A stretch of 64,000 bases of DNA, taken from positions 1 through 64,000 of the forward strand of contig CALVCV010000005.1 in NCBI GenBank assembly GCA_944326155.1, written 5' to 3'. Both the position numbers and the translations under genes were made by a program. Under the pieces are notes generated by a model. It was not told the DNA's origin. It ran no database searches and saw nothing but the letters and a program-made list of their open reading frames with translations. This document shows positions 1-64,000 of this stretch, piece by piece. The stretch comes from an uncultured Bacilli bacterium (GTDB taxonomy: Bacteria; Bacillota_I; Bacilli_A; ML615J-28; CAG-313). The stretch's first letter is position 1. The number at the start of each line of letters is the position of its first letter.

Positions 1-99
1 TGAAGGAGGGGAACACATTTTCCCTATCCCCCATTGTTTATTTTTATTTCTTGTCTACTTTAGAAATATCATAACAAAAAAGAAGATCTATTTTTTATT

Positions 100-260
100 T
101 TTATAGGGTATTTTAGCTAGTTTTAGTTAGAATACCTTATTTTTTTATGCATTTATGAAACATCTAGATTTAATGACTATGTGAGACTGACCACGGACTC
201 GAACCATTAACTTACGGGTGTCGAACCTTTAGTTCTTACGGGACTCGAACCTATAAGAAA
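100..260. repeat. Long non-coding module, copy 1 (hairpin plus three T-arm-like motifs)
   Basis: This stretch is repeated with the same internal order at 1432-1590. It starts with a 13-bp hairpin, a T-run and a conserved segment containing ATTTATGAAACAT. It ends with three copies of a TCGAACC motif at 199, 221 and 245 (periods 22 and 24). Read on the minus strand the motifs look like tRNA T-arms (GGTTCGAGTCC). The link from the first to the second motif (197-218) is identical in both copies. No tRNA can be folded here. The first 100 bases of the window before it are T-rich and show nothing I can identify. Confidence 0.75.
107..146 (+). terminator. Hairpin terminator in repeat copy 1
   Basis: GGTATTTTAGCTA pairs with TAGTTAGAATACC (13 bp with two G-U pairs), followed by TTATTTTTTT. 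The copy at 1439 has a T-A to C-G exchange in the same stem position, so the stem is conserved by covariation and not only by recent duplication. Confidence 0.7.
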
Positions 261-268
261 TTTATAAT

Positions 269-298
269 TTGACACACAATATTTATAAATGGTATAAT
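269..298 (+). promoter_or_regulatory. Sigma-A promoter of the first lipoprotein gene
   Basis: TTGACA, 18-bp spacer, TATAAT with an extended -10 (TGGTATAAT). The start codon lies about 110 bases downstream, leaving a ~100-nt leader in which I see no clear structure. Confidence 0.75.
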
Positions 299-408
299 AT
301 AGTTGAAGATATAAAACTTTTTGTCACTTTTTGCTATGGTAAATTGTTTTATATATGAAAGGTTCAAAAAAACTTTATATTTATTATATAGATAGGAGGT
401 AAACTTTA

Positions 409-1275
409 ATGAAAAAAATATTAGTTAGTATACTTTTATTTGTTTTTGGGGTATGTCTGGTTGGGTGTGTTGATACACCTAATGGTCCAGGTTCTGAAGA
501 TCCATATCCAAATGGAAAATATAAGTTAACTGTCATTGATGATTTCGGTTATTTGGTTGAACCACTAGATAATTATTATAAAGCTGGAGAAGAAGTAGAA
601 GTTCACTTGGCTTTCTTATCAGGTCCATCAGTAGGTATAAACATTAATGGAGATTATATTGGTGAGGACGCCGAAACAAAACATGTTGATGGGCACCCAG
701 TTATTAGTTTTATAATGCCAAACAAAGATAGTACTTTATATACAACAATGAATGGTCTTATTTTAAGAGATTGTGGTGAAGATAATCATCAATGGGATGA
801 AGGTAGAGAAATCGAAGCTGGAAATGGTGGTTATGTAATGAAATATATTTGTGAGTTATGTGGCAAAACTAAAGAAGAAATTATAACAATAATAATGCCA
901 GAATTTAAAATATTTTATTCGCTTCAAGAAGCATTTAATAATCAGTTTTTAACTCATGAAGATTTAGAAGAAATAGCAAATTGTAAAAATAATGTGAATT
1001 ATGAAGATTTACCTAAAATTGATATTATGATTGAAGATAAAATAAAAGAAGATTTTTGCTCAATGAATGATATTAATTATGGATTAGATACTGAAATTCC
1101 AGGCACTATTAGATTTTTTGGAAAATATGATAAAGGCTTAGGGTATATTTTTTATATTGTTATGATTGATAACATTTTTGATTATCAAGATGTAATAGGA
1201 CAAGAAGTAGTTGATGGTATAACTTTTAATTATGATACAACACAGCGAATATTAGTGTGGAGAGAACATGAATAA
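409..1275 (+). CDS. Surface lipoprotein with CxxC module, function unknown
   Basis: A 288-residue protein with a signal peptide ending in lipobox LVGC (Cys20), so it should be lipid-anchored on the outer face of the membrane. AGGAGG lies 9 bases before the ATG. Residues about 125-160 hold a pattern common in Bacillota surface proteins: Cys, His-x-Trp-Asp-x-Gly, then CELCGKTK, which resembles a small zinc ribbon. The rest matches no family I recognise. It is a single-gene unit, with its own promoter and a terminator directly after the stop, and sits between the two copies of the non-coding repeat module. The CxxC pattern recurs in the 1828-residue lipoprotein at 37.6 kb and the protease at 47.6 kb. 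Confidence 0.8.
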   Translation: MKKILVSILLFVFGVCLVGCVDTPNGPGSEDPYPNGKYKLTVIDDFGYLVEPLDNYYKAGEEVEVHLAFLSGPSVGININGDYIGEDAETKHVDGHPVISFIMPNKDSTLYTTMNGLILRDCGEDNHQWDEGREIEAGNGGYVMKYICELCGKTKEEIITIIMPEFKIFYSLQEAFNNQFLTHEDLEEIANCKNNVNYEDLPKIDIMIEDKIKEDFCSMNDINYGLDTEIPGTIRFFGKYDKGLGYIFYIVMIDNIFDYQDVIGQEVVDGITFNYDTTQRILVWREHE

Positions 1276-1284
1276 TCAACTCAA

Positions 1285-1326
1285 GTCAGTTAACCCATCA
1301 TCATAAAAAGGTTAGCTGGCTTTTTT
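1285..1326 (+). terminator. Terminator of the first lipoprotein gene
   Basis: GTCAGTTAACC pairs with GGTTAGCTGGC (11 bp, two G-U pairs), followed by six T. Confidence 0.85.
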
Positions 1327-1397
1327 ATATTTAAATAGTCAATGTGTTAATATTTGTGTTATTCTGGTCCCGTCACCTGCATCATTAAAGTAAATCG

Positions 1398-1427
1398 GTA
1401 AGTCTTCCAATTAAGGCTTACTTTTTT
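1398..1427 (+). terminator. Second intrinsic terminator
   Basis: GTAAGTCTT pairs with AAGGCTTAC across a 6-base loop, followed by TTTTTT. The stretch just before it (1367-1386) looks like the 3' end of a tRNA or tmRNA (CCCGTCACC...) but no rest of such a gene is present. Confidence 0.75.
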
Positions 1428-1431
1428 AAAT

Positions 1432-1590
1432 TTTATGGGGTATTTTAGCCAATCTTGGTTAGAATACCATCTTTTTTTATACATTTATGAAACATATAGT
1501 CTTAATAAATATAGGAGACTTGCCAATGACTCGAACCATTAACTTACGGGATTCGAATCTTTAGTTCCAATGGGACTCGAACTTATAAGA
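1432..1590. repeat. Long non-coding module, copy 2
   Basis: Same order as copy 1: hairpin with T-run (1439-1478), conserved ATTTATGAAACAT segment, then three T-arm-like motifs with TCGAA at 1531, 1553 and 1577 (again periods 22 and 24). The copies differ by scattered substitutions, so the duplication is not recent or the element is under structural constraint. Beyond 1600, down to the promoter at 1780, I see no gene. Confidence 0.75.
1439..1478 (+). terminator. Hairpin terminator in repeat copy 2
   Basis: GGTATTTTAGCCAA pairs with TTGGTTAGAATACC (14 bp, two G-U pairs in the same places as copy 1), followed by a run of seven T. Confidence 0.75.
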
Positions 1591-1779
1591 GATAATGGGC
1601 GAAATAAAATTAGTTAATAAAAGAGATTTGCAAATTGTGGACCAATTTTAGAGCCTTGTACAGTTCTTTAAAAAAGATTCGAAAACAAACCAAGAAAAAA
1701 GGTAAATGAGGGTGGGGACCAAATTTGAGAGTATTATGTTAAAAGTTATTAGAAAACTTGTTATGATGTATTAATTTGT

Positions 1780-1808
1780 TTGACATCACTGGTAATATTT
1801 GGTATAAT
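1780..1808 (+). promoter_or_regulatory. Consensus sigma-A promoter
   Basis: TTGACA, exact 17-bp spacer, TATAAT with extended -10 (TGGTATAAT). It reads into a terminator about 90 bases downstream and lies ahead of the ABC exporter locus. Confidence 0.85.
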
Positions 1809-1814
1809 AGAGGT

Positions 1815-1925
1815 GTAGGAAAACTCATACTCTAAGATAGTTATAATAGTTACCTTAAAGTATTTAGAATTAAAAAAAATAGAAAAAGAAATTATCTGAC
1901 TCTCTTAGAAATAAGAGAGTTTTTT
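1815..1925 (+). ncRNA. Candidate small RNA or attenuator leader
   Basis: Bounded by the promoter at 1780-1808 and the terminator at 1899-1925, so the default transcript is about 110 nt with no convincing reading frame. TCTAAGA (1831-1837) is the exact complement of TCTTAGA (1903-1909) in the 5' arm of the terminator and could form a weak 7-bp antiterminator. It may be a free small RNA or the regulated leader of the exporter operon; I do not recognise a known riboswitch class. Confidence 0.4.
1899..1925 (+). terminator. Terminator ending the leader RNA
   Basis: ACTCTCTTA pairs perfectly with TAAGAGAGT around a GAAA tetraloop and is followed by TTTTT. Confidence 0.9.
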
Positions 1926-1966
1926 GTATTTATAACATATAAGATAAATAATGGTAGGTGTTAAAT

Positions 1967-2029
1967 ATGATTAAAATTTATTTATTAAATATGGTGATTA
2001 TCTTAGAAAGTTCAATTCAATATAATTAA
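1967..2029 (+). CDS. Possible 20-residue peptide
   Basis: ATG with TAGGTG six bases upstream, encoding a hydrophobic start (MIKIYLLNMVII) and a polar end. It lies between the leader terminator and the ABC exporter. It could be a peptide product, a leader peptide or chance; no family is recognised. Confidence 0.2.
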   Translation: MIKIYLLNMVIILESSIQYN

Positions 2030-2105
2030 TTTACAATATTTATTTCTAATTAAAATAAATAATAAAATATATAATTTTGATAAAAATATTAGGAGGTTTA
2101 AATAT

Positions 2106-2135
2106 ATGCAAAATTTGGCTGAATATAAATTATAA
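2106..2135 (+). CDS. Nine-residue mini-ORF with perfect ribosome site
   Basis: MQNLAEYKL and stop TAA. AGGAGG at 2091-2096 is nine bases ahead of the ATG and is the best ribosome site of this locus, yet it serves only nine codons. It may be a leader peptide, a signal peptide, or the stump of a precursor gene lost to a mutation. The exporter start lies 57 bases downstream. Confidence 0.3.
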   Translation: MQNLAEYKL

Positions 2136-2192
2136 ATAATCAATTATCTTTCATAAATTATTTGACACTACCTATTTAATTTGGAGAAATAT

Positions 2193-3086
2193 ATGAAAAA
2201 AAATTTTATAGATGTTTTGGAAAAAACTAAAAAACATTATTATATTAATTGTATATTATCAATAATGAGTGGTATTAGTATTCCTTTTTCTATTGTAGCA
2301 ACAGCTTACTTTTTTGATTCAATTAATCAATCTACTAATTTGATTATTGCCAGTATAATTTTAATTATGTCATATGTCATGCCTATTGTGAATATACCCA
2401 TTAATTATTATAATAAAATTATTTATAATATGACTGATATCAAATGGAATTCTTATGTTTCAACGCTTATAAGTAAAATACCTTATTATGAATATGAAAA
2501 TCAAGAAATATTTAATAAAATAAAACAAATTAGTGATAATAATTTGTATCAAAAAAAGGTATCTTTTACTTTGTTTATGATTAAAACTATTGTAAACATA
2601 TTATTATTAACTTGTATTTTTATTCGTGTTTCAATCATATTGTTAATATGTGAAGCAATTGTACTACCATTAGTTAATTATGTAGTTTCTAAAATAACTA
2701 AAAAAAGATATAATGCTATGTATGATACAAACTTAGACAGAAGAAAAGCATTATATAAATCATCACTATTACGAGATTATACGTTTGCTAAAGAATTAAG
2801 AATTAATGATTCATCATTATATATGTTAAATGATTGGCAAAATGAACAAAAAAATTTAGACAAAAAAGAACTAAATATAAAATTCAAATATGGATTATTT
2901 GGAAAAATTATTTCTAATGTTGAATATATTATTATATTATTTAATTTAATTATATTACTTTTACTATTTTTGAATAACCATATTACGCTTGGTGTTTTCA
3001 CTGGTTTATCAATAAATATTTTTAATATAAATTTTTATCTAAATATTCTCAAATCATTCAATCTAAAAAAAGTATATCATTATTGA
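2193..3086 (+). CDS. ABC exporter, membrane half (frame broken)
   Basis: Six-helix-type transmembrane domain of an ABC exporter (hydrophobic runs at about residues 12-70, 125-165 and 240-285). ATG at 2193 is preferred to the TTG at 2181 because GGAG ends seven bases before it. The frame ends at a TGA 15 bases after an A7 run (3065-3071). Moving to the -1 frame at that run continues without a stop into the ATP-binding domain, giving 577 residues, the normal size of a half-transporter. A genuine split, a programmed or transcriptional slip, a recent mutation or a consensus error are all possible. It pairs with the next exporter half as a heterodimer. Confidence 0.75.
   Translation: MKKNFIDVLEKTKKHYYINCILSIMSGISIPFSIVATAYFFDSINQSTNLIIASIILIMSYVMPIVNIPINYYNKIIYNMTDIKWNSYVSTLISKIPYYEYENQEIFNKIKQISDNNLYQKKVSFTLFMIKTIVNILLLTCIFIRVSIILLICEAIVLPLVNYVVSKITKKRYNAMYDTNLDRRKALYKSSLLRDYTFAKELRINDSSLYMLNDWQNEQKNLDKKELNIKFKYGLFGKIISNVEYIIILFNLIILLLLFLNNHITLGVFTGLSINIFNINFYLNILKSFNLKKVYHY
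3065..3071 (+). other. A7 slippery run joining the two ABC halves
   Basis: In the zero frame the run reads CTA AAA AAA GTA, so A_AAA_AAA fits the X_XXY_YYZ pattern used for -1 frameshifting. After a -1 slip the next codon is AGT and the frame runs on into the ATPase domain. One extra A in the DNA would have the same effect. Confidence 0.6.
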
Positions 3087-3925
3087 CTGAAACATGTGAT
3101 TCGTTGGATAATATTATAAAGAAGAATAGTCAAGATAAAACTTGTATAACTACAAACATTAATATTGAAAAAATAGAGTTTAAAAATGTTTATTTTAAGT
3201 ATCCTAAGACAACAAACTTTATTTTAAATAATGTGTCTTTCATATGTTATAAAGGTGAAAGTATAGCCATTGTTGGAGAAAATGGTGCAGGGAAGACAAC
3301 TCTTATTAAATTATTATTAGGGTTATATGAGCCATCAAGTGGACAAATATTACTAAATGGTATAGATATTTCTAATTATTCCAAGGAAGCAAGAGCAGTT
3401 ATTTTTGGGGTGACTTTTCAAGATTATAGCAAGTATTCAATGAGTATTAGAGAAAATATCATGATGAGTGATGAAGCACTTGATGAAAATAATTCTGAAT
3501 TATTAAAATATTTGGAGATTGATGACATTGCTTCTAAATATAATACAGGGTTCGAAACAATTCTAGGAAAAGATTTTGGTGATTCAAAAGAAATATCAGG
3601 TGGTGAATGGCAAAGAATTGCTATTTCAAGAGCTATGGTTAAGAAAAAGAGTATTTATATTTTTGATGAGCCGACTGCAGCTTTAGATCCACTGATGGAG
3701 ATTGAAGTATTTAACAAAATAATAAATAAAATAAATGATAAGATTAGTTTTTTTATTACTCATAGGTTAGGATTCACAAATAAAGTGGATAAAATTTTAA
3801 TGATAAAGAATAATTGTTTATGTGAGATGGGAAAATTCGAAGAGTTAGTAAATATGAAAGGTGAATTTTATAGATTATATGAAAGTCAAAGAAAACTTTA
3901 TATAAGGGGTAATAATGATGATTAA
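3083..3925 (+). CDS. ABC exporter, ATP-binding half (frame broken)
   Basis: Nucleotide-binding domain: Walker A GENGAGKTT, Q-loop FQDYSKYS, signature ISGGEWQRIAISRA, Walker B IYIFDEPTAALD and H-loop THR. The only upstream start is TTG at 3083, overlapping the TGA of the membrane half by four bases and without a clear ribosome site. The protein is more likely made as the C-terminal part of the upstream reading frame through the A7 run, or by coupled re-initiation. All motifs needed for ATP hydrolysis are present, so selection on this half was recent. Confidence 0.8.
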   Translation: MTETCDSLDNIIKKNSQDKTCITTNINIEKIEFKNVYFKYPKTTNFILNNVSFICYKGESIAIVGENGAGKTTLIKLLLGLYEPSSGQILLNGIDISNYSKEARAVIFGVTFQDYSKYSMSIRENIMMSDEALDENNSELLKYLEIDDIASKYNTGFETILGKDFGDSKEISGGEWQRIAISRAMVKKKSIYIFDEPTAALDPLMEIEVFNKIINKINDKISFFITHRLGFTNKVDKILMIKNNCLCEMGKFEELVNMKGEFYRLYESQRKLYIRGNNDD

Positions 3926-5711
3926 TGATAATACAAGAAAAATTGAAGAAGTAAACAATAATAATGAAACTATTAAAATAAATATTAAAGACTGTTTGAG
4001 TTTTTTTCTATTTGCATTTAAAAAGCAGAAGTATAATATAATTATTTATTCATTTTTTTTAGTGATTACAGCAACTCTTATTCCTATTTATACTTATTTG
4101 TGGAAAGAATATATTGATTATGCGACAATAGATTTTAATTTCAAAAATTCAATAATTTTTTTAATAATATATATTGGAATTAAAATGTTGGTTGAAATTT
4201 TTAATTTTTTCTATTTACGTATTCTAGATAAAATTAATTATACATCATGGCGTGTTTTAGATCGAACAATTAATGAAAAATCTTGTAATATTAAATATGA
4301 ATTTTATGAAATTCCAGAAATTCAAAGCAAAATAAATCGCGCATGGAATTTTAGTCATGGCGAATATGTTGATTTATATCAAAATATGATGTATATGTTA
4401 AAAATTATATTTGAGATAATTGGTATTTTTATTTCAGTATTTATCATTAATCCAATATTAGCATTGATTTGTATAGTTACCATAATACCAGCGTTTATAA
4501 CTAATTTTATAAAAAATAAAATAAGTATTTTAAATAATATTAAATTAACGAATTTATATACAGAACTAAATTATTATAAAAAAATATTATTAAATCAAGA
4601 TTTGATAAAAGATATTTATTTAAATAATAGTTTTACACTATTTGAAAATAAATTTAATAATTTAAAAAAAATAATATTCAATAAAGAAATTGTCATAGAA
4701 AGAAAAAAAATTAAATTAGAAATTATCGAGTTTTTAGTTAGAATTTTTTTGTTATGTATTTGTTTATTACTAATTGGATATTTTGTAAGCATTAAATTAA
4801 TAACATTTGGCTCATTATCTATTACGTTTACATTAATAGCCACATTAATATTTAATTTTACCGAATTTATTGAGATAGTAGGTTTATTTGTTACAACCAT
4901 GTATAGTATACAACAATATAATAATTTATTTAAAATTGATATATTGAATGATGAAATAGTAGATATAATTGATGATTTTGAAAAAATAAGTTTTTCTAAT
5001 GTTAGTTATAGATATCCATTGACGAATAAATATGTTATAAAAAGTTTAAATTTAGAAATAAAGAAAGGACAAAAAATAGCAATTGTTGGTTCAAATGGAA
5101 GTGGTAAAAGTACATTTATAAAATTATTATTAGGTCTTTTATCTCCTTCAATTGGAGAAATATATGTAGACTCTCAAAATCTTAAAAACATAGTAAAAAG
5201 TAATTACTGGCAAAATTTTTCAATGGTATTTCAAGACTATTGCAAGTATAAAGAAACTCTTAAATATAATGTAGGTATAGGCAATAATTCTAAGATCACA
5301 AATGATAAAGTTATTTTAAAATGTTTAATGATTGCTGATTTTATGAAAGAAATTGATTTAGACACTATTTTATGTAAAGAGTACGGAGGTATAGAATTAT
5401 CTGGTGGAGAATGGCAAAGGATTGCGCTAGCTAGAGCGATATGCAAAAACGGTAAAGTTTATATTTTAGATGAACCAAATTCTGCAATTGATCCAATTGA
5501 AGAGACCAAATTTTATGAAAAAATTAATAAGATTTGTAAAGATGATACTTGTATCTTTGTAACACATCGATTAGGATCAGTTTTGTTTTCTGATTTAGTG
5601 ATTTTCTTTGAAGATGGTGAAATCAAAGAAATTGGAGCACATGCTGATTTGGTTAATAAAAATGGGGCTTATGCAAAGTTTTGGCATTGTCAAGCAAGTC
5701 AGTATCAATAA
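3915..5711 (+). CDS. ABC exporter, membrane plus ATPase half-transporter
   Basis: A 598-residue intact exporter half. Membrane segments fill about residues 25-330. The ATPase domain follows with Walker A GSNGSGKST, Q-loop FQDYCKYK, signature LSGGEWQRIALARA, Walker B VYILDEPNSAID (Asn where most have Thr) and the THRLG H-loop. It overlaps the previous gene by 11 bases; AAGGGG suits ATG 3915 or the adjacent ATG 3918. With the broken half upstream it should form a heterodimeric peptide, lipid or drug exporter. Neighbouring C39-like and SdpI-like genes favour a peptide substrate, which is inference. Confidence 0.88.
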   Translation: MMINDNTRKIEEVNNNNETIKINIKDCLSFFLFAFKKQKYNIIIYSFFLVITATLIPIYTYLWKEYIDYATIDFNFKNSIIFLIIYIGIKMLVEIFNFFYLRILDKINYTSWRVLDRTINEKSCNIKYEFYEIPEIQSKINRAWNFSHGEYVDLYQNMMYMLKIIFEIIGIFISVFIINPILALICIVTIIPAFITNFIKNKISILNNIKLTNLYTELNYYKKILLNQDLIKDIYLNNSFTLFENKFNNLKKIIFNKEIVIERKKIKLEIIEFLVRIFLLCICLLLIGYFVSIKLITFGSLSITFTLIATLIFNFTEFIEIVGLFVTTMYSIQQYNNLFKIDILNDEIVDIIDDFEKISFSNVSYRYPLTNKYVIKSLNLEIKKGQKIAIVGSNGSGKSTFIKLLLGLLSPSIGEIYVDSQNLKNIVKSNYWQNFSMVFQDYCKYKETLKYNVGIGNNSKITNDKVILKCLMIADFMKEIDLDTILCKEYGGIELSGGEWQRIALARAICKNGKVYILDEPNSAIDPIEETKFYEKINKICKDDTCIFVTHRLGSVLFSDLVIFFEDGEIKEIGAHADLVNKNGAYAKFWHCQASQYQ

Positions 5712-5726
5712 TAAAATGGTGAATTT

Positions 5727-6503
5727 ATGAGAATATTAAATATTTCAAGTCATATTGATGGATACGGAATAATTGTTAATAATTGTATAGATTATAATAT
5801 AGCAGGAGCATCTAGTTTTTATGATAAAAATTTTCTAAAATTATATTGTGTTTTATGGGGACTTTATTCTAATTATGGTATTATTTCATTAGATAATAAT
5901 ATAACAAATGTTGTATTAAATACTTTAGGTTTACAATTGAATTTTAATGAGAATATAACAGAAGAAAATATAATTGAACAAATACGATTACACATAGATA
6001 ACAATACTCCTATTCTTTTAAGTGTAAATCATGCTGCTTTATTCTATTCTATTATGTATAAAGAAGTAAATAATGATGAAATTAATCATAATATAGTAAT
6101 ATATGGATATGACGATGAAAAAGAATTGATATATATTAAAGAAAGCTCAATTAATAATGAAGTTTTGGATTCTTTATGTAAAAATAAAGTATTCTCATCT
6201 TATAAAATAACGTATGACATGTTGATTAATTTTTATAGTAAAACTAAACAAATGATAAAGACCTTTGATTATAATAATTATTGCTTATACTATATTCAAA
6301 AGGTAAAAAACATTGATATGATTTATTTGAAAAAAAAGATTATATCACAATTTTTAGAAGTGTTAATAAATAATCAAGATTATTTACTTAATGAAATTAA
6401 TCAGTTGTTAAACGTGGGTAAATATGATAGTTATTATCGTAATGAACAATTTAGGAGAACGCATTATTACTCACTCATTCCATTATTTGATTTTTTTGAA
6501 TGA
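5727..6503 (+). CDS. C39/BtrH-like protein, N-terminal part (frame broken)
   Basis: The 258-residue frame starts 15 bases after the exporter. Residues about 1-165 resemble the papain-like fold of C39 peptidases and BtrH N-terminal domains: an early Asn-Asn-Cys, then TPILLSVNH, then HNIVIYGYDDEK with a His before a Gly-Tyr-Asp turn. The exact active-site Cys motif is not clear, so catalysis is uncertain. The frame ends at TGA six bases after a T7 run (6491-6497). Deleting one T gives DFLNETLSLKNNSEF and a continuous protein of about 471 residues. Such proteins occur beside peptide exporters and natural-product genes. Confidence 0.6.
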   Translation: MRILNISSHIDGYGIIVNNCIDYNIAGASSFYDKNFLKLYCVLWGLYSNYGIISLDNNITNVVLNTLGLQLNFNENITEENIIEQIRLHIDNNTPILLSVNHAALFYSIMYKEVNNDEINHNIVIYGYDDEKELIYIKESSINNEVLDSLCKNKVFSSYKITYDMLINFYSKTKQMIKTFDYNNYCLYYIQKVKNIDMIYLKKKIISQFLEVLINNQDYLLNEINQLLNVGKYDSYYRNEQFRRTHYYSLIPLFDFFE

Positions 6504-7143
6504 AACCTTGTCTTTAAAAAATAACTCAGAATTTAATGAGTTGAGAAAAGAATTTTTTATAAACAGACAAAAAATAATAAATACATTAGCAAAAAACTCA
6601 TATTTAAATAAAAATATCGAAACTATAAATTTTGATGATTTTCGAAATAAAATAAAAAGCATTTCAAATAAATTATATTGCAATATAAAAGAAAAATTTA
6701 ATAATATTAGTAATTTTATTACAGAAGAAATTAATTATTTAGAGGATGAAAAAACAATTCTTTCTGCTGATAGTGAAGATAAATTTTTTGTTTTGAATAG
6801 TATTAGAAAAGAAAGTAGTGTGAATAATAATTTTTCCTTTTGGAAAAGTTCAAATGATATGATTGAACATTGGATACTTATTGATTTTGCAGAATATAAA
6901 TTAGTAAATAAAATTTTAATAGAGCATCATTCTTCTAGTGTTTACATTACAAAGCAATTTTCCATTTATGGGTTAACTCAATACGGATGGGTTAAGCTAG
7001 AAAATATTAAAGAAAATATAAAAAATATAACTTGTTTTTATTATGAAATTCCTAAAAAATTAAAAAAAATAAAAATAAGTATTGAAAAACCAAATTATAG
7101 TATCGATTATGCTGCAAGAATAAAGTTAATTAAAATATTTTAA
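6424..7143 (+). CDS. C-terminal part of the C39-like protein, discoidin-like domain
   Basis: The homologous part begins near 6496; the ATG at 6424 is simply the first in this frame and has no good ribosome site. Residues about 30-120 are helical and charged. The last 110 residues read as a discoidin / F5-8 type C-like beta-sandwich: WKSSNDMIEHWILIDF, then KILIEHHSSSVYITKQFSIY and a final KKIKISIEKPN strand. That fold usually binds sugars or surfaces. It is best treated as the downstream part of the preceding gene. No terminator is visible before the next gene. Confidence 0.55.
   Translation: MIVIIVMNNLGERIITHSFHYLIFLNETLSLKNNSEFNELRKEFFINRQKIINTLAKNSYLNKNIETINFDDFRNKIKSISNKLYCNIKEKFNNISNFITEEINYLEDEKTILSADSEDKFFVLNSIRKESSVNNNFSFWKSSNDMIEHWILIDFAEYKLVNKILIEHHSSSVYITKQFSIYGLTQYGWVKLENIKENIKNITCFYYEIPKKLKKIKISIEKPNYSIDYAARIKLIKIF
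6491..6497 (+). other. T7 run where the C39-like gene is frameshifted
   Basis: With seven T the frame stops at once; with six T it opens into the downstream frame for another 215 codons. The change needed here (minus one) is opposite in sign to that at the A7 run of the exporter gene (plus one). Confidence 0.65.
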
Positions 7144-7204
7144 TATAATTTATATGAATGATTAGACAATTATAAATATAAGAGTAAAATAGATTAAAAG
7201 CACA

Positions 7205-7226
7205 AAAATTGTATATATACAATTTT
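7205..7226. promoter_or_regulatory. 22-bp perfect palindrome upstream of the SdpI-like gene
   Basis: AAAATTGTATA and its exact reverse complement with no spacer, 22 bases before the start codon. Size and symmetry fit an operator for a dimeric repressor, but its AT-rich make-up makes chance possible. Confidence 0.4.
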
Positions 7227-7248
7227 AAATAACTAAATAGGTGACTTT

Positions 7249-7629
7249 ATGATTTTTGATTTTGGAAGTATTTTGGTAATATTATTTTTTATTGTTTACT
7301 TGTTTCCTATAATTTTTTTCCCAAGTTGCAAACGAAATGAAGTTTTTGGATTAAGACATAAAAAGTGTTTTGAATTAGAAGAAATTTGGCACAAAATTCA
7401 TGTGAGAGCTGCAATAATGACTATTCCTTTCGCGATATTAAACTTATTATTGATTTTTATAAAAAATGCTATAGCAAAAACAGTTTTGTCATTAATAATA
7501 TTAACTCTTGTAATTGTTGGTTGGAATATAATTGTAAAATATACAGATAGAGACTATTTTAAAAGAAAGGCATTAGAAGAGGAAAAGCAATTAAAGGAAC
7601 AAATAAAAAAAGAATCGGGATGGAGATAA
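7249..7629 (+). CDS. Small SdpI-like membrane protein
   Basis: 126 residues with an N-terminal membrane helix (about 5-25), then NEVFGLRHKKCFELEEIWHK, which matches the G-x-R...W pattern of the SdpI C-terminal family, then two helices (about 55-75 and 82-102) and a charged tail. AGGTGA precedes the ATG. In Bacillus subtilis SdpI gives immunity to the SDP peptide toxin and senses it for its regulator. Its place after a peptide-type exporter suggests immunity to an exported peptide here; this is inference. Other SdpI-like proteins have no known toxin partner. Confidence 0.6.
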   Translation: MIFDFGSILVILFFIVYLFPIIFFPSCKRNEVFGLRHKKCFELEEIWHKIHVRAAIMTIPFAILNLLLIFIKNAIAKTVLSLIILTLVIVGWNIIVKYTDRDYFKRKALEEEKQLKEQIKKESGWR

Positions 7630-7718
7630 TATTACTTTCATATTCATTAATAAAAGAATTCAATTGTATGTTAATTTTTATTTTATATGTAGAATAAAGA
7701 GTTACTAAAAAATAAATC

Positions 7719-7767
7719 AGCACTTGCTAATTTAGCAATATAGTAAGCCAGTATGCAGGTGCTTTTT
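7719..7767 (+). terminator. Intrinsic terminator
   Basis: AGCACTTGC pairs with GCAGGTGCT (one G-U) across a 27-base loop, followed by a T-rich run. It may close the exporter/SdpI unit. Confidence 0.6.
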
Positions 7768-7837
7768 CTTTTATCAGAAGGTGGAAAAAATAATAGATTT
7801 TCAAAAAAGTAAAAACAACAATATTTTACTAATATAT

Positions 7838-7883
7838 AAGAGGACAGTAAAACCTGGAAAAAAGGAATACTGTCCTCTTTTTT
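7838..7883. terminator. Hairpin terminator ahead of prophage remnant
   Basis: AAGAGGACAGTA and TACTGTCCTCTT form a perfect 12-bp stem with an 18-base loop and T-run. Confidence 0.75.
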
Positions 7884-7914
7884 CATTTTACAAAGAAAGG
7901 TTAGGTAAAAAAGT

Positions 7915-8191
7915 ATGAAAATGAAAATTATTTATAAGTTTGCTGATGGATCAAAGTCAGTTGTTGAAGTTGAAGAAGAAGTAGGACAAGCTATTATCAT
8001 ATCACGAAAGAAAGATGAGATACCATTGTCTAGTGTCGATTAATAAATTGGAATATGAAGGATTAGAGTTTGCTGACCCAGATACACCAATGTCAAGATT
8101 AGAAAGAAAAATTAAAGAAGAACAGCAAAAAACTTTAGATGATTATGTTATGAGTCACTTAACTGAAACTCATAGAAGGAAGATTCAATAG
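7915..8191 (+). pseudogene. Decayed sigma-like gene of a prophage or ICE
   Basis: The ATG has an AAAGAAAGG ribosome site. The first frame stops at 8041, and a +1 shift near 8039 continues as KLEYEGLEFADPDTPMSRLE ... SHLTETHRRKIQ before a second stop. The pattern (YKFADGSKSVVEVEEEVG, then EGLEFADPD, then L-T-x-x-x-R-R-K) resembles the small sigma70-like regulators common in Bacillota phages and conjugative elements. Region 4, which should follow, is missing. It is both frameshifted and truncated. Confidence 0.55.
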
Positions 8192-8223
8192 AAAGCATAA
8201 AGATGAGAAAAAACTAATAAAAG

Positions 8224-8388
8224 TTGCCAACGATAGAGTATGAAGATATATACAAGAAAACATTACTTTCAGTATTAAAAATGGAAAAACTTATGAGAAA
8301 GAAAACCTTTGTCCAATTGCTTGAAGGTTTAGTAATTAGACCTAAAAGAAAGCTTACTTTTGTTAAAAAGAGCAATGAATACAAATAA
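8224..8388 (+). pseudogene. Short ORF fragment in prophage remnant
   Basis: 54 codons from a TTG, with a basic end (LVIRPKRKLTFVKKSNEYK). There is no ribosome site and no family I recognise. Between it and the portal fragment are only stop-ridden short frames. Confidence 0.25.
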
Positions 8389-8560
8389 AGTAAATGGCAA
8401 ATTTACGAGATACAATGAGGAAAATAATATGTCAGAAAAACTAAAGTAGTAATAGAAGTTGTAAGATTATCTTATATTCACGTATGGGACCAACTGCCAT
8501 TGCAAAAGGTGCTAAATTTAAATATTTAGTGGATGCAGGAGAAACTCATGTAGTGGTGTG

Positions 8561-8674
8561 ATGGTTGATGAACTAAAAGCTATGCAAACATCAGAAGTAT
8601 ATGCTTGTGTGAAAATACTAGTAGAAACATTAGCAATTCTACCATTACAATTATTTGCGCAAAGAGGAAAATAA
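8561..8674 (+). pseudogene. Phage portal protein fragment
   Basis: 37 codons read MQTSEVYACVKILVETLAIL followed by PLQLF, matching the N-terminal helix of HK97-type phage portal proteins (typically ...A-V-x-A-C-V-x-I-L-A-E-T-x-A-x-L-P). The rest of the ~400-residue gene is absent and there is no ribosome site. It marks this stretch as prophage debris. Confidence 0.6.
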
Positions 8675-8987
8675 TTTACCACATAAAAATAAAATTTGTT
8701 TAAAAATATAATAAATAATGTAAATAAAACAATTCCAATATGTTTTACAAAAAATATAATTATTCTACTATTAATAGAAGAAGTAATCAAAACAATTAAA
8801 TAACATCAAAATCAAGTGTCCAAAAAGTCAATATAATTTGGACACTTTACCTAAAGAGTAGGGCGCCAGTCTTGTGCATAAAAAATACCATTATTAAACT
8901 TAAAAAATATAGAACTTTTAATATTATAAAACTCTTATATAAAAAGCATTAGATGGTTTATATCTAATGCTTTTTATCATTAATATG
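8675..8987. other. AT-rich spacer without genes
   Basis: No reading frame is supported on either strand. It contains an 11-bp inverted repeat (AAGTGTCCAAA at 8814, TTTGGACACTT at 8837) without a T-run and, at its end, the bidirectional terminator listed separately. Confidence 0.6.
8941..8975. terminator. Bidirectional terminator of the YwaF-like pair
   Basis: AAAAAGCATTAGAT pairs perfectly with ATCTAATGCTTTTT; either strand yields a T-run. It lies just past the stop of the minus-strand gene. Confidence 0.85.
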
Positions 8988-9803
8988 TTAATATGTTTTT
9001 TTATTTCTTTTTTTCTTCACAAAATCAATTATACCGATTGGTAAATAGTAAATGAAGAACATTGGAATTGCGATAATTGCGAGTGGGAACATATAAATTA
9101 ATTCATAAGGAAGAAAATTATAGAATTGCTCTAAAACAGCTGTTCCTACACCTGTTCTTGTATAGAAGTAGTTACAAATACCTGTTCCACCTTTTAAGTC
9201 ATTAAACCATGTAAATAATAAATTGACAAGTTCCATAATACATAAAAGAACGATGAGAAAAACACAAGCTTTGATAATATCAATGAGTTTCGGTCTATAA
9301 AATCCCAAAACAACGAATAGAATTGGTAAAATAAAGATAAGGCCATGTTTTAGCCAGTAAGTGAAGACATTATAATTTAAAAGAGTAATTGTAGGCCCAA
9401 GACAATCGCTAGGAGAAGTTACCACCATCGCTAAAAGCGCTCCAGCACTTCCAAAAAAATACATGTAAGCAAATAAGGTAGAGAAGAAAAGTGGACGCAT
9501 TTTTTTTCTTAAACCAAAAAATAATGGATATAGTATGACATTGATAGAGCACATATGTAAAGGTAGACGAGTCCAAACGTTAATTCTTTGATCATTATAA
9601 TCTTGAATATAAGAAGTAAAAAAAGTAATCCAAGTTGCTAAAAAGGCAATAAGCATCAAAATCCATAAGTAAATGGTTTTGGATTTCTCACTTTTTTTGC
9701 GAAAAATAAAGTAAGAAGCAACTGCTAATAAAGGAAAAAAAAGCACTGTAAGAATATGGACCAAATTATATTTATCAATAATTAAAGTTAAAATATTAAA
9801 CAT
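8988..9803 (-). CDS. YwaF-like (TIGR02206 type) membrane protein
   Basis: A 271-residue protein of about seven hydrophobic segments. RLPLHMCSIN (about residue 80) is the conserved L-P-x-x-x-C signature of the YwaF/TIGR02206 family (TMEM164-like fold); the following segments and the HGLIFILPI helix also fit. The ATG begins one base after the stop of the upstream gene, with AAAGAAAGG inside it, so the two are translationally coupled. The biochemical role of the bacterial family is not established. The C-terminus is lysine-rich. Confidence 0.75.
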   Translation of the reverse strand: MFNILTLIIDKYNLVHILTVLFFPLLAVASYFIFRKKSEKSKTIYLWILMLIAFLATWITFFTSYIQDYNDQRINVWTRLPLHMCSINVILYPLFFGLRKKMRPLFFSTLFAYMYFFGSAGALLAMVVTSPSDCLGPTITLLNYNVFTYWLKHGLIFILPILFVVLGFYRPKLIDIIKACVFLIVLLCIMELVNLLFTWFNDLKGGTGICNYFYTRTGVGTAVLEQFYNFLPYELIYMFPLAIIAIPMFFIYYLPIGIIDFVKKKRNKKTY

Positions 9804-9804
9804 A

Positions 9805-10581
9805 TTATAAATTTCCTTTCTTTGTTTTAAATGGTAGTGACATTAGATAAAATATTATAAATAATGGGAAGATAAGAGGTAACCCGTAAACAAAAGGAAT
9901 GGGTATCATATTATAAAGTTGTTTTAAAATAGGCAGATTGTTATGCCTTAGTGTATACATATAATTGGCACTTTCAAATCCGCTAAAATTTTTTAAAATA
10001 ATACTAGATAAAAAGGCAAATAAGTAAATTCCGACTAAGGTTAATAAAACTTGGGGAATTTGTTTTTGTTCTGGTTTAAAAAAGCCCCAAACTATCATTG
10101 CAATTGGAATAGCTACTAAATTGGTATGAATAAACCAAAAATCCAAAAACATATAATGAAATAAATTATTTCCTTGAGTAATCATATGACAATCGGGGAA
10201 GACCAAAAGTGGGATTGAAGCTCCTAACATTGTTATATAATATGTGTAATTATTTAAGAATTTTTTGTCTATAAGAATGGCTACTAAAGTAATAATGATA
10301 TTTATATTACATAGTTCAAATGGTAGTAAAGTTGTTTTAGAACCATCATTAAAAATTCGCGATTCTTCCCAACCAAAAAACATTCTTCCAGCAAAAATTA
10401 CACAGCAAGCGATAGTTAATGCAAGTAAAATGTATTTTTTAGTAGTATGTGATTTCTTTTTAAATAAAAAAATAAGTAATGTAATATAAACAATATCTAA
10501 AAGCAACAATAAAATATGTTGATAGGAAAAACGATTTGGTACTTCATATATTTTATAAGAGTTAAAAAAACTAACTATCAT
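9805..10581 (-). CDS. YwaF-like membrane protein, paralogue of the next gene
   Basis: 258 residues with the same topology and the signature LLPFELCNIN near residue 85, where the neighbour has LPLHMC. AAAGAGGAGG precedes the ATG. Together with the downstream gene it forms a two-gene minus-strand operon that probably arose by tandem duplication; the products may form a heteromer. The role is unknown in the family. Confidence 0.72.
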   Translation of the reverse strand: MIVSFFNSYKIYEVPNRFSYQHILLLLLDIVYITLLIFLFKKKSHTTKKYILLALTIACCVIFAGRMFFGWEESRIFNDGSKTTLLPFELCNINIIITLVAILIDKKFLNNYTYYITMLGASIPLLVFPDCHMITQGNNLFHYMFLDFWFIHTNLVAIPIAMIVWGFFKPEQKQIPQVLLTLVGIYLFAFLSSIILKNFSGFESANYMYTLRHNNLPILKQLYNMIPIPFVYGLPLIFPLFIIFYLMSLPFKTKKGNL

Positions 10582-10605
10582 ATAAGAAATTCCTCCTCTT
10601 TTAAA

Positions 10606-10634
10606 ATTGTATCATTTTAGCAGTTATTTTTCAA
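10606..10634 (-). promoter_or_regulatory. Promoter of the YwaF-like operon
   Basis: On the minus strand: TTGAAA, 17-bp spacer, TACAAT, 25 bases before the start codon. Confidence 0.65.
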
Positions 10635-10699
10635 CTATTTGCACCATTTTTATCAATAAACTAATTTATTTGTATTTTAAAGGAACCTAAACTCTTAAC

Positions 10700-10728
10700 T
10701 TGATAGTATTATCAATATATGGTATAAT
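10700..10728 (+). promoter_or_regulatory. Promoter of the patatin-like gene
   Basis: TTGATA, 17-bp spacer, TATAAT with extended -10 (TGGTATAAT). Confidence 0.75.
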
Positions 10729-10776
10729 AAAAATAAAAAATAAAGAAAAATATAATTAAAAGAAAGGAGAATTGTT

Positions 10777-11628
10777 TTGAAGACAGCAATTATTGATCCA
10801 GGCGGTGGCTTAAGAGGAATTTATGCAGTGGGAATTATGGATTATTTAATGGATCAAAAAATAACTTTTGACCTTGGTATTGGTATTTCAGCAGGTAGTG
10901 CTAATATGGCATCATATATGTCTAATCAAAGGGGTAGGAATTATATTTTTTATACCCAATATGCTTTTAGAAAAAAATATATGAGTTTTACTAATTATAT
11001 TTTACATCGTAATTTTATTAATCTTGATTATGTATATAGTACACTTAGTAATTCAAATGGTGAAAATCCCTATGACTATCAAACTTTAAAAAATAATCCA
11101 ATGGAAATGATAGTGATAGCCACTAACGCACTTACTGGTGAAGCAAAATATTTTACTAAAGAAGATATTGAACAAGATAATTATGATGTTATGAAAGCCT
11201 CATCTTGCTTACCTTTTATTTGCCAACCATATTTCATTGATGGTATTCCTTATTATGATGGTGCGTTATCAGATTGTATCCCTATTCAAAAAGCTCTTGA
11301 TTTAGGTTGTGATAGAATTGTACTCATACTTTCTAGACCAAAAAATGAAATAAAAACAGTGGGTTTAGATGGTATATTAGCAAGTAAAATTGCTAAAAAA
11401 TATCCTAAGGCTGCCGAAAAATTCACTAAAAGATCAGATGTTTATAATGAAGCAATTGCGCTTGCCAAAAAATTAGAAAAAAAAGGCAAGGTAATTATTA
11501 TTGCACCAAGTAGTACAATGAAAGTCAAAACATTAAAAAAGAAAAGAAAAAATTTGATAAAGCTTTATCAACTTGGTTATCAAGATGGGGAAAAAATAAA
11601 ACATTTTTTAGAAAATAGTATGAATTAA
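10777..11628 (+). CDS. Patatin-like phospholipase (YjjU/RssA type)
   Basis: A 283-residue serine lipase-fold hydrolase with a Ser-Asp dyad. The oxyanion loop is PGGGLRG (residues 8-14), the nucleophile elbow GISAG holds Ser38, and the partner Asp is in YYDGALSD (about residue 162). It probably hydrolyses acyl esters of phospholipids in the cytoplasm. Translation begins at TTG, chosen because AAAGGAG sits seven bases before it and no in-frame ATG is near. It is a single-gene unit with its own promoter. The last codons are part of the terminator stem. Confidence 0.88.
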   Translation: MKTAIIDPGGGLRGIYAVGIMDYLMDQKITFDLGIGISAGSANMASYMSNQRGRNYIFYTQYAFRKKYMSFTNYILHRNFINLDYVYSTLSNSNGENPYDYQTLKNNPMEMIVIATNALTGEAKYFTKEDIEQDNYDVMKASSCLPFICQPYFIDGIPYYDGALSDCIPIQKALDLGCDRIVLILSRPKNEIKTVGLDGILASKIAKKYPKAAEKFTKRSDVYNEAIALAKKLEKKGKVIIIAPSSTMKVKTLKKKRKNLIKLYQLGYQDGEKIKHFLENSMN

Positions 11629-11673
11629 AAAAATCTTCTTTTAAATAATGGAAGATTTTTTTAATTCATACTA
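11616..11673. terminator. 23-bp perfect inverted repeat terminator
   Basis: Positions 11616-11638 are the exact reverse complement of 11651-11673, with a 12-base loop. The left arm contains the last codons and stop of the phospholipase gene. T7 in the right arm and A7 in the left allow termination in both directions. Confidence 0.85.
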
Positions 11674-11845
11674 GGAAGTAATTGTTTAATTAAAAAAATA
11701 TATTTTTTTAATTTTATTTAAAAATTAGTAAAATACTTGCTAAAAAATATTTTATGTTGCGTATTTGCGTTTTTCTTCGGGAAACATTTAACAAAAAATG
11801 TAAATAGAATTGTAAACAATGTAAGCGTTTTATTGTTGCAATACA

Positions 11846-11874
11846 TTGCATTTTTTGTATAAATCTAGTATAAT
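11846..11874 (+). promoter_or_regulatory. Promoter of the surface/Opp cluster
   Basis: TTGCAT, 17-bp spacer, TATAAT; start codon 31 bases downstream. TGTAAGCGTTTTAT at 11820-11833 resembles a CcpA cre box but mismatches its last two positions, so catabolite control is only a possibility. No other promoter or full terminator is evident until 43.1 kb. Confidence 0.65.
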
Positions 11875-11904
11875 TAATATGCTTAAAATATTAATGGAGG
11901 CAAT

Positions 11905-13032
11905 ATGAAAATCAAATATTTAATGTTCATCGCTTTATTCATACCTCTTATGTTACTTTATGGTTGTAAAACTGAAACCAATTATGATGATAAAGTGAAA
12001 GTTATCTTTGAATTAGAAGGCGGAACCTATCAAAATTGTACATTACCAGTTGTACATTATTATGATAAAACAGATTCCAATATTTTAATTACAGATTTAA
12101 CTGGTTTGACAGGTGCTGCTATTACCAGATCAGGATATACATTAGATGGATGGTATCAAAAGAAAGTTGAAAATGATGGTGTTATAACTTATCAGGATAA
12201 GTGGGATTTTGATCGTGACACCATTGATAATACTGGAATTACACTATATGCCTTTTGGAAAAAAGATATCAAATATACATATCAAGTATGTTATTACGAT
12301 GAAAACAATGAGATAGTTGTATTAGATTCTTATTCGGTAAATCAAGGTGACAAATTTAAAGATTACGCCAACTATGCAAATACTAGATATGGATATACAG
12401 CAATTGGTTTTAAAGATGCTGATGGCAACGTTTGGGATGAAGAATTTACACATCCAGGTGGAGAAACTGATTTAGCTATTCGCGTATTTGTTGAGTATAT
12501 TGAAGGGGATTTTGCAATTGTTAAAAATGCAAATGACTTAAGAATCAATAAGTCAAAAAATATTTATTTAGCAAATGATATTGATTTAGAAGGCGAAGCA
12601 TTCTCTTTCACTGACTATAAAGGTATCTTTATGGGCAATGGATATAAAGTTACTAATTTCAAAGTCAACTATGATGCGACAAGAAATGGATTAATTGATG
12701 ATTTTAATGATCCGAGCGTTAAGAGTTTGACAATTAGTTTATTTGGAAATATTAGCAACGCAACAATTCAAGATGTTATATTTGAAAATGTAACAATTGA
12801 TATTAAGACGAGTTTGTCTTTGATTCAAAATATATATGTTGCACCTATTGCAATGACTAGTAAAAATTCTAAATTAACTAATGTTACGTTTAGTGGAAAA
12901 TTGATTTGTACAACTTTGCCAAAAGATTTCGATATTGAAAGTAACTTGATTGTTATTGAAAATGCCCCTGTTTATAAATTAGACAAAGATACAACAATTA
13001 CAAATAATGAAATCAATTTAATATTAGAATAA
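11905..13032 (+). CDS. InlB-repeat surface lipoprotein
   Basis: 375 residues; lipobox LLYGC (Cys21). Residues about 30-125 form a Listeria-Bacteroides (InlB B) repeat: VIFELEGGTY ... SGYTLDGWYQK ... LYAFWKK, a beta-grasp fold used in adhesion. A second related segment covers about 130-190. The C-terminal half has the pattern of beta-helix/GLUG-type repeats (DLRINKSKNIYLANDIDLEG, YKGIFMGNGYKV, NATIQDVIFENVTI). GGAGG precedes the ATG. It heads the long operon and is followed 17 bases later by oppA, suggesting it captures or presents substrate for the importer. Confidence 0.8.
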   Translation: MKIKYLMFIALFIPLMLLYGCKTETNYDDKVKVIFELEGGTYQNCTLPVVHYYDKTDSNILITDLTGLTGAAITRSGYTLDGWYQKKVENDGVITYQDKWDFDRDTIDNTGITLYAFWKKDIKYTYQVCYYDENNEIVVLDSYSVNQGDKFKDYANYANTRYGYTAIGFKDADGNVWDEEFTHPGGETDLAIRVFVEYIEGDFAIVKNANDLRINKSKNIYLANDIDLEGEAFSFTDYKGIFMGNGYKVTNFKVNYDATRNGLIDDFNDPSVKSLTISLFGNISNATIQDVIFENVTIDIKTSLSLIQNIYVAPIAMTSKNSKLTNVTFSGKLICTTLPKDFDIESNLIVIENAPVYKLDKDTTITNNEINLILE

Positions 13033-13049
13033 AAAAGGAGAAACAAATA

Positions 13050-15689
13050 ATGAAAAATAGAGTATTTCATACTAGATTAATCATTGTATTAGCAATGATT
13101 GCTACAACACTTTTTGTTACTGGTTGTAACTGTAAGAGTTGTAAAAAAAATGACGATAAGAAATATTACAACAATGAAAACGATTCGCTTGTTTTTTCAA
13201 GCCAAGAATTAGATAAAGTTTTTAATCCTTTCTTCTCAACTACTGCTCCTGATAGCAATGTTGTAGGTATGACCCAAATGGGTATGTTAGGAAATGATAA
13301 AGATGGTAACCCAACTTGGGGCGATAATGAGGGTGTTGTGACTAAAGATTTACAAATTGTAACACAAGGTACACCTGATGTTGACCAAACAACTACATAT
13401 TACTTTGTTTTAAAAAATAATGTAAAGTTTTCTAATGGAAGCCCTCTAACAATTAAAGATGTTCTTTTTAATCTTTATGTTTATCTAGATCCTGCATATA
13501 CGGGTTCAAGTACAATCTATTCTACTGATATTGTTGGTTTAAAGGAATATCGTACACAAGAAGCAGATGAAAATGAACAAGATAGTTTCAAAGTAAAATT
13601 CCAAATCGAAGCTGAAGCAAGAATCCAAGCTTTAGTTGATGCGTCAATTGAAATTTTTGATCAAAATACTGGTGCTAATTTAACTGAACAATCATTTAGA
13701 ACATTACTTGGTGAATATGCTTTAGAATTTGCTGATATTTCAGATAACTTTGTTAATATCGTAAAAGATTATGATAAAGCACGTGAATTATTCAAAGAAG
13801 AATTGAACACTGATTATACAAATGCGATTGATACATATGAAGATATTACTTTCTCAGATAGAAGCGGTAAAGTTTATAAAAATTTATTAACAACTGATGT
13901 TGAGGCATTTTTATATAATGAAGGATATTTAAACTGGAATAAAGAAGAAGCAACCCTTGTTTCTAGCTTAGTTAATGATCCTTCAGTTTTGAAGGGTTGG
14001 ACAAAAGAACAAGCAATTAATACAATTTATGCTGATAAAATTCCTAACGCTATTGAAGAAGTAGTTTTATATTGGAATACATCCGTTAAATTAAATGATT
14101 TTTTAGTAAATGAAGCAATGGAAAATTATTTCCAAAATAATTCAGATAAACAATTTCCTAATATTTCGGGTATTCAATTTGCAAATAGAACTGAAAGCGT
14201 AGTTGTCAATGGTACAACTTATAATATTCCAACTTACAATGCTGATGGTTCCGTAAAAGATGGCAATGAAGTATTAAGTATTACTATTCATGATATTGAC
14301 CCTAAAGCAATTTGGAATTTTGCTTTTAGTGTTGCACCAATGTACTATTATTCTGATGCTGAACACATTGCTAAATTTGACTATGTTGCTAACTTTGGTG
14401 TTGAATATGGTTCACAAACATTTATGAACCAAGTTGTAAATAGCCCTGATAAAGTAGGCGTTCCAGTTGGTGCTGGTCCATATGCTGCAAGTAAATCAAG
14501 TGGTGGAATTGAAAATATTAAAGCAGGAGATTTCTATGATTTAGGTGTTGTATATTTTGAGAGAAATCCATATTATGTTTTAGGTCCTGCTAAAATTAAA
14601 AAAGTACGTTTGCAAGTTGTTTCTGCATCTCAAATGTTAAATTCGTTATATAATGGTCAAATTGATTTTATTGAACCAAATGCTAAACCAGAAACAATTG
14701 ATGAATTAGATGACAAAAAAGAAGACGGAATAGGTAATAAATCCGTTCAAACTTCTGGATATGGTTATATTGGTATTAACGCTGGTAAAGTGCCTGATCT
14801 TGCAGTAAGACAAGTAATTATGCATACTATTAATACACAAGAATGTGTAAATTATTATAAGACTACTGCAACAGCGATTTATCGTTCAATGTCACTATCA
14901 AGTTGGGCATATCCAGATGGCGCAACAGCATATTATCCATTTATCGGTGGCGCTATTCCTGAAGATTTAAATGTTGTAAATCCTGCTTATCGAAATTATG
15001 TATTATCACTTGGTAAAAAAGCTGGTGATAAACTTACTGAAGCTGAACAAGAAGCCTTTATTAAACAACAAGTAGAAGGTGCTGGTTATACTTTAAATGC
15101 AAATGGTGTTTATTATAAAGGTAATAATGTATTAAAATATACATTTACAATTGCTGGTGAAGAAACAGATCATCCGGCATGGCAAGCAATGTTCCACTCA
15201 AGTGAAATATTAAATAAAGTTGGATTCCAAATCAATGTTACAACTGATGCACAAGCTTTATCTAAACTTTCAAGTGGTGAATTAACTGTATGGGCAGCTG
15301 CATGGGGATCAACAATTGATCCTGATATGTATCAAGTTTATCATAAAGATTCTAACGCTACTTCAGTACTTAACTGGGGCTATAAACAAATTCTTTTAAA
15401 TGCTGGTGGTAAATATGATACAGAGGTTGCTTTAATTAATCAATTATCTGATTTAATTGATGCTGGTCGTGAGACAAATGATCAAGATGAGCGTGCTGCA
15501 ATATATTCACGTGCTCTTGATATTGTTATGCAATTGGCAATTGAACTTCCTACATATCAACGTAATGATTTATTTGCATATAACACAAATAAGATTGATG
15601 TTGATTCACTTACACCAGATGCAAACCTTTCTCCATATAAAGGATTAACAAGTGATTTACATCTTGTATCATTGGTAGTAGAAAAATAA
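13050..15689 (+). CDS. oppA: Oligopeptide-binding lipoprotein OppA, enlarged
   Basis: Substrate-binding protein of family 5 (SBP_bac_5), lipid-anchored via VTGC (Cys26). Family landmarks are visible: TTYYFVLKNNVKFSNGSPLT (about residue 110-130), GAGPYAASK near 470, FERNPYY near 500, and an ATATAIYRS-like segment near 605. At 879 residues it is about 300 longer than usual OppA. The excess lies mainly at about residues 145-370, a helical charged insertion between the two lobes' conserved strands. It should bind peptides and deliver them to the OppBC channel. A hairpin after the gene may raise its level over the permease. Confidence 0.9.
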   Translation: MKNRVFHTRLIIVLAMIATTLFVTGCNCKSCKKNDDKKYYNNENDSLVFSSQELDKVFNPFFSTTAPDSNVVGMTQMGMLGNDKDGNPTWGDNEGVVTKDLQIVTQGTPDVDQTTTYYFVLKNNVKFSNGSPLTIKDVLFNLYVYLDPAYTGSSTIYSTDIVGLKEYRTQEADENEQDSFKVKFQIEAEARIQALVDASIEIFDQNTGANLTEQSFRTLLGEYALEFADISDNFVNIVKDYDKARELFKEELNTDYTNAIDTYEDITFSDRSGKVYKNLLTTDVEAFLYNEGYLNWNKEEATLVSSLVNDPSVLKGWTKEQAINTIYADKIPNAIEEVVLYWNTSVKLNDFLVNEAMENYFQNNSDKQFPNISGIQFANRTESVVVNGTTYNIPTYNADGSVKDGNEVLSITIHDIDPKAIWNFAFSVAPMYYYSDAEHIAKFDYVANFGVEYGSQTFMNQVVNSPDKVGVPVGAGPYAASKSSGGIENIKAGDFYDLGVVYFERNPYYVLGPAKIKKVRLQVVSASQMLNSLYNGQIDFIEPNAKPETIDELDDKKEDGIGNKSVQTSGYGYIGINAGKVPDLAVRQVIMHTINTQECVNYYKTTATAIYRSMSLSSWAYPDGATAYYPFIGGAIPEDLNVVNPAYRNYVLSLGKKAGDKLTEAEQEAFIKQQVEGAGYTLNANGVYYKGNNVLKYTFTIAGEETDHPAWQAMFHSSEILNKVGFQINVTTDAQALSKLSSGELTVWAAAWGSTIDPDMYQVYHKDSNATSVLNWGYKQILLNAGGKYDTEVALINQLSDLIDAGRETNDQDERAAIYSRALDIVMQLAIELPTYQRNDLFAYNTNKIDVDSLTPDANLSPYKGLTSDLHLVSLVVEK

Positions 15690-15708
15690 AAATATTTAAT
15701 TTTAATGA

Positions 15709-15776
15709 GGAGGAAGTGCTTTAAATTTATTGTTATATATACTATAACTTAATTTATGGGCACTTTTCTCCTTTTT
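15709..15776 (+). terminator. Partial terminator between oppA and oppB
   Basis: GGAGGAAGTGC pairs with GCACTTTTCTCC (4 bp plus 6 bp with an internal bulge) across a 40-base AU-rich loop, followed by TTTTT. The weak stem suggests leaky termination or 3'-end protection of the oppA message. Confidence 0.5.
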
Positions 15777-15793
15777 ATCATAAGGAGACATAA

Positions 15794-16801
15794 ATGTTAA
15801 AATATATCGTAAAACGTTTATTTATATCGATATTTGTATTATTAGGCGTTTCTATTATCATTTATACAATGGTAAGACTTATGCCTACCAATTATGTTGA
15901 TATCAAATATTCGTCACAATTGCAATCTGGAGCAATCAATCAAGAAGACATCGATCGATTTAAAGAACTATATGGTATTGGTGATAATTCATTTAAAGGT
16001 ATCGTAACCGGTTATGTAAAATGGCTTGGCAACTTATGCAAAGGTGATTTAGGTAATTCGTTTAAATATACTAAACCAGTAGCTGACGTTATTAGCGAAA
16101 ATATGTGGATTTCTTTTGCCATTGCTGTTATAGCAACTATTCTACAGTTTCTAATTGCCATTCCTTTGGGTATATCAAGTGCTACGCATCAATATTCGAT
16201 TCGTGATTATACCGTTACGGTTTTTACGATGATTGGAATTTCCTTACCAACATACTTTTTTGCGGCAATTGTGATAAAAATATTTTCGGTTAATTTGGGA
16301 TGGTTCCCTTCAAATGGTTTGATTTATGCATCTAAAGATTATGCGGATACTTTTATTGGCGGTTTAACTAAGTTTGGTGATATTGCTCGTCACTTGGTTT
16401 TACCAATTTCAGTTAGTGTTATTTTGTCTATTGGTGGATTGATGAGATATACAAGAACAAATACACTTGAAGTATTGAATGCTGATTATATTCGAACAGC
16501 ACGTGCGAAAGGGTTATCAGAAAAGAAAGTAATTTATAAGCATGCTTTCAGAAATACGATGATTCCACTTGCAACTTTACTTGCTGGTATTTTACCATCA
16601 CTATTTGGTGGTATGATGATTACAGAACAAGTTTTTGGTATTGATGGTATAGGACGTCTTGCTTATCAAGCCTTAAGAGAAGGTGATATTCCATTTGTAA
16701 TGGGATATAATATGTTCCTTGCTGTTTTAACAGTTATAGGTACTTTGTTTTCTGATATCATGTATTCAATAGTCGACCCACGTGTTAAGTTAGGTAAATA
16801 G
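15794..16801 (+). CDS. oppB: Oligopeptide ABC permease OppB
   Basis: 335-residue inner-membrane permease. N-terminal helix (about 10-30) with the family start KYIVKRLFISIFVLLGVSII, a ~70-residue extracellular loop, then five helices. The EAA coupling motif NADYIRTARAKGLSEKKVI (about residue 230) contacts the ATPases, and the family C-terminus YSIVDPRVKLG is intact. GGAG is six bases before the ATG. It partners with OppC. Confidence 0.93.
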   Translation: MLKYIVKRLFISIFVLLGVSIIIYTMVRLMPTNYVDIKYSSQLQSGAINQEDIDRFKELYGIGDNSFKGIVTGYVKWLGNLCKGDLGNSFKYTKPVADVISENMWISFAIAVIATILQFLIAIPLGISSATHQYSIRDYTVTVFTMIGISLPTYFFAAIVIKIFSVNLGWFPSNGLIYASKDYADTFIGGLTKFGDIARHLVLPISVSVILSIGGLMRYTRTNTLEVLNADYIRTARAKGLSEKKVIYKHAFRNTMIPLATLLAGILPSLFGGMMITEQVFGIDGIGRLAYQALREGDIPFVMGYNMFLAVLTVIGTLFSDIMYSIVDPRVKLGK

Positions 16802-16809
16802 GTGAAAAT

Positions 16810-17850
16810 ATGGAAAAAATCAAAGAAATTAAAGAAGAAATTATGAACCAAGAAGAAAATCTTTCAGAAGAAATGGTTAAAGAAATGAGCCCTTTAAGAC
16901 TTATTTTAAGAAGATTTTTTCGTTCAAAATTATCATTAGTAGGTATTATCTTAATTGCTGCTTTATTTATATTTTCGTTTTTAGGCCCTGTGTTTTATCA
17001 AAAATGGGGTGAAATAACAGTTGACAGGAGTCAAATTATTCAAGAAATTGAAACTACACATACTTTTACTGATGCTTCAGGTAATGAAGTAACAGTCATT
17101 CAAGTATTACAACATGTTAATGAAATTAACGACTATGCAAATCCTAGTAAAGAACACTTACTTGGAACTGATGATAAAGGAATGGATATTTTTGTAAGAC
17201 TAATGTATGGCGGAAGAATTTCCTTAACTATAGGTTTTATTGTTGTTATTTTAGAAACTTTAATAGGAATTGTTCTAGGAGGAATTGCTGGATATTTTGG
17301 TGGTTGGATAGATCAATTAATTATGAGAATTGTAGATATTTTTAATTGTATACCTACACTACCTATTTTATTGATTGCTTCTGCCATGATTGAATCTTGG
17401 GAATTAGATCCTGATCAAAATATTTATATTTTAATGGTTATTATAACTATTTTTGGTTGGAGTGGTGTTGCTCGTTTAGTTAGAGGCCAAATTTTATCTC
17501 TTCGTGAACAAGAGTATATTACTGCTACTGAAGTTATGGGACTTTCAGTTTGGCGTCGAATCTTCAAACATTTAATTCCCAATGTTATGCCACAGTTAAT
17601 TGTTAGTATGACACTTGGATTAGGTAGTGTTATTCTTTATGAATCAACACTTAGTTATTTAGGATTAGGTGTGCAATTACCAAAGGCTGCATGGGGTACT
17701 ATGATTTCTACGGCAAATGATCCACAAGTTTTAAATTATCATATGAATATGTGGTTACCAGCAGGTTTTATGATTGTAATCGCTGTATTAGGATTTAATT
17801 TTATTGGTGATGGTCTTCGTGATGCGATGGATCCAAAGGCTAAAAAGTAG
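16810..17850 (+). CDS. oppC: Oligopeptide ABC permease OppC
   Basis: 346 residues. The cytoplasmic N-terminus is followed by a helix at about 40-60, an extracellular segment with the typical HLLGTDDKGMDIFVRLMYGG, then five helices. The EAA motif is YITATEVMGLSVWRRIFKHL and the end is GDGLRDAMDPKAKK, as in the family. AGGTGA precedes the ATG eight bases after oppB. Confidence 0.93.
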   Translation: MEKIKEIKEEIMNQEENLSEEMVKEMSPLRLILRRFFRSKLSLVGIILIAALFIFSFLGPVFYQKWGEITVDRSQIIQEIETTHTFTDASGNEVTVIQVLQHVNEINDYANPSKEHLLGTDDKGMDIFVRLMYGGRISLTIGFIVVILETLIGIVLGGIAGYFGGWIDQLIMRIVDIFNCIPTLPILLIASAMIESWELDPDQNIYILMVIITIFGWSGVARLVRGQILSLREQEYITATEVMGLSVWRRIFKHLIPNVMPQLIVSMTLGLGSVILYESTLSYLGLGVQLPKAAWGTMISTANDPQVLNYHMNMWLPAGFMIVIAVLGFNFIGDGLRDAMDPKAKK

Positions 17851-17858
17851 GTGTAATA

Positions 17859-19046
17859 ATGGCTAAAGAAAATACGAAAAAGAATTCAAATTATATATCT
17901 ATCAAAGAAAGCCGTAAAATTTTAAAGTATAATATTCAACAAATGAAATATTATGAAAAATTAAAACAACAAAAACGCGATGAATCTGAATATATCACAC
18001 GAATGAAAGATCCCAATAATATTATTGAAATTGAAAATTTAAAAACTTGCTTTTTTACAGATAATGGTACGGTTATGTCAGTTAATGGTGTTTCTTTTTC
18101 TATTCCTAAAAATAAAATTGTTGGAGTTGTTGGTGAGTCAGGCTGTGGAAAGAGTGTAACTTCTTTATCTATTATGCAACTTGTACAAGCTCCTCAAGGA
18201 CAAATTATTGGTGGTGAGATTCGTTTTAATGATGAAAAATTAGGCTATTTTGAAGATGGTAGTAAAAAAGCATATGATATAACAAAGATGCCCACTAAAG
18301 AAATTCATAAAATTAGAGGCGAGGATATAACAATGATTTTCCAAGAACCAATGACAAGTTTAAATCCGGTTTTTACAATTGGAAATCAATTAGATGAAGT
18401 TAGTTTTATTCATAATAAAGATATGTCTAAAGAAGAAGTAAAAAAACATAGTATTGAAATGCTAACCAAGGTTGGTATTTCAATGCCAGAACATGTCTAT
18501 GAAAGTTATCCTCATGAGTTATCAGGAGGCATGAGACAGCGTGTTATGATTGCTATGGCACTTGCAGGAAGTCCAAAATTAATTATTGCGGATGAACCAA
18601 CAACAGCCTTAGATGTTACTATTCAAGCACAAATTTTAGAATTATTAAAAGATTTACAAAAACAAGTAGGTTGTTCTATTATGTTAATTACACATGATTT
18701 AGGTGTGATTGCTGAAATGGCAGATGAAGTTGTTGTTATGTATGCAGGTCGTGTAATTGAAAAAGGAACTGTTCAAGAAATTTTTCATAATCCTTTACAT
18801 CCATATACAATTGGTCTACAAAAGAGTAAACCGCTTATTACTTCTAATTCTAATGAACCATTATATTCGATACCTGGTCAAGTACCAAGTTTGATTAATT
18901 TACCAGATCATTGTTATTTCAAAAATCGTTGTATAAAATGCACTGAAAAATGTAGTGGTAAGTATCCTAAATTAGTTCAAGTTACAGATACACACTATGT
19001 TTCATGCTATTTGTATGAAAAAAAAGGAGGAAAATTAAGTGGATGA
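17859..19046 (+). CDS. oppD: Oligopeptide ABC ATPase OppD
   Basis: 395-residue ATPase. An unusual ~50-residue lysine-rich N-terminal extension precedes the domain. Walker A GESGCGKSV, Q-loop FQEPMTSLNP, signature LSGGMRQR and Walker B LIIADEPTTALD are present. The C-terminal oligo_HPY region carries four cysteines (C-x5-C-x2-C-x3-C type), the arrangement that binds a 4Fe-4S cluster in mycobacterial OppD. The stop TGA lies inside the start of oppF. Confidence 0.93.
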   Translation: MAKENTKKNSNYISIKESRKILKYNIQQMKYYEKLKQQKRDESEYITRMKDPNNIIEIENLKTCFFTDNGTVMSVNGVSFSIPKNKIVGVVGESGCGKSVTSLSIMQLVQAPQGQIIGGEIRFNDEKLGYFEDGSKKAYDITKMPTKEIHKIRGEDITMIFQEPMTSLNPVFTIGNQLDEVSFIHNKDMSKEEVKKHSIEMLTKVGISMPEHVYESYPHELSGGMRQRVMIAMALAGSPKLIIADEPTTALDVTIQAQILELLKDLQKQVGCSIMLITHDLGVIAEMADEVVVMYAGRVIEKGTVQEIFHNPLHPYTIGLQKSKPLITSNSNEPLYSIPGQVPSLINLPDHCYFKNRCIKCTEKCSGKYPKLVQVTDTHYVSCYLYEKKGGKLSG

Positions 19047-20121
19047 AAAAAAAGAAATAATCTTACAAGTAAATGATTTAAAAAAATATTTTCCTCTAGA
19101 TAAAAATTTATTTGGAAAACCTGCAAGATACTTAAAAGCAGTTGATAACATTAGTTTTACCTTAGAAAAAGGGACAACGATTGGGATAGTAGGCGAATCT
19201 GGTTGTGGAAAAACAACTTTAGGTCGTACTATTTTAAAATTATATAACTCCGATGGTGGCTCTATTTTTTTTGCCGGCCAAGATATAACAAGATTATCAA
19301 AACATCAAATGCGTAAATATCGCACAAAAATGCAATTAATTTTTCAAGATCCTTACTCTAGTTTACCGCCTCGTATGACAGTTGGTAATATTATTTCAGA
19401 AGCAGTAAGAGTTCATAAAATTGTACCTAAAAAAGAAGTAGCAAAATATGTTCAAAACATAATGAAAAAGTGTGGTTTACCACCACAATATTATGATAGA
19501 TATCCACATGAATTTTCAGGTGGTCAAAGACAACGGATTTGTATTGCTAGAGCTCTTGCAGTAAAGCCAGAACTTATCATTTGTGATGAACCAGTTAGTG
19601 CCCTCGACGTGTCTATTCAAGCACAAATTATTAATCTTTTAAAAGAATTACAAAAGAGTATGGGACTTACGTACGTTTTTATTTCACATGATTTATCCGT
19701 TGTTAAATATATTACTGATCAAATTATGGTTATGTATTTAGGTAATGCGATGGAATTAGGCGAAACAGATGATATATTTGATAACCCATTACATCCTTAT
19801 ACACAAGCTTTATTTTCAGCTGTACCAGTACCTGATCCAGATGTAAAAATGCATAGAGTGATTTTAAATGGTGATATACCTTCACCTGCTAATCCTCCTA
19901 AAGGATGTAAATTTCATACTAGATGTGCAAATTGTATGAAAGTTTGTCGGTATATGGAACCTAAATATATTGAAGTGACCAAGAAACATTTTGTCGCATG
20001 TCATTTATACAATCAAGAAATTATGAATGATTTAGCATTCTATGATGCTGAATATGATCAAATATTACTTCAAGAACAACAAATGAAAGAACAAAAAGAA
20101 AAGAAGAATGAAAAAAAATAA
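19039..20121 (+). CDS. oppF: Oligopeptide ABC ATPase OppF
   Basis: 360-residue partner ATPase. GTG start with AGGAGG eight bases ahead, overlapping oppD by eight bases. Walker A GESGCGKTT, Q-loop FQDPYSSLPP, signature FSGGQRQRICIARA, Walker B LIICDEPVSALD. The C-terminus has the cysteine cluster CKFHTRCANCMKVC and a glutamine/lysine-rich tail. Completes the importer. Confidence 0.93.
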   Translation: MDEKKEIILQVNDLKKYFPLDKNLFGKPARYLKAVDNISFTLEKGTTIGIVGESGCGKTTLGRTILKLYNSDGGSIFFAGQDITRLSKHQMRKYRTKMQLIFQDPYSSLPPRMTVGNIISEAVRVHKIVPKKEVAKYVQNIMKKCGLPPQYYDRYPHEFSGGQRQRICIARALAVKPELIICDEPVSALDVSIQAQIINLLKELQKSMGLTYVFISHDLSVVKYITDQIMVMYLGNAMELGETDDIFDNPLHPYTQALFSAVPVPDPDVKMHRVILNGDIPSPANPPKGCKFHTRCANCMKVCRYMEPKYIEVTKKHFVACHLYNQEIMNDLAFYDAEYDQILLQEQQMKEQKEKKNEKK

Positions 20122-20332
20122 GAAATCAAAGTTTGTTGATGATGGAAGAACCATTTACAATATGGATGTTGATGGTCTTCCTAAAAGGAAAGAAAAAAAT
20201 AAATTAAATTTAACCAAGGAAGAAAGAAAGTTAGTCATTCAAGCTGCAATTAAACATTATTTTCCAATTTTAATTGGTGTAATACTATGTTTCTTATTTG
20301 CAATGTTGCTTATAAAATGGTGGCTTGGATAA
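20108..20332 (+). CDS. Small single-helix membrane protein
   Basis: 74 residues overlapping the end of oppF by 14 bases. A charged N-terminal half is followed by one membrane helix (about 50-70). No family recognised. Its place between the importer and the giant protease may mean a scaffold or accessory subunit of either; that is inference. Confidence 0.7.
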   Translation: MKKNKKSKFVDDGRTIYNMDVDGLPKRKEKNKLNLTKEERKLVIQAAIKHYFPILIGVILCFLFAMLLIKWWLG

Positions 20333-20349
20333 TGTAACAGGAGGAAAAA

Positions 20350-23300
20350 ATGAAAAAGAAAATTATAGCTTTCTTTGTGGTTGCCTTCTTGTTAATTGCT
20401 TGCGTTTCTTGTGAAAAGAAATCACAAAATGGTGAAAATAGTTCGAATGATTCAAGTAAAATTCAACAATTACAAATTCTACGTAGTGATTTAAAACTTA
20501 CACAAGATCAAGTAATGTCACAAATTAAAGCTGATACCATAAAGGAAAATGGTGGTTATCTTGATGATGATGAAATTGTTGTTATTATGAAATTAGAAGA
20601 CGATTCGTTAATGGATTCATATCTTGATAAATATGCCAATAAATCTAACTCGATTGCAGACTTTGCTGCAACGAATATAGGTAAAAGCAAGACGCTTAGA
20701 ATTTTACAAAAGCAAGACGCTTTAATTAATGAATTAGTTGCAAAAAAATTAATTAAGAGTGTTGAGTATCAATATACGACAGTTATGAATGCTATTGCGG
20801 TAAAAATTGTATATAAAAATTTTGCTGCGCTATCGGAAATTGCAAATGTTGAAGCTACTTATATTTCTGATACATATAATTTACCACAATCAGTTAAGGC
20901 TGAAACTGGTGCTGTTGAAAATATTGTTGATGTATATCCAACTGGAATTTTCAATTCTAGTAGTGTGAATTACACAGGTGAAGGAACAGCAGTTGCAATT
21001 CTTGACTCAGGATTTGATTGTAGTCATACTGTTTTTTCAACTCAACCTAGTGTACAATTGCTTACTGATAAAGATATTTCTAGTGTATTATCTCGTACTA
21101 ATGCGGCTGCTCTATCGGGTGGCGATTTGGAATTAACAGATGTTTATTATAGTAGAAAAATTCCTTTTGTATTTGATTATGCCGATAAAGATAGTGATGT
21201 TTTTCCATATGATTCAGAACATGGTACACATGTTGCCGGAATTATTGGTGGATCTGATGATGTTGTTACAGGTGTTGCAGTAAATACACAATTGGTATTA
21301 TTAAAAGTTTTTCCTGATTTAGATGATGGTGCTGAAACTGATGATATCTTAGCAGCATTAGAAGATGCAGTATTACTTGGTGTTGATGTTATCAATATGT
21401 CGCTTGGATCTTCTTGTGGATTTAGTCGTGAATACGATAATGATGCTATCAATGAAGTATATGATATGATTAATGAAAGTGGTATTAGTTTGATTACTGC
21501 TGCAAGTAATAGTTATAGTTCATCTTTTGGTGGTGAACAAGGTAACACTAACATGGTTACAAATCCCGATTCAGGTACAGTTGGTTCGCCATCTACATAT
21601 CCTGCTGCACTATCTGTTGCTTCAATAAGTGGTATAAAGAGCAAATATATGATTGGTAATGATTCACAAATTTTCTTTTTTAAAGAATCAAACAATATCA
21701 ATGGTGATGAAAATGATTTCTTTAAAGAAATTGGCTTAAAAGAAGGCGAAACAAAAACTTATGAATACGTTACTGTCCCTGGTGTTGGTTTACAAGTAAA
21801 CTATGCTACTTTAGGAGATTTAACAGGTAAAATCGTTTTGGTTAGACGTGGTGATAATACTTTTGAAGAAAAAGCCCAAATTGCCAAAAATGCTGGTGCC
21901 TTAGCTTGTATCATTTATAACAATGTTGAAGGGGACATTTTAATGTCAATGGGAAAAAGCGACCACATTCCAACCATTTCAATTTCTAAAGATGATGGTG
22001 TAAAGTTGGCTGCTAAAGATCGTGGTACTTTAACACTTAGTTATGATTATCAAGCTGGACCTTTTATATCAGATTTCTCTAGTTGGGGTCCAACAGGATC
22101 TTTAGAATTAAAACCTGAAATTACAGCTCATGGTGGTAATATTTTGTCATCTGTTCCTGGTGGAGGATACGACCAAATTAGTGGTACATCAATGGCTACA
22201 CCAAATCTTAGTGGTATTGTTGTATTAATTAGACAATATTTAAAAGAACTATATCCTAACTATTCTGCTAAAGAAATTGCTGTTTTAACTAATCAATTAT
22301 TGATGTCTACCGCAACTATTGCAAATAACGAAGTAGGACTTCCTTATTCACCAAGAAAACAAGGAGCAGGTCTTGCTAGCTTATACAATTCAGTAAACAC
22401 CAAAGCGTATATTACAGTTGATGGATCTGATCGTACAAAATTAGAATTATTTGATGATCCTAAAAGAACTGGTGTCTACACTATGGAATTTAATGTTGTC
22501 AACTTATCAAATAGTGCAATTAGTTATAATCTTGAGTTAATTGGTATGACAGAAACTGTTTCTTCATCAGATGATAAACACGTTGCTGAAATGCCTCAAA
22601 TTTTAAATGGTCAAACTACTTATGAATTAATGAATGATGGCGGTAGTTTAAATGGCAATACTTTAGTTTTAAATGCTAATCAAACTGCTAAAATTAAAGC
22701 TATATATCGTTTAAGTGATGTAGATAAAGAAATCATTGAAACATCATTCCCTTATGGTATGTATGTTGAAGGCTTTGTTAAACTTGTTGCTATAGACGAA
22801 AATGAAATTAGTTTAAATGTTCCATTCCTTGCTTTCTATGGCGATTGGACAGAAGCACCAATGTTTGATAAAACATATTATGAAGTTGATGCCGAAGCAA
22901 ATAATCCTTCTATTAATGAAGAAGATAAATTAAAAGCTGATTATTTTGCGACAACTCCATATGGTTCATATTATTATAACTATATTATTCCGCTTGGAAC
23001 TTATTTATATGATATTGATACAACCTTATATGATGTTATTCCAGCATCAAAAGATAAGATTGCCATTTCTAATATTCTTGGTACAATAGATGGTATATCA
23101 ACCATTTATGGTGGTTTATTAAGAAATGCCAAAGAAATGCGTTATACAATTGTTGATAAATTAACTGGTGAAGTAGTTTATAGTTATACAGATTATAATG
23201 CTAATAAAGCTTATTCTTTAGGTGGCGGACCAATACCATATTATGATTTCTTAGATATCAGTTCTTATCAACTAGGATTAGTTAACAATCGTGAATATGA

Positions 23301-26300
23301 ATTTAAAATGCAAGCTTTATTAGATTATGGTGATGGTGGCGAAAATACCAACGTAAGAAATACTTTTGAATTTGATTTCTTCGCTGATGATGAAGCCCCA
23401 GTGTTAAAAGATGCAACATATGAAAAAATTTATGATGAAAATCTAAAGAAAGATCGTTATTACATTACACTTACAGTTTACGATAATCATTATGCACAAT
23501 CAATTACGCCAATTATTTTTACATCAAATGAAAGCTATTCATTTTTAACAGAAAACCCAATTCCTATTTATGGCGAAAAAGGAAAAGATACAAAAGTTCG
23601 ATTTGAAATTACTGATTTCTTAGCTGACATCGGTGAAGATGCCTTGATTACAAGTGCACTTGCTTTCTCAATTGATGATTATGCTTTAAATTCTAATATA
23701 TATTTATGCCAACTTCCTGGTACAAAAGGTGATTTTAAATTTACTAAAAATGGTGAATTGGATGGTAGTGATTTAGTCATCTTATCAATGTATGAGGATG
23801 AAGTAGTTGATTTAACTCAATATCTTGCGACAGCTGATTCAACAGTTGATGCTAACAAAGACTATTTAAAATATTTAGTTTGGTCATCATCTAATGAAAA
23901 AGTAGCAACTGTTCAAGATGGTGAAGTAAGAGGAATTGCTCCAGGTAGAACAACCATTACTGTTCAAGAACAAATGGATTTAAAACAAGCTGTTTTGATT
24001 ATTAATGTTAAAGAACGTTCTACGAATATGCTTACAGATGCTAAACAAAATCTTGCTGAAACAAGAGATATTGAAAATGTAAATGATGAAAAAATTAAAG
24101 AAATTCGATTCTCTTATTTTGAAACTTTATTTGCTTATTCAAGAGCTGCACAAACAAGTGAAATTGGTTCAACAGGTAGTAAAATATTTATTTCAAGTTT
24201 ACCTTCAATTAATTTTTTTCCTGGTGAAAAAATTAAACTTTATTATGATTTAGATCCTTGGTATGTTGCAGATCAATATGAGGTATCGTATTCTTCAACA
24301 AATCCATCAGTAGCAAGTGTTGATCAAAATGGCGTAGTAACAGGTCTTAAAAAAGGCAATACAACAATTGTTTTAACGGTTGCTGGTTCTAACATTATGG
24401 CAAGAATTAGAGTAACAGTTAAAAGTGAATTTGTTATTGAAGATAGAATACTAGTCGCCTATAAAGGTTTAGGTGGCGATGTTGTAATTCCTGATGATGA
24501 AGGTATTTATGCAATTGGTGCCTATGCTTTCTGTTTGTATGAAACAGATATGAGTGTTGATTTACCAGAAGATGACTATGATGCAAATAAAATACCATCA
24601 GCAAATACAACAATTAAATCGGTAACCATTCCAAGTGGCGTTGAAGAAATTCAAAAATATGCGTTTTATAATTGCTCTGGTCTTGAAAGAGTAGTTTTAC
24701 CTGATACAATTAAATTTATTAGAGAATATGCTTTTTATAAAGATGTTAAATTACAAAATATTAATTTGAATAATGTTTTATCAATTGGTGCTTATGCTTT
24801 TTATCAATGTGAATTATTAAATAATATTGCACTTGATAGAGCCTATGCAATAGGAAAAAATGCCTTTGATGGTTGCATTTCTTTAGAATCAATTGATCTT
24901 AGTGCTTTAAGAAACTCTGGGCAAGAAACATTTAAAAATTGTACAGCCTTAAGAAATGTTGTTTTTGCATTAAATACTAAACTTTCTTATGCAATGTTTG
25001 TTGGTAGTGGAATTGAAAACGTAACATTATATGAGACAGTTGAAATTCCTGATTTTTGTTTTGCAAAATGTGAAAATTTAACTATTGTTACTCTTGAATC
25101 ATCACTTATTAAAATTGGCAAAGGTGCATTTAGTGAATGTCCTAAGTTAACTGATGTAAATCTTAAAGGAACAGTTGATGCCATTGATGAACAAGCATTC
25201 TATAGTTGTCCTTCTTTAGTGGTATTTACATTGCCTAATTCAGAAGTTACACTTGGCGCATATGTTTTCTATCAATGTGAAAACTTAGAAGAAGTAAAAT
25301 TTAATGCTTTGACAAAAGTAAACAATCTATCAGGTTCTGCTTTTGAAGGTACTAAAGTTGAACGCTTTACAATCGATGGAAATAATACAAATTATAACTT
25401 TGATGGAACTTATTTACTTAACAAAGAAGAAGATGCAATTATCTTTGTTTTACCAACATTAAGTGAAAAAGTACTTACTATTCCTGTTAATATTTTAACA
25501 ATTGGCGTAGGTTCATTTAGTGGCTTACCTGTTGAAGAAATCACAATTACAAATCCTGATACGGTTATTGAAGGATATGCTTTTGCAAATTGTAAGTCTT
25601 TGGTAAAAGTAACTTTACCTCTTCAAAATAATATTATTATCAAAGAACATGCATTTAATTATACGGAAAAATTAGCTGAGATTACAAACTTAGATCAAGT
25701 TAAAAATATTGGTGATTATGCATTTGCTAATAGTAATATAAGAAATGTAACCCTTGCTTCTAATGCCACTTTTGGTGAAGGTGCTTTCTTTCAATCTAAA
25801 ATAGTTGAAGTAACTATTGGTGCCAATTCGACATTTGGTCTTGGTGTTTTCCAAAATTGTACGGTTTTAACAACTGTAAATATGCCACAAGAAGGTGGTG
25901 TTCATTTTGGTATAGCTTGCTTTGCTAACGATATAGAACTTAGTACAATTGACTTATCTAAAGTAGATAGTATAATAGAAAACGAAACATTTTATGGTTG
26001 TGCCAAACTTGCAAAAGCAGAGCTTCTTCAAGTGGAAAAAATTGGTGATTATGCATTTAGCGATTGTGCTTCACTTACTTACTTAAGTATGCCTAAGATT
26101 GTAGAAATTGGCGAAGGTGCTTTTTCTAGATATGATGAAAATGGTGGTGCACCACAATTTATGGAAGTCCTTCTACCTAGTACTTTAAAAATAGTCAAAG
26201 ATGGTGCATTTTTAGGTTGTGAAGGTTTAACAACTATGATTTTGCCTTCTTCAATCGAAAAAATTGGTGATTTCATTTTTGCTTATTGCATCAATTTAAT

Positions 26301-27804
26301 TGAAGTAGAATTACCAGAAAATATGAAATATGTTGGTCAATATAGTTTTGCAGGATGCACAGCATTGACGAGTATCAATTTAGGAAATGTTGAAGAAATT
26401 GCGGATTATGCTTTTACTTCAGCTGAAAGCCTAGAAAGAGTCGATTTAACAAATGTTAAAAAGATTGGATATGGTAGTTTTGCTAGTACTATGGTTAGTG
26501 GTAATCATCAATTGAATCAATTAGAAAGTGTTGGCGATTATGCTTTTCAAGGAACATATTTAATTACCTTTGAAGCACCAAATCTTAAAAAGATTGGAGT
26601 TGCCGCATTTGAAAATAATCCATTATTAACTTCATTTATATTCAGTGATTCTTTAGAAGAAATGGGTATGAAGGCATTTGATGGATGTATAAGTCTAACA
26701 AATTATTACTATTTAGATGAAAATGGCCAAAAACAAATAACAGCTGAATTAAATGATTATGCATATTTAAATAATAATGTATTATATACAAAGCTTCCTA
26801 ATGGTCAATATCAACTTTCATCTGTTCCGACTGCTTTAGATATTGATGTTTTAGTGGTAGATGAAGGAACATATCGTGTTGATGATTACGCAGGAAGCCA
26901 AAATGCCAATATTGAAAAAATTATTTTGCCAGATACATTAAAATTAATTGGTGATTATGCATTCTATAAATATACGAATTTAAAAGAAGTTGAATTTAAA
27001 TCATTTAGTGCTCCTATTCTTGAGGATTATTATGATCCTAATGCGGTACTATTAGAAACTGATCCTGGCTATGAATTATTACATGCTCACTTTGATTTAT
27101 TTGGTTATGAACTTTACTACTTTAATTTTGTTGATTTAGTAGGAAAGAATGAACCAATTATGATGACTCTTCCTGCAAATGCTGATATTGAAGGATATGA
27201 CTCAATTGTATATGAAGCATATTTTGGTAAAGTGACTGATGCCAAACGCTCTACTTATGAAGCAATGAGCAAGTACATGATTGAGTTTATTGAAAATGCC
27301 AATTTGATTAAAAATATCGAAATTGTTAACTTATCACATGAAGAATTAATTAATGATGCAATTACTGCATATAATGCAATCAAACAAGATCCAATACAAT
27401 TTGGTTTTACTCAAAATGAATGGGACCTCCTTGTAGCTAAAGTATTTGAAGCAAGAGAAGTTTTAATGGCTAAGAAATTAGCTGTTGCTCCATTAGAAGT
27501 CCAAAATCTGCAAGTTGAAATCAATAATTTACCTACAACATTCAATATTAGTTTATTAGAAACCTTAAAGACACTTTCAACAAGAATCAATAATTTAAAA
27601 GCGGATGATAGATTAGTTCTAAATTTAACAAATTATAATAATTTAATTTCATCTTATAATGAATATCTTGCTAATGTTGAAGATGAAATCACTCCAACAA
27701 TTGACGCAATTGATAATACAATTGTCTATGTTGTGGTATCTAGTATTACCGGTGTATCACTTCTTGCAATGGCATTTGTAATGAAAAGATTTTTACTTAA
27801 ATAG
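20350..27804 (+). CDS. Giant lipoprotein subtilase with BspA-type LRRs and C-terminal anchor
   Basis: 2484 residues. Lipobox CVSC (Cys21). S8 catalytic residues are complete: Asp219 (VAILDSGFD), His291 (HGTHVAGIIGG), oxyanion Asn387 (AASNSY) and Ser614 (GTSMATPN). A PA domain is inserted at about 470-565, as in C5a-peptidase-type proteases. Fn3-like domains follow to about 1140, two Big2 Ig-like domains (about 1150-1220 and 1285-1360), BspA/LRR_5 leucine-rich repeats (about 1365-2120 and 2170-2220, with units such as GAYAFYQCELL), a helical segment, and a C-terminal membrane helix ending KRFLLK (about 2458-2484). It is a surface endopeptidase, likely binding host or food protein through its LRRs and feeding OppA. 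Both ends appear membrane-attached. Confidence 0.92.
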   Translation: MKKKIIAFFVVAFLLIACVSCEKKSQNGENSSNDSSKIQQLQILRSDLKLTQDQVMSQIKADTIKENGGYLDDDEIVVIMKLEDDSLMDSYLDKYANKSNSIADFAATNIGKSKTLRILQKQDALINELVAKKLIKSVEYQYTTVMNAIAVKIVYKNFAALSEIANVEATYISDTYNLPQSVKAETGAVENIVDVYPTGIFNSSSVNYTGEGTAVAILDSGFDCSHTVFSTQPSVQLLTDKDISSVLSRTNAAALSGGDLELTDVYYSRKIPFVFDYADKDSDVFPYDSEHGTHVAGIIGGSDDVVTGVAVNTQLVLLKVFPDLDDGAETDDILAALEDAVLLGVDVINMSLGSSCGFSREYDNDAINEVYDMINESGISLITAASNSYSSSFGGEQGNTNMVTNPDSGTVGSPSTYPAALSVASISGIKSKYMIGNDSQIFFFKESNNINGDENDFFKEIGLKEGETKTYEYVTVPGVGLQVNYATLGDLTGKIVLVRRGDNTFEEKAQIAKNAGALACIIYNNVEGDILMSMGKSDHIPTISISKDDGVKLAAKDRGTLTLSYDYQAGPFISDFSSWGPTGSLELKPEITAHGGNILSSVPGGGYDQISGTSMATPNLSGIVVLIRQYLKELYPNYSAKEIAVLTNQLLMSTATIANNEVGLPYSPRKQGAGLASLYNSVNTKAYITVDGSDRTKLELFDDPKRTGVYTMEFNVVNLSNSAISYNLELIGMTETVSSSDDKHVAEMPQILNGQTTYELMNDGGSLNGNTLVLNANQTAKIKAIYRLSDVDKEIIETSFPYGMYVEGFVKLVAIDENEISLNVPFLAFYGDWTEAPMFDKTYYEVDAEANNPSINEEDKLKADYFATTPYGSYYYNYIIPLGTYLYDIDTTLYDVIPASKDKIAISNILGTIDGISTIYGGLLRNAKEMRYTIVDKLTGEVVYSYTDYNANKAYSLGGGPIPYYDFLDISSYQLGLVNNREYEFKMQALLDYGDGGENTNVRNTFEFDFFADDEAPVLKDATYEKIYDENLKKDRYYITLTVYDNHYAQSITPIIFTSNESYSFLTENPIPIYGEKGKDTKVRFEITDFLADIGEDALITSALAFSIDDYALNSNIYLCQLPGTKGDFKFTKNGELDGSDLVILSMYEDEVVDLTQYLATADSTVDANKDYLKYLVWSSSNEKVATVQDGEVRGIAPGRTTITVQEQMDLKQAVLIINVKERSTNMLTDAKQNLAETRDIENVNDEKIKEIRFSYFETLFAYSRAAQTSEIGSTGSKIFISSLPSINFFPGEKIKLYYDLDPWYVADQYEVSYSSTNPSVASVDQNGVVTGLKKGNTTIVLTVAGSNIMARIRVTVKSEFVIEDRILVAYKGLGGDVVIPDDEGIYAIGAYAFCLYETDMSVDLPEDDYDANKIPSANTTIKSVTIPSGVEEIQKYAFYNCSGLERVVLPDTIKFIREYAFYKDVKLQNINLNNVLSIGAYAFYQCELLNNIALDRAYAIGKNAFDGCISLESIDLSALRNSGQETFKNCTALRNVVFALNTKLSYAMFVGSGIENVTLYETVEIPDFCFAKCENLTIVTLESSLIKIGKGAFSECPKLTDVNLKGTVDAIDEQAFYSCPSLVVFTLPNSEVTLGAYVFYQCENLEEVKFNALTKVNNLSGSAFEGTKVERFTIDGNNTNYNFDGTYLLNKEEDAIIFVLPTLSEKVLTIPVNILTIGVGSFSGLPVEEITITNPDTVIEGYAFANCKSLVKVTLPLQNNIIIKEHAFNYTEKLAEITNLDQVKNIGDYAFANSNIRNVTLASNATFGEGAFFQSKIVEVTIGANSTFGLGVFQNCTVLTTVNMPQEGGVHFGIACFANDIELSTIDLSKVDSIIENETFYGCAKLAKAELLQVEKIGDYAFSDCASLTYLSMPKIVEIGEGAFSRYDENGGAPQFMEVLLPSTLKIVKDGAFLGCEGLTTMILPSSIEKIGDFIFAYCINLIEVELPENMKYVGQYSFAGCTALTSINLGNVEEIADYAFTSAESLERVDLTNVKKIGYGSFASTMVSGNHQLNQLESVGDYAFQGTYLITFEAPNLKKIGVAAFENNPLLTSFIFSDSLEEMGMKAFDGCISLTNYYYLDENGQKQITAELNDYAYLNNNVLYTKLPNGQYQLSSVPTALDIDVLVVDEGTYRVDDYAGSQNANIEKIILPDTLKLIGDYAFYKYTNLKEVEFKSFSAPILEDYYDPNAVLLETDPGYELLHAHFDLFGYELYYFNFVDLVGKNEPIMMTLPANADIEGYDSIVYEAYFGKVTDAKRSTYEAMSKYMIEFIENANLIKNIEIVNLSHEELINDAITAYNAIKQDPIQFGFTQNEWDLLVAKVFEAREVLMAKKLAVAPLEVQNLQVEINNLPTTFNISLLETLKTLSTRINNLKADDRLVLNLTNYNNLISSYNEYLANVEDEITPTIDAIDNTIVYVVVSSITGVSLLAMAFVMKRFLLK

Positions 27805-27813
27805 GAGGGCTAT

Positions 27814-28374
27814 ATGAAGAAGAAAACAATTATAATTATATCTATTTGTGTAGCTGTTGCTATTTTAGTAACGATTTTATGCATTCTTTTATTTGGTGGA
27901 AAATTGCAAAAACAAGTGAAAAATATTCAAAAATCAATGAATGATGTTGAAAACATTACGGCTACGATATCTGTTATGGATACGGAAGTATTGGTTTATC
28001 AATATATCAAAGAAGTCGATTTATTAAATGATAATAGCGCTGATATAACAGTTACAACTAGAACTCTAAATTCTAGTTATGAATTAAGTGATACAACAAA
28101 TGTAATGCATCAACCTACTATAAATCGTAAAGATTTATTCCAAATGACTTTAGAAAAGAAATATCTATCTAGTTATCAAATAAAAGATGGTACATTGACA
28201 TTTACTGTTTCTAAAGAAAATATCAAAAAGGTATTGAATAGCGAAAATTTTGTATCTATAGGTGATATTGAATTTACAATCATTTTTAATGGTAAACAAA
28301 TTCAATCAATGAAATGTATTTTCCAAACAGCATCGTTAAAAGATGTAACGATTGATATTATCTATCAATATTAA
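27814..28374 (+). CDS. Membrane-anchored extracellular protein, unknown
   Basis: 186 residues: a strongly hydrophobic N-terminal helix (about 5-28) without a lipobox cysteine at the expected place, then an extracellular domain of alternating strands. AGGAGG precedes the ATG, nine bases after the protease stop. It is the only non-lipoprotein among the surface proteins of the operon. No family recognised. Confidence 0.7.
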   Translation: MKKKTIIIISICVAVAILVTILCILLFGGKLQKQVKNIQKSMNDVENITATISVMDTEVLVYQYIKEVDLLNDNSADITVTTRTLNSSYELSDTTNVMHQPTINRKDLFQMTLEKKYLSSYQIKDGTLTFTVSKENIKKVLNSENFVSIGDIEFTIIFNGKQIQSMKCIFQTASLKDVTIDIIYQY

Positions 28375-28393
28375 GGAGGATTAAGAAGAAAAA

Positions 28394-30691
28394 ATGAAAA
28401 AAATATTAGTTATATTGTTAGCATTTTTAGGACTAATGTCAATTGCTTCTTGTAAATCTTGTAATGAAAAAGATACATTAGAAACACCTAAAAATCTTAC
28501 AATTAGCCAAACAGGACTCATTACTTGGGATAAAGTAAATAATGCTACAGGATATGTTGTTTATATTAATGAAAATCCATATAGTGTTTCAACGAATCAA
28601 TATCAAGTAAATGATTTAACAAAAGATTTTACTTATCGTGTATATGCTGTGGGTGAAAATTATTTAGACTCAGCATCTACCGAAACACAGACTTATAAAG
28701 CCGTTGTAAAACCTCCAATACAAAATGAAGATATTACAATCGGTATTAGCGGACCATCTGAAGTAAAGGTTGGCCAAAGCATTAAATTAGTTGCAACAGT
28801 AGATGGTACAACCAATAAAGAAGTTATTTGGTCAATTAAAAATAATTTAAATTATGCGACTATTCAAAGTGATGGTACTCTTGTTGCTGAAGAATTAACT
28901 GGTGATCAAATCATTGAAGTAGTCGCAACAAGTCAAGCTGATTCAGGCATTTTTGCTACTAAAGTTATCACAATTGTTGCAAGACCAGTCTTAACACAAG
29001 AAATGTTAAATAAATTAAATGAAAATCGTATCTCTTTTGAAGGCTATTTGAATATTAGTTTATATACTCTTGGGCTATTTGAAAAATTAGATTCTACAAA
29101 TGTTATAAATGTAAAAACGTCAATGGATGGGACTAACTGGTATGCACAATATGAAAATGGTAACACTGGTACAATTATGGATTTATATTATAAAAATCAT
29201 AATGATAAAGCTTGTCAAGTTGGTGTAAGTTTGATGAATGAAGAAGAGTTTTTTCCAATGTTAAATGATGATGGTAGTGAAGTATCTTTTGAGGATGCTG
29301 GATTATATAATAGTTTAAAAGATTTAAGCGTAAGTGATTTTACTTTCAATGATGATACTTGGCGTTATGAATATACTGGTAGTGATACTACTTTAGCAAG
29401 TAAGGTTGTTGCTTCTGCTAACCCATATGATTTTGTTCCTACTGGTTTTGCCTTAATCATTGAAGAATCAGAAATTATGGGAATTTATTCTAAGAGTGAA
29501 CCTGACTATACTTTATCTCAAGGTTTTAAAGCTATTCAAGAATTAGTTGTTACACTTAACCTAGGCGATAGCGTTGAAGTTCCTACAATTTCAAAATATA
29601 GTCATGATGAAATTCATGATGAACTACAAGTTGCTATTGATAATATGATGGCTCTTACTTCTTATCGCTTAGACTTTAAAGAAATTACAGCTACTTATAT
29701 GACACCAACTCCAACAGAAAGTGGATTTACGGAATATATTACAAGTACTGATAGTTACTTTATGCCGTATGAAGTATCATATGATGCACAATTAAATGAG
29801 ATTCATACTTATCTTGAAAATGGTAGTTATGGTTTCAAAAAAATAAGTGATACTTTATATAATAGTTACTATCAAGATACAGATGGTTCATATTATGCTA
29901 CAAGAGCATATGAAGATAATTTTAAAAATGCTAGACCATCATTTGGTTTTGCGGCTGAAATTTTTAGATCATATTATGAAGATACAGAGATGGGCACAAC
30001 AACATACTACGTTGATGATGCTATGAGCTCTGTTGCTTCAACATTCTATTTTGGCGTTGGTAACGATATTAATTTATATGGTTTATTTGCGACACGTGGA
30101 TATACATCAGAAACTGAGTCATTTACACCATATATTGTTGTAAAAGATGGTTATATTATTGAAGCTTGCTTTTATTTTTATATTGGTTCAATTTATGGCG
30201 TTGTAGAACTTAAATATGATGAATTTAATACTGCTACAATACCATCTAATGCAAATATTGAGTTTGAAACAAGAGAAGTTCCAACTTCATGGAATCAACT
30301 TACTATTGAAGTTACTGAAGATTTTAATCCTTCAACTGCTGAAGATATTACAGTTAATGCGTTAGATTATTTTAAAGAATATTTTGTAAATGATAATATT
30401 GATAATGAATTACCATTTTTTGGCAATGTATTAGGTGATACATATGGCTTTGGTTTAACAACTATTTATGTCCCTGAAGGACAAACAAGTGCCGAACAAG
30501 CTGTTGTATTGTATTATGATGTGCCTCTTGATATGAATTATACAATTGATTCATCATTAAGAGCAGTCGAAAATTACCTTTTATCATTAGGCTTTGTTCG
30601 TGATGATAATGGTAATTATGAAAAAGGCAATATTAATATTGCTCCAACTGATTATAGTTTAGATTTACTAATCTATGTTTGGAAGGATTAA
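28394..30691 (+). CDS. Lipoprotein with Fn3-like and Big2 domains
   Basis: 765 residues; lipobox IASC (Cys20). An Fn3-like domain at about 32-110 (NATGYVVYINENPY, FTYRVYAVGENY), a Big2 Ig-like domain at about 118-200, then two copies of a domain that also appears in the next gene, each starting with a helix such as TQEMLNKLNEN. The last ~90 residues (LRAVENYLLSLGF) also have a counterpart in the next protein. Likely a surface ligand-binding protein; function unknown. Confidence 0.75.
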   Translation: MKKILVILLAFLGLMSIASCKSCNEKDTLETPKNLTISQTGLITWDKVNNATGYVVYINENPYSVSTNQYQVNDLTKDFTYRVYAVGENYLDSASTETQTYKAVVKPPIQNEDITIGISGPSEVKVGQSIKLVATVDGTTNKEVIWSIKNNLNYATIQSDGTLVAEELTGDQIIEVVATSQADSGIFATKVITIVARPVLTQEMLNKLNENRISFEGYLNISLYTLGLFEKLDSTNVINVKTSMDGTNWYAQYENGNTGTIMDLYYKNHNDKACQVGVSLMNEEEFFPMLNDDGSEVSFEDAGLYNSLKDLSVSDFTFNDDTWRYEYTGSDTTLASKVVASANPYDFVPTGFALIIEESEIMGIYSKSEPDYTLSQGFKAIQELVVTLNLGDSVEVPTISKYSHDEIHDELQVAIDNMMALTSYRLDFKEITATYMTPTPTESGFTEYITSTDSYFMPYEVSYDAQLNEIHTYLENGSYGFKKISDTLYNSYYQDTDGSYYATRAYEDNFKNARPSFGFAAEIFRSYYEDTEMGTTTYYVDDAMSSVASTFYFGVGNDINLYGLFATRGYTSETESFTPYIVVKDGYIIEACFYFYIGSIYGVVELKYDEFNTATIPSNANIEFETREVPTSWNQLTIEVTEDFNPSTAEDITVNALDYFKEYFVNDNIDNELPFFGNVLGDTYGFGLTTIYVPEGQTSAEQAVVLYYDVPLDMNYTIDSSLRAVENYLLSLGFVRDDNGNYEKGNINIAPTDYSLDLLIYVWKD

Positions 30692-30709
30692 TGTTAGGAA
30701 AGGAAACAT

Positions 30710-33214
30710 ATGAAAACAAAACAATTATTTATTAAAAACTTTATTTTTGTATTAGCACTTTTAGTGGTGGCTGTTGTTTCTAGTTGTACAAAAACGACTA
30801 CTTACAAAGTAACATTTGATAGTGCTGGTGGTACACTTGTAAACGCGCAAGAAGTAAATGAAAATGAAACTGCTACTAAGCCAAGTGATCCTACCAAAGA
30901 AGGTTATAATTTCGTAAACTGGCTTTTAAACAATGCCCCTTATGATTTTTCATCAAAGGTGACATCTGATATTACATTAGTTGCAAATTGGGAAAAAGCT
31001 TCCAAAGCAACAATTGAAATTACTACCTCTTCTGCAGAAATGCAATATGATGGTTCAGTTGAATTAGAAGTTACTGTTAATGATGCAACAAATGAAGCAT
31101 ATACGTTAACAACGAATGCTGAAGACATAGTCGAAATTAATAATAATGTTTTAACTGTTAAAGAAGGCGTTAATCTTACTCTTGATAAATATGTTACAAT
31201 TATTGCAACATTAACAGAAGATGTAACTGTTACTGATTCAGTTGCTGTTACAATTAAAGCTCCAGTTATTGAAGGCCAAGTTGGCGAATTAACAACTGAA
31301 ATGTTACAAGAAATTGGTAATGCAAACATTACTGTAAATGGTGTTTTAACTGACTATTATACAGATTTTAACTTCAGTGCAAATAGCAGTGTAAACTCTT
31401 ATGATATGCTTGTTAAAATGAGTGATGGTAAATGGTATGGTGAGTGGAATCATCAATTAGCTCCTCAAAATAAAACAATGGATTATTATCGTCGTAGCGA
31501 AGCAAATGATTACAAAGATGGTACTGGTAATCTTGGTCATGCTTTAGAAAGATTATTTATTAATAAAGATAATGAATTAGAAGCGAAAGTTGAAAAGAAC
31601 TATAATAGTATTCCAGTTCTTTGGGAAGCACAACATTTATGGAATCATATTGCAAATTTACAAATTAATAAGTTTGCATATGATGCTGAAAATGATGTAT
31701 ATGAATATCAAATCAATATGAGTGATATGGATGATTTATATCTAATGACATACTTATCGTTCTCTTTAACTCCAGTTTTATCCGATACATTAGATAGATT
31801 ATACTTAAAAGTTGAAGATGGTAAAGTTACTCAATTATTAGCACAAACAGAAATCCTATATTATGGCGAGAATACTGAAGAAGATCCTGATGCAATGAGT
31901 TATTCAGAAATTCAACTTACTTTCTCTAATATTGGAACAACTGTAGTAGAAGATCCAAAACCATATGAAGCTCCAGAAAATGCTGAAAAATTACAACTTG
32001 CTTTAGAAAAAATGCAAAATGCCAAAAACTATACATTCAGAACTGAAGACGTCCAAACTTATGCTCCTTCAGGTGATAGTGGTGATTATGAACTTTCTGT
32101 TACATCTGTTGCTGCAAAAGGCGTAATCACTTCATTAGCAGTAAAAGATTTTGTATCAAGCGTAGGAACTGTAGGATGCTATGGTTTAGTAACTGAAGAT
32201 GCAATCTTATTTGCAGAAACAATGAAATATGATTATTCAATGGATGGCAATAGCTATCGTACTGAATATTTTGGTTATAAACAAAATACTGATGGAACAT
32301 ATGATGAATTTGCATATGATTCCGATATAGATGCTTTAGTTGGAACAAAGAAAGTAAATGGTAATATCTTTGATGCAATGCCTAGCTTTGATTTATCTCC
32401 TAATATTTTTACATTTGAATCTTCAATGCTAAAAAATGGTGTGATGACGTATACATTTAGATTAACTGATACAGCAATTTCTAGAGAAGTTGCATTAGAA
32501 CTTTCTGCTTATCAATATGCAGATGATGCTTCTTCATCTGCATCAGTATCTTTCAAAGTTGTTGTTAATGAAAATGGTGATTTAGTTTCTTCAACATTCC
32601 CTTATGATCTTATTAATGGTACTTATATGGGATATTGCACAACAACATATTCAAATGTTGGTACAACTGTTCTTGAGGACGATACATTTACTGGATATGT
32701 TCCACGTGTTGTTAAAACTTCATGGGATCAATATATTACAAAATATTATAGTGCTGATTGTTCTAGCGCAACGTCACATGATGAAAATACAGCAATTGTT
32801 TTAGAAGATGCATATGGTGCAGCAGCTGATAGCATTCCTGCTCCAACTGTATTCTTATCTGCATTTGGTGATAATATTAGTGGTCCATTCTTTGATTATC
32901 AAGAAACAGGAGTTGATGCTGATGGAAATAAGACATATAAGAAATTTATCAGTATTACTGCAACTTCTGATGAATATGATGAAAACGCTAAGGTTTTAAA
33001 TTATGATGAAATTATTGAAATTTTAGGTAACGAATTAGAAAAACTTGGATTTACACTTTCTGTTGCTAATACTGATACATCAGGTGGTGCAACGGGTCAA
33101 AGTAATCGTTATGTTTGCTATGTTAGCGATGAAATTCAAGTTGTTATCGAAAACAATCATACAAGATATTTCTGGATTTATTTCTATAAAACAGGAGATT
33201 GGACTCTTAGATAA
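30710..33214 (+). CDS. Lipoprotein with InlB repeat, paralogue of previous gene
   Basis: 834 residues; lipobox VSSC (Cys26). An InlB-type repeat at about 30-98 (TFDSAGGTLV, GYNFVNWLL, ITLVANWEK) replaces the Fn3 domain of the previous protein. A Big2-like domain follows (about 100-185), then the shared domain pair beginning TTEMLQEIGNANITVNG and ending with a helix like IIEILGNELEKLGF. The two genes look like a tandem duplication whose N-terminal modules were swapped. Surface location certain from the lipobox; ligand unknown. Confidence 0.75.
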   Translation: MKTKQLFIKNFIFVLALLVVAVVSSCTKTTTYKVTFDSAGGTLVNAQEVNENETATKPSDPTKEGYNFVNWLLNNAPYDFSSKVTSDITLVANWEKASKATIEITTSSAEMQYDGSVELEVTVNDATNEAYTLTTNAEDIVEINNNVLTVKEGVNLTLDKYVTIIATLTEDVTVTDSVAVTIKAPVIEGQVGELTTEMLQEIGNANITVNGVLTDYYTDFNFSANSSVNSYDMLVKMSDGKWYGEWNHQLAPQNKTMDYYRRSEANDYKDGTGNLGHALERLFINKDNELEAKVEKNYNSIPVLWEAQHLWNHIANLQINKFAYDAENDVYEYQINMSDMDDLYLMTYLSFSLTPVLSDTLDRLYLKVEDGKVTQLLAQTEILYYGENTEEDPDAMSYSEIQLTFSNIGTTVVEDPKPYEAPENAEKLQLALEKMQNAKNYTFRTEDVQTYAPSGDSGDYELSVTSVAAKGVITSLAVKDFVSSVGTVGCYGLVTEDAILFAETMKYDYSMDGNSYRTEYFGYKQNTDGTYDEFAYDSDIDALVGTKKVNGNIFDAMPSFDLSPNIFTFESSMLKNGVMTYTFRLTDTAISREVALELSAYQYADDASSSASVSFKVVVNENGDLVSSTFPYDLINGTYMGYCTTTYSNVGTTVLEDDTFTGYVPRVVKTSWDQYITKYYSADCSSATSHDENTAIVLEDAYGAAADSIPAPTVFLSAFGDNISGPFFDYQETGVDADGNKTYKKFISITATSDEYDENAKVLNYDEIIEILGNELEKLGFTLSVANTDTSGGATGQSNRYVCYVSDEIQVVIENNHTRYFWIYFYKTGDWTLR

Positions 33215-33235
33215 TTGAGAAAGTAGAGGAAAGCA

Positions 33236-36200
33236 ATGAAGAAAAGATTATTAGTATCAATTTTTGCTATTATCTTTGGTTTCTTTGCAATAACAGGATG
33301 TACAACAACAGGACAAGGTGGTTCGGGGGGATCAACTCCTCCTGAACCTGATCCTATTGTTGTAATTCAAGCATTAGAGGAAAGTATCAGCATTAAAGAT
33401 ACCGAAGTTAATAATTACAAATATGGTTCTTTATTTAAAATATTACTAAATGATGTTGAACAACCAGTTTTAGAATCATATATTGATGCATCAGAAGTAA
33501 AAGATGCTCCTGGTGCTTATAGAGTATATTGTAGTTTTCAAGGAAAAACTGCATCATTAGTGGTTAATGTTAGTGTGACCGGAAGTGATATTTCTCTTAC
33601 TCTTGCTAAAGACGAAGTTACTGTCAAACTTGCTGAAAGTTTAACATATGATTATTTAAGCTTATTTACTGCCACAATTGATGGTGTTACTGAGGAAATA
33701 ACTCCTGAACAAGTGACAACCAATTTAGAAAGTAGCGAAGGTACTTATTGGTATACAGTTAGTTTTAAAGGTCTTACAAAAACTTTAACTATTCATATTG
33801 TAGCTGATCATAATATTGAAATTATCTTATCTTATCCTATTTACTATCTTCAAATAAGTGAAGTAAAAAACTTTGATTATACCACGTTATTTACTTTATA
33901 TGTTGATAGCCAAGTAACTAAAGTAGAATTAGATATGATAGATGCTTCAGCAATTGTTAATCCAATTGTAGGTAACGAATATGCAATTATTTTTAATTAT
34001 ACAAATTATGGATTAACACAATCGAAAGAAGCAATTGTAAAAGTTATTGAAGATGAAGAAATTGTAATTACGACTCAAAATGTGGTTACTTATCCTAATG
34101 ATGAGCCAATTGATTTAAAATCATTATTTACCATTCGAAAAGGTGAGGAAGTTATAACAGTTACTTCTGATATGATTAGTGGTAGCATTGATTATTCAAA
34201 AGCTGGTAATAACGAAATTACTTTAACTTACATGGGAAATACTGCTATAGCAAATGTTGAATTAAGACTCGGTGTTGTAATTAATTATAAAACAAGTGAT
34301 ACAATCATTATTCAAAAAGGTACAAATCAAGACACGTATGCTTTTGCTAATGACTTTGAAGTAACAATCAATGGTATTCTTTTTGATAATATTCAAAATA
34401 CGTATTTTGATCTATCAACTGTTGATTTTAATAACGCAGGTACATATGATGTTACGTTAACTATTCCTTATAATGATAAACCATTATCGTTATCAGGTGT
34501 AAACTGGACATATTATGAAAAAACCATTCATTATGTTGTTGTTGAAAATAAATATGAAATCGAAGTTAGTAATGAAGAAGTTATCATTAATCATCAAGAT
34601 AAAGATTATAATGTGTTCTCCAATTTAGTTGTAACAATCAATGGTAGAAGACAAACCCTTGTTCAAAATAAAGATTATGTAGATGTTATTTCTTGTTATG
34701 CTGAATTAGTTTCAGCACCTCTTGATTTTAATGATTTAGGGGTGCAAAAAGTAGAAATCGCTGTATACGTAGATGGTCCAAATAAAGACCCAATTCTTGT
34801 TTCATATAACCTAACAATTGAGTCGGAAATTAAGGTTATTGCAAATGATACAGCCATCTTTACAGGCACTACTTTATATACAAAAGATTTGTTTGAAATT
34901 CAAAATGGTAGTGAAGAAATTAAAGTTACACAAGATATGATAAGTGGTAAAGTAGATTGCTTTACACCGGGCGTATATTATGTTACAATATATTATCAAG
35001 GAATTGAAAAGACTGCCAAAGTTGTCGTTCTTGACAACAATATGAAGGGTGTTTATAAGACAAATTTAGAAACAATTCCGAATATGGCAGACTATGATGA
35101 AGAATATGGTTATGAACCTGAACCATCTCAACTATTAGGTGATTTGATTGTCGATGAAGATGGCAATATGACTTTGTCAGGTAGTGAATTACAATTAATT
35201 GATGGTTCTAATGAAACCAGTATGAGTGTTATTTATTATAGATATAATTACAACTTATACTATATAGAACCAGGTATTGTTGTTCTTGTTCCACTAAATG
35301 AATTAAAAATGACTTTTAGTGATTATAATAGACCGATGGTTTATTTTAATGAAAGTGTTTGGAATTTAGAAGATAGAGTTGTAGTTAATTCAGCATCTAG
35401 TTATGTACTTGAAATCAGTTATACAGGATATAGTATTGATTTATTTAAAATTAAATCAAAAATAGATGGTAGTACAAATTGGTTTGGTCTAAAAACAGAG
35501 ATAGTTCAAAAACTTTCAAGTGATACTATTTATGATGTAACTTATGGGGTTGTTGAATTTAACGGTTCATTTGATCAATTTCCAGGTAAATACTACAGTT
35601 TTAATATGAATAATGATACTTATAGTATGCAATTACAAACACCTGTTGTAGGTAAGATTCAAGCTAATGCTGACGAAAACAAGTATAAAAATAAAACATT
35701 TACTGGTATATATAATGGTGTAGAAACTAGATTAGTTGCTGATGCATATGGTGGCTTTACATTATTACAAGGATCAACCCAAATTTTTAGCGTATATTCT
35801 TATGATATAAGTAAGATGAAAAATGGTGGTCCTAACTATGTAGAAGACATTCTACTAGTTTACTCATTTGAAGAAAATATTTATTCTTATAAATTTATCC
35901 TAGATGTAGTAAATGAAACCTTTACTTATGTTGAAAGAGATCCATACTTTGGTCTATATGAAACAGATACAATGTATCTATTTATAGATGGCTATGGAAA
36001 TGGTCACTTTAATGTCAATAGTAGTAGTTATAAAGAAGATTTATTTACTTATGAAATAGTTGGCAATAGCCTTGAATTAATATTTAAAGATTCAGAACTA
36101 CCTATATTTGAAGGATATCATGCCAAATTCTATATTGATACTTTTGGTAACATTTTAACTACAAACTACTTGTGTTATGAAGTAGAAAAAGGTACCAAAT

Positions 36201-37552
36201 TTATTAATTATAATATTACAAATGGTGCAATCGTTAATATTTTATCTCATCAAATTGGTCAAGATGCCGATGCAGTTGCTAAATCACTATTATATGATAA
36301 TATTGAAATTATAACAAAAGATGGTGTACTTTCTAAAACAGAAAAAGAGGCTTGTATTGATGTATCTAAGATTAGATTTAATACGCCAGGCTTTTATCAA
36401 ATCAGCATCACACTTCATATTGATGATAAAGATGTAGTTGGTTATTATGGTATTCAAGTATTAGAAGATATCTACGCAAATAACTCAATTGTTGCTACTT
36501 ATGGTAGTGGTGTAATTTTTGATCAATATAGTTTATCAATAGATAAATATGGTCAAGTTATATTAAATTGTGCAGGTGTTAGTTATAAAGGCACAATTAA
36601 GATTAGTGGTAATACATTTATTATTAATGCAAAAGATGAAGACAATAATAAGATTACAGCTACAGGTAATCAATTAACAGAAGGGCTAATTGTTTTAAGA
36701 TGCAGTGGTGCAATTACTTTCCAAGACTATTATACTACTGGTACAAGTAGTTTAATAGGTTGTGAAAATAATTACTTAAGACGCATTACTATCAATAATC
36801 AAACAATATATATATATTCAACTATTTTAAATGGTTTAGGTGAAATTGCTACAGTTGTCAGTTTGAATGATTTAGATCCTAGTCAAGTAGGTTCTATCAA
36901 TGAAGTAACGACTAGTGATAAAACTATTGTCTTAAGAATCAATGCTTGGGATGATACAACAAATGGCTTAACAATTACTGATTCATATCGTGGTACATAT
37001 ACAAATGGTGGTGAAGAAATTTTTGTTAATGGCTTTGGAAGTGTAGTCATAGCAAATCAAATTGGTGAATATATATTAAACGACAATGTTATTACTGTTT
37101 CGCTTGATGACATGATGGCATTATATAGATTAGATAATGAAAATTATACATTTGAAGAAATCAAATTTACATTTGATAATACCATTCTTGAAGGTAAAAT
37201 ATTTGCAGCAGAACATAATTTTGTGTGTGATACATATGTTTATGCAGCAAATACCTCATTTGCTTTTGGCCCAAATAGTGAGGTATTAATCATATCTACT
37301 TCTGATGAACATGATAATGGTGAATATTCATGTACAAATGACTTCTATAACCCTAGTTATGCTAGTAAAGATGGTATAATAGGTACATATGAAGTAAGTA
37401 ATAATAAAGTTACAGTAATAGTAAATGGCGAAACATTTGTATTCTTTATTACAAATGTTTTAGATGCTAGCCAAATAATTAGTGTAGAAACTTCAGTAGG
37501 GGAAGATGAACATGGTTATTTTGCTAACAACACAATCTTTAAAAGGCAATAA
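33236..37552 (+). CDS. Very large lipoprotein of Ig-like repeats
   Basis: 1438 residues; lipobox ITGC (Cys22) followed by a Gly/Ser/Pro linker. Residues about 40-600 are a string of 75-100-residue beta-sandwich repeats with the recurring pattern 'D-Y-x-x-L-F-x-x-x-x-D/N-G ... G-x-Y-x-V-x-x-x-Y-x-G', as in bacterial Ig-like (Big_3/DUF5011 type) domains. The second half repeats a motif 'G-x-Y-x-x-x ... D-G-Y/F-G-x', seen as LFIDGYGNGHF and IFVNGFGSVVI. Probably a stalk or adhesin. Confidence 0.75.
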   Translation: MKKRLLVSIFAIIFGFFAITGCTTTGQGGSGGSTPPEPDPIVVIQALEESISIKDTEVNNYKYGSLFKILLNDVEQPVLESYIDASEVKDAPGAYRVYCSFQGKTASLVVNVSVTGSDISLTLAKDEVTVKLAESLTYDYLSLFTATIDGVTEEITPEQVTTNLESSEGTYWYTVSFKGLTKTLTIHIVADHNIEIILSYPIYYLQISEVKNFDYTTLFTLYVDSQVTKVELDMIDASAIVNPIVGNEYAIIFNYTNYGLTQSKEAIVKVIEDEEIVITTQNVVTYPNDEPIDLKSLFTIRKGEEVITVTSDMISGSIDYSKAGNNEITLTYMGNTAIANVELRLGVVINYKTSDTIIIQKGTNQDTYAFANDFEVTINGILFDNIQNTYFDLSTVDFNNAGTYDVTLTIPYNDKPLSLSGVNWTYYEKTIHYVVVENKYEIEVSNEEVIINHQDKDYNVFSNLVVTINGRRQTLVQNKDYVDVISCYAELVSAPLDFNDLGVQKVEIAVYVDGPNKDPILVSYNLTIESEIKVIANDTAIFTGTTLYTKDLFEIQNGSEEIKVTQDMISGKVDCFTPGVYYVTIYYQGIEKTAKVVVLDNNMKGVYKTNLETIPNMADYDEEYGYEPEPSQLLGDLIVDEDGNMTLSGSELQLIDGSNETSMSVIYYRYNYNLYYIEPGIVVLVPLNELKMTFSDYNRPMVYFNESVWNLEDRVVVNSASSYVLEISYTGYSIDLFKIKSKIDGSTNWFGLKTEIVQKLSSDTIYDVTYGVVEFNGSFDQFPGKYYSFNMNNDTYSMQLQTPVVGKIQANADENKYKNKTFTGIYNGVETRLVADAYGGFTLLQGSTQIFSVYSYDISKMKNGGPNYVEDILLVYSFEENIYSYKFILDVVNETFTYVERDPYFGLYETDTMYLFIDGYGNGHFNVNSSSYKEDLFTYEIVGNSLELIFKDSELPIFEGYHAKFYIDTFGNILTTNYLCYEVEKGTKFINYNITNGAIVNILSHQIGQDADAVAKSLLYDNIEIITKDGVLSKTEKEACIDVSKIRFNTPGFYQISITLHIDDKDVVGYYGIQVLEDIYANNSIVATYGSGVIFDQYSLSIDKYGQVILNCAGVSYKGTIKISGNTFIINAKDEDNNKITATGNQLTEGLIVLRCSGAITFQDYYTTGTSSLIGCENNYLRRITINNQTIYIYSTILNGLGEIATVVSLNDLDPSQVGSINEVTTSDKTIVLRINAWDDTTNGLTITDSYRGTYTNGGEEIFVNGFGSVVIANQIGEYILNDNVITVSLDDMMALYRLDNENYTFEEIKFTFDNTILEGKIFAAEHNFVCDTYVYAANTSFAFGPNSEVLIISTSDEHDNGEYSCTNDFYNPSYASKDGIIGTYEVSNNKVTVIVNGETFVFFITNVLDASQIISVETSVGEDEHGYFANNTIFKRQ

Positions 37553-37599
37553 TAGAAGGCAATAAATATTTAAGATATATATAAAGAGGTGATTTAAAT

Positions 37600-40500
37600 A
37601 TGAAAAAAAGCAAAATTTATTTAGCCTTGATCTTTTCTGTATTGCTAATGGCAATGACTGCTTGCGTTACAATCGCTGACCCTCATAGCCATAGTTACTC
37701 AGATTGGATTATTGATGTTGAACCTACTGAAACAACAGTTGGTAAAGCACATAGAACATGTGAATGTGGTGAAAGCGTAACAACTGATGTTCCTGCATTT
37801 TCTGACGAAACTGTATGGATTAAGTATGTTGATGTAGATCCAACTTGTACAGAAGAAGGTACTGTAATTTATGCATCAGATTTTGGTGTTTTCGAAGTTA
37901 CAGCAAAACCTCTTCCTCATACATTTGCAGAGTATGAAGTAGTAGTTGCTCCAACTCTAACTGAAGAAGGTACTGCTAAGGGCAAATGTAGTGTTTGTGG
38001 TACTGAAATAACAGTTGATTTACCTGTATTAACAGATGAATCTTTCTGGAAAGTTGTTGATGAAAAAGCATCAACATGTTCAGAAGCTGGTTACAAAACT
38101 TTTAGTAGCGCATATGTAGAAGTTACTATTGATCTTGAATTAGCAGCACATACATATGAATGGACTATCACAGTTGCTCCAACTTTAACTGAAGAAGGTA
38201 CTGCTTTAGGTGTATGTAGTGAATGCGGTGATGAACAAGAAGTAGTTCTTCCTGCATTAACTGATGAAGAAGTTTGGACAAAGGTTTCTGAAACTGAGGC
38301 TACATATAATGAAGGTGGAAAAGTCGTATATGAAAGTTTATATGGAATAGTAGAAATTGATACTGCTAAGAAAGTAGCTCCATATGATGGTAAGACATAT
38401 ACAACTTTTGAATATGATTCAACAGATTATTCAAGTAAGACTTTAAGTCCTGAAAGAATCACTTTAAATAATGTTACACTTGATACATTTGGTAAAGGTG
38501 AAGGTAGTTCATATCCACTAAATGGTGAAATTGCAATTAAGATGGTAAACGAAGAAACAGGCGAAATCGAAATTAGCGTAGATGGTACTGCTAGTGTTGG
38601 TTATGTTGATTTTGCAAGTGGCATTATCATAACTCCTTATTATTCGACTTTTGATGATATCTTTGTTTGGGTACCATTTGAAGTTGCAACATCTTCTGAT
38701 ATTCGTACAAATAGCCAAGGTTCTTCTTGGGATAATTCAATGGCTATTACTTATGCAGTTGATGGTGTTGAATATAGTTTATTTGTTAACAATGGTAAAG
38801 TATATGGTGGTGTAGAATTTGTTGATGCTGAAGGTGCTAGCGTTGCTGCAGCTGATTGCTATGAAAATGATTATGTTTATGTAAAAGATCAAGAAGGTAA
38901 TCAATTATTTGGTTTTGCATATAATGGTACTGAATTAGTTGCTACAGATGGTTACGAAGGTACATATACTATTGAAGACATTACAGTTGTTGTAAGCGGT
39001 TATGGTGTAGTTACTGTTTCTGAAGCTGAAGGAACTTATGAAGTCTTGGATGCTGGTGCTAAAGTTCTTGCTGTTTATGTTAATGATGAGTATTTAGAAG
39101 TAACTTTAGATACAGAAAATATGACATGCACAATGAGCAAACCAATGATAACGATTACATTTGATACAGATGATAAGGCTACAGTTGAAGCTTTAACTAT
39201 AAACAAGAACATTGCAGTAGAATTACCTGTTCCAACAAATGAAACGTGGGTATTCAGAGGTTGGTATTTAGATTCTAAATTTACTGAAGTTGTACCGGAA
39301 ACATTTGCTGCAGAGACTAGTGTAACTTTATATGCTTTATGGGCACAAAAAGTAACACTTAACTTAAATGGTGTATTAGAAGGTGATGAAAGTGTCTTAA
39401 TTTTAGGTGAAGGCGATATTATTGGTGATTATTTACCTGCTTATGGTGTTGAAGCAGAACTTAATAAAGTATTCAAGGGTTGGTTCCTTGATGAAAATTA
39501 TGAAACTTCATTACCAGAAGCTGCTACTGTTACAACTGCAGATGATAATACTACAGTTTATGCTAAATGGGAAGATTTACCTGCTTACTATGGTGAATAT
39601 TTAGGTACTGAAATTTGGGGTGAAACTAGTGGTAATAGTTCTACTTACACATTAACAATTGATGAAAATGGTAAGATTAGTGGCAAACTTACTGGTACAG
39701 TTCAAAGTTATGATCCAGAAACACAATTAATTACTTGGGTTGATTCAAGTAATAAAGTAAGATATTTTTGGTATAATGCTGAAGCAGAAGTTGTTGTTGT
39801 ACCTTACTCTGAAAGAACGCCAATTGAAATTGGTACAGATTTCTATATTGCAGGTAAACATCAAACAACTAATAATGTTGCTACAAATTATGGTATTAAT
39901 GTTCCAAAGACACCTGGTTCTTCATCAACTGGTTATTATGCAAGATTTGTAAACGTAATGACAGTAGATGGTCCAAAAGATTTATTTGTTTATAATAACT
40001 ATATATATTCTGCTTTTGAAGCTACAGATACATCAGGTAATCCATTAACTGCTGCAACTGTCAAAAATTCTAAGACACTTGTAGTAAAAGATGCTGAAGG
40101 TAACACAATTGTTGCTGTTGCATCATTAGGTGCATCATTTGATGATGAAACTGATACAGTAGTATTAGATACATATTATGGTACATATACTAATGAAACT
40201 GAAACAATCGTTTTAGATGGTGTTGGTGGTGTTGTATATGGTGAAAAAACTGGTACATATGCAGTAGCTAGTGAAGATGCTGGTTATGACTTTGATATAT
40301 ATCTTGAAAATAATACTGAGTATTATCAATTAACAATAGAAGGAACAAACTTTACAATTGTTAAACCAACTGTAACTGTTACATTTGTTGTTGGTGATCA
40401 TACTCCTGTTCCTCAAATGGAGGCAAATATTAATGTTGTTGTTTCTTTACCAGAAGTTGTTGAAGATGGATTTGTTTTCAATGGTTGGTTTACTGATGAT

Positions 40501-43086
40501 AAATTTGTTAACCCAGTAGCCGAAGAATTAATATTAACAGAAGATATTACATTATATGGAAAATATTCATTACCTGCAATTTTAACTATTGTTTATAACA
40601 ATGGTGTATCTGATGAGGTAATTGTATACTCTCAAGGTGATGTAGTATCTCTTGCAAGACCTGATTATGAAGGACATACATTTATTGGTTGGTATACTCT
40701 TCCAAATTATGAAGCATGGAATAATGGTTCTGTAATTACAGAAGATTTAACAATTTATGCAAATTGGCAATTAGCTCCAATTTATAGCAATAATTATTTA
40801 GTAACTGAAGTAAACAATGATTCAGATAATAGTGAATTCGGTGGTGTATCTGATGTTTATACAAGAACTGGTGCATTTGCTGATATTGACCCATATGGAC
40901 TTGCTCCAAAAGGTAATTCATGGCCAATTAATAATGCTGTTAAAATTAGCAATTACAAATCAGAAACTTCAACATTAGAATTTTATATTGGTGAGACTGT
41001 ATATAAAGGCTTTATTGATCCAAATTCTGAAATTATGATTGTTAACTCTGCTGCAGGTTTAGATGCAGAATTAGTAGAAGTATGGTTCTTAAATCCATAT
41101 GAACAAACAAGTATTTCTGATAAACTTCTTTCTTCATATTGGGATGGTGGTAAGACTAGAACAATGGAATATACATATGAAGGAACTACATATACTTTCT
41201 TTGTATATAATAATAATGTTTATTTTGATGTTGCGTTTAAAGATGCAGAAGGCAATACTGTTTCAGCAGACGATTGCTTTGGTAGTGAGAACTTATATGT
41301 TACTGATGAAAAAGGTAAATTAATTGCTAAGTTTGGTTTTGATGGTGAAAAGATGGTTGCTCTCGATGGGTTAGAAGGCACATATACTAATGAAACTGAA
41401 GGTGCAATTACTCTTAATGGTGTAAAAGTTCTTACAAAAGGTGAATTAAAAGGTACTTATGCAATTGTAGAAGGTGCTGAATATACATTAGATGTATATC
41501 TTGATGGACAATATTTTGAAGTTACTTTAGATATGGAAACTAAGACATACACTATGAATAAGCCTATGGTAACTATTACATTTGATGCAGGTGATAAAGC
41601 TACTGTTGATGAGGTAGAAGTAAATAAGAATATAGCAATTCAATTAGCTACTCCTACAAATGCTGATTATATATTTAGAGGTTGGTATTTAGATGATGAA
41701 TTTGTAAATGTGGTTGATTTAGAAGCTTACGTACCAACAAAAGATTGTACTTTATATGCTAAATGGGATATTAAAGTAACATTAATTGTTATTTACGGTA
41801 ATGGTTTAAATGATGAAGTATTAGAATATGGTGCTGGTGATCTTGTAGCTCCTGTTGAACCTGCATTTACAAATGGTCAAATTTTTGATGGTTGGTTCTT
41901 AGATGATACATTTGAAACTCCATATACAGTAAGTACTATTGAAGAAGATACTACCATTTATTGTAAGTGGATGGATGCTAATGCTTTATATGGTGAATAT
42001 GCTGGATTTGAAATTTGGGGTAGTAGTACTAATGGATCAACATCATCTGGTGCTACTTCTGCTAAAACATTTACTGTAGATCCTGCAGGTAATGCAAAAG
42101 GTTCTGACTCAGGTGTAGTTACTGATTACAATCCTGAAACAGGTTTCTTTAAATTAGTTAATGGAACAAGTTATAATTATGGTTACTTTGATGCTGAAAA
42201 TGGAGTAATTGTTCTTAATTATTATTCAGGCGATGAATTGGGTGATGATTATTATGTATTCTTCAGAGATTATCAAACCGCAAAATCTGGTAGTTTATAT
42301 TCAAGTTATTGGCTTGCTGGTTATGCAAGATTAATGGAAGTTGCATTAACCACTAAGACGGGTGAAGCTGAAACTATTCTTATGTTTGTATATAATGATG
42401 AAGTTCATGTAAATGTAACTTATAGTTCTCCTACAAATCCTGATGAATTTGGTCCAGAAGAAGCTTATAAACAAAATAGTATTAATATCTATGCTGAAAA
42501 TGGTGAATTATTATATGAATTCACTAAGAAAGGCGCTGGTCTAGAGCTTAAAGCATTAGATGGTTACCAAGGTACATATACAGTTGGTTCTGATACATTA
42601 GTATTAGATGGCTATGGTGCTGGTACATTAAATGGTGTAGCTATGACTTATACATTTGCTGATACATTATTTACAGTTGTTTGTGCAGATGTAGTAACAT
42701 ATTATGAATATGATGCTGAAGCATCTACATTTACTGTAAAAGAAATGGATGTTTTAGCTGGTAAAGTTGCAACTATTACATATGCTTGTCCTGAAGGATA
42801 TGGATATGACACACATACTATTACATATACATTTGATGGTATTAGTAAAGTAGTTATTGAATTTGAATGTGAAAATTATTATAGTTATTGCTATCCTACA
42901 ATGAGTGGTGAAGCAACATATACTCTTGAAGGTAACGTATTAACAATTACTAAAGGTTCTACAACAGTTGTATTTGAACTTGATAATGTTGAAAATCCTA
43001 CAACATTAACTTGTACATCAACAACTCTTTCAGAATATGTTGATAGTGATTACTTTGATGTAAATACAGTTGCTACAGTAGCATAG
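37600..43086 (+). CDS. Giant InlB-repeat lipoprotein with CxxC modules
   Basis: 1828 residues; lipobox MTAC (Cys22). Three N-terminal modules of ~70 residues each pair a His-rich start (HSHSYSDW, PHTFAEYE, AHTYEWTI) with a cysteine turn (CECGES, CSVCGT, CSECGD), resembling metal-binding ribbons. Six InlB-type repeats follow as three adjacent pairs, ending in signatures such as FRGWYLD...LYALW and FDGWFLD...IYCKW. Between the pairs lies a second unit with 'Y-G-T-Y-T-N-E-T' and 'F-V-Y-N-N-x-V-Y'. AGAGGTGAT precedes the ATG. Last gene of the operon. Likely host-surface or glycan adhesin. Confidence 0.78.
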   Translation: MKKSKIYLALIFSVLLMAMTACVTIADPHSHSYSDWIIDVEPTETTVGKAHRTCECGESVTTDVPAFSDETVWIKYVDVDPTCTEEGTVIYASDFGVFEVTAKPLPHTFAEYEVVVAPTLTEEGTAKGKCSVCGTEITVDLPVLTDESFWKVVDEKASTCSEAGYKTFSSAYVEVTIDLELAAHTYEWTITVAPTLTEEGTALGVCSECGDEQEVVLPALTDEEVWTKVSETEATYNEGGKVVYESLYGIVEIDTAKKVAPYDGKTYTTFEYDSTDYSSKTLSPERITLNNVTLDTFGKGEGSSYPLNGEIAIKMVNEETGEIEISVDGTASVGYVDFASGIIITPYYSTFDDIFVWVPFEVATSSDIRTNSQGSSWDNSMAITYAVDGVEYSLFVNNGKVYGGVEFVDAEGASVAAADCYENDYVYVKDQEGNQLFGFAYNGTELVATDGYEGTYTIEDITVVVSGYGVVTVSEAEGTYEVLDAGAKVLAVYVNDEYLEVTLDTENMTCTMSKPMITITFDTDDKATVEALTINKNIAVELPVPTNETWVFRGWYLDSKFTEVVPETFAAETSVTLYALWAQKVTLNLNGVLEGDESVLILGEGDIIGDYLPAYGVEAELNKVFKGWFLDENYETSLPEAATVTTADDNTTVYAKWEDLPAYYGEYLGTEIWGETSGNSSTYTLTIDENGKISGKLTGTVQSYDPETQLITWVDSSNKVRYFWYNAEAEVVVVPYSERTPIEIGTDFYIAGKHQTTNNVATNYGINVPKTPGSSSTGYYARFVNVMTVDGPKDLFVYNNYIYSAFEATDTSGNPLTAATVKNSKTLVVKDAEGNTIVAVASLGASFDDETDTVVLDTYYGTYTNETETIVLDGVGGVVYGEKTGTYAVASEDAGYDFDIYLENNTEYYQLTIEGTNFTIVKPTVTVTFVVGDHTPVPQMEANINVVVSLPEVVEDGFVFNGWFTDDKFVNPVAEELILTEDITLYGKYSLPAILTIVYNNGVSDEVIVYSQGDVVSLARPDYEGHTFIGWYTLPNYEAWNNGSVITEDLTIYANWQLAPIYSNNYLVTEVNNDSDNSEFGGVSDVYTRTGAFADIDPYGLAPKGNSWPINNAVKISNYKSETSTLEFYIGETVYKGFIDPNSEIMIVNSAAGLDAELVEVWFLNPYEQTSISDKLLSSYWDGGKTRTMEYTYEGTTYTFFVYNNNVYFDVAFKDAEGNTVSADDCFGSENLYVTDEKGKLIAKFGFDGEKMVALDGLEGTYTNETEGAITLNGVKVLTKGELKGTYAIVEGAEYTLDVYLDGQYFEVTLDMETKTYTMNKPMVTITFDAGDKATVDEVEVNKNIAIQLATPTNADYIFRGWYLDDEFVNVVDLEAYVPTKDCTLYAKWDIKVTLIVIYGNGLNDEVLEYGAGDLVAPVEPAFTNGQIFDGWFLDDTFETPYTVSTIEEDTTIYCKWMDANALYGEYAGFEIWGSSTNGSTSSGATSAKTFTVDPAGNAKGSDSGVVTDYNPETGFFKLVNGTSYNYGYFDAENGVIVLNYYSGDELGDDYYVFFRDYQTAKSGSLYSSYWLAGYARLMEVALTTKTGEAETILMFVYNDEVHVNVTYSSPTNPDEFGPEEAYKQNSINIYAENGELLYEFTKKGAGLELKALDGYQGTYTVGSDTLVLDGYGAGTLNGVAMTYTFADTLFTVVCADVVTYYEYDAEASTFTVKEMDVLAGKVATITYACPEGYGYDTHTITYTFDGISKVVIEFECENYYSYCYPTMSGEATYTLEGNVLTITKGSTTVVFELDNVENPTTLTCTSTTLSEYVDSDYFDVNTVATVA

Positions 43087-43094
43087 TTTATACA

Positions 43095-43130
43095 AAAAAA
43101 GCATAGTGAGAAAATTTACTATGCTTTTTT
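43095..43130 (+). terminator. Terminator of the surface/Opp cluster
   Basis: AAAAAAGCATAGT pairs perfectly with ACTATGCTTTTTT around a 10-base loop. Confidence 0.9.
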
Positions 43131-43138
43131 CATATAAA

Positions 43139-43176
43139 AAAAAGTAAGATTATATTTAAATATAATCTTACTTTTT
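43139..43176 (-). terminator. Terminator of the SDR gene
   Basis: AAAAAGTAAGATTATA pairs with TATAATCTTACTTTTT, 6-base loop. It is symmetrical but best placed for the minus-strand gene, 46 bases past its stop. Confidence 0.85.
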
Positions 43177-43221
43177 ATTAGATGTAATTGAGGCAAACGT
43201 TTCAAAAACATTTATCATATC

Positions 43222-44229
43222 TTATTTTATTAATTTATGTTCTTCAAGCCATTTGATTGTATCTTTAATAGTTTGTTTAAATTTAGTATTTTTAAAATTT
43301 AATTCTTTTTTTGCTTTTTCATTAGAAAAATTGGAATTGGAAGTAAGCGTATATAAGGAATAACTTGTGTAAAGAGGGGGTTGTTTTAGCAAGGAATAAT
43401 ATGCCTCAGATAAGGGTGCTGTTAATTTTGCAAACCATAATGGTAAAATTGTTTTAATTTTTTTTATATTTCTTACTTCACTAACCATATCCAATAATTC
43501 TTTAATTGAAAAGTAATGATTTGACAAAATATAACAATCACCTTTTTTCCCCATCGTGCAAGCATTTATTATACCATCTGCAACATCTCTTACATCAACG
43601 AAATCATATCCACCTCTTACACAAGCAGTTAATCGCTTGTTGCAAAAATCAATTAATAGTTGTGTTAAATGACTACGACCAAAATCATATGGGCCAATAA
43701 TCCCGGATGGATGTACAATGCAAGCATTTAAATTTTTGGTCTTTGTCATTTCTAAAACATATTTAGCACATTCAGCTTTGGTTTTGGCATATAACCCTTT
43801 CACTTTTTTTGGATCAAAATCATCGATTTCGGTCATAACTTCATGATTAGGTTTTTCCCAAATAGCATGTACACTATTGACATAAATTAGTTTAGCGTCA
43901 ATTTCTAATACTTTATCAATAATATTCTTTGTACCATTTACATTTACATCATAAACTTTAGAGTTTTTACGATTTTTAATATATACTATTGCGGCGCAAT
44001 GTATTACATATACAGGAATATTTTGCTGAACTTTAAAAATATCAGCTAAAGTTTCTTTTTTGGTAACATCACCATAAAAAATTTTACAATTTAAATTTTC
44101 TAAAGCATTAATTTTATCATTTGGAAGAACTAGTGCTCTAACTTCATTTTCAGAATTTATAACTATTTTTCTAATAATATTATTGCCGAGAAAACCGTTT
44201 GCACCAGTTACAATAAAAATTTTTTTCAC
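43222..44229 (-). CDS. NAD(P)-dependent epimerase/reductase (extended SDR)
   Basis: About 335 residues. Rossmann motif VTGANGFLGNN near the N-terminus; a Ser then Y-x-x-x-K (GLYAKTKAEC) catalytic pair at about 150-155; HPSGIIGP downstream, as in dihydroflavonol-4-reductase-like SDRs. Substrate unknown: a nucleotide sugar or ketone. I prefer the GTG at 44229 to the ATG at 44238, because AAAGGAG abuts that ATG directly and is nine bases from the GTG. Single-gene unit divergent from the TrpB-like gene. Confidence 0.85.
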   Translation of the reverse strand: MKKIFIVTGANGFLGNNIIRKIVINSENEVRALVLPNDKINALENLNCKIFYGDVTKKETLADIFKVQQNIPVYVIHCAAIVYIKNRKNSKVYDVNVNGTKNIIDKVLEIDAKLIYVNSVHAIWEKPNHEVMTEIDDFDPKKVKGLYAKTKAECAKYVLEMTKTKNLNACIVHPSGIIGPYDFGRSHLTQLLIDFCNKRLTACVRGGYDFVDVRDVADGIINACTMGKKGDCYILSNHYFSIKELLDMVSEVRNIKKIKTILPLWFAKLTAPLSEAYYSLLKQPPLYTSYSLYTLTSNSNFSNEKAKKELNFKNTKFKQTIKDTIKWLEEHKLIK

Positions 44230-44284
44230 TGTGCTCATCTCCTTTGAAAGATGTAATAAGAAATTACCATATCTTTACAATTTT

Positions 44285-44313
44285 ATTATAACATCTAATT
44301 AAATGAATGTCAA
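44285..44313 (-). promoter_or_regulatory. Promoter of the SDR gene
   Basis: Minus strand TTGACA, 17-bp spacer, TATAAT: full consensus. Confidence 0.85.
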
Positions 44314-44364
44314 CCTTCATCAGTAATTTTTCATAATAATATCACAAAAAAATTATAATATTAT

Positions 44365-44393
44365 TTGATAGATAGAAAGATTTGCGATATAAT
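44365..44393 (+). promoter_or_regulatory. Promoter of the TrpB-like gene
   Basis: TTGATA, 17-bp spacer, TATAAT; start codon 41 bases downstream. Confidence 0.75.
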
Positions 44394-44434
44394 AATATGA
44401 TTAAAAATTGTTGGAATTCAGGAGGATTATAGAT

Positions 44435-45676
44435 ATGAAGATAAAAGATGTTGATTTCGAGACTTATTTAAAACACTATCCAACAAAAGACGGATATTTT
44501 GGAAAATATGGCGGATGTTATCTATCAAAGGAGTTAACCGAAGCATTTGATGAAATAAGCAAAGCATACCAAACTATTTGTCATTCTGCACAATTTATTA
44601 GTGAATTAAGAAGAATCAGGGTTCAATTTCAAGGTCGTCCTACACCAGTATACCATTGTGAAAGATTATCCAAATATATTGGAGGGGCACAAATATATTT
44701 AAAAAGAGAAGATTTGAATCATACAGGTGCTCATAAATTAAATCATTGTATGGGTGAAGGACTTCTTGCAAAATATCTAGGTAAGAAAAAACTAATTGCT
44801 GAAACGGGTGCTGGTCAACATGGGTTAGCACTTGCTACAGCTGCTGCCTATTTTGGTCTTGAATGTGAAATTCATATGGGAGAAGTAGATATTAAAAAGC
44901 AAGCTTCAAATGTTGCTAAAATGAAGTTATTAGGTGCAAAAGTTATATGTGTAACAAAAGGCAACAAAACATTAAAAGAAGCAGTTGATTCAGCTTTTGA
45001 AAGTTATTTAAAAGATTACAAAAACTCAATATATTGTATTGGATCTACGTTAGGACCTCATCCTTTTCCGTTAATGGTTAGAGATTTTCAATCCGTAATT
45101 GGAATTGAGGCAAGAGAGCAGTATAAAGCAATGACGGGTGAATTACCAGATGTAGTTTGTGCATGTGTAGGCGGTGGTAGTAACTCACTTGGTATGTTTG
45201 TACCTTTTTTAAATGATCCTGTTAAATTAATAGGTATTGAACCACTTGGTAAAAATGCTAAAAAAGGTAATCATGCCGCAAGCATTACATATGGTACTGA
45301 AGGTATTATGCATGGTTTTAATTCAATTATGTTAAAAGATGAAGATGGTAACCCATCAAGTGTATATTCTATAGCAAGTGGTCTTGATTATCCTTCAGTA
45401 GGCCCTGAACATGCATTTTTAAATGATATCGGTAGAGTACTATATGATACAGTAAGTGATGAGGAAGCTGTTGAGGCATTTTACTTATTGTCTAAATATG
45501 AAGGCATTATTCCTGCTTTAGAGAGTTCTCATGCTCTAGCATATGCTATTCGTCTTGCAAAAACAAATATGGAAACAGGATCGATATTAGTTAATTTATC
45601 TGGACGTGGCGATAAAGATGTCGATTTTGTACTTAATAAATATGGACTCGATTATTTAGAAAAGAATAAAAGATAA
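44435..45676 (+). CDS. trpB: Tryptophan synthase beta-like enzyme, stand-alone
   Basis: 413 residues of PLP fold type [14 protein letters not shown] holds the Schiff-base lysine (Lys101), GGGSNSLG binds the PLP phosphate, and [21 protein letters not shown] and LSGRGDKD match TrpB. The start is ATG 44435, ten bases after AGGAGG; the upstream in-frame TTG has no such site. No trpA or other trp gene lies nearby; its own promoter and a terminator bound the gene. TrpB alone can condense indole with serine, so indole salvage is plausible. A paralogue acting on another nucleophile is possible. Confidence 0.87.
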
Positions 45677-45686
45677 ATTAATAGAT

Positions 45687-45717
45687 AAAAAAGATGATGC
45701 AAAATCATCTTTTTTTT
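45687..45717 (+). terminator. Terminator of trpB-like gene
   Basis: AAAAAAGATGAT pairs with ATCATCTTTTTT around a 5-base loop, followed by more T. Confidence 0.9.
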
Positions 45718-45799
45718 AAAAAAATTATATAAAAAATTATTTATTTATTTTTTTTTGCTATAATAAATATGCAAACAAATGTAAATTTTTGTCATATTT

Positions 45800-45828
45800 T
45801 GAAACAAAATAGCAATGATTTGCGTATT
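45800..45828 (+). promoter_or_regulatory. ECF-type promoter, probable autoregulation
   Basis: TGAAAC at 45800-45805 and CGTATT at 45823-45828, spacer 17 to the CGTA core. This is the sigmaW-like ECF pattern (TGAAAC / CGTA), not seen at other genes in the window. A sigma-A-like TATAAT also occurs at 45759. Confidence 0.65.
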
Positions 45829-45878
45829 ATTGTATGAAAGATATGGCCAGTCTTTCAAAAAAATGTATGAGGTACCTT

Positions 45879-46412
45879 ATGGATATAGAAGTTTTGGCAG
45901 TACGCACTCTTAAAGGAAATAAACAAAACGATATTGAAGAAGCATTTTGCTATTTATACAATAAATATTGTAAATTAGTTTATAGTTGTATTTTAGCTAT
46001 TGTAAAGGATAGTCGTGATGCAGAAGAACTAACGGATGATACTTTTATTAAATTATTTAACAATAGACAAAATATCTCCGAAGAAAAGAATTTTAAATTC
46101 TTTCTTGTAACGATAGCAAAAAACTTAGCAATTGATTTTTTGAGAAAGAAAAGAGCTAAAATTGTACTAGATGAAGAATATATTTTCAATTGTATTCAAA
46201 CAGAAGAGCCAAAAGAATGGATTGACATTAGACATGAGATGGCAAAGCACCTAACGGATGAAGAAATTGAAATTATTTTAGCTCATCTAGTATTTGGTGA
46301 AACTTTTCAGACAATTTCTAATCATTATAATGTTTCTATTCATACTATTAAGTCTAAATATTTTAGAGCAATTAAAAAATTTAAAGAAGAATCGAGGAAA
46401 GATTATGAGTAG
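45879..46412 (+). CDS. ECF-type RNA polymerase sigma factor
   Basis: About 177 residues with region 2 (AFCYLYNKYCKLVYSCILAI ... DAEELTDDTFIKLFNN ... FLVTIAKNLAIDFLRKKR) and region 4 (ILAHLVFGETFQTISNHYNV, then HTIKSKYFRAIKKFKEE). No regions 1 or 3. I take ATG 45879 because GAGG lies six bases before it and because the ECF promoter would start transcription at about 45836, downstream of the longer ATG at 45834, which also lacks a ribosome site. It overlaps the next gene by eight bases, typical of a sigma/anti-sigma pair. Confidence 0.87.
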   Translation: MDIEVLAVRTLKGNKQNDIEEAFCYLYNKYCKLVYSCILAIVKDSRDAEELTDDTFIKLFNNRQNISEEKNFKFFLVTIAKNLAIDFLRKKRAKIVLDEEYIFNCIQTEEPKEWIDIRHEMAKHLTDEEIEIILAHLVFGETFQTISNHYNVSIHTIKSKYFRAIKKFKEESRKDYE

Positions 46413-47580
46413 TAAAAAAAGATTGTCACAAGAAGAAAAAGTAGTTGAATTTATTGTTAGCAATGTAGAACAAAATCATTTTGATTATTCCAATGTAAGA
46501 CAAAAAATAAATTTTAAGATAGGAGAAAATAAACCAGTTAAAAATAACTCTTTATTTAATAATACTCTCAAATTTGCATTATCATTTTCTATTGCTATAA
46601 TGAGCATTATTACAATGTTTTTTGCGATAAATAATGAATATGGCATTTTAAAAAATAATAAAGTCTTAAGTACTATTGTTGCAAATGATACAAACGAAAA
46701 TTATACTACACCAACAGAACCTCTAAATAGTATATATGCATTAATGTTTAACTATGATCAAATATTATTATATAATAGGCGCATTTACGAAGTTACTTTC
46801 TCTAAAGATAACGATTCTAATTATTATTGTGCTTATTTACCAAATAAAATTATAGAAGAAATAGAGCAATATGCTAAATGGGAAACAAGTAAAATTAATT
46901 TTGAAAAAATGGCGATTTTTTCAGCGTTACAAGGTATAGATAATTTACTTCTTAAATATAAAAGTTACTGTGAAAGAAAAAACATAGATATAATCAATAG
47001 TGCCTATGCTTTAAAATGGGTGATTGCTAAAGATGTAGAAAGTATTATAAACCAAATTGGTGAATATCAATTGATTTTAATTATGAATGTTCAAGATAAC
47101 AATGGATTAAAACAATTGACAAATTACAACAATCCCAATCCAATTTTTAAGTATATATCCGAATCTAAATTTAAGGTTGTGGATAATCAAATTCAGTTAC
47201 TAAATAAGGAATATGATATATATGCTTTTGACAAATACATTCATGTCAGTAATTTACTGAAAACCAATCAAAATACTTTATATGTTTATGAAAAACAATT
47301 TTTTTGGAATTCAATTAGGGTACATGATTTTAATGGTATCGATTATCTAGAACAAATTATACCACATGAATATTTTGTACATATGGCTGATGAACATTCA
47401 GATGGATCAGATTGTATTCACGCAGGATTTGAAGGATATTATCAAATTAGTAATCTTTTATCTCCTTATAAATTATTAGAATTTCCTGCTTTGGATATTA
47501 TTGGTAAACAAGGTATAAAGATTATATATGATTATGATAGAGTAAAACAACTTTTTGAAACTGGTTTTTCTATTGATTAA
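46405..47580 (+). CDS. Probable anti-sigma factor with large extracellular domain
   Basis: 391 residues. ATG 46405 follows GAGGAAAG and overlaps the sigma gene. Residues about 1-50 are charged and cytoplasmic (KRLSQEEKVVEFIVSNVEQN), one membrane helix lies at about 54-75 (LSFSIAIMSIITMFFAI), and some 315 residues are extracellular. Order, overlap and topology are those of membrane anti-sigma factors. No zinc-binding ZAS motif (H-x3-C-x2-C) is visible, so the family assignment rests on context. The extracellular part, which ends with the His/Asp/Cys stretch HMADEHSDGSDCIHAG, matches nothing I know and may be the sensor or a protease target. Confidence 0.6.
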   Translation: MSSKKRLSQEEKVVEFIVSNVEQNHFDYSNVRQKINFKIGENKPVKNNSLFNNTLKFALSFSIAIMSIITMFFAINNEYGILKNNKVLSTIVANDTNENYTTPTEPLNSIYALMFNYDQILLYNRRIYEVTFSKDNDSNYYCAYLPNKIIEEIEQYAKWETSKINFEKMAIFSALQGIDNLLLKYKSYCERKNIDIINSAYALKWVIAKDVESIINQIGEYQLILIMNVQDNNGLKQLTNYNNPNPIFKYISESKFKVVDNQIQLLNKEYDIYAFDKYIHVSNLLKTNQNTLYVYEKQFFWNSIRVHDFNGIDYLEQIIPHEYFVHMADEHSDGSDCIHAGFEGYYQISNLLSPYKLLEFPALDIIGKQGIKIIYDYDRVKQLFETGFSID

Positions 47581-47581
47581 T

Positions 47582-50407
47582 ATGAAATATTTAAAAAATT
47601 TAGCCATTGTAATATTATTAGGTATAGTGAGTTGTTTATTTTTGCAAGATCCAGTAAAAGCTCATAAAAACAATATAGGCATAGAGGGGGCAGACGGCAT
47701 CACATATGATGAATGTATTCCTGATATATCAATGTTTGAAGGATATGGTGAAAAATGGTATGAGTTAGTATATTATGATGGTATGATGGATCATATTGAT
47801 GACGACATAGATACAATATATTACAAAATGCATTTAGAGGAAATAAAACCAGAATGGAAAGTTAGTTCTTCCACAATAGATGACATAAAAGAAGGAATTG
47901 AAAGATGGAATCGTATTAGTATTTATAAAGAAGATGAGCAAGGAAGACTAGTTGTATATCCTTTGATGCAGTTTGTAGATGTTGATGACTTAGATGATAC
48001 AACTGGTATTGAGGTCAATTTAGATATACATTTTGAATATTCATTTATTAGTGGAATGGATGGAGCAAATATTATATATGACAATTCTAGTTTAGTAGAA
48101 GAAGATACCATAGTCGTAAATGGAATTAGGCATCAACATTATACAAAATACAATATGACTGTTAATGCTAATAATCCTATTAATCTTGATAGAACGGTAG
48201 CACACGAATTGGGCCATGTTTTTGGTTTAAAAGACATAGACCATATTGAATGTGATAGTAATTTAGATTATCATCATCAAGAATTATTAATGGGATATTC
48301 GAATCCTACTATTTTTCATATGAATCAATATGTAAGTTATCGAGATTTAGCCGGTGCAATGATTGCTAGAGGACTACATACAAATGAAGATCATAAATGG
48401 TTGTATGATATGCAAAGTTCAACTTCAACAAATCACAAATTGATTTGTTCTATATGTAATTGTGTGAAATATGTTGAAGATTTGAGTGATTATGAATTTG
48501 ACGTATATAAAGCTTGTGATAATAATCATGATCTTGAAGACGGAAATATGATGGCTGTAGCAAGATACGACAATATGGATTATTGGAAATGTAAATATTG
48601 TAGACATACTGTAGAATTTGGTTATAACGAACAACAAAATTATACTTTTAAAGAATTTGCGAATAATGGTCAAAGTCATGTTTTAAAAAATAATATAGAT
48701 GGTTTAGAATATGAACTAGTTGAAAATCATAACTTTAGTGTTGATTTAGGCAACAATATATATAAATGTAGTTCTTGTCCTATGTGTAATGATGGTCAAT
48801 TAAGACTTCCTGAGGCAGAAGAAGTAGTACTAGAATGTGTTATGGATAGTTTAAATAAACCATTTACATTAAATGGTGATGAAAATAAATGGTATCTATT
48901 AGATATAGAATGCATTAGTTCATATCTAATAAAAGTAGTTGCAAATAATCAAATACATATGGAAATATTTGATGAAAATTTTAACATCTTACCATTTAAT
49001 TTAGAAACACAAAATAGTGGACAAACTTTATTATATAATAGATCTTTCCCAATTGGAACTTATTATTTGAGAATAGGATTAAAAGATCCAACTAAAGTTG
49101 CTAGCGTTAATTTACAATTAGATTCTAACTTGGATTTTACTCCTCAGTATATAAATGTAGTTCATGAATATGATATTTTTGAACATATGCATAATTCAAC
49201 CACACAATATATATTTGAAAATCATGCAGATCAAATCGCTAAAATAGTATTGGATATTACAAATGATAATGGTGAAGTAGTATATCCTGAGGGATCAATT
49301 ATCATTAAAGATGAAAATAAAAATATTGTAAATTGTTTTGCTTTATTACCAAATTATAATAAACCTGCCATTTCTTCTATGGGACAAAATAGTATAATAG
49401 CATATTTAGAAGCAGGTGTGGATTATACTATTGAGGTCAATTATTCACCAGATAATGCTACAACAGGATATGTATCTATACAATTTGTTGATCAAATAAA
49501 TTATGATGTATTTGATAGTAATTATATCGATTTATACGATAATGTTACTCCTAGTGTCGATAATTTAAAGAGTATACAAGTTAATCAAAGTGGTAAATAC
49601 CAAATTGATGCAAAACTTACCGCTTTAGGTGATGAAGAAATACAATTTGTTATTTTAACCGCAGAAAGAGATCAAAATGACAATTTACAATATGTAATTG
49701 TATCATCTATGTCAATGGGTATTGCCAATGATACATTTTCTTATAGTTTAAATATGCTAGATAGCAAGAAATATTTAATTGGTTTTTTAGGTGCTGATTT
49801 AGAAGGAACAGTAGAAGTCACATTAAAAAGACTAATTGAAAATGAAAATGCAACATTTATTACTGATCCAGATGTATATACACCTTGTGGTACTGAGGTC
49901 ACAATAAATGGTGGTATAAGACGTGGTAATAGGATTACGGAGGGATTCAATCGTATAGCTTATTTTGAAAATGCACCATCACTATCTAGATTGGATTATT
50001 ATTGGTATAGCAGTAATGAAGACTTATTGACAGTTAGCATTTATGGTACAATACAAGCACTTTCCGTAATGGAAAATCAAGAAGTGACTATAATGGCAGT
50101 TTATAAATACGATATGTCAAAAGTATTTAGAAAAACCTTTCAAGTCTTAAATGATGGGAAAATTGGTTTGCAGATGATTGAATATAATGTTACGCTTCAA
50201 AAAAATGGCCTATGGTCAGTAGCCCCTGATGAAAATTGGCCATCACCTATTATTCAAAATTATAATTGGTATACAAATAATGATGACGTAGCAATAGTTA
50301 ATATTTGGGGGATAATTAATGCTATAGATTCAGGAGAAGCAACAATATATGGGGATTATAAATATAATTATCGATTTATGATAGCTGTTAACGTTATAGT
50401 AATTTGA
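47582..50407 (+). CDS. Secreted zinc metalloprotease (HExxHxxGxxD metzincin type)
   Basis: 941 residues with a signal peptide (KNLAIVILLGIVSCLFLQ). Catalytic motif HELGHVFGLKDID: His208, Glu209, His212 and Asp218, with Asp as the third zinc ligand, then LLMGYS as the Met-turn. Two cysteine clusters follow (about 295-350): CSICNC and CKYCRH, then CSSCPMC near 400. The middle resembles a pre-peptidase C-terminal domain (YNRSFPIGTYYLRIGL), and two Big2-like domains end it (YWYSSNEDLLTVSIYG; YNWYTNNDDVAIVNIWG). It starts one base after the anti-sigma stop with no clear ribosome site, so coupled translation is likely. Probably an effector of the ECF system. Confidence 0.83.
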   Translation: MKYLKNLAIVILLGIVSCLFLQDPVKAHKNNIGIEGADGITYDECIPDISMFEGYGEKWYELVYYDGMMDHIDDDIDTIYYKMHLEEIKPEWKVSSSTIDDIKEGIERWNRISIYKEDEQGRLVVYPLMQFVDVDDLDDTTGIEVNLDIHFEYSFISGMDGANIIYDNSSLVEEDTIVVNGIRHQHYTKYNMTVNANNPINLDRTVAHELGHVFGLKDIDHIECDSNLDYHHQELLMGYSNPTIFHMNQYVSYRDLAGAMIARGLHTNEDHKWLYDMQSSTSTNHKLICSICNCVKYVEDLSDYEFDVYKACDNNHDLEDGNMMAVARYDNMDYWKCKYCRHTVEFGYNEQQNYTFKEFANNGQSHVLKNNIDGLEYELVENHNFSVDLGNNIYKCSSCPMCNDGQLRLPEAEEVVLECVMDSLNKPFTLNGDENKWYLLDIECISSYLIKVVANNQIHMEIFDENFNILPFNLETQNSGQTLLYNRSFPIGTYYLRIGLKDPTKVASVNLQLDSNLDFTPQYINVVHEYDIFEHMHNSTTQYIFENHADQIAKIVLDITNDNGEVVYPEGSIIIKDENKNIVNCFALLPNYNKPAISSMGQNSIIAYLEAGVDYTIEVNYSPDNATTGYVSIQFVDQINYDVFDSNYIDLYDNVTPSVDNLKSIQVNQSGKYQIDAKLTALGDEEIQFVILTAERDQNDNLQYVIVSSMSMGIANDTFSYSLNMLDSKKYLIGFLGADLEGTVEVTLKRLIENENATFITDPDVYTPCGTEVTINGGIRRGNRITEGFNRIAYFENAPSLSRLDYYWYSSNEDLLTVSIYGTIQALSVMENQEVTIMAVYKYDMSKVFRKTFQVLNDGKIGLQMIEYNVTLQKNGLWSVAPDENWPSPIIQNYNWYTNNDDVAIVNIWGIINAIDSGEATIYGDYKYNYRFMIAVNVIVI

Positions 50408-50428
50408 TGTGGGGGGCACATCTAAAAT

Positions 50429-50464
50429 AAAAGGTAATAAATATTTTTATTTATTACCTTTTTT
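50429..50464 (+). terminator. Terminator of the ECF/metalloprotease operon
   Basis: AAAAGGTAATAAATA pairs with TATTTATTACCTTTT around a short T loop, followed by more T. Confidence 0.9.
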
Positions 50465-50579
50465 ATTATATTATAAATAAAAGCTATTATATATAACAAG
50501 AACCTGTTTACTTAAAATGGACTGATTTCATGCGAAGTTAGATTTTTTATTTTGAAGTAAATATCGTGTAGCATTAAAG

Positions 50580-50608
50580 TTGACTATTATACTATTATTT
50601 AGTATAAT
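50580..50608 (+). promoter_or_regulatory. Promoter of the MarR/ABC operon
   Basis: TTGACT, 17-bp spacer, TATAAT. Confidence 0.8.
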
Positions 50609-50617
50609 TTTTATAGG

Positions 50618-50635
50618 TTGTTAAGAACTTAACAA
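50618..50635. promoter_or_regulatory. Operator palindrome, likely MarR site
   Basis: TTGTTAAG-AA-CTTAACAA, eight-base arms with a two-base centre, placed at the expected transcription start. Position and size fit autorepression by the MarR protein encoded next. Confidence 0.7.
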
Positions 50636-50652
50636 AAAGGGGATTGATTAAA

Positions 50653-51105
50653 ATGTTAAAAGATTTATTTATACAACTTTATATAAATAATAAACTTTTT
50701 ATTGAATTCATTGAAAAATTAAGTAAAAAATATAACATCAATCACTTACAATTGTATATTATTGTCTTATCATCTTATGATAAAATGAATGTTTCAACAC
50801 TATCTGAAACATTAAATATAACAAAGTCAGCAGTGTCACAAGCTTTAGTTGGTCTTTCCATTAAAAGATTAATTATTAAGAAACAATCAAAAGAAGATAA
50901 AAAAATATTTTATATTACACCAACTAAAAAAGCTGAAAAAATTAAAAATGAAATTGCTGATTCTTTTTTATATAAATATCAATTATTTGAAGAAAAACTT
51001 GGTAAAGATGATATGGCAAAGTTTATAGAATTGATTGTTAAATTTAATAACATTTTAGAAGAATTAAAACAAAATGAGGAGGGTAAAGATGTTAAAATTA
51101 GTTAA
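50653..51105 (+). CDS. MarR-family transcriptional regulator
   Basis: 150 residues. Winged-helix core with recognition-helix region VSTLSETLNITKSAVSQALV, GLSIKRLIIKKQSKEDKKIF wing, flanked by dimerisation helices at both ends. ATG 50653 lies ten bases after GGGG; the in-frame TTG at 50644 is too close. It overlaps the transporter gene by 17 bases. It likely represses this operon and releases DNA on binding a toxic compound that the transporter removes. Confidence 0.88.
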   Translation: MLKDLFIQLYINNKLFIEFIEKLSKKYNINHLQLYIIVLSSYDKMNVSTLSETLNITKSAVSQALVGLSIKRLIIKKQSKEDKKIFYITPTKKAEKIKNEIADSFLYKYQLFEEKLGKDDMAKFIELIVKFNNILEELKQNEEGKDVKIS

Positions 51106-53785
51106 TGTTACAAAAGTTTATGTAGCAGGCGATTTAAAAGTTGAAGCTTTAAAGGGAATAAGTATCAATTTTAGAAAAAATGAATTTGTCTCCATTCTTG
51201 GTCCATCAGGATGTGGTAAAACAACACTACTTAATATTATAGGTGGACTTGACAAATATACATCAGGTGATTTGATTATTAATGGTATATCAACAAAACA
51301 ATTTAGGGATAAAGATTGGGATATTTATCGAAATCATCGTATTGGTTTCATATTTCAAAGTTATAACTTGATTCCACATCAAAGCATTTTAGAAAATGTT
51401 GAATTAGCATTAACGATTGCGGGAATGGATAAAAAAGAAAGAATTGAAAAAGCGAAAGAAGTTTTAGATAGGGTTGGGCTTGCAGGTCAGTACAATAAAA
51501 AACCAAATCAATTATCTGGTGGCCAGTGTCAAAGGGTTGCTATTGCGAGAGCTCTTGTAAATGATCCTGAAATCTTATTAGCAGATGAGCCAACCGGTGC
51601 CTTAGATACGACAACATCAATCCAAATAATGGAGTTAATTAAGGAAATATCCAATGAAAAATTAGTCATTATGGTTACACACAATCCAAGTTTGGCTGAA
51701 AAATATTCAACAAGAATTATTAAGTTATTAGATGGCGAAATTCAAGATGATTCTAATTATTGTTCAGATAAAGAAGAATTAAACTCTCTATCCGAAACTA
51801 TTGATGAAACAAAAGTTGAGAAAGCGAAAATGTCTATTTGGACAGCCTTTAAACTTTCAGGTAGAAATTTACTAAGTAAATTTAAAAGAACTTTTATGGT
51901 TGGTCTTGCTGGCTCAATAGGCATTATTGGGGTATCACTAGTTCTTGCTTTATCAAGCGGTATTAGTGGCTATATTGATGATTTGCAAGAGGATATGTTA
52001 TCTGGTAACCCCATTACAATTACTGAACAAACATATGATTTGAATGCTATGATGAGTTCAATAACTACTTTCGAACAAGCTGAAATTGTGATTAAAGATG
52101 GTTTTGTTAGTATTAATTCCATGATGGAGATGCTTTCTAAACGAGCTGAAACCATGAATTCTATTATGGTTACTAACGAAATAAATCAAAATTATATTGA
52201 TTATTTAAATGCAATGCCTAAAGAATATATTCAAAATATTTCTTATGGTTATGGTATAGATATTACAAATAATATTTATACAAATTTTACACAAGAAAGT
52301 ATGAATAAAACAACAAGCACTTCACTTACTGCAATCAAACAAATATATAAATCTCTTTTGTTAGAAACTGAATTTAAAGAATCTGCATCTGCGATTTCAA
52401 CTTTGGGTCAATCAATGTCACAATCAATTGATAATGAAGAGTATTTATTATCACAATACAATCTTTTATCGGGAAAGGTTGCAAAAAATGCTAACGAGAT
52501 AATGATTGTAGTTAGCAAAGACAGACAAATTACTGATTTGACTTTAGCACAATTAGGTTATTACACTGAAGATGAATTTTTAAATTTGGCTTTTAAAGCA
52601 TTTAATGAAGACTATGATGAATCACTCATTAAAGATGAATTTTCTTACGAAGAATTATTAGATAAAAGATTTACTTGGTATCCAAATGATATAGTATTTG
52701 ATAAAAATCAAAGCATAATTCCTGGTGTGGTATCAGCTAATCCTTTTACATATAAACCAGTAACTGATGATAGTTTCAGTGATGGATTAGAACTAAAAGT
52801 TGTGGGTATATTGCAACCTAAGGATAATATTAATTATGGTTCTTTATCTACTGGTTTTTATTATACATCTGCTTTAACAAATTATATTTTAGAAGTTAAC
52901 AAAGATAGTGAAATTGCAAACTATATTAGAACTGATTTAGAAGGTGAATCGATTACTAGTATGATTGCAAATACCCCTATGGGTGAAACTGCAGTAGGTA
53001 TAACCTATAAATACAATTATAGTGCAAACGGAGAAGTAAAAGAAGGAACTGGTTTTGTAGGTACTGCCTCTTTTGCTTCAATCATGGGTGATATGATTGG
53101 AGGTATTATAGGAGGATCATCAGGTGGGACCTCTACTGATATACCTGAGATGTATAGTCTATCGTTAAGAAATGTTGGCGGTGATGATTTAGCGAATAGT
53201 ATTGCAATTTATCCTGTTGATTTTGAACTAAAAGAACAAGTTTTAGCTTATTTAGATGCTTGGAATGCAGATGATGATATTGTTGTAAATGGTATTACTT
53301 TAAATAAAGATAATCGCTCAAATATTACTTATACGGATACTTTATCAATTGTTATCTCAATGATTAATACAATGATTAATATTATAACTACTGCACTTGT
53401 TGCTTTTACTGCTATTTCGCTCATTGTTTCAACGGTTATGATTGGTATAATTACTTATGTATCTGTAGTTGAAAGAGTTAAAGAAATTGGTGTCATTCGT
53501 TCACTTGGTGGTCGTAAGAAAGATGTAGCTCATTTATTTAATGCGGAAACTTTTATAATTGGTTTTGTGGCAGGACTATTGGGTATTGGTATTACTTACT
53601 TGATTTCTTTAATTGCAAACTTAATTATTGGTGGCTTAATTAATATATATACACTTGTATCACTTAAATGGTATCAAGCTCTTATCATGGTTACAATTAG
53701 CGTTGTACTTACATTAATTTCAGGATTATTCCCATCACGTTCTGCTGCTAAAATGGATCCTGTTAATGCTCTCAGAACGGAATAA
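51089..53785 (+). CDS. MacB-like ABC transporter, ATPase fused to FtsX permease
   Basis: 898 residues. N-terminal ATPase: Walker A GPSGCGKTT, Q-loop FQSYNLIP, signature LSGGQCQRVAIARA, Walker B ILLADEPTGALD. A membrane helix at about 275-295 (FMVGLAGSIGIIGVSLVLAL) is followed by a ~450-residue extracellular domain with a Gly/Ser-rich stretch (GDMIGGIIGGSSGG), then three helices and the FtsX signature VVERVKEIGVIRSLGGRKKD, ending FPSRSAAKMDPVNALR. ATG 51089 follows GAGGAGGG; the ATG at 51074 overlaps that site. Mechanotransmission-type transporter: it may export peptides, move lipids or resist an antimicrobial. Confidence 0.9.
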   Translation: MLKLVNVTKVYVAGDLKVEALKGISINFRKNEFVSILGPSGCGKTTLLNIIGGLDKYTSGDLIINGISTKQFRDKDWDIYRNHRIGFIFQSYNLIPHQSILENVELALTIAGMDKKERIEKAKEVLDRVGLAGQYNKKPNQLSGGQCQRVAIARALVNDPEILLADEPTGALDTTTSIQIMELIKEISNEKLVIMVTHNPSLAEKYSTRIIKLLDGEIQDDSNYCSDKEELNSLSETIDETKVEKAKMSIWTAFKLSGRNLLSKFKRTFMVGLAGSIGIIGVSLVLALSSGISGYIDDLQEDMLSGNPITITEQTYDLNAMMSSITTFEQAEIVIKDGFVSINSMMEMLSKRAETMNSIMVTNEINQNYIDYLNAMPKEYIQNISYGYGIDITNNIYTNFTQESMNKTTSTSLTAIKQIYKSLLLETEFKESASAISTLGQSMSQSIDNEEYLLSQYNLLSGKVAKNANEIMIVVSKDRQITDLTLAQLGYYTEDEFLNLAFKAFNEDYDESLIKDEFSYEELLDKRFTWYPNDIVFDKNQSIIPGVVSANPFTYKPVTDDSFSDGLELKVVGILQPKDNINYGSLSTGFYYTSALTNYILEVNKDSEIANYIRTDLEGESITSMIANTPMGETAVGITYKYNYSANGEVKEGTGFVGTASFASIMGDMIGGIIGGSSGGTSTDIPEMYSLSLRNVGGDDLANSIAIYPVDFELKEQVLAYLDAWNADDDIVVNGITLNKDNRSNITYTDTLSIVISMINTMINIITTALVAFTAISLIVSTVMIGIITYVSVVERVKEIGVIRSLGGRKKDVAHLFNAETFIIGFVAGLLGIGITYLISLIANLIIGGLINIYTLVSLKWYQALIMVTISVVLTLISGLFPSRSAAKMDPVNALRTE

Positions 53786-53791
53786 TTTAGG

Positions 53792-54241
53792 ATGAAAAAT
53801 TTTAGAAATAGTATTTTTTTACTAGTTATCTTAATTTTTGTTATTTCTTGTTCTAGTACTAAAATTATTCCTGATGGTTATATAAAAAAAGAAAATTATA
53901 CGAGTGCCAATATTGATCAATTTAATAATACCTTACAACTATCAATTTATAGATATGATAAAAAACCTGCTTTAAACAAAAATCGTTTTTTAGAATTAGT
54001 TGATGATGAACTAGAACAACTTTTAAATTTACTTAATCGCTTTGAAATAGAAGTGCAAAAATATGATTTTAAAGATGCATATGATATTGTATCAAATGAT
54101 ATAAATAATGAAGATTATGTCTATATTGATTATCGTTTTAACGATTTAGAGCAATTTAGTATCTATTTATTTGATAGTTCAAAAAATACTTTATATTATA
54201 TGTATATGTTAGTTTTAGATAGTGATGTGATTATTGAATAG
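53792..54241 (+). CDS. Small lipoprotein, unknown
   Basis: 149 residues; lipobox VISC (Cys20). The mature part is acidic and probably helical (RFLELVDDELEQLLNLLNRF) then beta. It follows the transporter by six bases and is probably its extracellular accessory lipoprotein. No family recognised; ribosome site weak. Confidence 0.7.
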   Translation: MKNFRNSIFLLVILIFVISCSSTKIIPDGYIKKENYTSANIDQFNNTLQLSIYRYDKKPALNKNRFLELVDDELEQLLNLLNRFEIEVQKYDFKDAYDIVSNDINNEDYVYIDYRFNDLEQFSIYLFDSSKNTLYYMYMLVLDSDVIIE

Positions 54242-54258
54242 TTTATTAGATGTTTTGC

Positions 54259-54299
54259 AAAAAGCATAGTTTTAAGTGATTTAAGATTATGCTTTTTTC
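54259..54299 (+). terminator. Terminator of the MarR/ABC operon
   Basis: AAAAAGCATA pairs with TATGCTTTTT with inner TTAA/TTAA pairing, followed by T-rich DNA. Confidence 0.75.
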
Positions 54300-54336
54300 T
54301 TTTTTTACATAAATTAAAATAAATTTAAAAAAGGTA

Positions 54337-54364
54337 TTGACAATTTGTAAAAAAAAGGTATAAT
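54337..54364 (+). promoter_or_regulatory. Promoter of clpB
   Basis: TTGACA, 16-bp spacer, TATAAT, directly followed by CIRCE. Confidence 0.85.
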
Positions 54365-54368
54365 AATA

Positions 54369-54395
54369 TTAGCACTCATAGACTAAGAGTGCTAA
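54369..54395. promoter_or_regulatory. CIRCE operator (HrcA site)
   Basis: TTAGCACTC-N9-GAGTGCTAA, an exact match to the CIRCE consensus, overlapping the expected transcription start. The gene is therefore repressed by HrcA and induced by heat or protein-folding stress. Confidence 0.97.
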
Positions 54396-54408
54396 AGAGG
54401 TGAAAACT

Positions 54409-56520
54409 ATGGAAATGCAAGATTATTCAAAAGACGAAAAGGTTCTAGAGAAATTTGGACGTGACGTCACACAAAGTGTGAAAGATGGTAAAATTGATCC
54501 AGTAATTGGACGTGAAGAAGAAATATTGCGTATTGTTAAAATTCTTGCGCGAAAAACCAAAAATAATCCAATTTTAATTGGTCCTCCCGGAGTGGGTAAG
54601 ACAGCAATCATTGAGGGTTTAGCTGCCCGTATCGTTAAAGAAGATGTTCCGGAGAATTTAAAAGGATGTCATATATATGAGCTCGATATGGGATCACTTG
54701 TTGCAGGTGCCAAATATCGTGGTGAATTTGAGGAAAGATTAAAAGCAGTTTTAAATAAGATTAAAGAAAAAAATGGTGAAATGATTCTTTTTATTGATGA
54801 GATTCATTTGATTGTCGGTGCAGGTCGTGCGGATGGTGCCCTTGACGCTGGAAACATGTTAAAGCCAATGCTTGCACGTGGAGAATTACATTGTATCGGT
54901 GCTACAACATTAAATGAATATCGAAATTATATTGAAAAGGATTCAGCCCTTGAAAGACGTTTTGAAAAGGTTTATATCAGTGAACCAACAGTTGAAGATA
55001 CGATTAGTATATTAAGAGGATTAAAAGATCGCTTTGAAGTATATCACGGTGTAAGAATTTCTGACCCTGCTATCATTGCTGCTGCAACCCTTTCAAATCG
55101 TTATATTACTGATCGTTACTTACCAGATAAAGCAATTGATTTAATTGATGAAGCATGTGCATCTATTAGAACTGAGATGAATTCAATGCCAAATGAACTA
55201 GATTTGTTACAAAGACAAATTATGCAACTTGAAATTGAAAAGACAGCCCTTGGAAAAGAAAAGGATGCTCTTTCTAAAGAAAGACTAGAAAAGATTGCTA
55301 AAGAATTAGATGAGAAAAAACAACAATTTGATGAAATGATGAAAAAGTGGAAGAAAGAAAAAGAAGAATTATCATCGATTAAACAAAAACAAAAAGATTT
55401 GGAAAGTTATAAAAAAGAATATGACGATGCTTTATTACGAGCAGATTATAACCGAGCTGGTGAATTAATTTATAAAATTATTCCTAGTCTTGAAAAAGAA
55501 ATTAATGCTTATGAACAAAAATCTGCTAATAATAAGATGATATCAGAAGTAGTCACCGAAAATGATATTGCGGATATCATTTCTAAATCAACAAATATTC
55601 CTGTTTCTAAACTTGTACAAGGTGAAAAGGAAAAATTATTAGGTTTAAAAGATATTCTTGCGAAAAGAGTGATTGGCCAAGATGAAGCCTTGACGCTTGT
55701 AAGTGACGCCATCATTAGACAAAGATCAGGTATTAAAGATGAAAATAGACCAATTGGTTCTTTCTTATTCCTTGGTCCTACCGGTGTTGGTAAGACTGAA
55801 GTTTGTAAGAGTCTCGCTGAAGCACTATTCGATAGTGAGTCACATATTGTTCGTTTTGACATGAGTGAGTATATGGAACCCCATTCTGTGTCTAGACTAA
55901 TTGGTGCGCCTCCTGGATATGTTGGGTATGATGAAGGTGGTCAATTGACAGAAGCTGTTAGAAGAAGACCATATTCAATTGTGTTGTTTGATGAGATTGA
56001 GAAAGCTCATCGTGATATTTTCAATATCTTATTACAAATTCTTGATGATGGTAGATTAACTGATTCTCAAGGTAGAGTGGTTGACTTTAAAAATACTATT
56101 ATTATCATGACTTCTAACTTAGGTAGTGAATATCTTTTAAATCATGAAGCAAATGCCAATGAATTAGTTATGAATGAGGTTCGTGCCCATTTTAGACCGG
56201 AGTTCTTAAATCGTATCGATGAAATCGTTATGTTTAATCCATTATCAAGAGAAGTTCAAATTAAGATTGTAGATAAACTTTTAAATGAATTAAAAGTAAG
56301 ACTTGATAAAAATAATATTAAAGTTGATTTTACAAATAGTTTGAAGAAATATATTATTGATAATAGTTATAATACGACATATGGCGCAAGACCTATTAAA
56401 AGATTTATTCAGAAGAATATTGAAACTGAAATTGCAAAAAAAATCATTTCATCCGAAATTGAGCCCAATGCTTATTACGTGATTGATTATCAAGGTCACT
56501 TGATTATTAATAAGAAATAA
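54409..56520 (+). CDS. clpB: ClpB disaggregase lacking the N domain
   Basis: 703 residues. NBD1: [16 protein letters not shown]. Middle coiled-coil about residues 270-385 (long, ClpB-type). NBD2: [17 protein letters not shown], and arginine-finger region [10 protein letters not shown]; the C-terminal small domain includes [13 protein letters not shown]. Start ATG 54409 has AGAGG eight bases before it; an upstream GTG at 54400 overlaps that site. The usual ~150-residue N domain is absent, leaving only about 25 residues before the first AAA domain, comparable to the short ClpB isoform. Works with DnaK on aggregated proteins. The long middle domain argues against ClpC. Confidence 0.93.
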
Positions 56521-56530
56521 ACAAAATATA

Positions 56531-56560
56531 AAAAACGAGTAGTAAACCTACTCGTTTTTT
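56531..56560. terminator. Terminator of clpB
   Basis: AAAAACGAGTAG pairs with CTACTCGTTTTT around TAAAC, followed by a further T. Confidence 0.9.
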
Positions 56561-56592
56561 ATGATAAAAAGTTAAGAATAAAAGTTTTTATT

Positions 56593-56622
56593 TTGGACAA
56601 AATGTCTAAAATAAGATATAAT
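56593..56622 (+). promoter_or_regulatory. Promoter of the AlkD-like gene
   Basis: TTGGACA region and TATAAT at 56617, spacer 17-18. Only 15 bases separate the -10 from the ATG, so the 5' leader is very short. Confidence 0.6.
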
Positions 56623-56637
56623 ATGGAGGGTGAAAAT

Positions 56638-57336
56638 ATGTTAGAAGAATTTTATCAATTAAAGGATGAAACAAAGGTTGCATTTATAACAAAAATTGCT
56701 AGTACAAACATACCATCTTTAGGTATCACTATCCCAAAAATTAAAACTTTTGTCAAAAGTCATGATATTACATATGATACACTAGATCAAATTCCACTCA
56801 ATCAATATATTGAACAAGATGTGCTATATGGTTTATTTTTAAATAAGCTTGCTAAAAATAAAGATAAAGCATATTATCAGCATTTTTTAGCATATGTAAA
56901 ATATTTAGATAACTGGATTACGTGTGATACGTTTGTGTCAAGTACAAAATTTAAACTTGCCGAATATGACCAACTTTATCAAATTATTAGCTATCTTTTA
57001 AAACAGGAAGGTATTATGACTAGATGTGGATTGGTACTATTAAAAAAATATTTTATTAAAGAAAAACCATTTGATGAAATTTTTAAATTAATCAAAACTA
57101 TCCAATATGGGTTATATTATGTTGATATGGGATGTGCTTGGTTGCTTGCAACAATGGCCTGTTTTGACTTTGAGTATATATATTCCCATCTTGATGAAAT
57201 TGCTAGTATGTCTTTTTTCGTTTATAAAAAAACGATCCAAAAGATGAAAGAGTCATATCTAATCACACCTTTTCAAAAGGATAGATTAAAAAAATTTGTG
57301 CGTATAGCTCAGAAGGACAGAGCAGCTGCCTCCTAA
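56638..57336 (+). CDS. AlkD-like DNA alkylation repair protein
   Basis: 232 residues of HEAT-like repeats. DNWITCDTF matches the active-site region of AlkD (D-N-W-x-x-x-D), and GCAWLLATMACFDF and KTIQKMKESYLI match later repeats. AlkD excises positively charged alkylated bases such as 3- and 7-alkylpurines. GGAGGG is seven bases before ATG 56638. The frame does not stop before tRNA-Arg: the last 12 residues (VRIAQKDRAAAS) are read from the tRNA and the stop TAA lies in its anticodon loop. Family members normally end just before this point. Confidence 0.85.
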   Translation: MLEEFYQLKDETKVAFITKIASTNIPSLGITIPKIKTFVKSHDITYDTLDQIPLNQYIEQDVLYGLFLNKLAKNKDKAYYQHFLAYVKYLDNWITCDTFVSSTKFKLAEYDQLYQIISYLLKQEGIMTRCGLVLLKKYFIKEKPFDEIFKLIKTIQYGLYYVDMGCAWLLATMACFDFEYIYSHLDEIASMSFFVYKKTIQKMKESYLITPFQKDRLKKFVRIAQKDRAAAS

Positions 57337-57374
57337 GCAGCAGGTCGGATGTTCGAATCATCTTACGCACGCCA
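57298..57374 (+). tRNA. tRNA-Arg (anticodon CCT)
   Basis: Full cloverleaf: acceptor GTGCGTA/TACGCAC with discriminator G and encoded CCA, D stem GCTC/GAGC, anticodon stem GCTGC/GCAGC with loop CTCCTAA (anticodon CCT at 57332-57334), T arm GGATG-TTCGAAT-CATCT with one G-U. Decodes AGG. It overlaps the end of the AlkD-like frame by 39 bases on the same strand and is followed by its own terminator. Confidence 0.95.
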
Positions 57375-57381
57375 GGAAAAT

Positions 57382-57405
57382 AAAAAGGAGGTATCTCCTT
57401 TTTTT
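57382..57405 (+). terminator. Terminator after tRNA-Arg
   Basis: AAAAAGGAG pairs with CTCCTTTTT around GTAT, followed by TT. Confidence 0.88.
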
Positions 57406-57424
57406 AAATAACTTATTATATAAG

Positions 57425-57453
57425 TTGTAAAAAGACTCCAAAAAAAGTATAAT
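57425..57453 (+). promoter_or_regulatory. Promoter of the second ABC exporter pair
   Basis: TTGTAA, 17-bp spacer, TATAAT. AACTTAT at 57410 and ATAAGTT at 57420 form a 7-bp inverted repeat that overlaps the -35 box and could be a repressor site. Confidence 0.65.
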
Positions 57454-57479
57454 AAATAAAAACAAAAAGGAGTACAACT

Positions 57480-59279
57480 ATGAAGTACGGATTATGGAAG
57501 ACATTTATTACTCAAATAAAAAGGATTAATGAAGCAAAATTGTCAGGTACTTATTTATTATATTTTGTAAACGCAATTGTATCAGGTTTAATTCCTGTAA
57601 TAAGTGTTTTTTTTATAAAAATTATTGTTGATGAAATTACGATATCAAATTCAATTGAGCAATTTATTTGGAAAATGTTAATTTTGATTTTATTATCTGC
57701 TCTTTGTTTAGTCTTAAAATCTATTTTTGAAGGAATTCTTGCAGGGAACTTTTTTACCCTTAGACAAAAAGAATTTGAAAGAGTAATCCGTCTATATTAT
57801 AGTACAAAATATGATAATATTGAAGATAGTCTTTTTCAAGATACCATGGAAAGCGCTACAAAAGCTGTTGATGGTGATGATAGAGGATTTCAAAAAACTT
57901 ATACTAACTTTAAATTGATTCTCAATTCGTTATTTAGTATTATTTTATTTAGTATTATTTTAGCCAATTTTCATATTGCTTTAGTTTTTGTTTGTTTATT
58001 TTCTACTATTATTTCAATTATTATTAATAAAAAAATTGCTGATTATCACAAAAAAAGACAAAAAGACTTGGGGCACGCATATAGACAAAAACAATATTAT
58101 AATCAAACCACAAGTGATTTTGCATATGGGAAAGACATTCGTATTTTTTCATTAAAAGAATTTATTATGAAAAAATATCAAGATAAATCACTTTCTTATA
58201 TTAAGGTATTAAGTGATTTATTGAATAAAGAATTTAAATATGGCTTATTTGGATTAATTACTTTATTGATTCAAGATAGCGTTGCATATATTTTAGTCAT
58301 ATATAGTGCAATTCAAAAACAAATTACCTTGTCAGAGGTAACACTATATATTTCATCAATTGTAACCTTTACGACTATTCTTAGAACATTGTCAGACAAT
58401 ATGATTGATTTAATTAAAAATTTAAAACTTACGATAGGCTATTTTGACTTTTTAGATTCAACAAATTTGGAAGAAAAATTAGCATTTTATAATGCTGATT
58501 ATCATGAAGGTGTTAGCATTGAATTTAGAAATGTTTGGTTTAAGTATCCTAATACAGAAAAATATGTGCTTAAGGATTTAAATTTTAAAATTAATGCCAA
58601 AGAAAAGATTGCAATTGTAGGTACAAATGGTGCTGGTAAAACAACAATTGTGAAATTAATATGTGGCTTATTCGAACCAACTAGAGGACAAATTTTTATA
58701 AATGGGATTGATTTAAAAACTTTGGATAAAAAAGATTATCAAAAACTCATTTCTACAGTTTTTCAAGATTATGATATCTATGCTTTATCTATTTTAGAAA
58801 ACGTTGGTGGTATCAAATATGATAGACAAAAAGCTATTAGTTGTATCGAAAATGTAGGATTAAAAGAAACCATTGAAAGTTTACCTAAAGGATATGATAC
58901 CAATTTATTAAAAGTTATTGATGAACAAGGAATAGATTTGTCAGGTGGTCAAAAGCAAAAATTAGCAATTGCTCGTGCATTATATAAAAATGGTGGCATA
59001 GTGATTTTAGATGAACCAACAAGTGCTCTTGATGCTTTGGCCGAAGCGTCCATTTATCAGCAATTTGCAGGTTTAGTTGAAAATAAAACAGCTATTTATA
59101 TTTCACATCGTCTTTCTTCAACAAAGTTTTGTGATCGTATTTTATTCTTCAATCAAAATGGATTACAAGAAGAAGGTTCACATGAAGATTTAATGAACCA
59201 AAAACAAGAATATTATCACATGTTTATGGTTCAAGGCAAATATTATCAAGAAAGGGAAGATGAAGATGAAAATAATTAA
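57480..59279 (+). CDS. ABC exporter half-transporter
   Basis: 599 residues. Membrane domain about residues 20-320, then the ATPase domain: Walker A GTNGAGKTT, Q-loop FQDYDIYA, signature LSGGQKQKLAIARA, Walker B IVILDEPTSALD, H-loop SHRLS. AAAGGAG precedes the ATG. Paired with the next gene as a heterodimeric exporter of the same type as the pair at 2-5.7 kb. Substrate unknown; lipid, peptide or drug. Confidence 0.9.
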   Translation: MKYGLWKTFITQIKRINEAKLSGTYLLYFVNAIVSGLIPVISVFFIKIIVDEITISNSIEQFIWKMLILILLSALCLVLKSIFEGILAGNFFTLRQKEFERVIRLYYSTKYDNIEDSLFQDTMESATKAVDGDDRGFQKTYTNFKLILNSLFSIILFSIILANFHIALVFVCLFSTIISIIINKKIADYHKKRQKDLGHAYRQKQYYNQTTSDFAYGKDIRIFSLKEFIMKKYQDKSLSYIKVLSDLLNKEFKYGLFGLITLLIQDSVAYILVIYSAIQKQITLSEVTLYISSIVTFTTILRTLSDNMIDLIKNLKLTIGYFDFLDSTNLEEKLAFYNADYHEGVSIEFRNVWFKYPNTEKYVLKDLNFKINAKEKIAIVGTNGAGKTTIVKLICGLFEPTRGQIFINGIDLKTLDKKDYQKLISTVFQDYDIYALSILENVGGIKYDRQKAISCIENVGLKETIESLPKGYDTNLLKVIDEQGIDLSGGQKQKLAIARALYKNGGIVILDEPTSALDALAEASIYQQFAGLVENKTAIYISHRLSSTKFCDRILFFNQNGLQEEGSHEDLMNQKQEYYHMFMVQGKYYQEREDEDENN

Positions 59280-61017
59280 AATGTTATTATCTTTTATTAA
59301 ATTATCCTTTAAAGAATATCATACTTATTTTGTTGTCTTGATTTTTAATACGTTAGTTTTGTCAGCGCAGACAATTTTTGCCGCTTATACGCTTAGTTTA
59401 ATCATTTCCCTAATTGAGACAAATAACTTTTCTTCTTCTTTAAACTATGCTATTTTAATTGTATTTGTTGAAGTTTTGTTACTTTTCTTAAAACTTTTAT
59501 GTCAAAAATTATTATCTAAACATCAAGCCATCATGGAAGTGAAAATTGATCAACTATTGGCACGAAAAATTATGGAGCTTCCTTTTAGTTATTTAGAAGA
59601 TCCAAAGTACTTAGAATTAGAAAAGAGTGCTTCTTTTAGTATCAATAATATGGGGGCTATAATTGGCATCTTTAATAGTATTTCAACTCTATTTTCTAAT
59701 ATAATTACGTTATTTGGTTTGCTAATTATTATTTTATCTTTTGATTATTTAATTCCACTTATATTATTTGGTGGTACAATCTTAACATGTGTAGTTATTC
59801 TTTTATCGATGAAATTTCAAATTAAATTTTATCAAAATTTACTACCAATTAATTATAAATATGGATATTATTTTAATACAGTTATTTCACCTGTGAAAAT
59901 TAAAGAATTGAAGATGTATTCAATCTATGAAATTTTATATCAAAATTTTTGTGTCTATGGTAGAACAGTTACAAAAAGTTTTGTGAAATATTATATTAAA
60001 ACAAGTTTATTTTATACCTTATCAGTGATTTTAAGATATATCCAGTTAGCAATTGTTTATGCCTTAATGGGCATTAAAACCATTACTGAAAAATTACCAA
60101 TTTCACAGTTTACTTTATTAGCTCAAACGGCGCTTTCTTTTACTACTACCGTTCAAAGTATTGTAGAATCATCAACCAATTTTTTTAGAAATGTTGAATA
60201 TATTAAACCATTTATGGAATTTATGGCTGTTGATACAGACAAAAAAAACCTTGCGACAAAGCTATTACAATCTATAAAGAAAATTGAATTTAAAGATGTA
60301 ACTTTTAAATATCCAAATACGGATAAGATTGTTTTAAATCATGTTTCTTTTATATTGTATGATTCAGAAAAAATTTCGATTGTTGGTTTAAATGGTGCTG
60401 GTAAAACAACAATTGTGAAATTACTCTGTAAATTATATGAACCATGTGAAGGTACGATTTTAGTTAATGATATTCCAATTGATGAATATGAGAATGAATC
60501 GTATATTAGGCAAATTGGAGCTGTTTTTCAAGATTACAAACTCTTTGCGTATTCCATTAAAGATAATATTGATCCAACTGGTCAAATTGATGTTAAAACA
60601 ATATGTAATGATATTGGCATTGGTACTGCTATTGAAGCTCTTCCAAAACAATATAATTCTTTAATTGGAAAATATTATGATGAAAGTGGTGTTGAATTAT
60701 CTGGTGGACAATTGCAAAAAATTGCTATAGCAAGAGCTTTAGCAAAAAAGGGAAGTTTATTAATTTTAGATGAACCAACAAGTGCACTAGATCCAATAGC
60801 CGAGGCTGAAATCTATGAGAATTTCAATCATTTATCAAAAGATAAGATGGCTATATATATATCTCATCGGATGTCATCTTCTATTTTTTGTGATAAAATT
60901 TTAGTTTTAGATAATGGTATAATCACCGATTTTGATACCCATAAGAATTTAATGTTAAAAAAAGATTCATTATATTACAAATTATTTATGACTCAGTCTA
61001 AAAACTATAAATTATAA
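59266..61017 (+). CDS. ABC exporter half-transporter, partner
   Basis: 583 residues; membrane domain to about 300, then Walker A GLNGAGKTT, Q-loop FQDYKLFA, signature LSGGQLQKIAIARA, Walker B LLILDEPTSALD, H-loop SHRMS. It overlaps the upstream gene by 14 bases. ATG 59266 is eight bases from AAGGGA, while the in-frame ATG at 59260 is only two bases away. Stop lies in the shared terminator with the convergent acyltransferase gene. Confidence 0.9.
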   Translation: MKIIKMLLSFIKLSFKEYHTYFVVLIFNTLVLSAQTIFAAYTLSLIISLIETNNFSSSLNYAILIVFVEVLLLFLKLLCQKLLSKHQAIMEVKIDQLLARKIMELPFSYLEDPKYLELEKSASFSINNMGAIIGIFNSISTLFSNIITLFGLLIIILSFDYLIPLILFGGTILTCVVILLSMKFQIKFYQNLLPINYKYGYYFNTVISPVKIKELKMYSIYEILYQNFCVYGRTVTKSFVKYYIKTSLFYTLSVILRYIQLAIVYALMGIKTITEKLPISQFTLLAQTALSFTTTVQSIVESSTNFFRNVEYIKPFMEFMAVDTDKKNLATKLLQSIKKIEFKDVTFKYPNTDKIVLNHVSFILYDSEKISIVGLNGAGKTTIVKLLCKLYEPCEGTILVNDIPIDEYENESYIRQIGAVFQDYKLFAYSIKDNIDPTGQIDVKTICNDIGIGTAIEALPKQYNSLIGKYYDESGVELSGGQLQKIAIARALAKKGSLLILDEPTSALDPIAEAEIYENFNHLSKDKMAIYISHRMSSSIFCDKILVLDNGIITDFDTHKNLMLKKDSLYYKLFMTQSKNYKL

Positions 61018-61055
61018 AAAAACACCTTGAAATTATTTTTTCAAGGTGTTTTTTT
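61016..61055. terminator. Shared bidirectional terminator
   Basis: AACACCTTGAAA and TTTCAAGGTGTT pair, flanked by A-run and T-run. It ends both the ABC operon and the convergent plsC gene, whose stop lies in the loop. Confidence 0.9.
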
Positions 61056-61866
61056 CTTTTTGATAAGTATCAATTAAGTCTCTTGCTAAAAGACTTAGTT
61101 CAGTGCTATTTAGGTTCTCATAATCAGTATAATAGAGCGTTTTTAAAATATCAATGTGAACAATTGTTTTTTTCCAAGGAGCATTTTTGTGAATAAAATT
61201 GGTATTGTTTATAGCACATATCGCAATAGGTGATTTGACTTTCATTGCAATTTTAAAAGTTCCAGGATGAAAATTTAAAAGTTGACCTGTTTTGCTTCTT
61301 GTACCTTCGGGACAAACATGAATATAACTATCATTATTTGCAATAAATTCAGAGGCTTTTTTAATTGCTTTGATTGCTTGATGTGCATCCTGACGATCAA
61401 GTGCAATAAATCCCGCATTGTGAATAAATTTACCAACAATAGGTACTGTTTCATTTTCTTTTTTGGTAATACAAATCATCGGTTGATTCCTAAAGCAATT
61501 GATAAATAACAAGGGATCATAGTTGGATAAATGATTTGAAATAAATAAAAATTTTTGATTTTTTGGTAGTTTATCAAGGCCACTAATTTGAACCTTTACT
61601 TTTGAAAACTTAACAATTAAATAAATGGTTTGTTTTACAATAAAGTAATAAAATAAATTGGGTTTTCTTTTTTCTTTTTTAATTGATAGACAAAGTGACC
61701 ATATATATAAAATAATGATATATAACAAAAAATAAAGAACAAAAAAGACAAATATTAAAATAATAGGTACAAAAAATAAATACCAATTAGCATATAAATT
61801 GCCAAGAATATAAACTAAAATCGCGCTAATTATGCTTAAAAGCCAGAAAGTTATATAAAAAATCAT
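61033..61866 (-). CDS. plsC: 1-acyl-glycerol-3-phosphate acyltransferase (PlsC family)
   Basis: 277 residues. Two N-terminal membrane helices (about 3-23 and 28-60), then the acyltransferase motif NHLSNYDPLL (His112, Asp117) and the glycerol-phosphate-binding CPEGTRSKTG near residue 183. It makes phosphatidic acid from lysophosphatidic acid at the membrane. GAGGAG precedes the ATG. On the minus strand a TATAAT lies at 61894-61899, and a 7-bp palindrome (ATTTTAT-G-ATAAAAT, 61904-61918) overlaps the spacer; this may be the control site. Confidence 0.9.
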   Translation of the reverse strand: MIFYITFWLLSIISAILVYILGNLYANWYLFFVPIILIFVFFVLYFLLYIIILYIWSLCLSIKKEKRKPNLFYYFIVKQTIYLIVKFSKVKVQISGLDKLPKNQKFLFISNHLSNYDPLLFINCFRNQPMICITKKENETVPIVGKFIHNAGFIALDRQDAHQAIKAIKKASEFIANNDSYIHVCPEGTRSKTGQLLNFHPGTFKIAMKVKSPIAICAINNTNFIHKNAPWKKTIVHIDILKTLYYTDYENLNSTELSLLARDLIDTYQKEKNTLKK

Positions 61867-61975
61867 ACTATTCTCCTCAGAAAACTTATTTATATTATAT
61901 CATATTTTATGATAAAATGCTAAATATATAATTTAATAGTTTAAGTTATACAAAAAGTAAATAGCATAAAAAATT

Positions 61976-62004
61976 TTGACATATCATTTAAAATATGGTA
62001 TAAT
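61976..62004 (+). promoter_or_regulatory. Promoter of mntP
   Basis: TTGACA, 17-bp spacer, extended -10 TGGTATAAT. The leader is only about 30 bases, too short for the manganese riboswitch often found before this gene family. Confidence 0.88.
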
Positions 62005-62039
62005 CATTAAAATTAGTAAGTAAATAAAGGAAGCTTTTT

Positions 62040-62612
62040 ATGGGAATTGTTGAATTAATTTTAATTAGCATTGGCCTTGCAATGGATGCTTTTGCTGTAT
62101 CTATTTGTAAGGGTATTAAAATGCCATCGAAAAAATTTTGGCATATTTTAGTGATTGCATTATTCTTTGGTGGATTTCAAATGTTAATGCCTATTATTGG
62201 ATGGTTTTTAGGAAGCCGATTTGAGACATATATTACAAACTTTGATCATTGGATTGCCTTTTTACTTCTTTTCATTATTGGTGGAAAGATGATTATTGAA
62301 TCATTTAAAAAGGATAATGATGAAAGTGAGGTAACAGAAAAGTTTGATTTAAAAGAAATTTTTATTCTAGCTATTGCAACAAGTATTGATGCTTTAGCAG
62401 TGGGCATTACTTTTGCTTTTTTAAAAGTTAATATTTTACTTGCAGGTTCATTAATAGGTATTATAACCTGTGCTCTATCAGTAGTAGGAGTGGTAATTGG
62501 AAGTTTAGTTGGTGGCAAGTTTAAAAATAAAGCCGAATTATTAGGAGGTATCATTTTAGTATTAATTGGTTTAAAGATTTTGCTTGAACATTTAGAAGTC
62601 ATCCATTTTTAA
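62040..62612 (+). CDS. mntP: Manganese efflux pump MntP family
   Basis: 190 residues in two homologous halves of three helices. Each half carries the metal-site motif: GLAMDAFAVSICKG and ATSIDALAVGI, with the key Asp in each. Glycine-rich helices (GGFQMLMP, GGKMIIE, GGIILVLIG) agree. It exports Mn2+ across the membrane. AAAGGAAG precedes the ATG. Single-gene unit with its own promoter; the nahK-like gene follows after 66 bases. Confidence 0.92.
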   Translation: MGIVELILISIGLAMDAFAVSICKGIKMPSKKFWHILVIALFFGGFQMLMPIIGWFLGSRFETYITNFDHWIAFLLLFIIGGKMIIESFKKDNDESEVTEKFDLKEIFILAIATSIDALAVGITFAFLKVNILLAGSLIGIITCALSVVGVVIGSLVGGKFKNKAELLGGIILVLIGLKILLEHLEVIHF

Positions 62613-62678
62613 TCCATTCATAAATGCCTATATTTATTCATATATTTTAATATAAAATAAGATAGGTGTGATAAAAGA

Positions 62679-63815
62679 TTGGATTATAAAAGACAGTTAT
62701 ATAAAGTCATTAAAGAATATTTTAATCCAAATAAAGTTGTAAGTATTAGACCATATGGTGGAGGCCTAATCAATAGTACATTTCTTGTTGAATTTCCTGA
62801 TACAAGGTACATCTTACAAAAAGTAAATGAATATGTATTTGCAAGTCCCATTGGAGTCATGTATAATATCGGTTTAATAACCAATTATATTCGTAAGAAA
62901 GTCATTTATGAGGGTAAGAATTATCGTAATGCTACTCTTACATTAATTCAAACGATTTGTGGTGAAAATTTTGCGATTGTTGATGAAGAATATTGGCGAT
63001 GTTATACTTGTATTGATGGTATTACATATGATAGTACAACCGATATAGAAATTTTTTATGAAGCAGGAAGAGCGGTTGGTCAATTTCAACAGTTATTGGA
63101 AGGCTTCCATACAAGACTTTTAACTGATAATATTAAAAATTTTCACAATACCCCATATCGTTATGAAAAATTTCAAGAAAGTATTAAACTAGATTTAGCA
63201 AAACGAGTGAAAGAATGTCAAGAAGAAATTGCTTTTATAAAAGAAAGAGCAGATAAAATGAATAAGATTACAAAAGCGCTAGAAGAAGAAAAAATTCCCA
63301 AGCGTGTTGTTCATAACGATACCAAATTAAATAATATTATGTTTGCAAAAGGGCAAAAGCATGCCATGTGTTTAATTGATTTGGATACTGTTATGAAAGG
63401 ATCACTAGTGTATGATTATGGTGATGCCTTAAGACTTGGGGCATCTAACGCAAAAGAAGATGAAATTGACCTTGCCAAAGTATCAATTAATTTTGACCTT
63501 GTCGAGGCTTTTACCAAAGGTTTTCTAGAAGAAACTAAAGATATTATCAAAGAAGCAGAAATTCAGTTATTATTTGATGGTTACTATATTATAACATTAG
63601 AACTAGGAATGCGATTTTTAACCGATTTTCTTGATGGTGACAAATATTTTGCTTTGACGATTGAACAAAAGAAACATCGCCCTAAAATTAATTTAGAAAG
63701 AGCTAAAAATCAGTTAAAACTTGTCTTAGAAATTGAAAAGAATCAAACTAAATTAAAAAACATTATAAAAGAAACGCTTATTAAGATAGGCTATGAAAGG
63801 GAAAAAAATGAATAA
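62679..63815 (+). CDS. nahK: N-acetylhexosamine 1-kinase (NahK type)
   Basis: 378 residues of the aminoglycoside phosphotransferase fold. PYGGGLINSTFLVEF with DTRYILQKVN at the N-terminus, catalytic VVHNDTKLNN (Asp214), metal site LIDLDTVMKGS (Asp234, Asp236), DYGDALRLGASNAKEDE, and LGMRFLTDFLDGD all follow bifidobacterial NahK closely. It phosphorylates GlcNAc or GalNAc at C1 with ATP. Start is TTG, ten bases after AGGTG; there is no in-frame ATG upstream. It overlaps galU by eight bases, joining sugar-1-phosphate formation to nucleotide-sugar synthesis. Confidence 0.85.
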   Translation: MDYKRQLYKVIKEYFNPNKVVSIRPYGGGLINSTFLVEFPDTRYILQKVNEYVFASPIGVMYNIGLITNYIRKKVIYEGKNYRNATLTLIQTICGENFAIVDEEYWRCYTCIDGITYDSTTDIEIFYEAGRAVGQFQQLLEGFHTRLLTDNIKNFHNTPYRYEKFQESIKLDLAKRVKECQEEIAFIKERADKMNKITKALEEEKIPKRVVHNDTKLNNIMFAKGQKHAMCLIDLDTVMKGSLVYDYGDALRLGASNAKEDEIDLAKVSINFDLVEAFTKGFLEETKDIIKEAEIQLLFDGYYIITLELGMRFLTDFLDGDKYFALTIEQKKHRPKINLERAKNQLKLVLEIEKNQTKLKNIIKETLIKIGYEREKNE

Positions 63816-64000
63816 AATAAAAAAAGTAGTTATTCCTGTTGCTGGAAAAGGAACAAGATTTTTACCTATTACAAAAACTATTAGTAAAACTTTACTGCCA
63901 ATTGTTGATACTCCAGTTATTCAGTATTTATTAGAAGAATCCGTTGCATCAGGCATTAAAGAAGCACTCATTATTATTGGCTATAATCAAAATGATGTAA
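63808..64000 (+). CDS. galU: UTP-glucose-1-phosphate uridylyltransferase, 5' part
   Basis: The first 64 codons, cut by the window end. KKVVIPVAGKGTRFLPITKT is the nucleotide-binding start of the GalU family, followed by SKTLLPIVDTPVIQYLLEE. It makes UDP-glucose from glucose-1-phosphate and UTP; in this pairing it might also accept an N-acetylhexosamine-1-phosphate. AAAGGG precedes the ATG. Confidence 0.9.
   Translation, partial: MNKIKKVVIPVAGKGTRFLPITKTISKTLLPIVDTPVIQYLLEESVASGIKEALIIIGYNQNDV

Follow-up and report, generated by a model that had tools for sequence, protein, structure and literature searches.

Here, we confirm that an AlkD-like gene ends inside the tRNA-Arg(CCU) gene that lies downstream of it on the same strand, and that this arrangement is real and rare. 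The gene is located in the window, i.e., the whole 64,000-nucleotide stretch of DNA that was analysed. The sequence-only reading had proposed that the frame meets no stop before the tRNA, and that the tRNA supplies 12 codons and a TAA within its anticodon loop; the former is borne out by the sequence, the ORF calls, ARAGORN and Rfam, and the positions given for the latter (57334-57336) proved to be exact. We consider it likely that the arrangement reflects erosion of the spacer in an alkD-tRNA operon, in which RNase P cleavage would turn the alkD message into a non-stop mRNA, the overlap being a by-product that is tolerated.

The alkD-like frame and the tRNA in which it ends

Both the sequence and the ORF calls give a frame that is open from its ATG at 56638 to the TAA, with no earlier stop, and ARAGORN and Rfam agree on the first nucleotide of the tRNA (57298), on the strand of alkD (Table 1). 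Exactly 12 codons of alkD and its stop lie inside the tRNA. The T of this stop is the last base of the anticodon (Sprinzl position 36), and it is followed by A37 and A38. In the species of this window (G000) the junction rests on one assembly.

Table 1. Features of the alkD-tRNA-Arg(CCU) unit and its surroundings in the window
Feature	Positions	Strand	Remarks
Inverted repeat, 15-pair stem; probable terminator of the upstream clp-type AAA+ ATPase gene	56528..56562		listed on the - strand; the + strand also ends in a T-run
Promoter (predicted)	56593..56622	+	TGGACA (56594-56599), 17-nt spacer, TATAAT (56617-56622); 11/12 matches
GGAGGG, Shine-Dalgarno-like	56625..56630	+	read from the sequence
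alkD-like CDS, 232 aa	56638..57336	+	residues 1-220 before the tRNA; residues 221-232 (VRIAQKDRAAAS) tRNA-encoded
Seven-A run directly 5' of the tRNA	57288..57294	+	shifting either way gives no stop before the tRNA
tRNA-Arg(CCU), 77 nt, CCA encoded	57298..57374	+	ARAGORN and Rfam; anticodon 57332-57334
TAA stop of alkD, tRNA nt 37-39, in the anticodon loop	57334..57336	+	base 36 with A37 and A38
Probable intrinsic terminator, AAAAAGGAG GTAT CTCCTTTTT	57382..57407	+	hairpin listed on the - strand; T-run read on the + strand

An assembly or sequencing error could have hidden a true stop before the tRNA, as the genome is a draft, probably a metagenome-assembled one, and a run of seven A stands 3 nt 5' of the tRNA. 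However, no single insertion or deletion in this run creates a stop before the tRNA, an independently assembled congener (G004) has an overlap too, and the alkD frame is intact up to its expected end; we therefore regard such an error as very improbable. A frameshift error in the A-run itself was rejected, as none of the frames meets a stop ahead of the tRNA: from the run to the tRNA both neighbouring frames are free of stops, one of them ending at tRNA nt 8-10 and the other past the tRNA. The in-frame A AAA AAA at 57288-57297 has the look of a -1 frameshift site 3 nt 5' of the structured tRNA, and a -1 shift there would read through the entire tRNA. The site is missing from G004 and is probably due to chance in an AT-rich genome.

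The frame encodes a recognisable protein. It matches PF08713 with 37.3 bits (cut-off 21), a PDB search with a profile built from the proteins of the five congeners hits Bacillus cereus AlkD (E = 5e-5), and the best Foldseek matches of the predicted structure are B. cereus AlkD structures, with a probability of 1.00 and TM scores of 0.70-0.72. Weak sequence matches to an unrelated toxin in the PDB were dismissed as chance, since AlkD is what both the profile search and the fold search return. Residues W93, D97, R129 and W168, invariant in the five species, align with the AlkD active site, which we take to be W109, D113, R148 and W187 in the B. cereus enzyme; chain 3bvs_A was used in this alignment, with an inferred residue offset of 2. 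Judged from sequence profile and structural model, the frame is thus a member of the AlkD-type DNA glycosylase family, with putative alkylbase excision activity, and not a chance ORF. The profile match ends at position 217 and the model confidence is 88 for residues 211-220 but 57 for residues 221-230, so the AlkD domain is predicted to end where the tRNA starts. No counterpart of the 12 tRNA-encoded residues was found in relatives when the congeneric proteins were aligned.

The tRNA gene scores 65.6 bits in Rfam (cut-off 29), and the minimum-energy fold of the isolated tRNA is the standard cloverleaf; when the tRNA was folded in its mRNA context the outcome swung with the chosen flank length. 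Between the gene of G000 and that of G003 and G004 there are 17 differences; the acceptor and anticodon stems account for six paired changes (3-71, 4-70, 5-69, 28-44, 29-43 and 30-42), a pattern which looks as expected with selection for structure. No other tRNA-Arg(CCU) was found in the G000 genome, where arginine tRNAs with the anticodons UCU, ACG and CCG are also present.

Transcription of alkD and the tRNA

The footprint TTGGACAAA-N6-AAAATAAG-N-TATAAT precedes alkD in all five species, and in each of the five genomes it occurs without mismatches at one site. A consensus scan of the + strand found no promoter-like site of at least 9/12 between 56902 and the tRNA; just before the tRNA the best score is 7/12 in G000 and 6/12 in G004, as compared with 9-11 of 12 for the other 14 tRNA units of G000. 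Downstream, inverted repeats and T-runs directly 3' of the tRNA could be read by eye in G002, G003 and G004, in line with the probable terminator of G000, and the genes beyond the unit differ among the species examined. On the upstream side, the inverted repeat at 56528-56562 is a probable barrier that would isolate the alkD-tRNA unit from upstream transcription. Given the promoter conserved in five of five species, the lack of a recognisable promoter of the tRNA in G000 and G004, and the terminator after the tRNA, it is well supported by these sequence signals that alkD and tRNA-Arg(CCU) are co-transcribed from the alkD promoter, on which the tRNA would depend. Co-transcription, on which the sequence-only reading relied, is thus supported.

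The tRNA might instead be driven by a cryptic promoter inside alkD, and the overlap would then matter little to most transcripts. Our promoter test was a consensus match, which non-consensus sites would escape, and in G002 a TATAAT overlaps the end of alkD. However, such a promoter is opposed by the scan from 56902 to the tRNA and by the low scores before the tRNA in G000 and G004, and no promoter but that of alkD was found to be conserved; we hold this explanation to be decidedly unlikely.

Ordinary bacterial co-transcripts of mRNA and tRNA exist, e.g., tRNA-tufB of E. coli, and RNase P excises the tRNA from them. The alkD unit would resemble this case in the excision of a tRNA from an mRNA transcript, but in tRNA-tufB the coding frame has a stop of its own that lies outside the tRNA. 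Another protein-tRNA co-transcript, with no overlap, is likely in G000 itself, where tRNA-Glu(CUC) (G000:C22:5980-6055, L080) lies 18 nt 3' of a 450-aa ORF; the counterparts of this tRNA in G001-G004 have low promoter scores (6-7/12).

Several features of the promoter region deserve a record. The distance from the -10 box to the alkD start is 6-17 nt across the five species, which would result in a very short leader, almost nil in G001 and G002. If transcription starts about 7 nt past the -10 box, GGAGGG may be partly lost from the message. In other genera tRNA-Arg(CCU) mostly has a good -10 box 9-16 nt upstream and usually stands alone. This proximity of the -10 box to the start of alkD, taken with the lone tRNA promoters of other genera, hints that an old tRNA promoter may have become separated from its tRNA by alkD. 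In this species the -35 region is embedded in a near-perfect 10-bp inverted repeat at 56590-56612 (ATTTTGGACA AAA TGTCTAAAAT). This repeat may be an operator; its right arm is not conserved among congeners. All five species carry the element AAAATAAG within the promoter spacer (56600-56616); a tRNA-Ser unit in G001 and G002 is preceded by similar sites, which have 2-3 mismatches.

The junction among relatives

The sequence-only reading had suggested comparing the junction in relatives. The order of the two genes is kept, as tRNA-Arg(CCU) directly follows alkD in all four congeners (G001-G004), and the position and frame of the stop vary. In G000 the overlap is 39 nt. In G004 it is 10 nt, in another frame, with a TAG at tRNA nt 8-10. 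The stop precedes the tRNA in the remaining three species, by 6 nt in G003, where it is a TAG, by 22 nt in G002 and by 23 nt in G001. No tRNA adjoining alkD was found at 24 other loci, taken from other genera of the order and from two genomes of other families. A search for further congeners returned the same four and one distant match, and 43 genomes of the order added none.

The AlkD tree has the topology ((G001,G002),(G000,(G003,G004))), with support of 100/99 for the clade of G000, G003 and G004 and of 86/89 for G003 and G004 as sisters. As the short and negative spacings fall within one clade, the short spacing probably arose once. On this tree, the overlap itself would have arisen either twice, or once with the stop regained in G003.

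How unusual the arrangement is, and how much of it needs explanation, can be judged from the other tRNA genes of the genus. An ORF of at least 100 aa enters a tRNA in 2 of 127 tRNA genes of the five congeneric genomes, i.e., in G000 and in its G004 ortholog, in a survey that is incomplete for G003 and G004 (12 and 18 tRNAs scored). An internal stop is present in 77% of tRNA-frame combinations, most commonly the TAG at nt 8-10, so a stop in the anticodon loop calls for no special explanation; once the native stop is lost, ending inside the tRNA would be the default. In the alkD frame of G000, the tRNAs of G001-G004 have a TAG at nt 16-18, and the anticodon-loop stop is reached in G000 only because its nt 16 is A. 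This A16 was considered as a sign of selection and rejected as unremarkable, being present in 11 of 108 tRNAs here.

Known overlaps and the origin of the junction

The closest published parallel is the overlap of selB with selC, for which protein and tRNA were proposed as alternative products (Mukai 2021, PMC8124441). That work claims the first report, in 2021, of an overlap between a bacterial protein gene and a tRNA, for selB-selC only. Partial overlap is described there for Dyella, Luteibacter and a Nitrospirae lineage; in Dyella and Luteibacter the selB stop falls at tRNA nt 46-48, and in close relatives it lies before the tRNA (PMC8124441). Our case shares with the partial type a complete same-strand tRNA downstream, a stop inside it, and a non-stop mRNA proposed to arise after processing: a real protein frame enters the tRNA and terminates within it. 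It differs in that SelB binds Sec-tRNA and its stop position is conserved, whereas here an unrelated repair protein is joined to tRNA-Arg(CCU) and both stop and frame vary within a genus. The conserved stop of the overlapping selB relatives has no equivalent between G000 (nt 37-39) and G004 (nt 8-10), which argues against a shared selected function and not against the partial-overlap geometry. By its sequence layout, alkD-tRNA-Arg(CCU) can thus be placed with the rare selB-selC geometry, with no claim of shared regulation. The geometry and the idea of either protein or tRNA are already published for selB-selC; within the open-access literature searched, the gene pair appears to be new.

Two further comparisons can be drawn. 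Alphaproteobacterial selB genes contain the entire selC tRNA (PMC8124441). They resemble our case in the sense-strand overlap and in the translated tRNA forming a C-terminal extension, but translation runs through the complete tRNA and the selB stop often overlaps the start of the following gene, whereas alkD reads only the first half. Compact animal mitochondria, e.g., those of Armadillidium vulgare, have overlaps of tRNA and protein genes, as cited in PMC8124441; to the extent that they are treated there, the conflict between tRNA excision and the overlapping message appears to be the same, and the organelle differs in having its own processing and rescue systems.

The selB-selC model raises the question of whether alkD is subject to a selected switch, by which each transcript would give either AlkD or tRNA-Arg(CCU), and AlkD would be kept low or tied to translation or RNase P. 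The geometry permits it, the rescue and processing genes are encoded, and two congeners overlap, independently or persistently. On the other hand, no overlap is seen in three of the five congeners, G000 and G004 disagree in both the position and the frame of their stops while the selB stop of Dyella and Luteibacter is conserved, AlkD has no known link to tRNA-Arg(CCU), and the tRNA-Arg(UCU) of the same genome could read AGG by wobble. We consider the switch rather unlikely. In its strongest form, with AlkD made correctly only before RNase P acts, most of it therefore tmRNA-tagged, and the arrangement selected at least twice in the genus, it seems improbable; if true, the AlkD level would report RNase P activity or the speed of translation. 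Presence of the overlap in two of five species at this one locus, and at no other surveyed tRNA of the genus, could nevertheless reflect mild selection.

The sequence-only reading had offered both a purposeful coupling of repair protein with tRNA and a fusion by insertion or deletion. The fusion fits better, since the overlap is missing from three of five congeners and the two overlaps differ in frame and stop, and the coupling fits less well; we found nothing that links AlkD functionally to tRNA-Arg(CCU). Likewise, the variable junction favours tolerated spacer erosion over a conserved switch.

We therefore propose the following course for spacer erosion. Promoter, alkD-like gene, tRNA-Arg(CCU) and terminator would form a two-gene unit, the spacer of which would have shrunk in the ancestor of G000 and its two nearest congeners. 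The native alkD stop would then have been lost in G000, and in G004 either separately or with a later change, leaving translation to end at whatever stop the tRNA sequence offers. From an uncut transcript, with the tRNA still attached, alkD would be translated to its normal end. RNase P cleavage would take the stop away with the tRNA, as the sequence-only reading had argued and as the position of the stop inside the tRNA implies; the cut would release the tRNA and leave an alkD message without a stop, and ribosomes on this message would be rescued by tmRNA/SmpB, with tagging of the products. The genome encodes RNase P RNA, tmRNA and SmpB. We infer such a competition between RNase P and the ribosome, with non-stop rescue; the overlap would be a by-product of the erosion that is tolerated, perhaps since the cell requires little of either product, and would not be selected regulation. 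One genus with an unrelated gene pair would thus hold the intermediate stages, from gaps of 22-23 nt through one of 6 nt to overlaps of 10 nt and 39 nt, a natural series for the competition of ribosome and RNase P on one transcript, which also bears on how much non-stop mRNA a cell tolerates.

A similar closeness is observed in another genus of the order (G023, L049:954-1570), where the TAA of a SpoU-family RNA methylase gene abuts tRNA-Arg(CCU) with a 0-nt gap, and only a weak promoter-like site (7/12) lies upstream of the tRNA. Judged by sequence, a protein gene appears to have come up against tRNA-Arg(CCU) independently in this genus.
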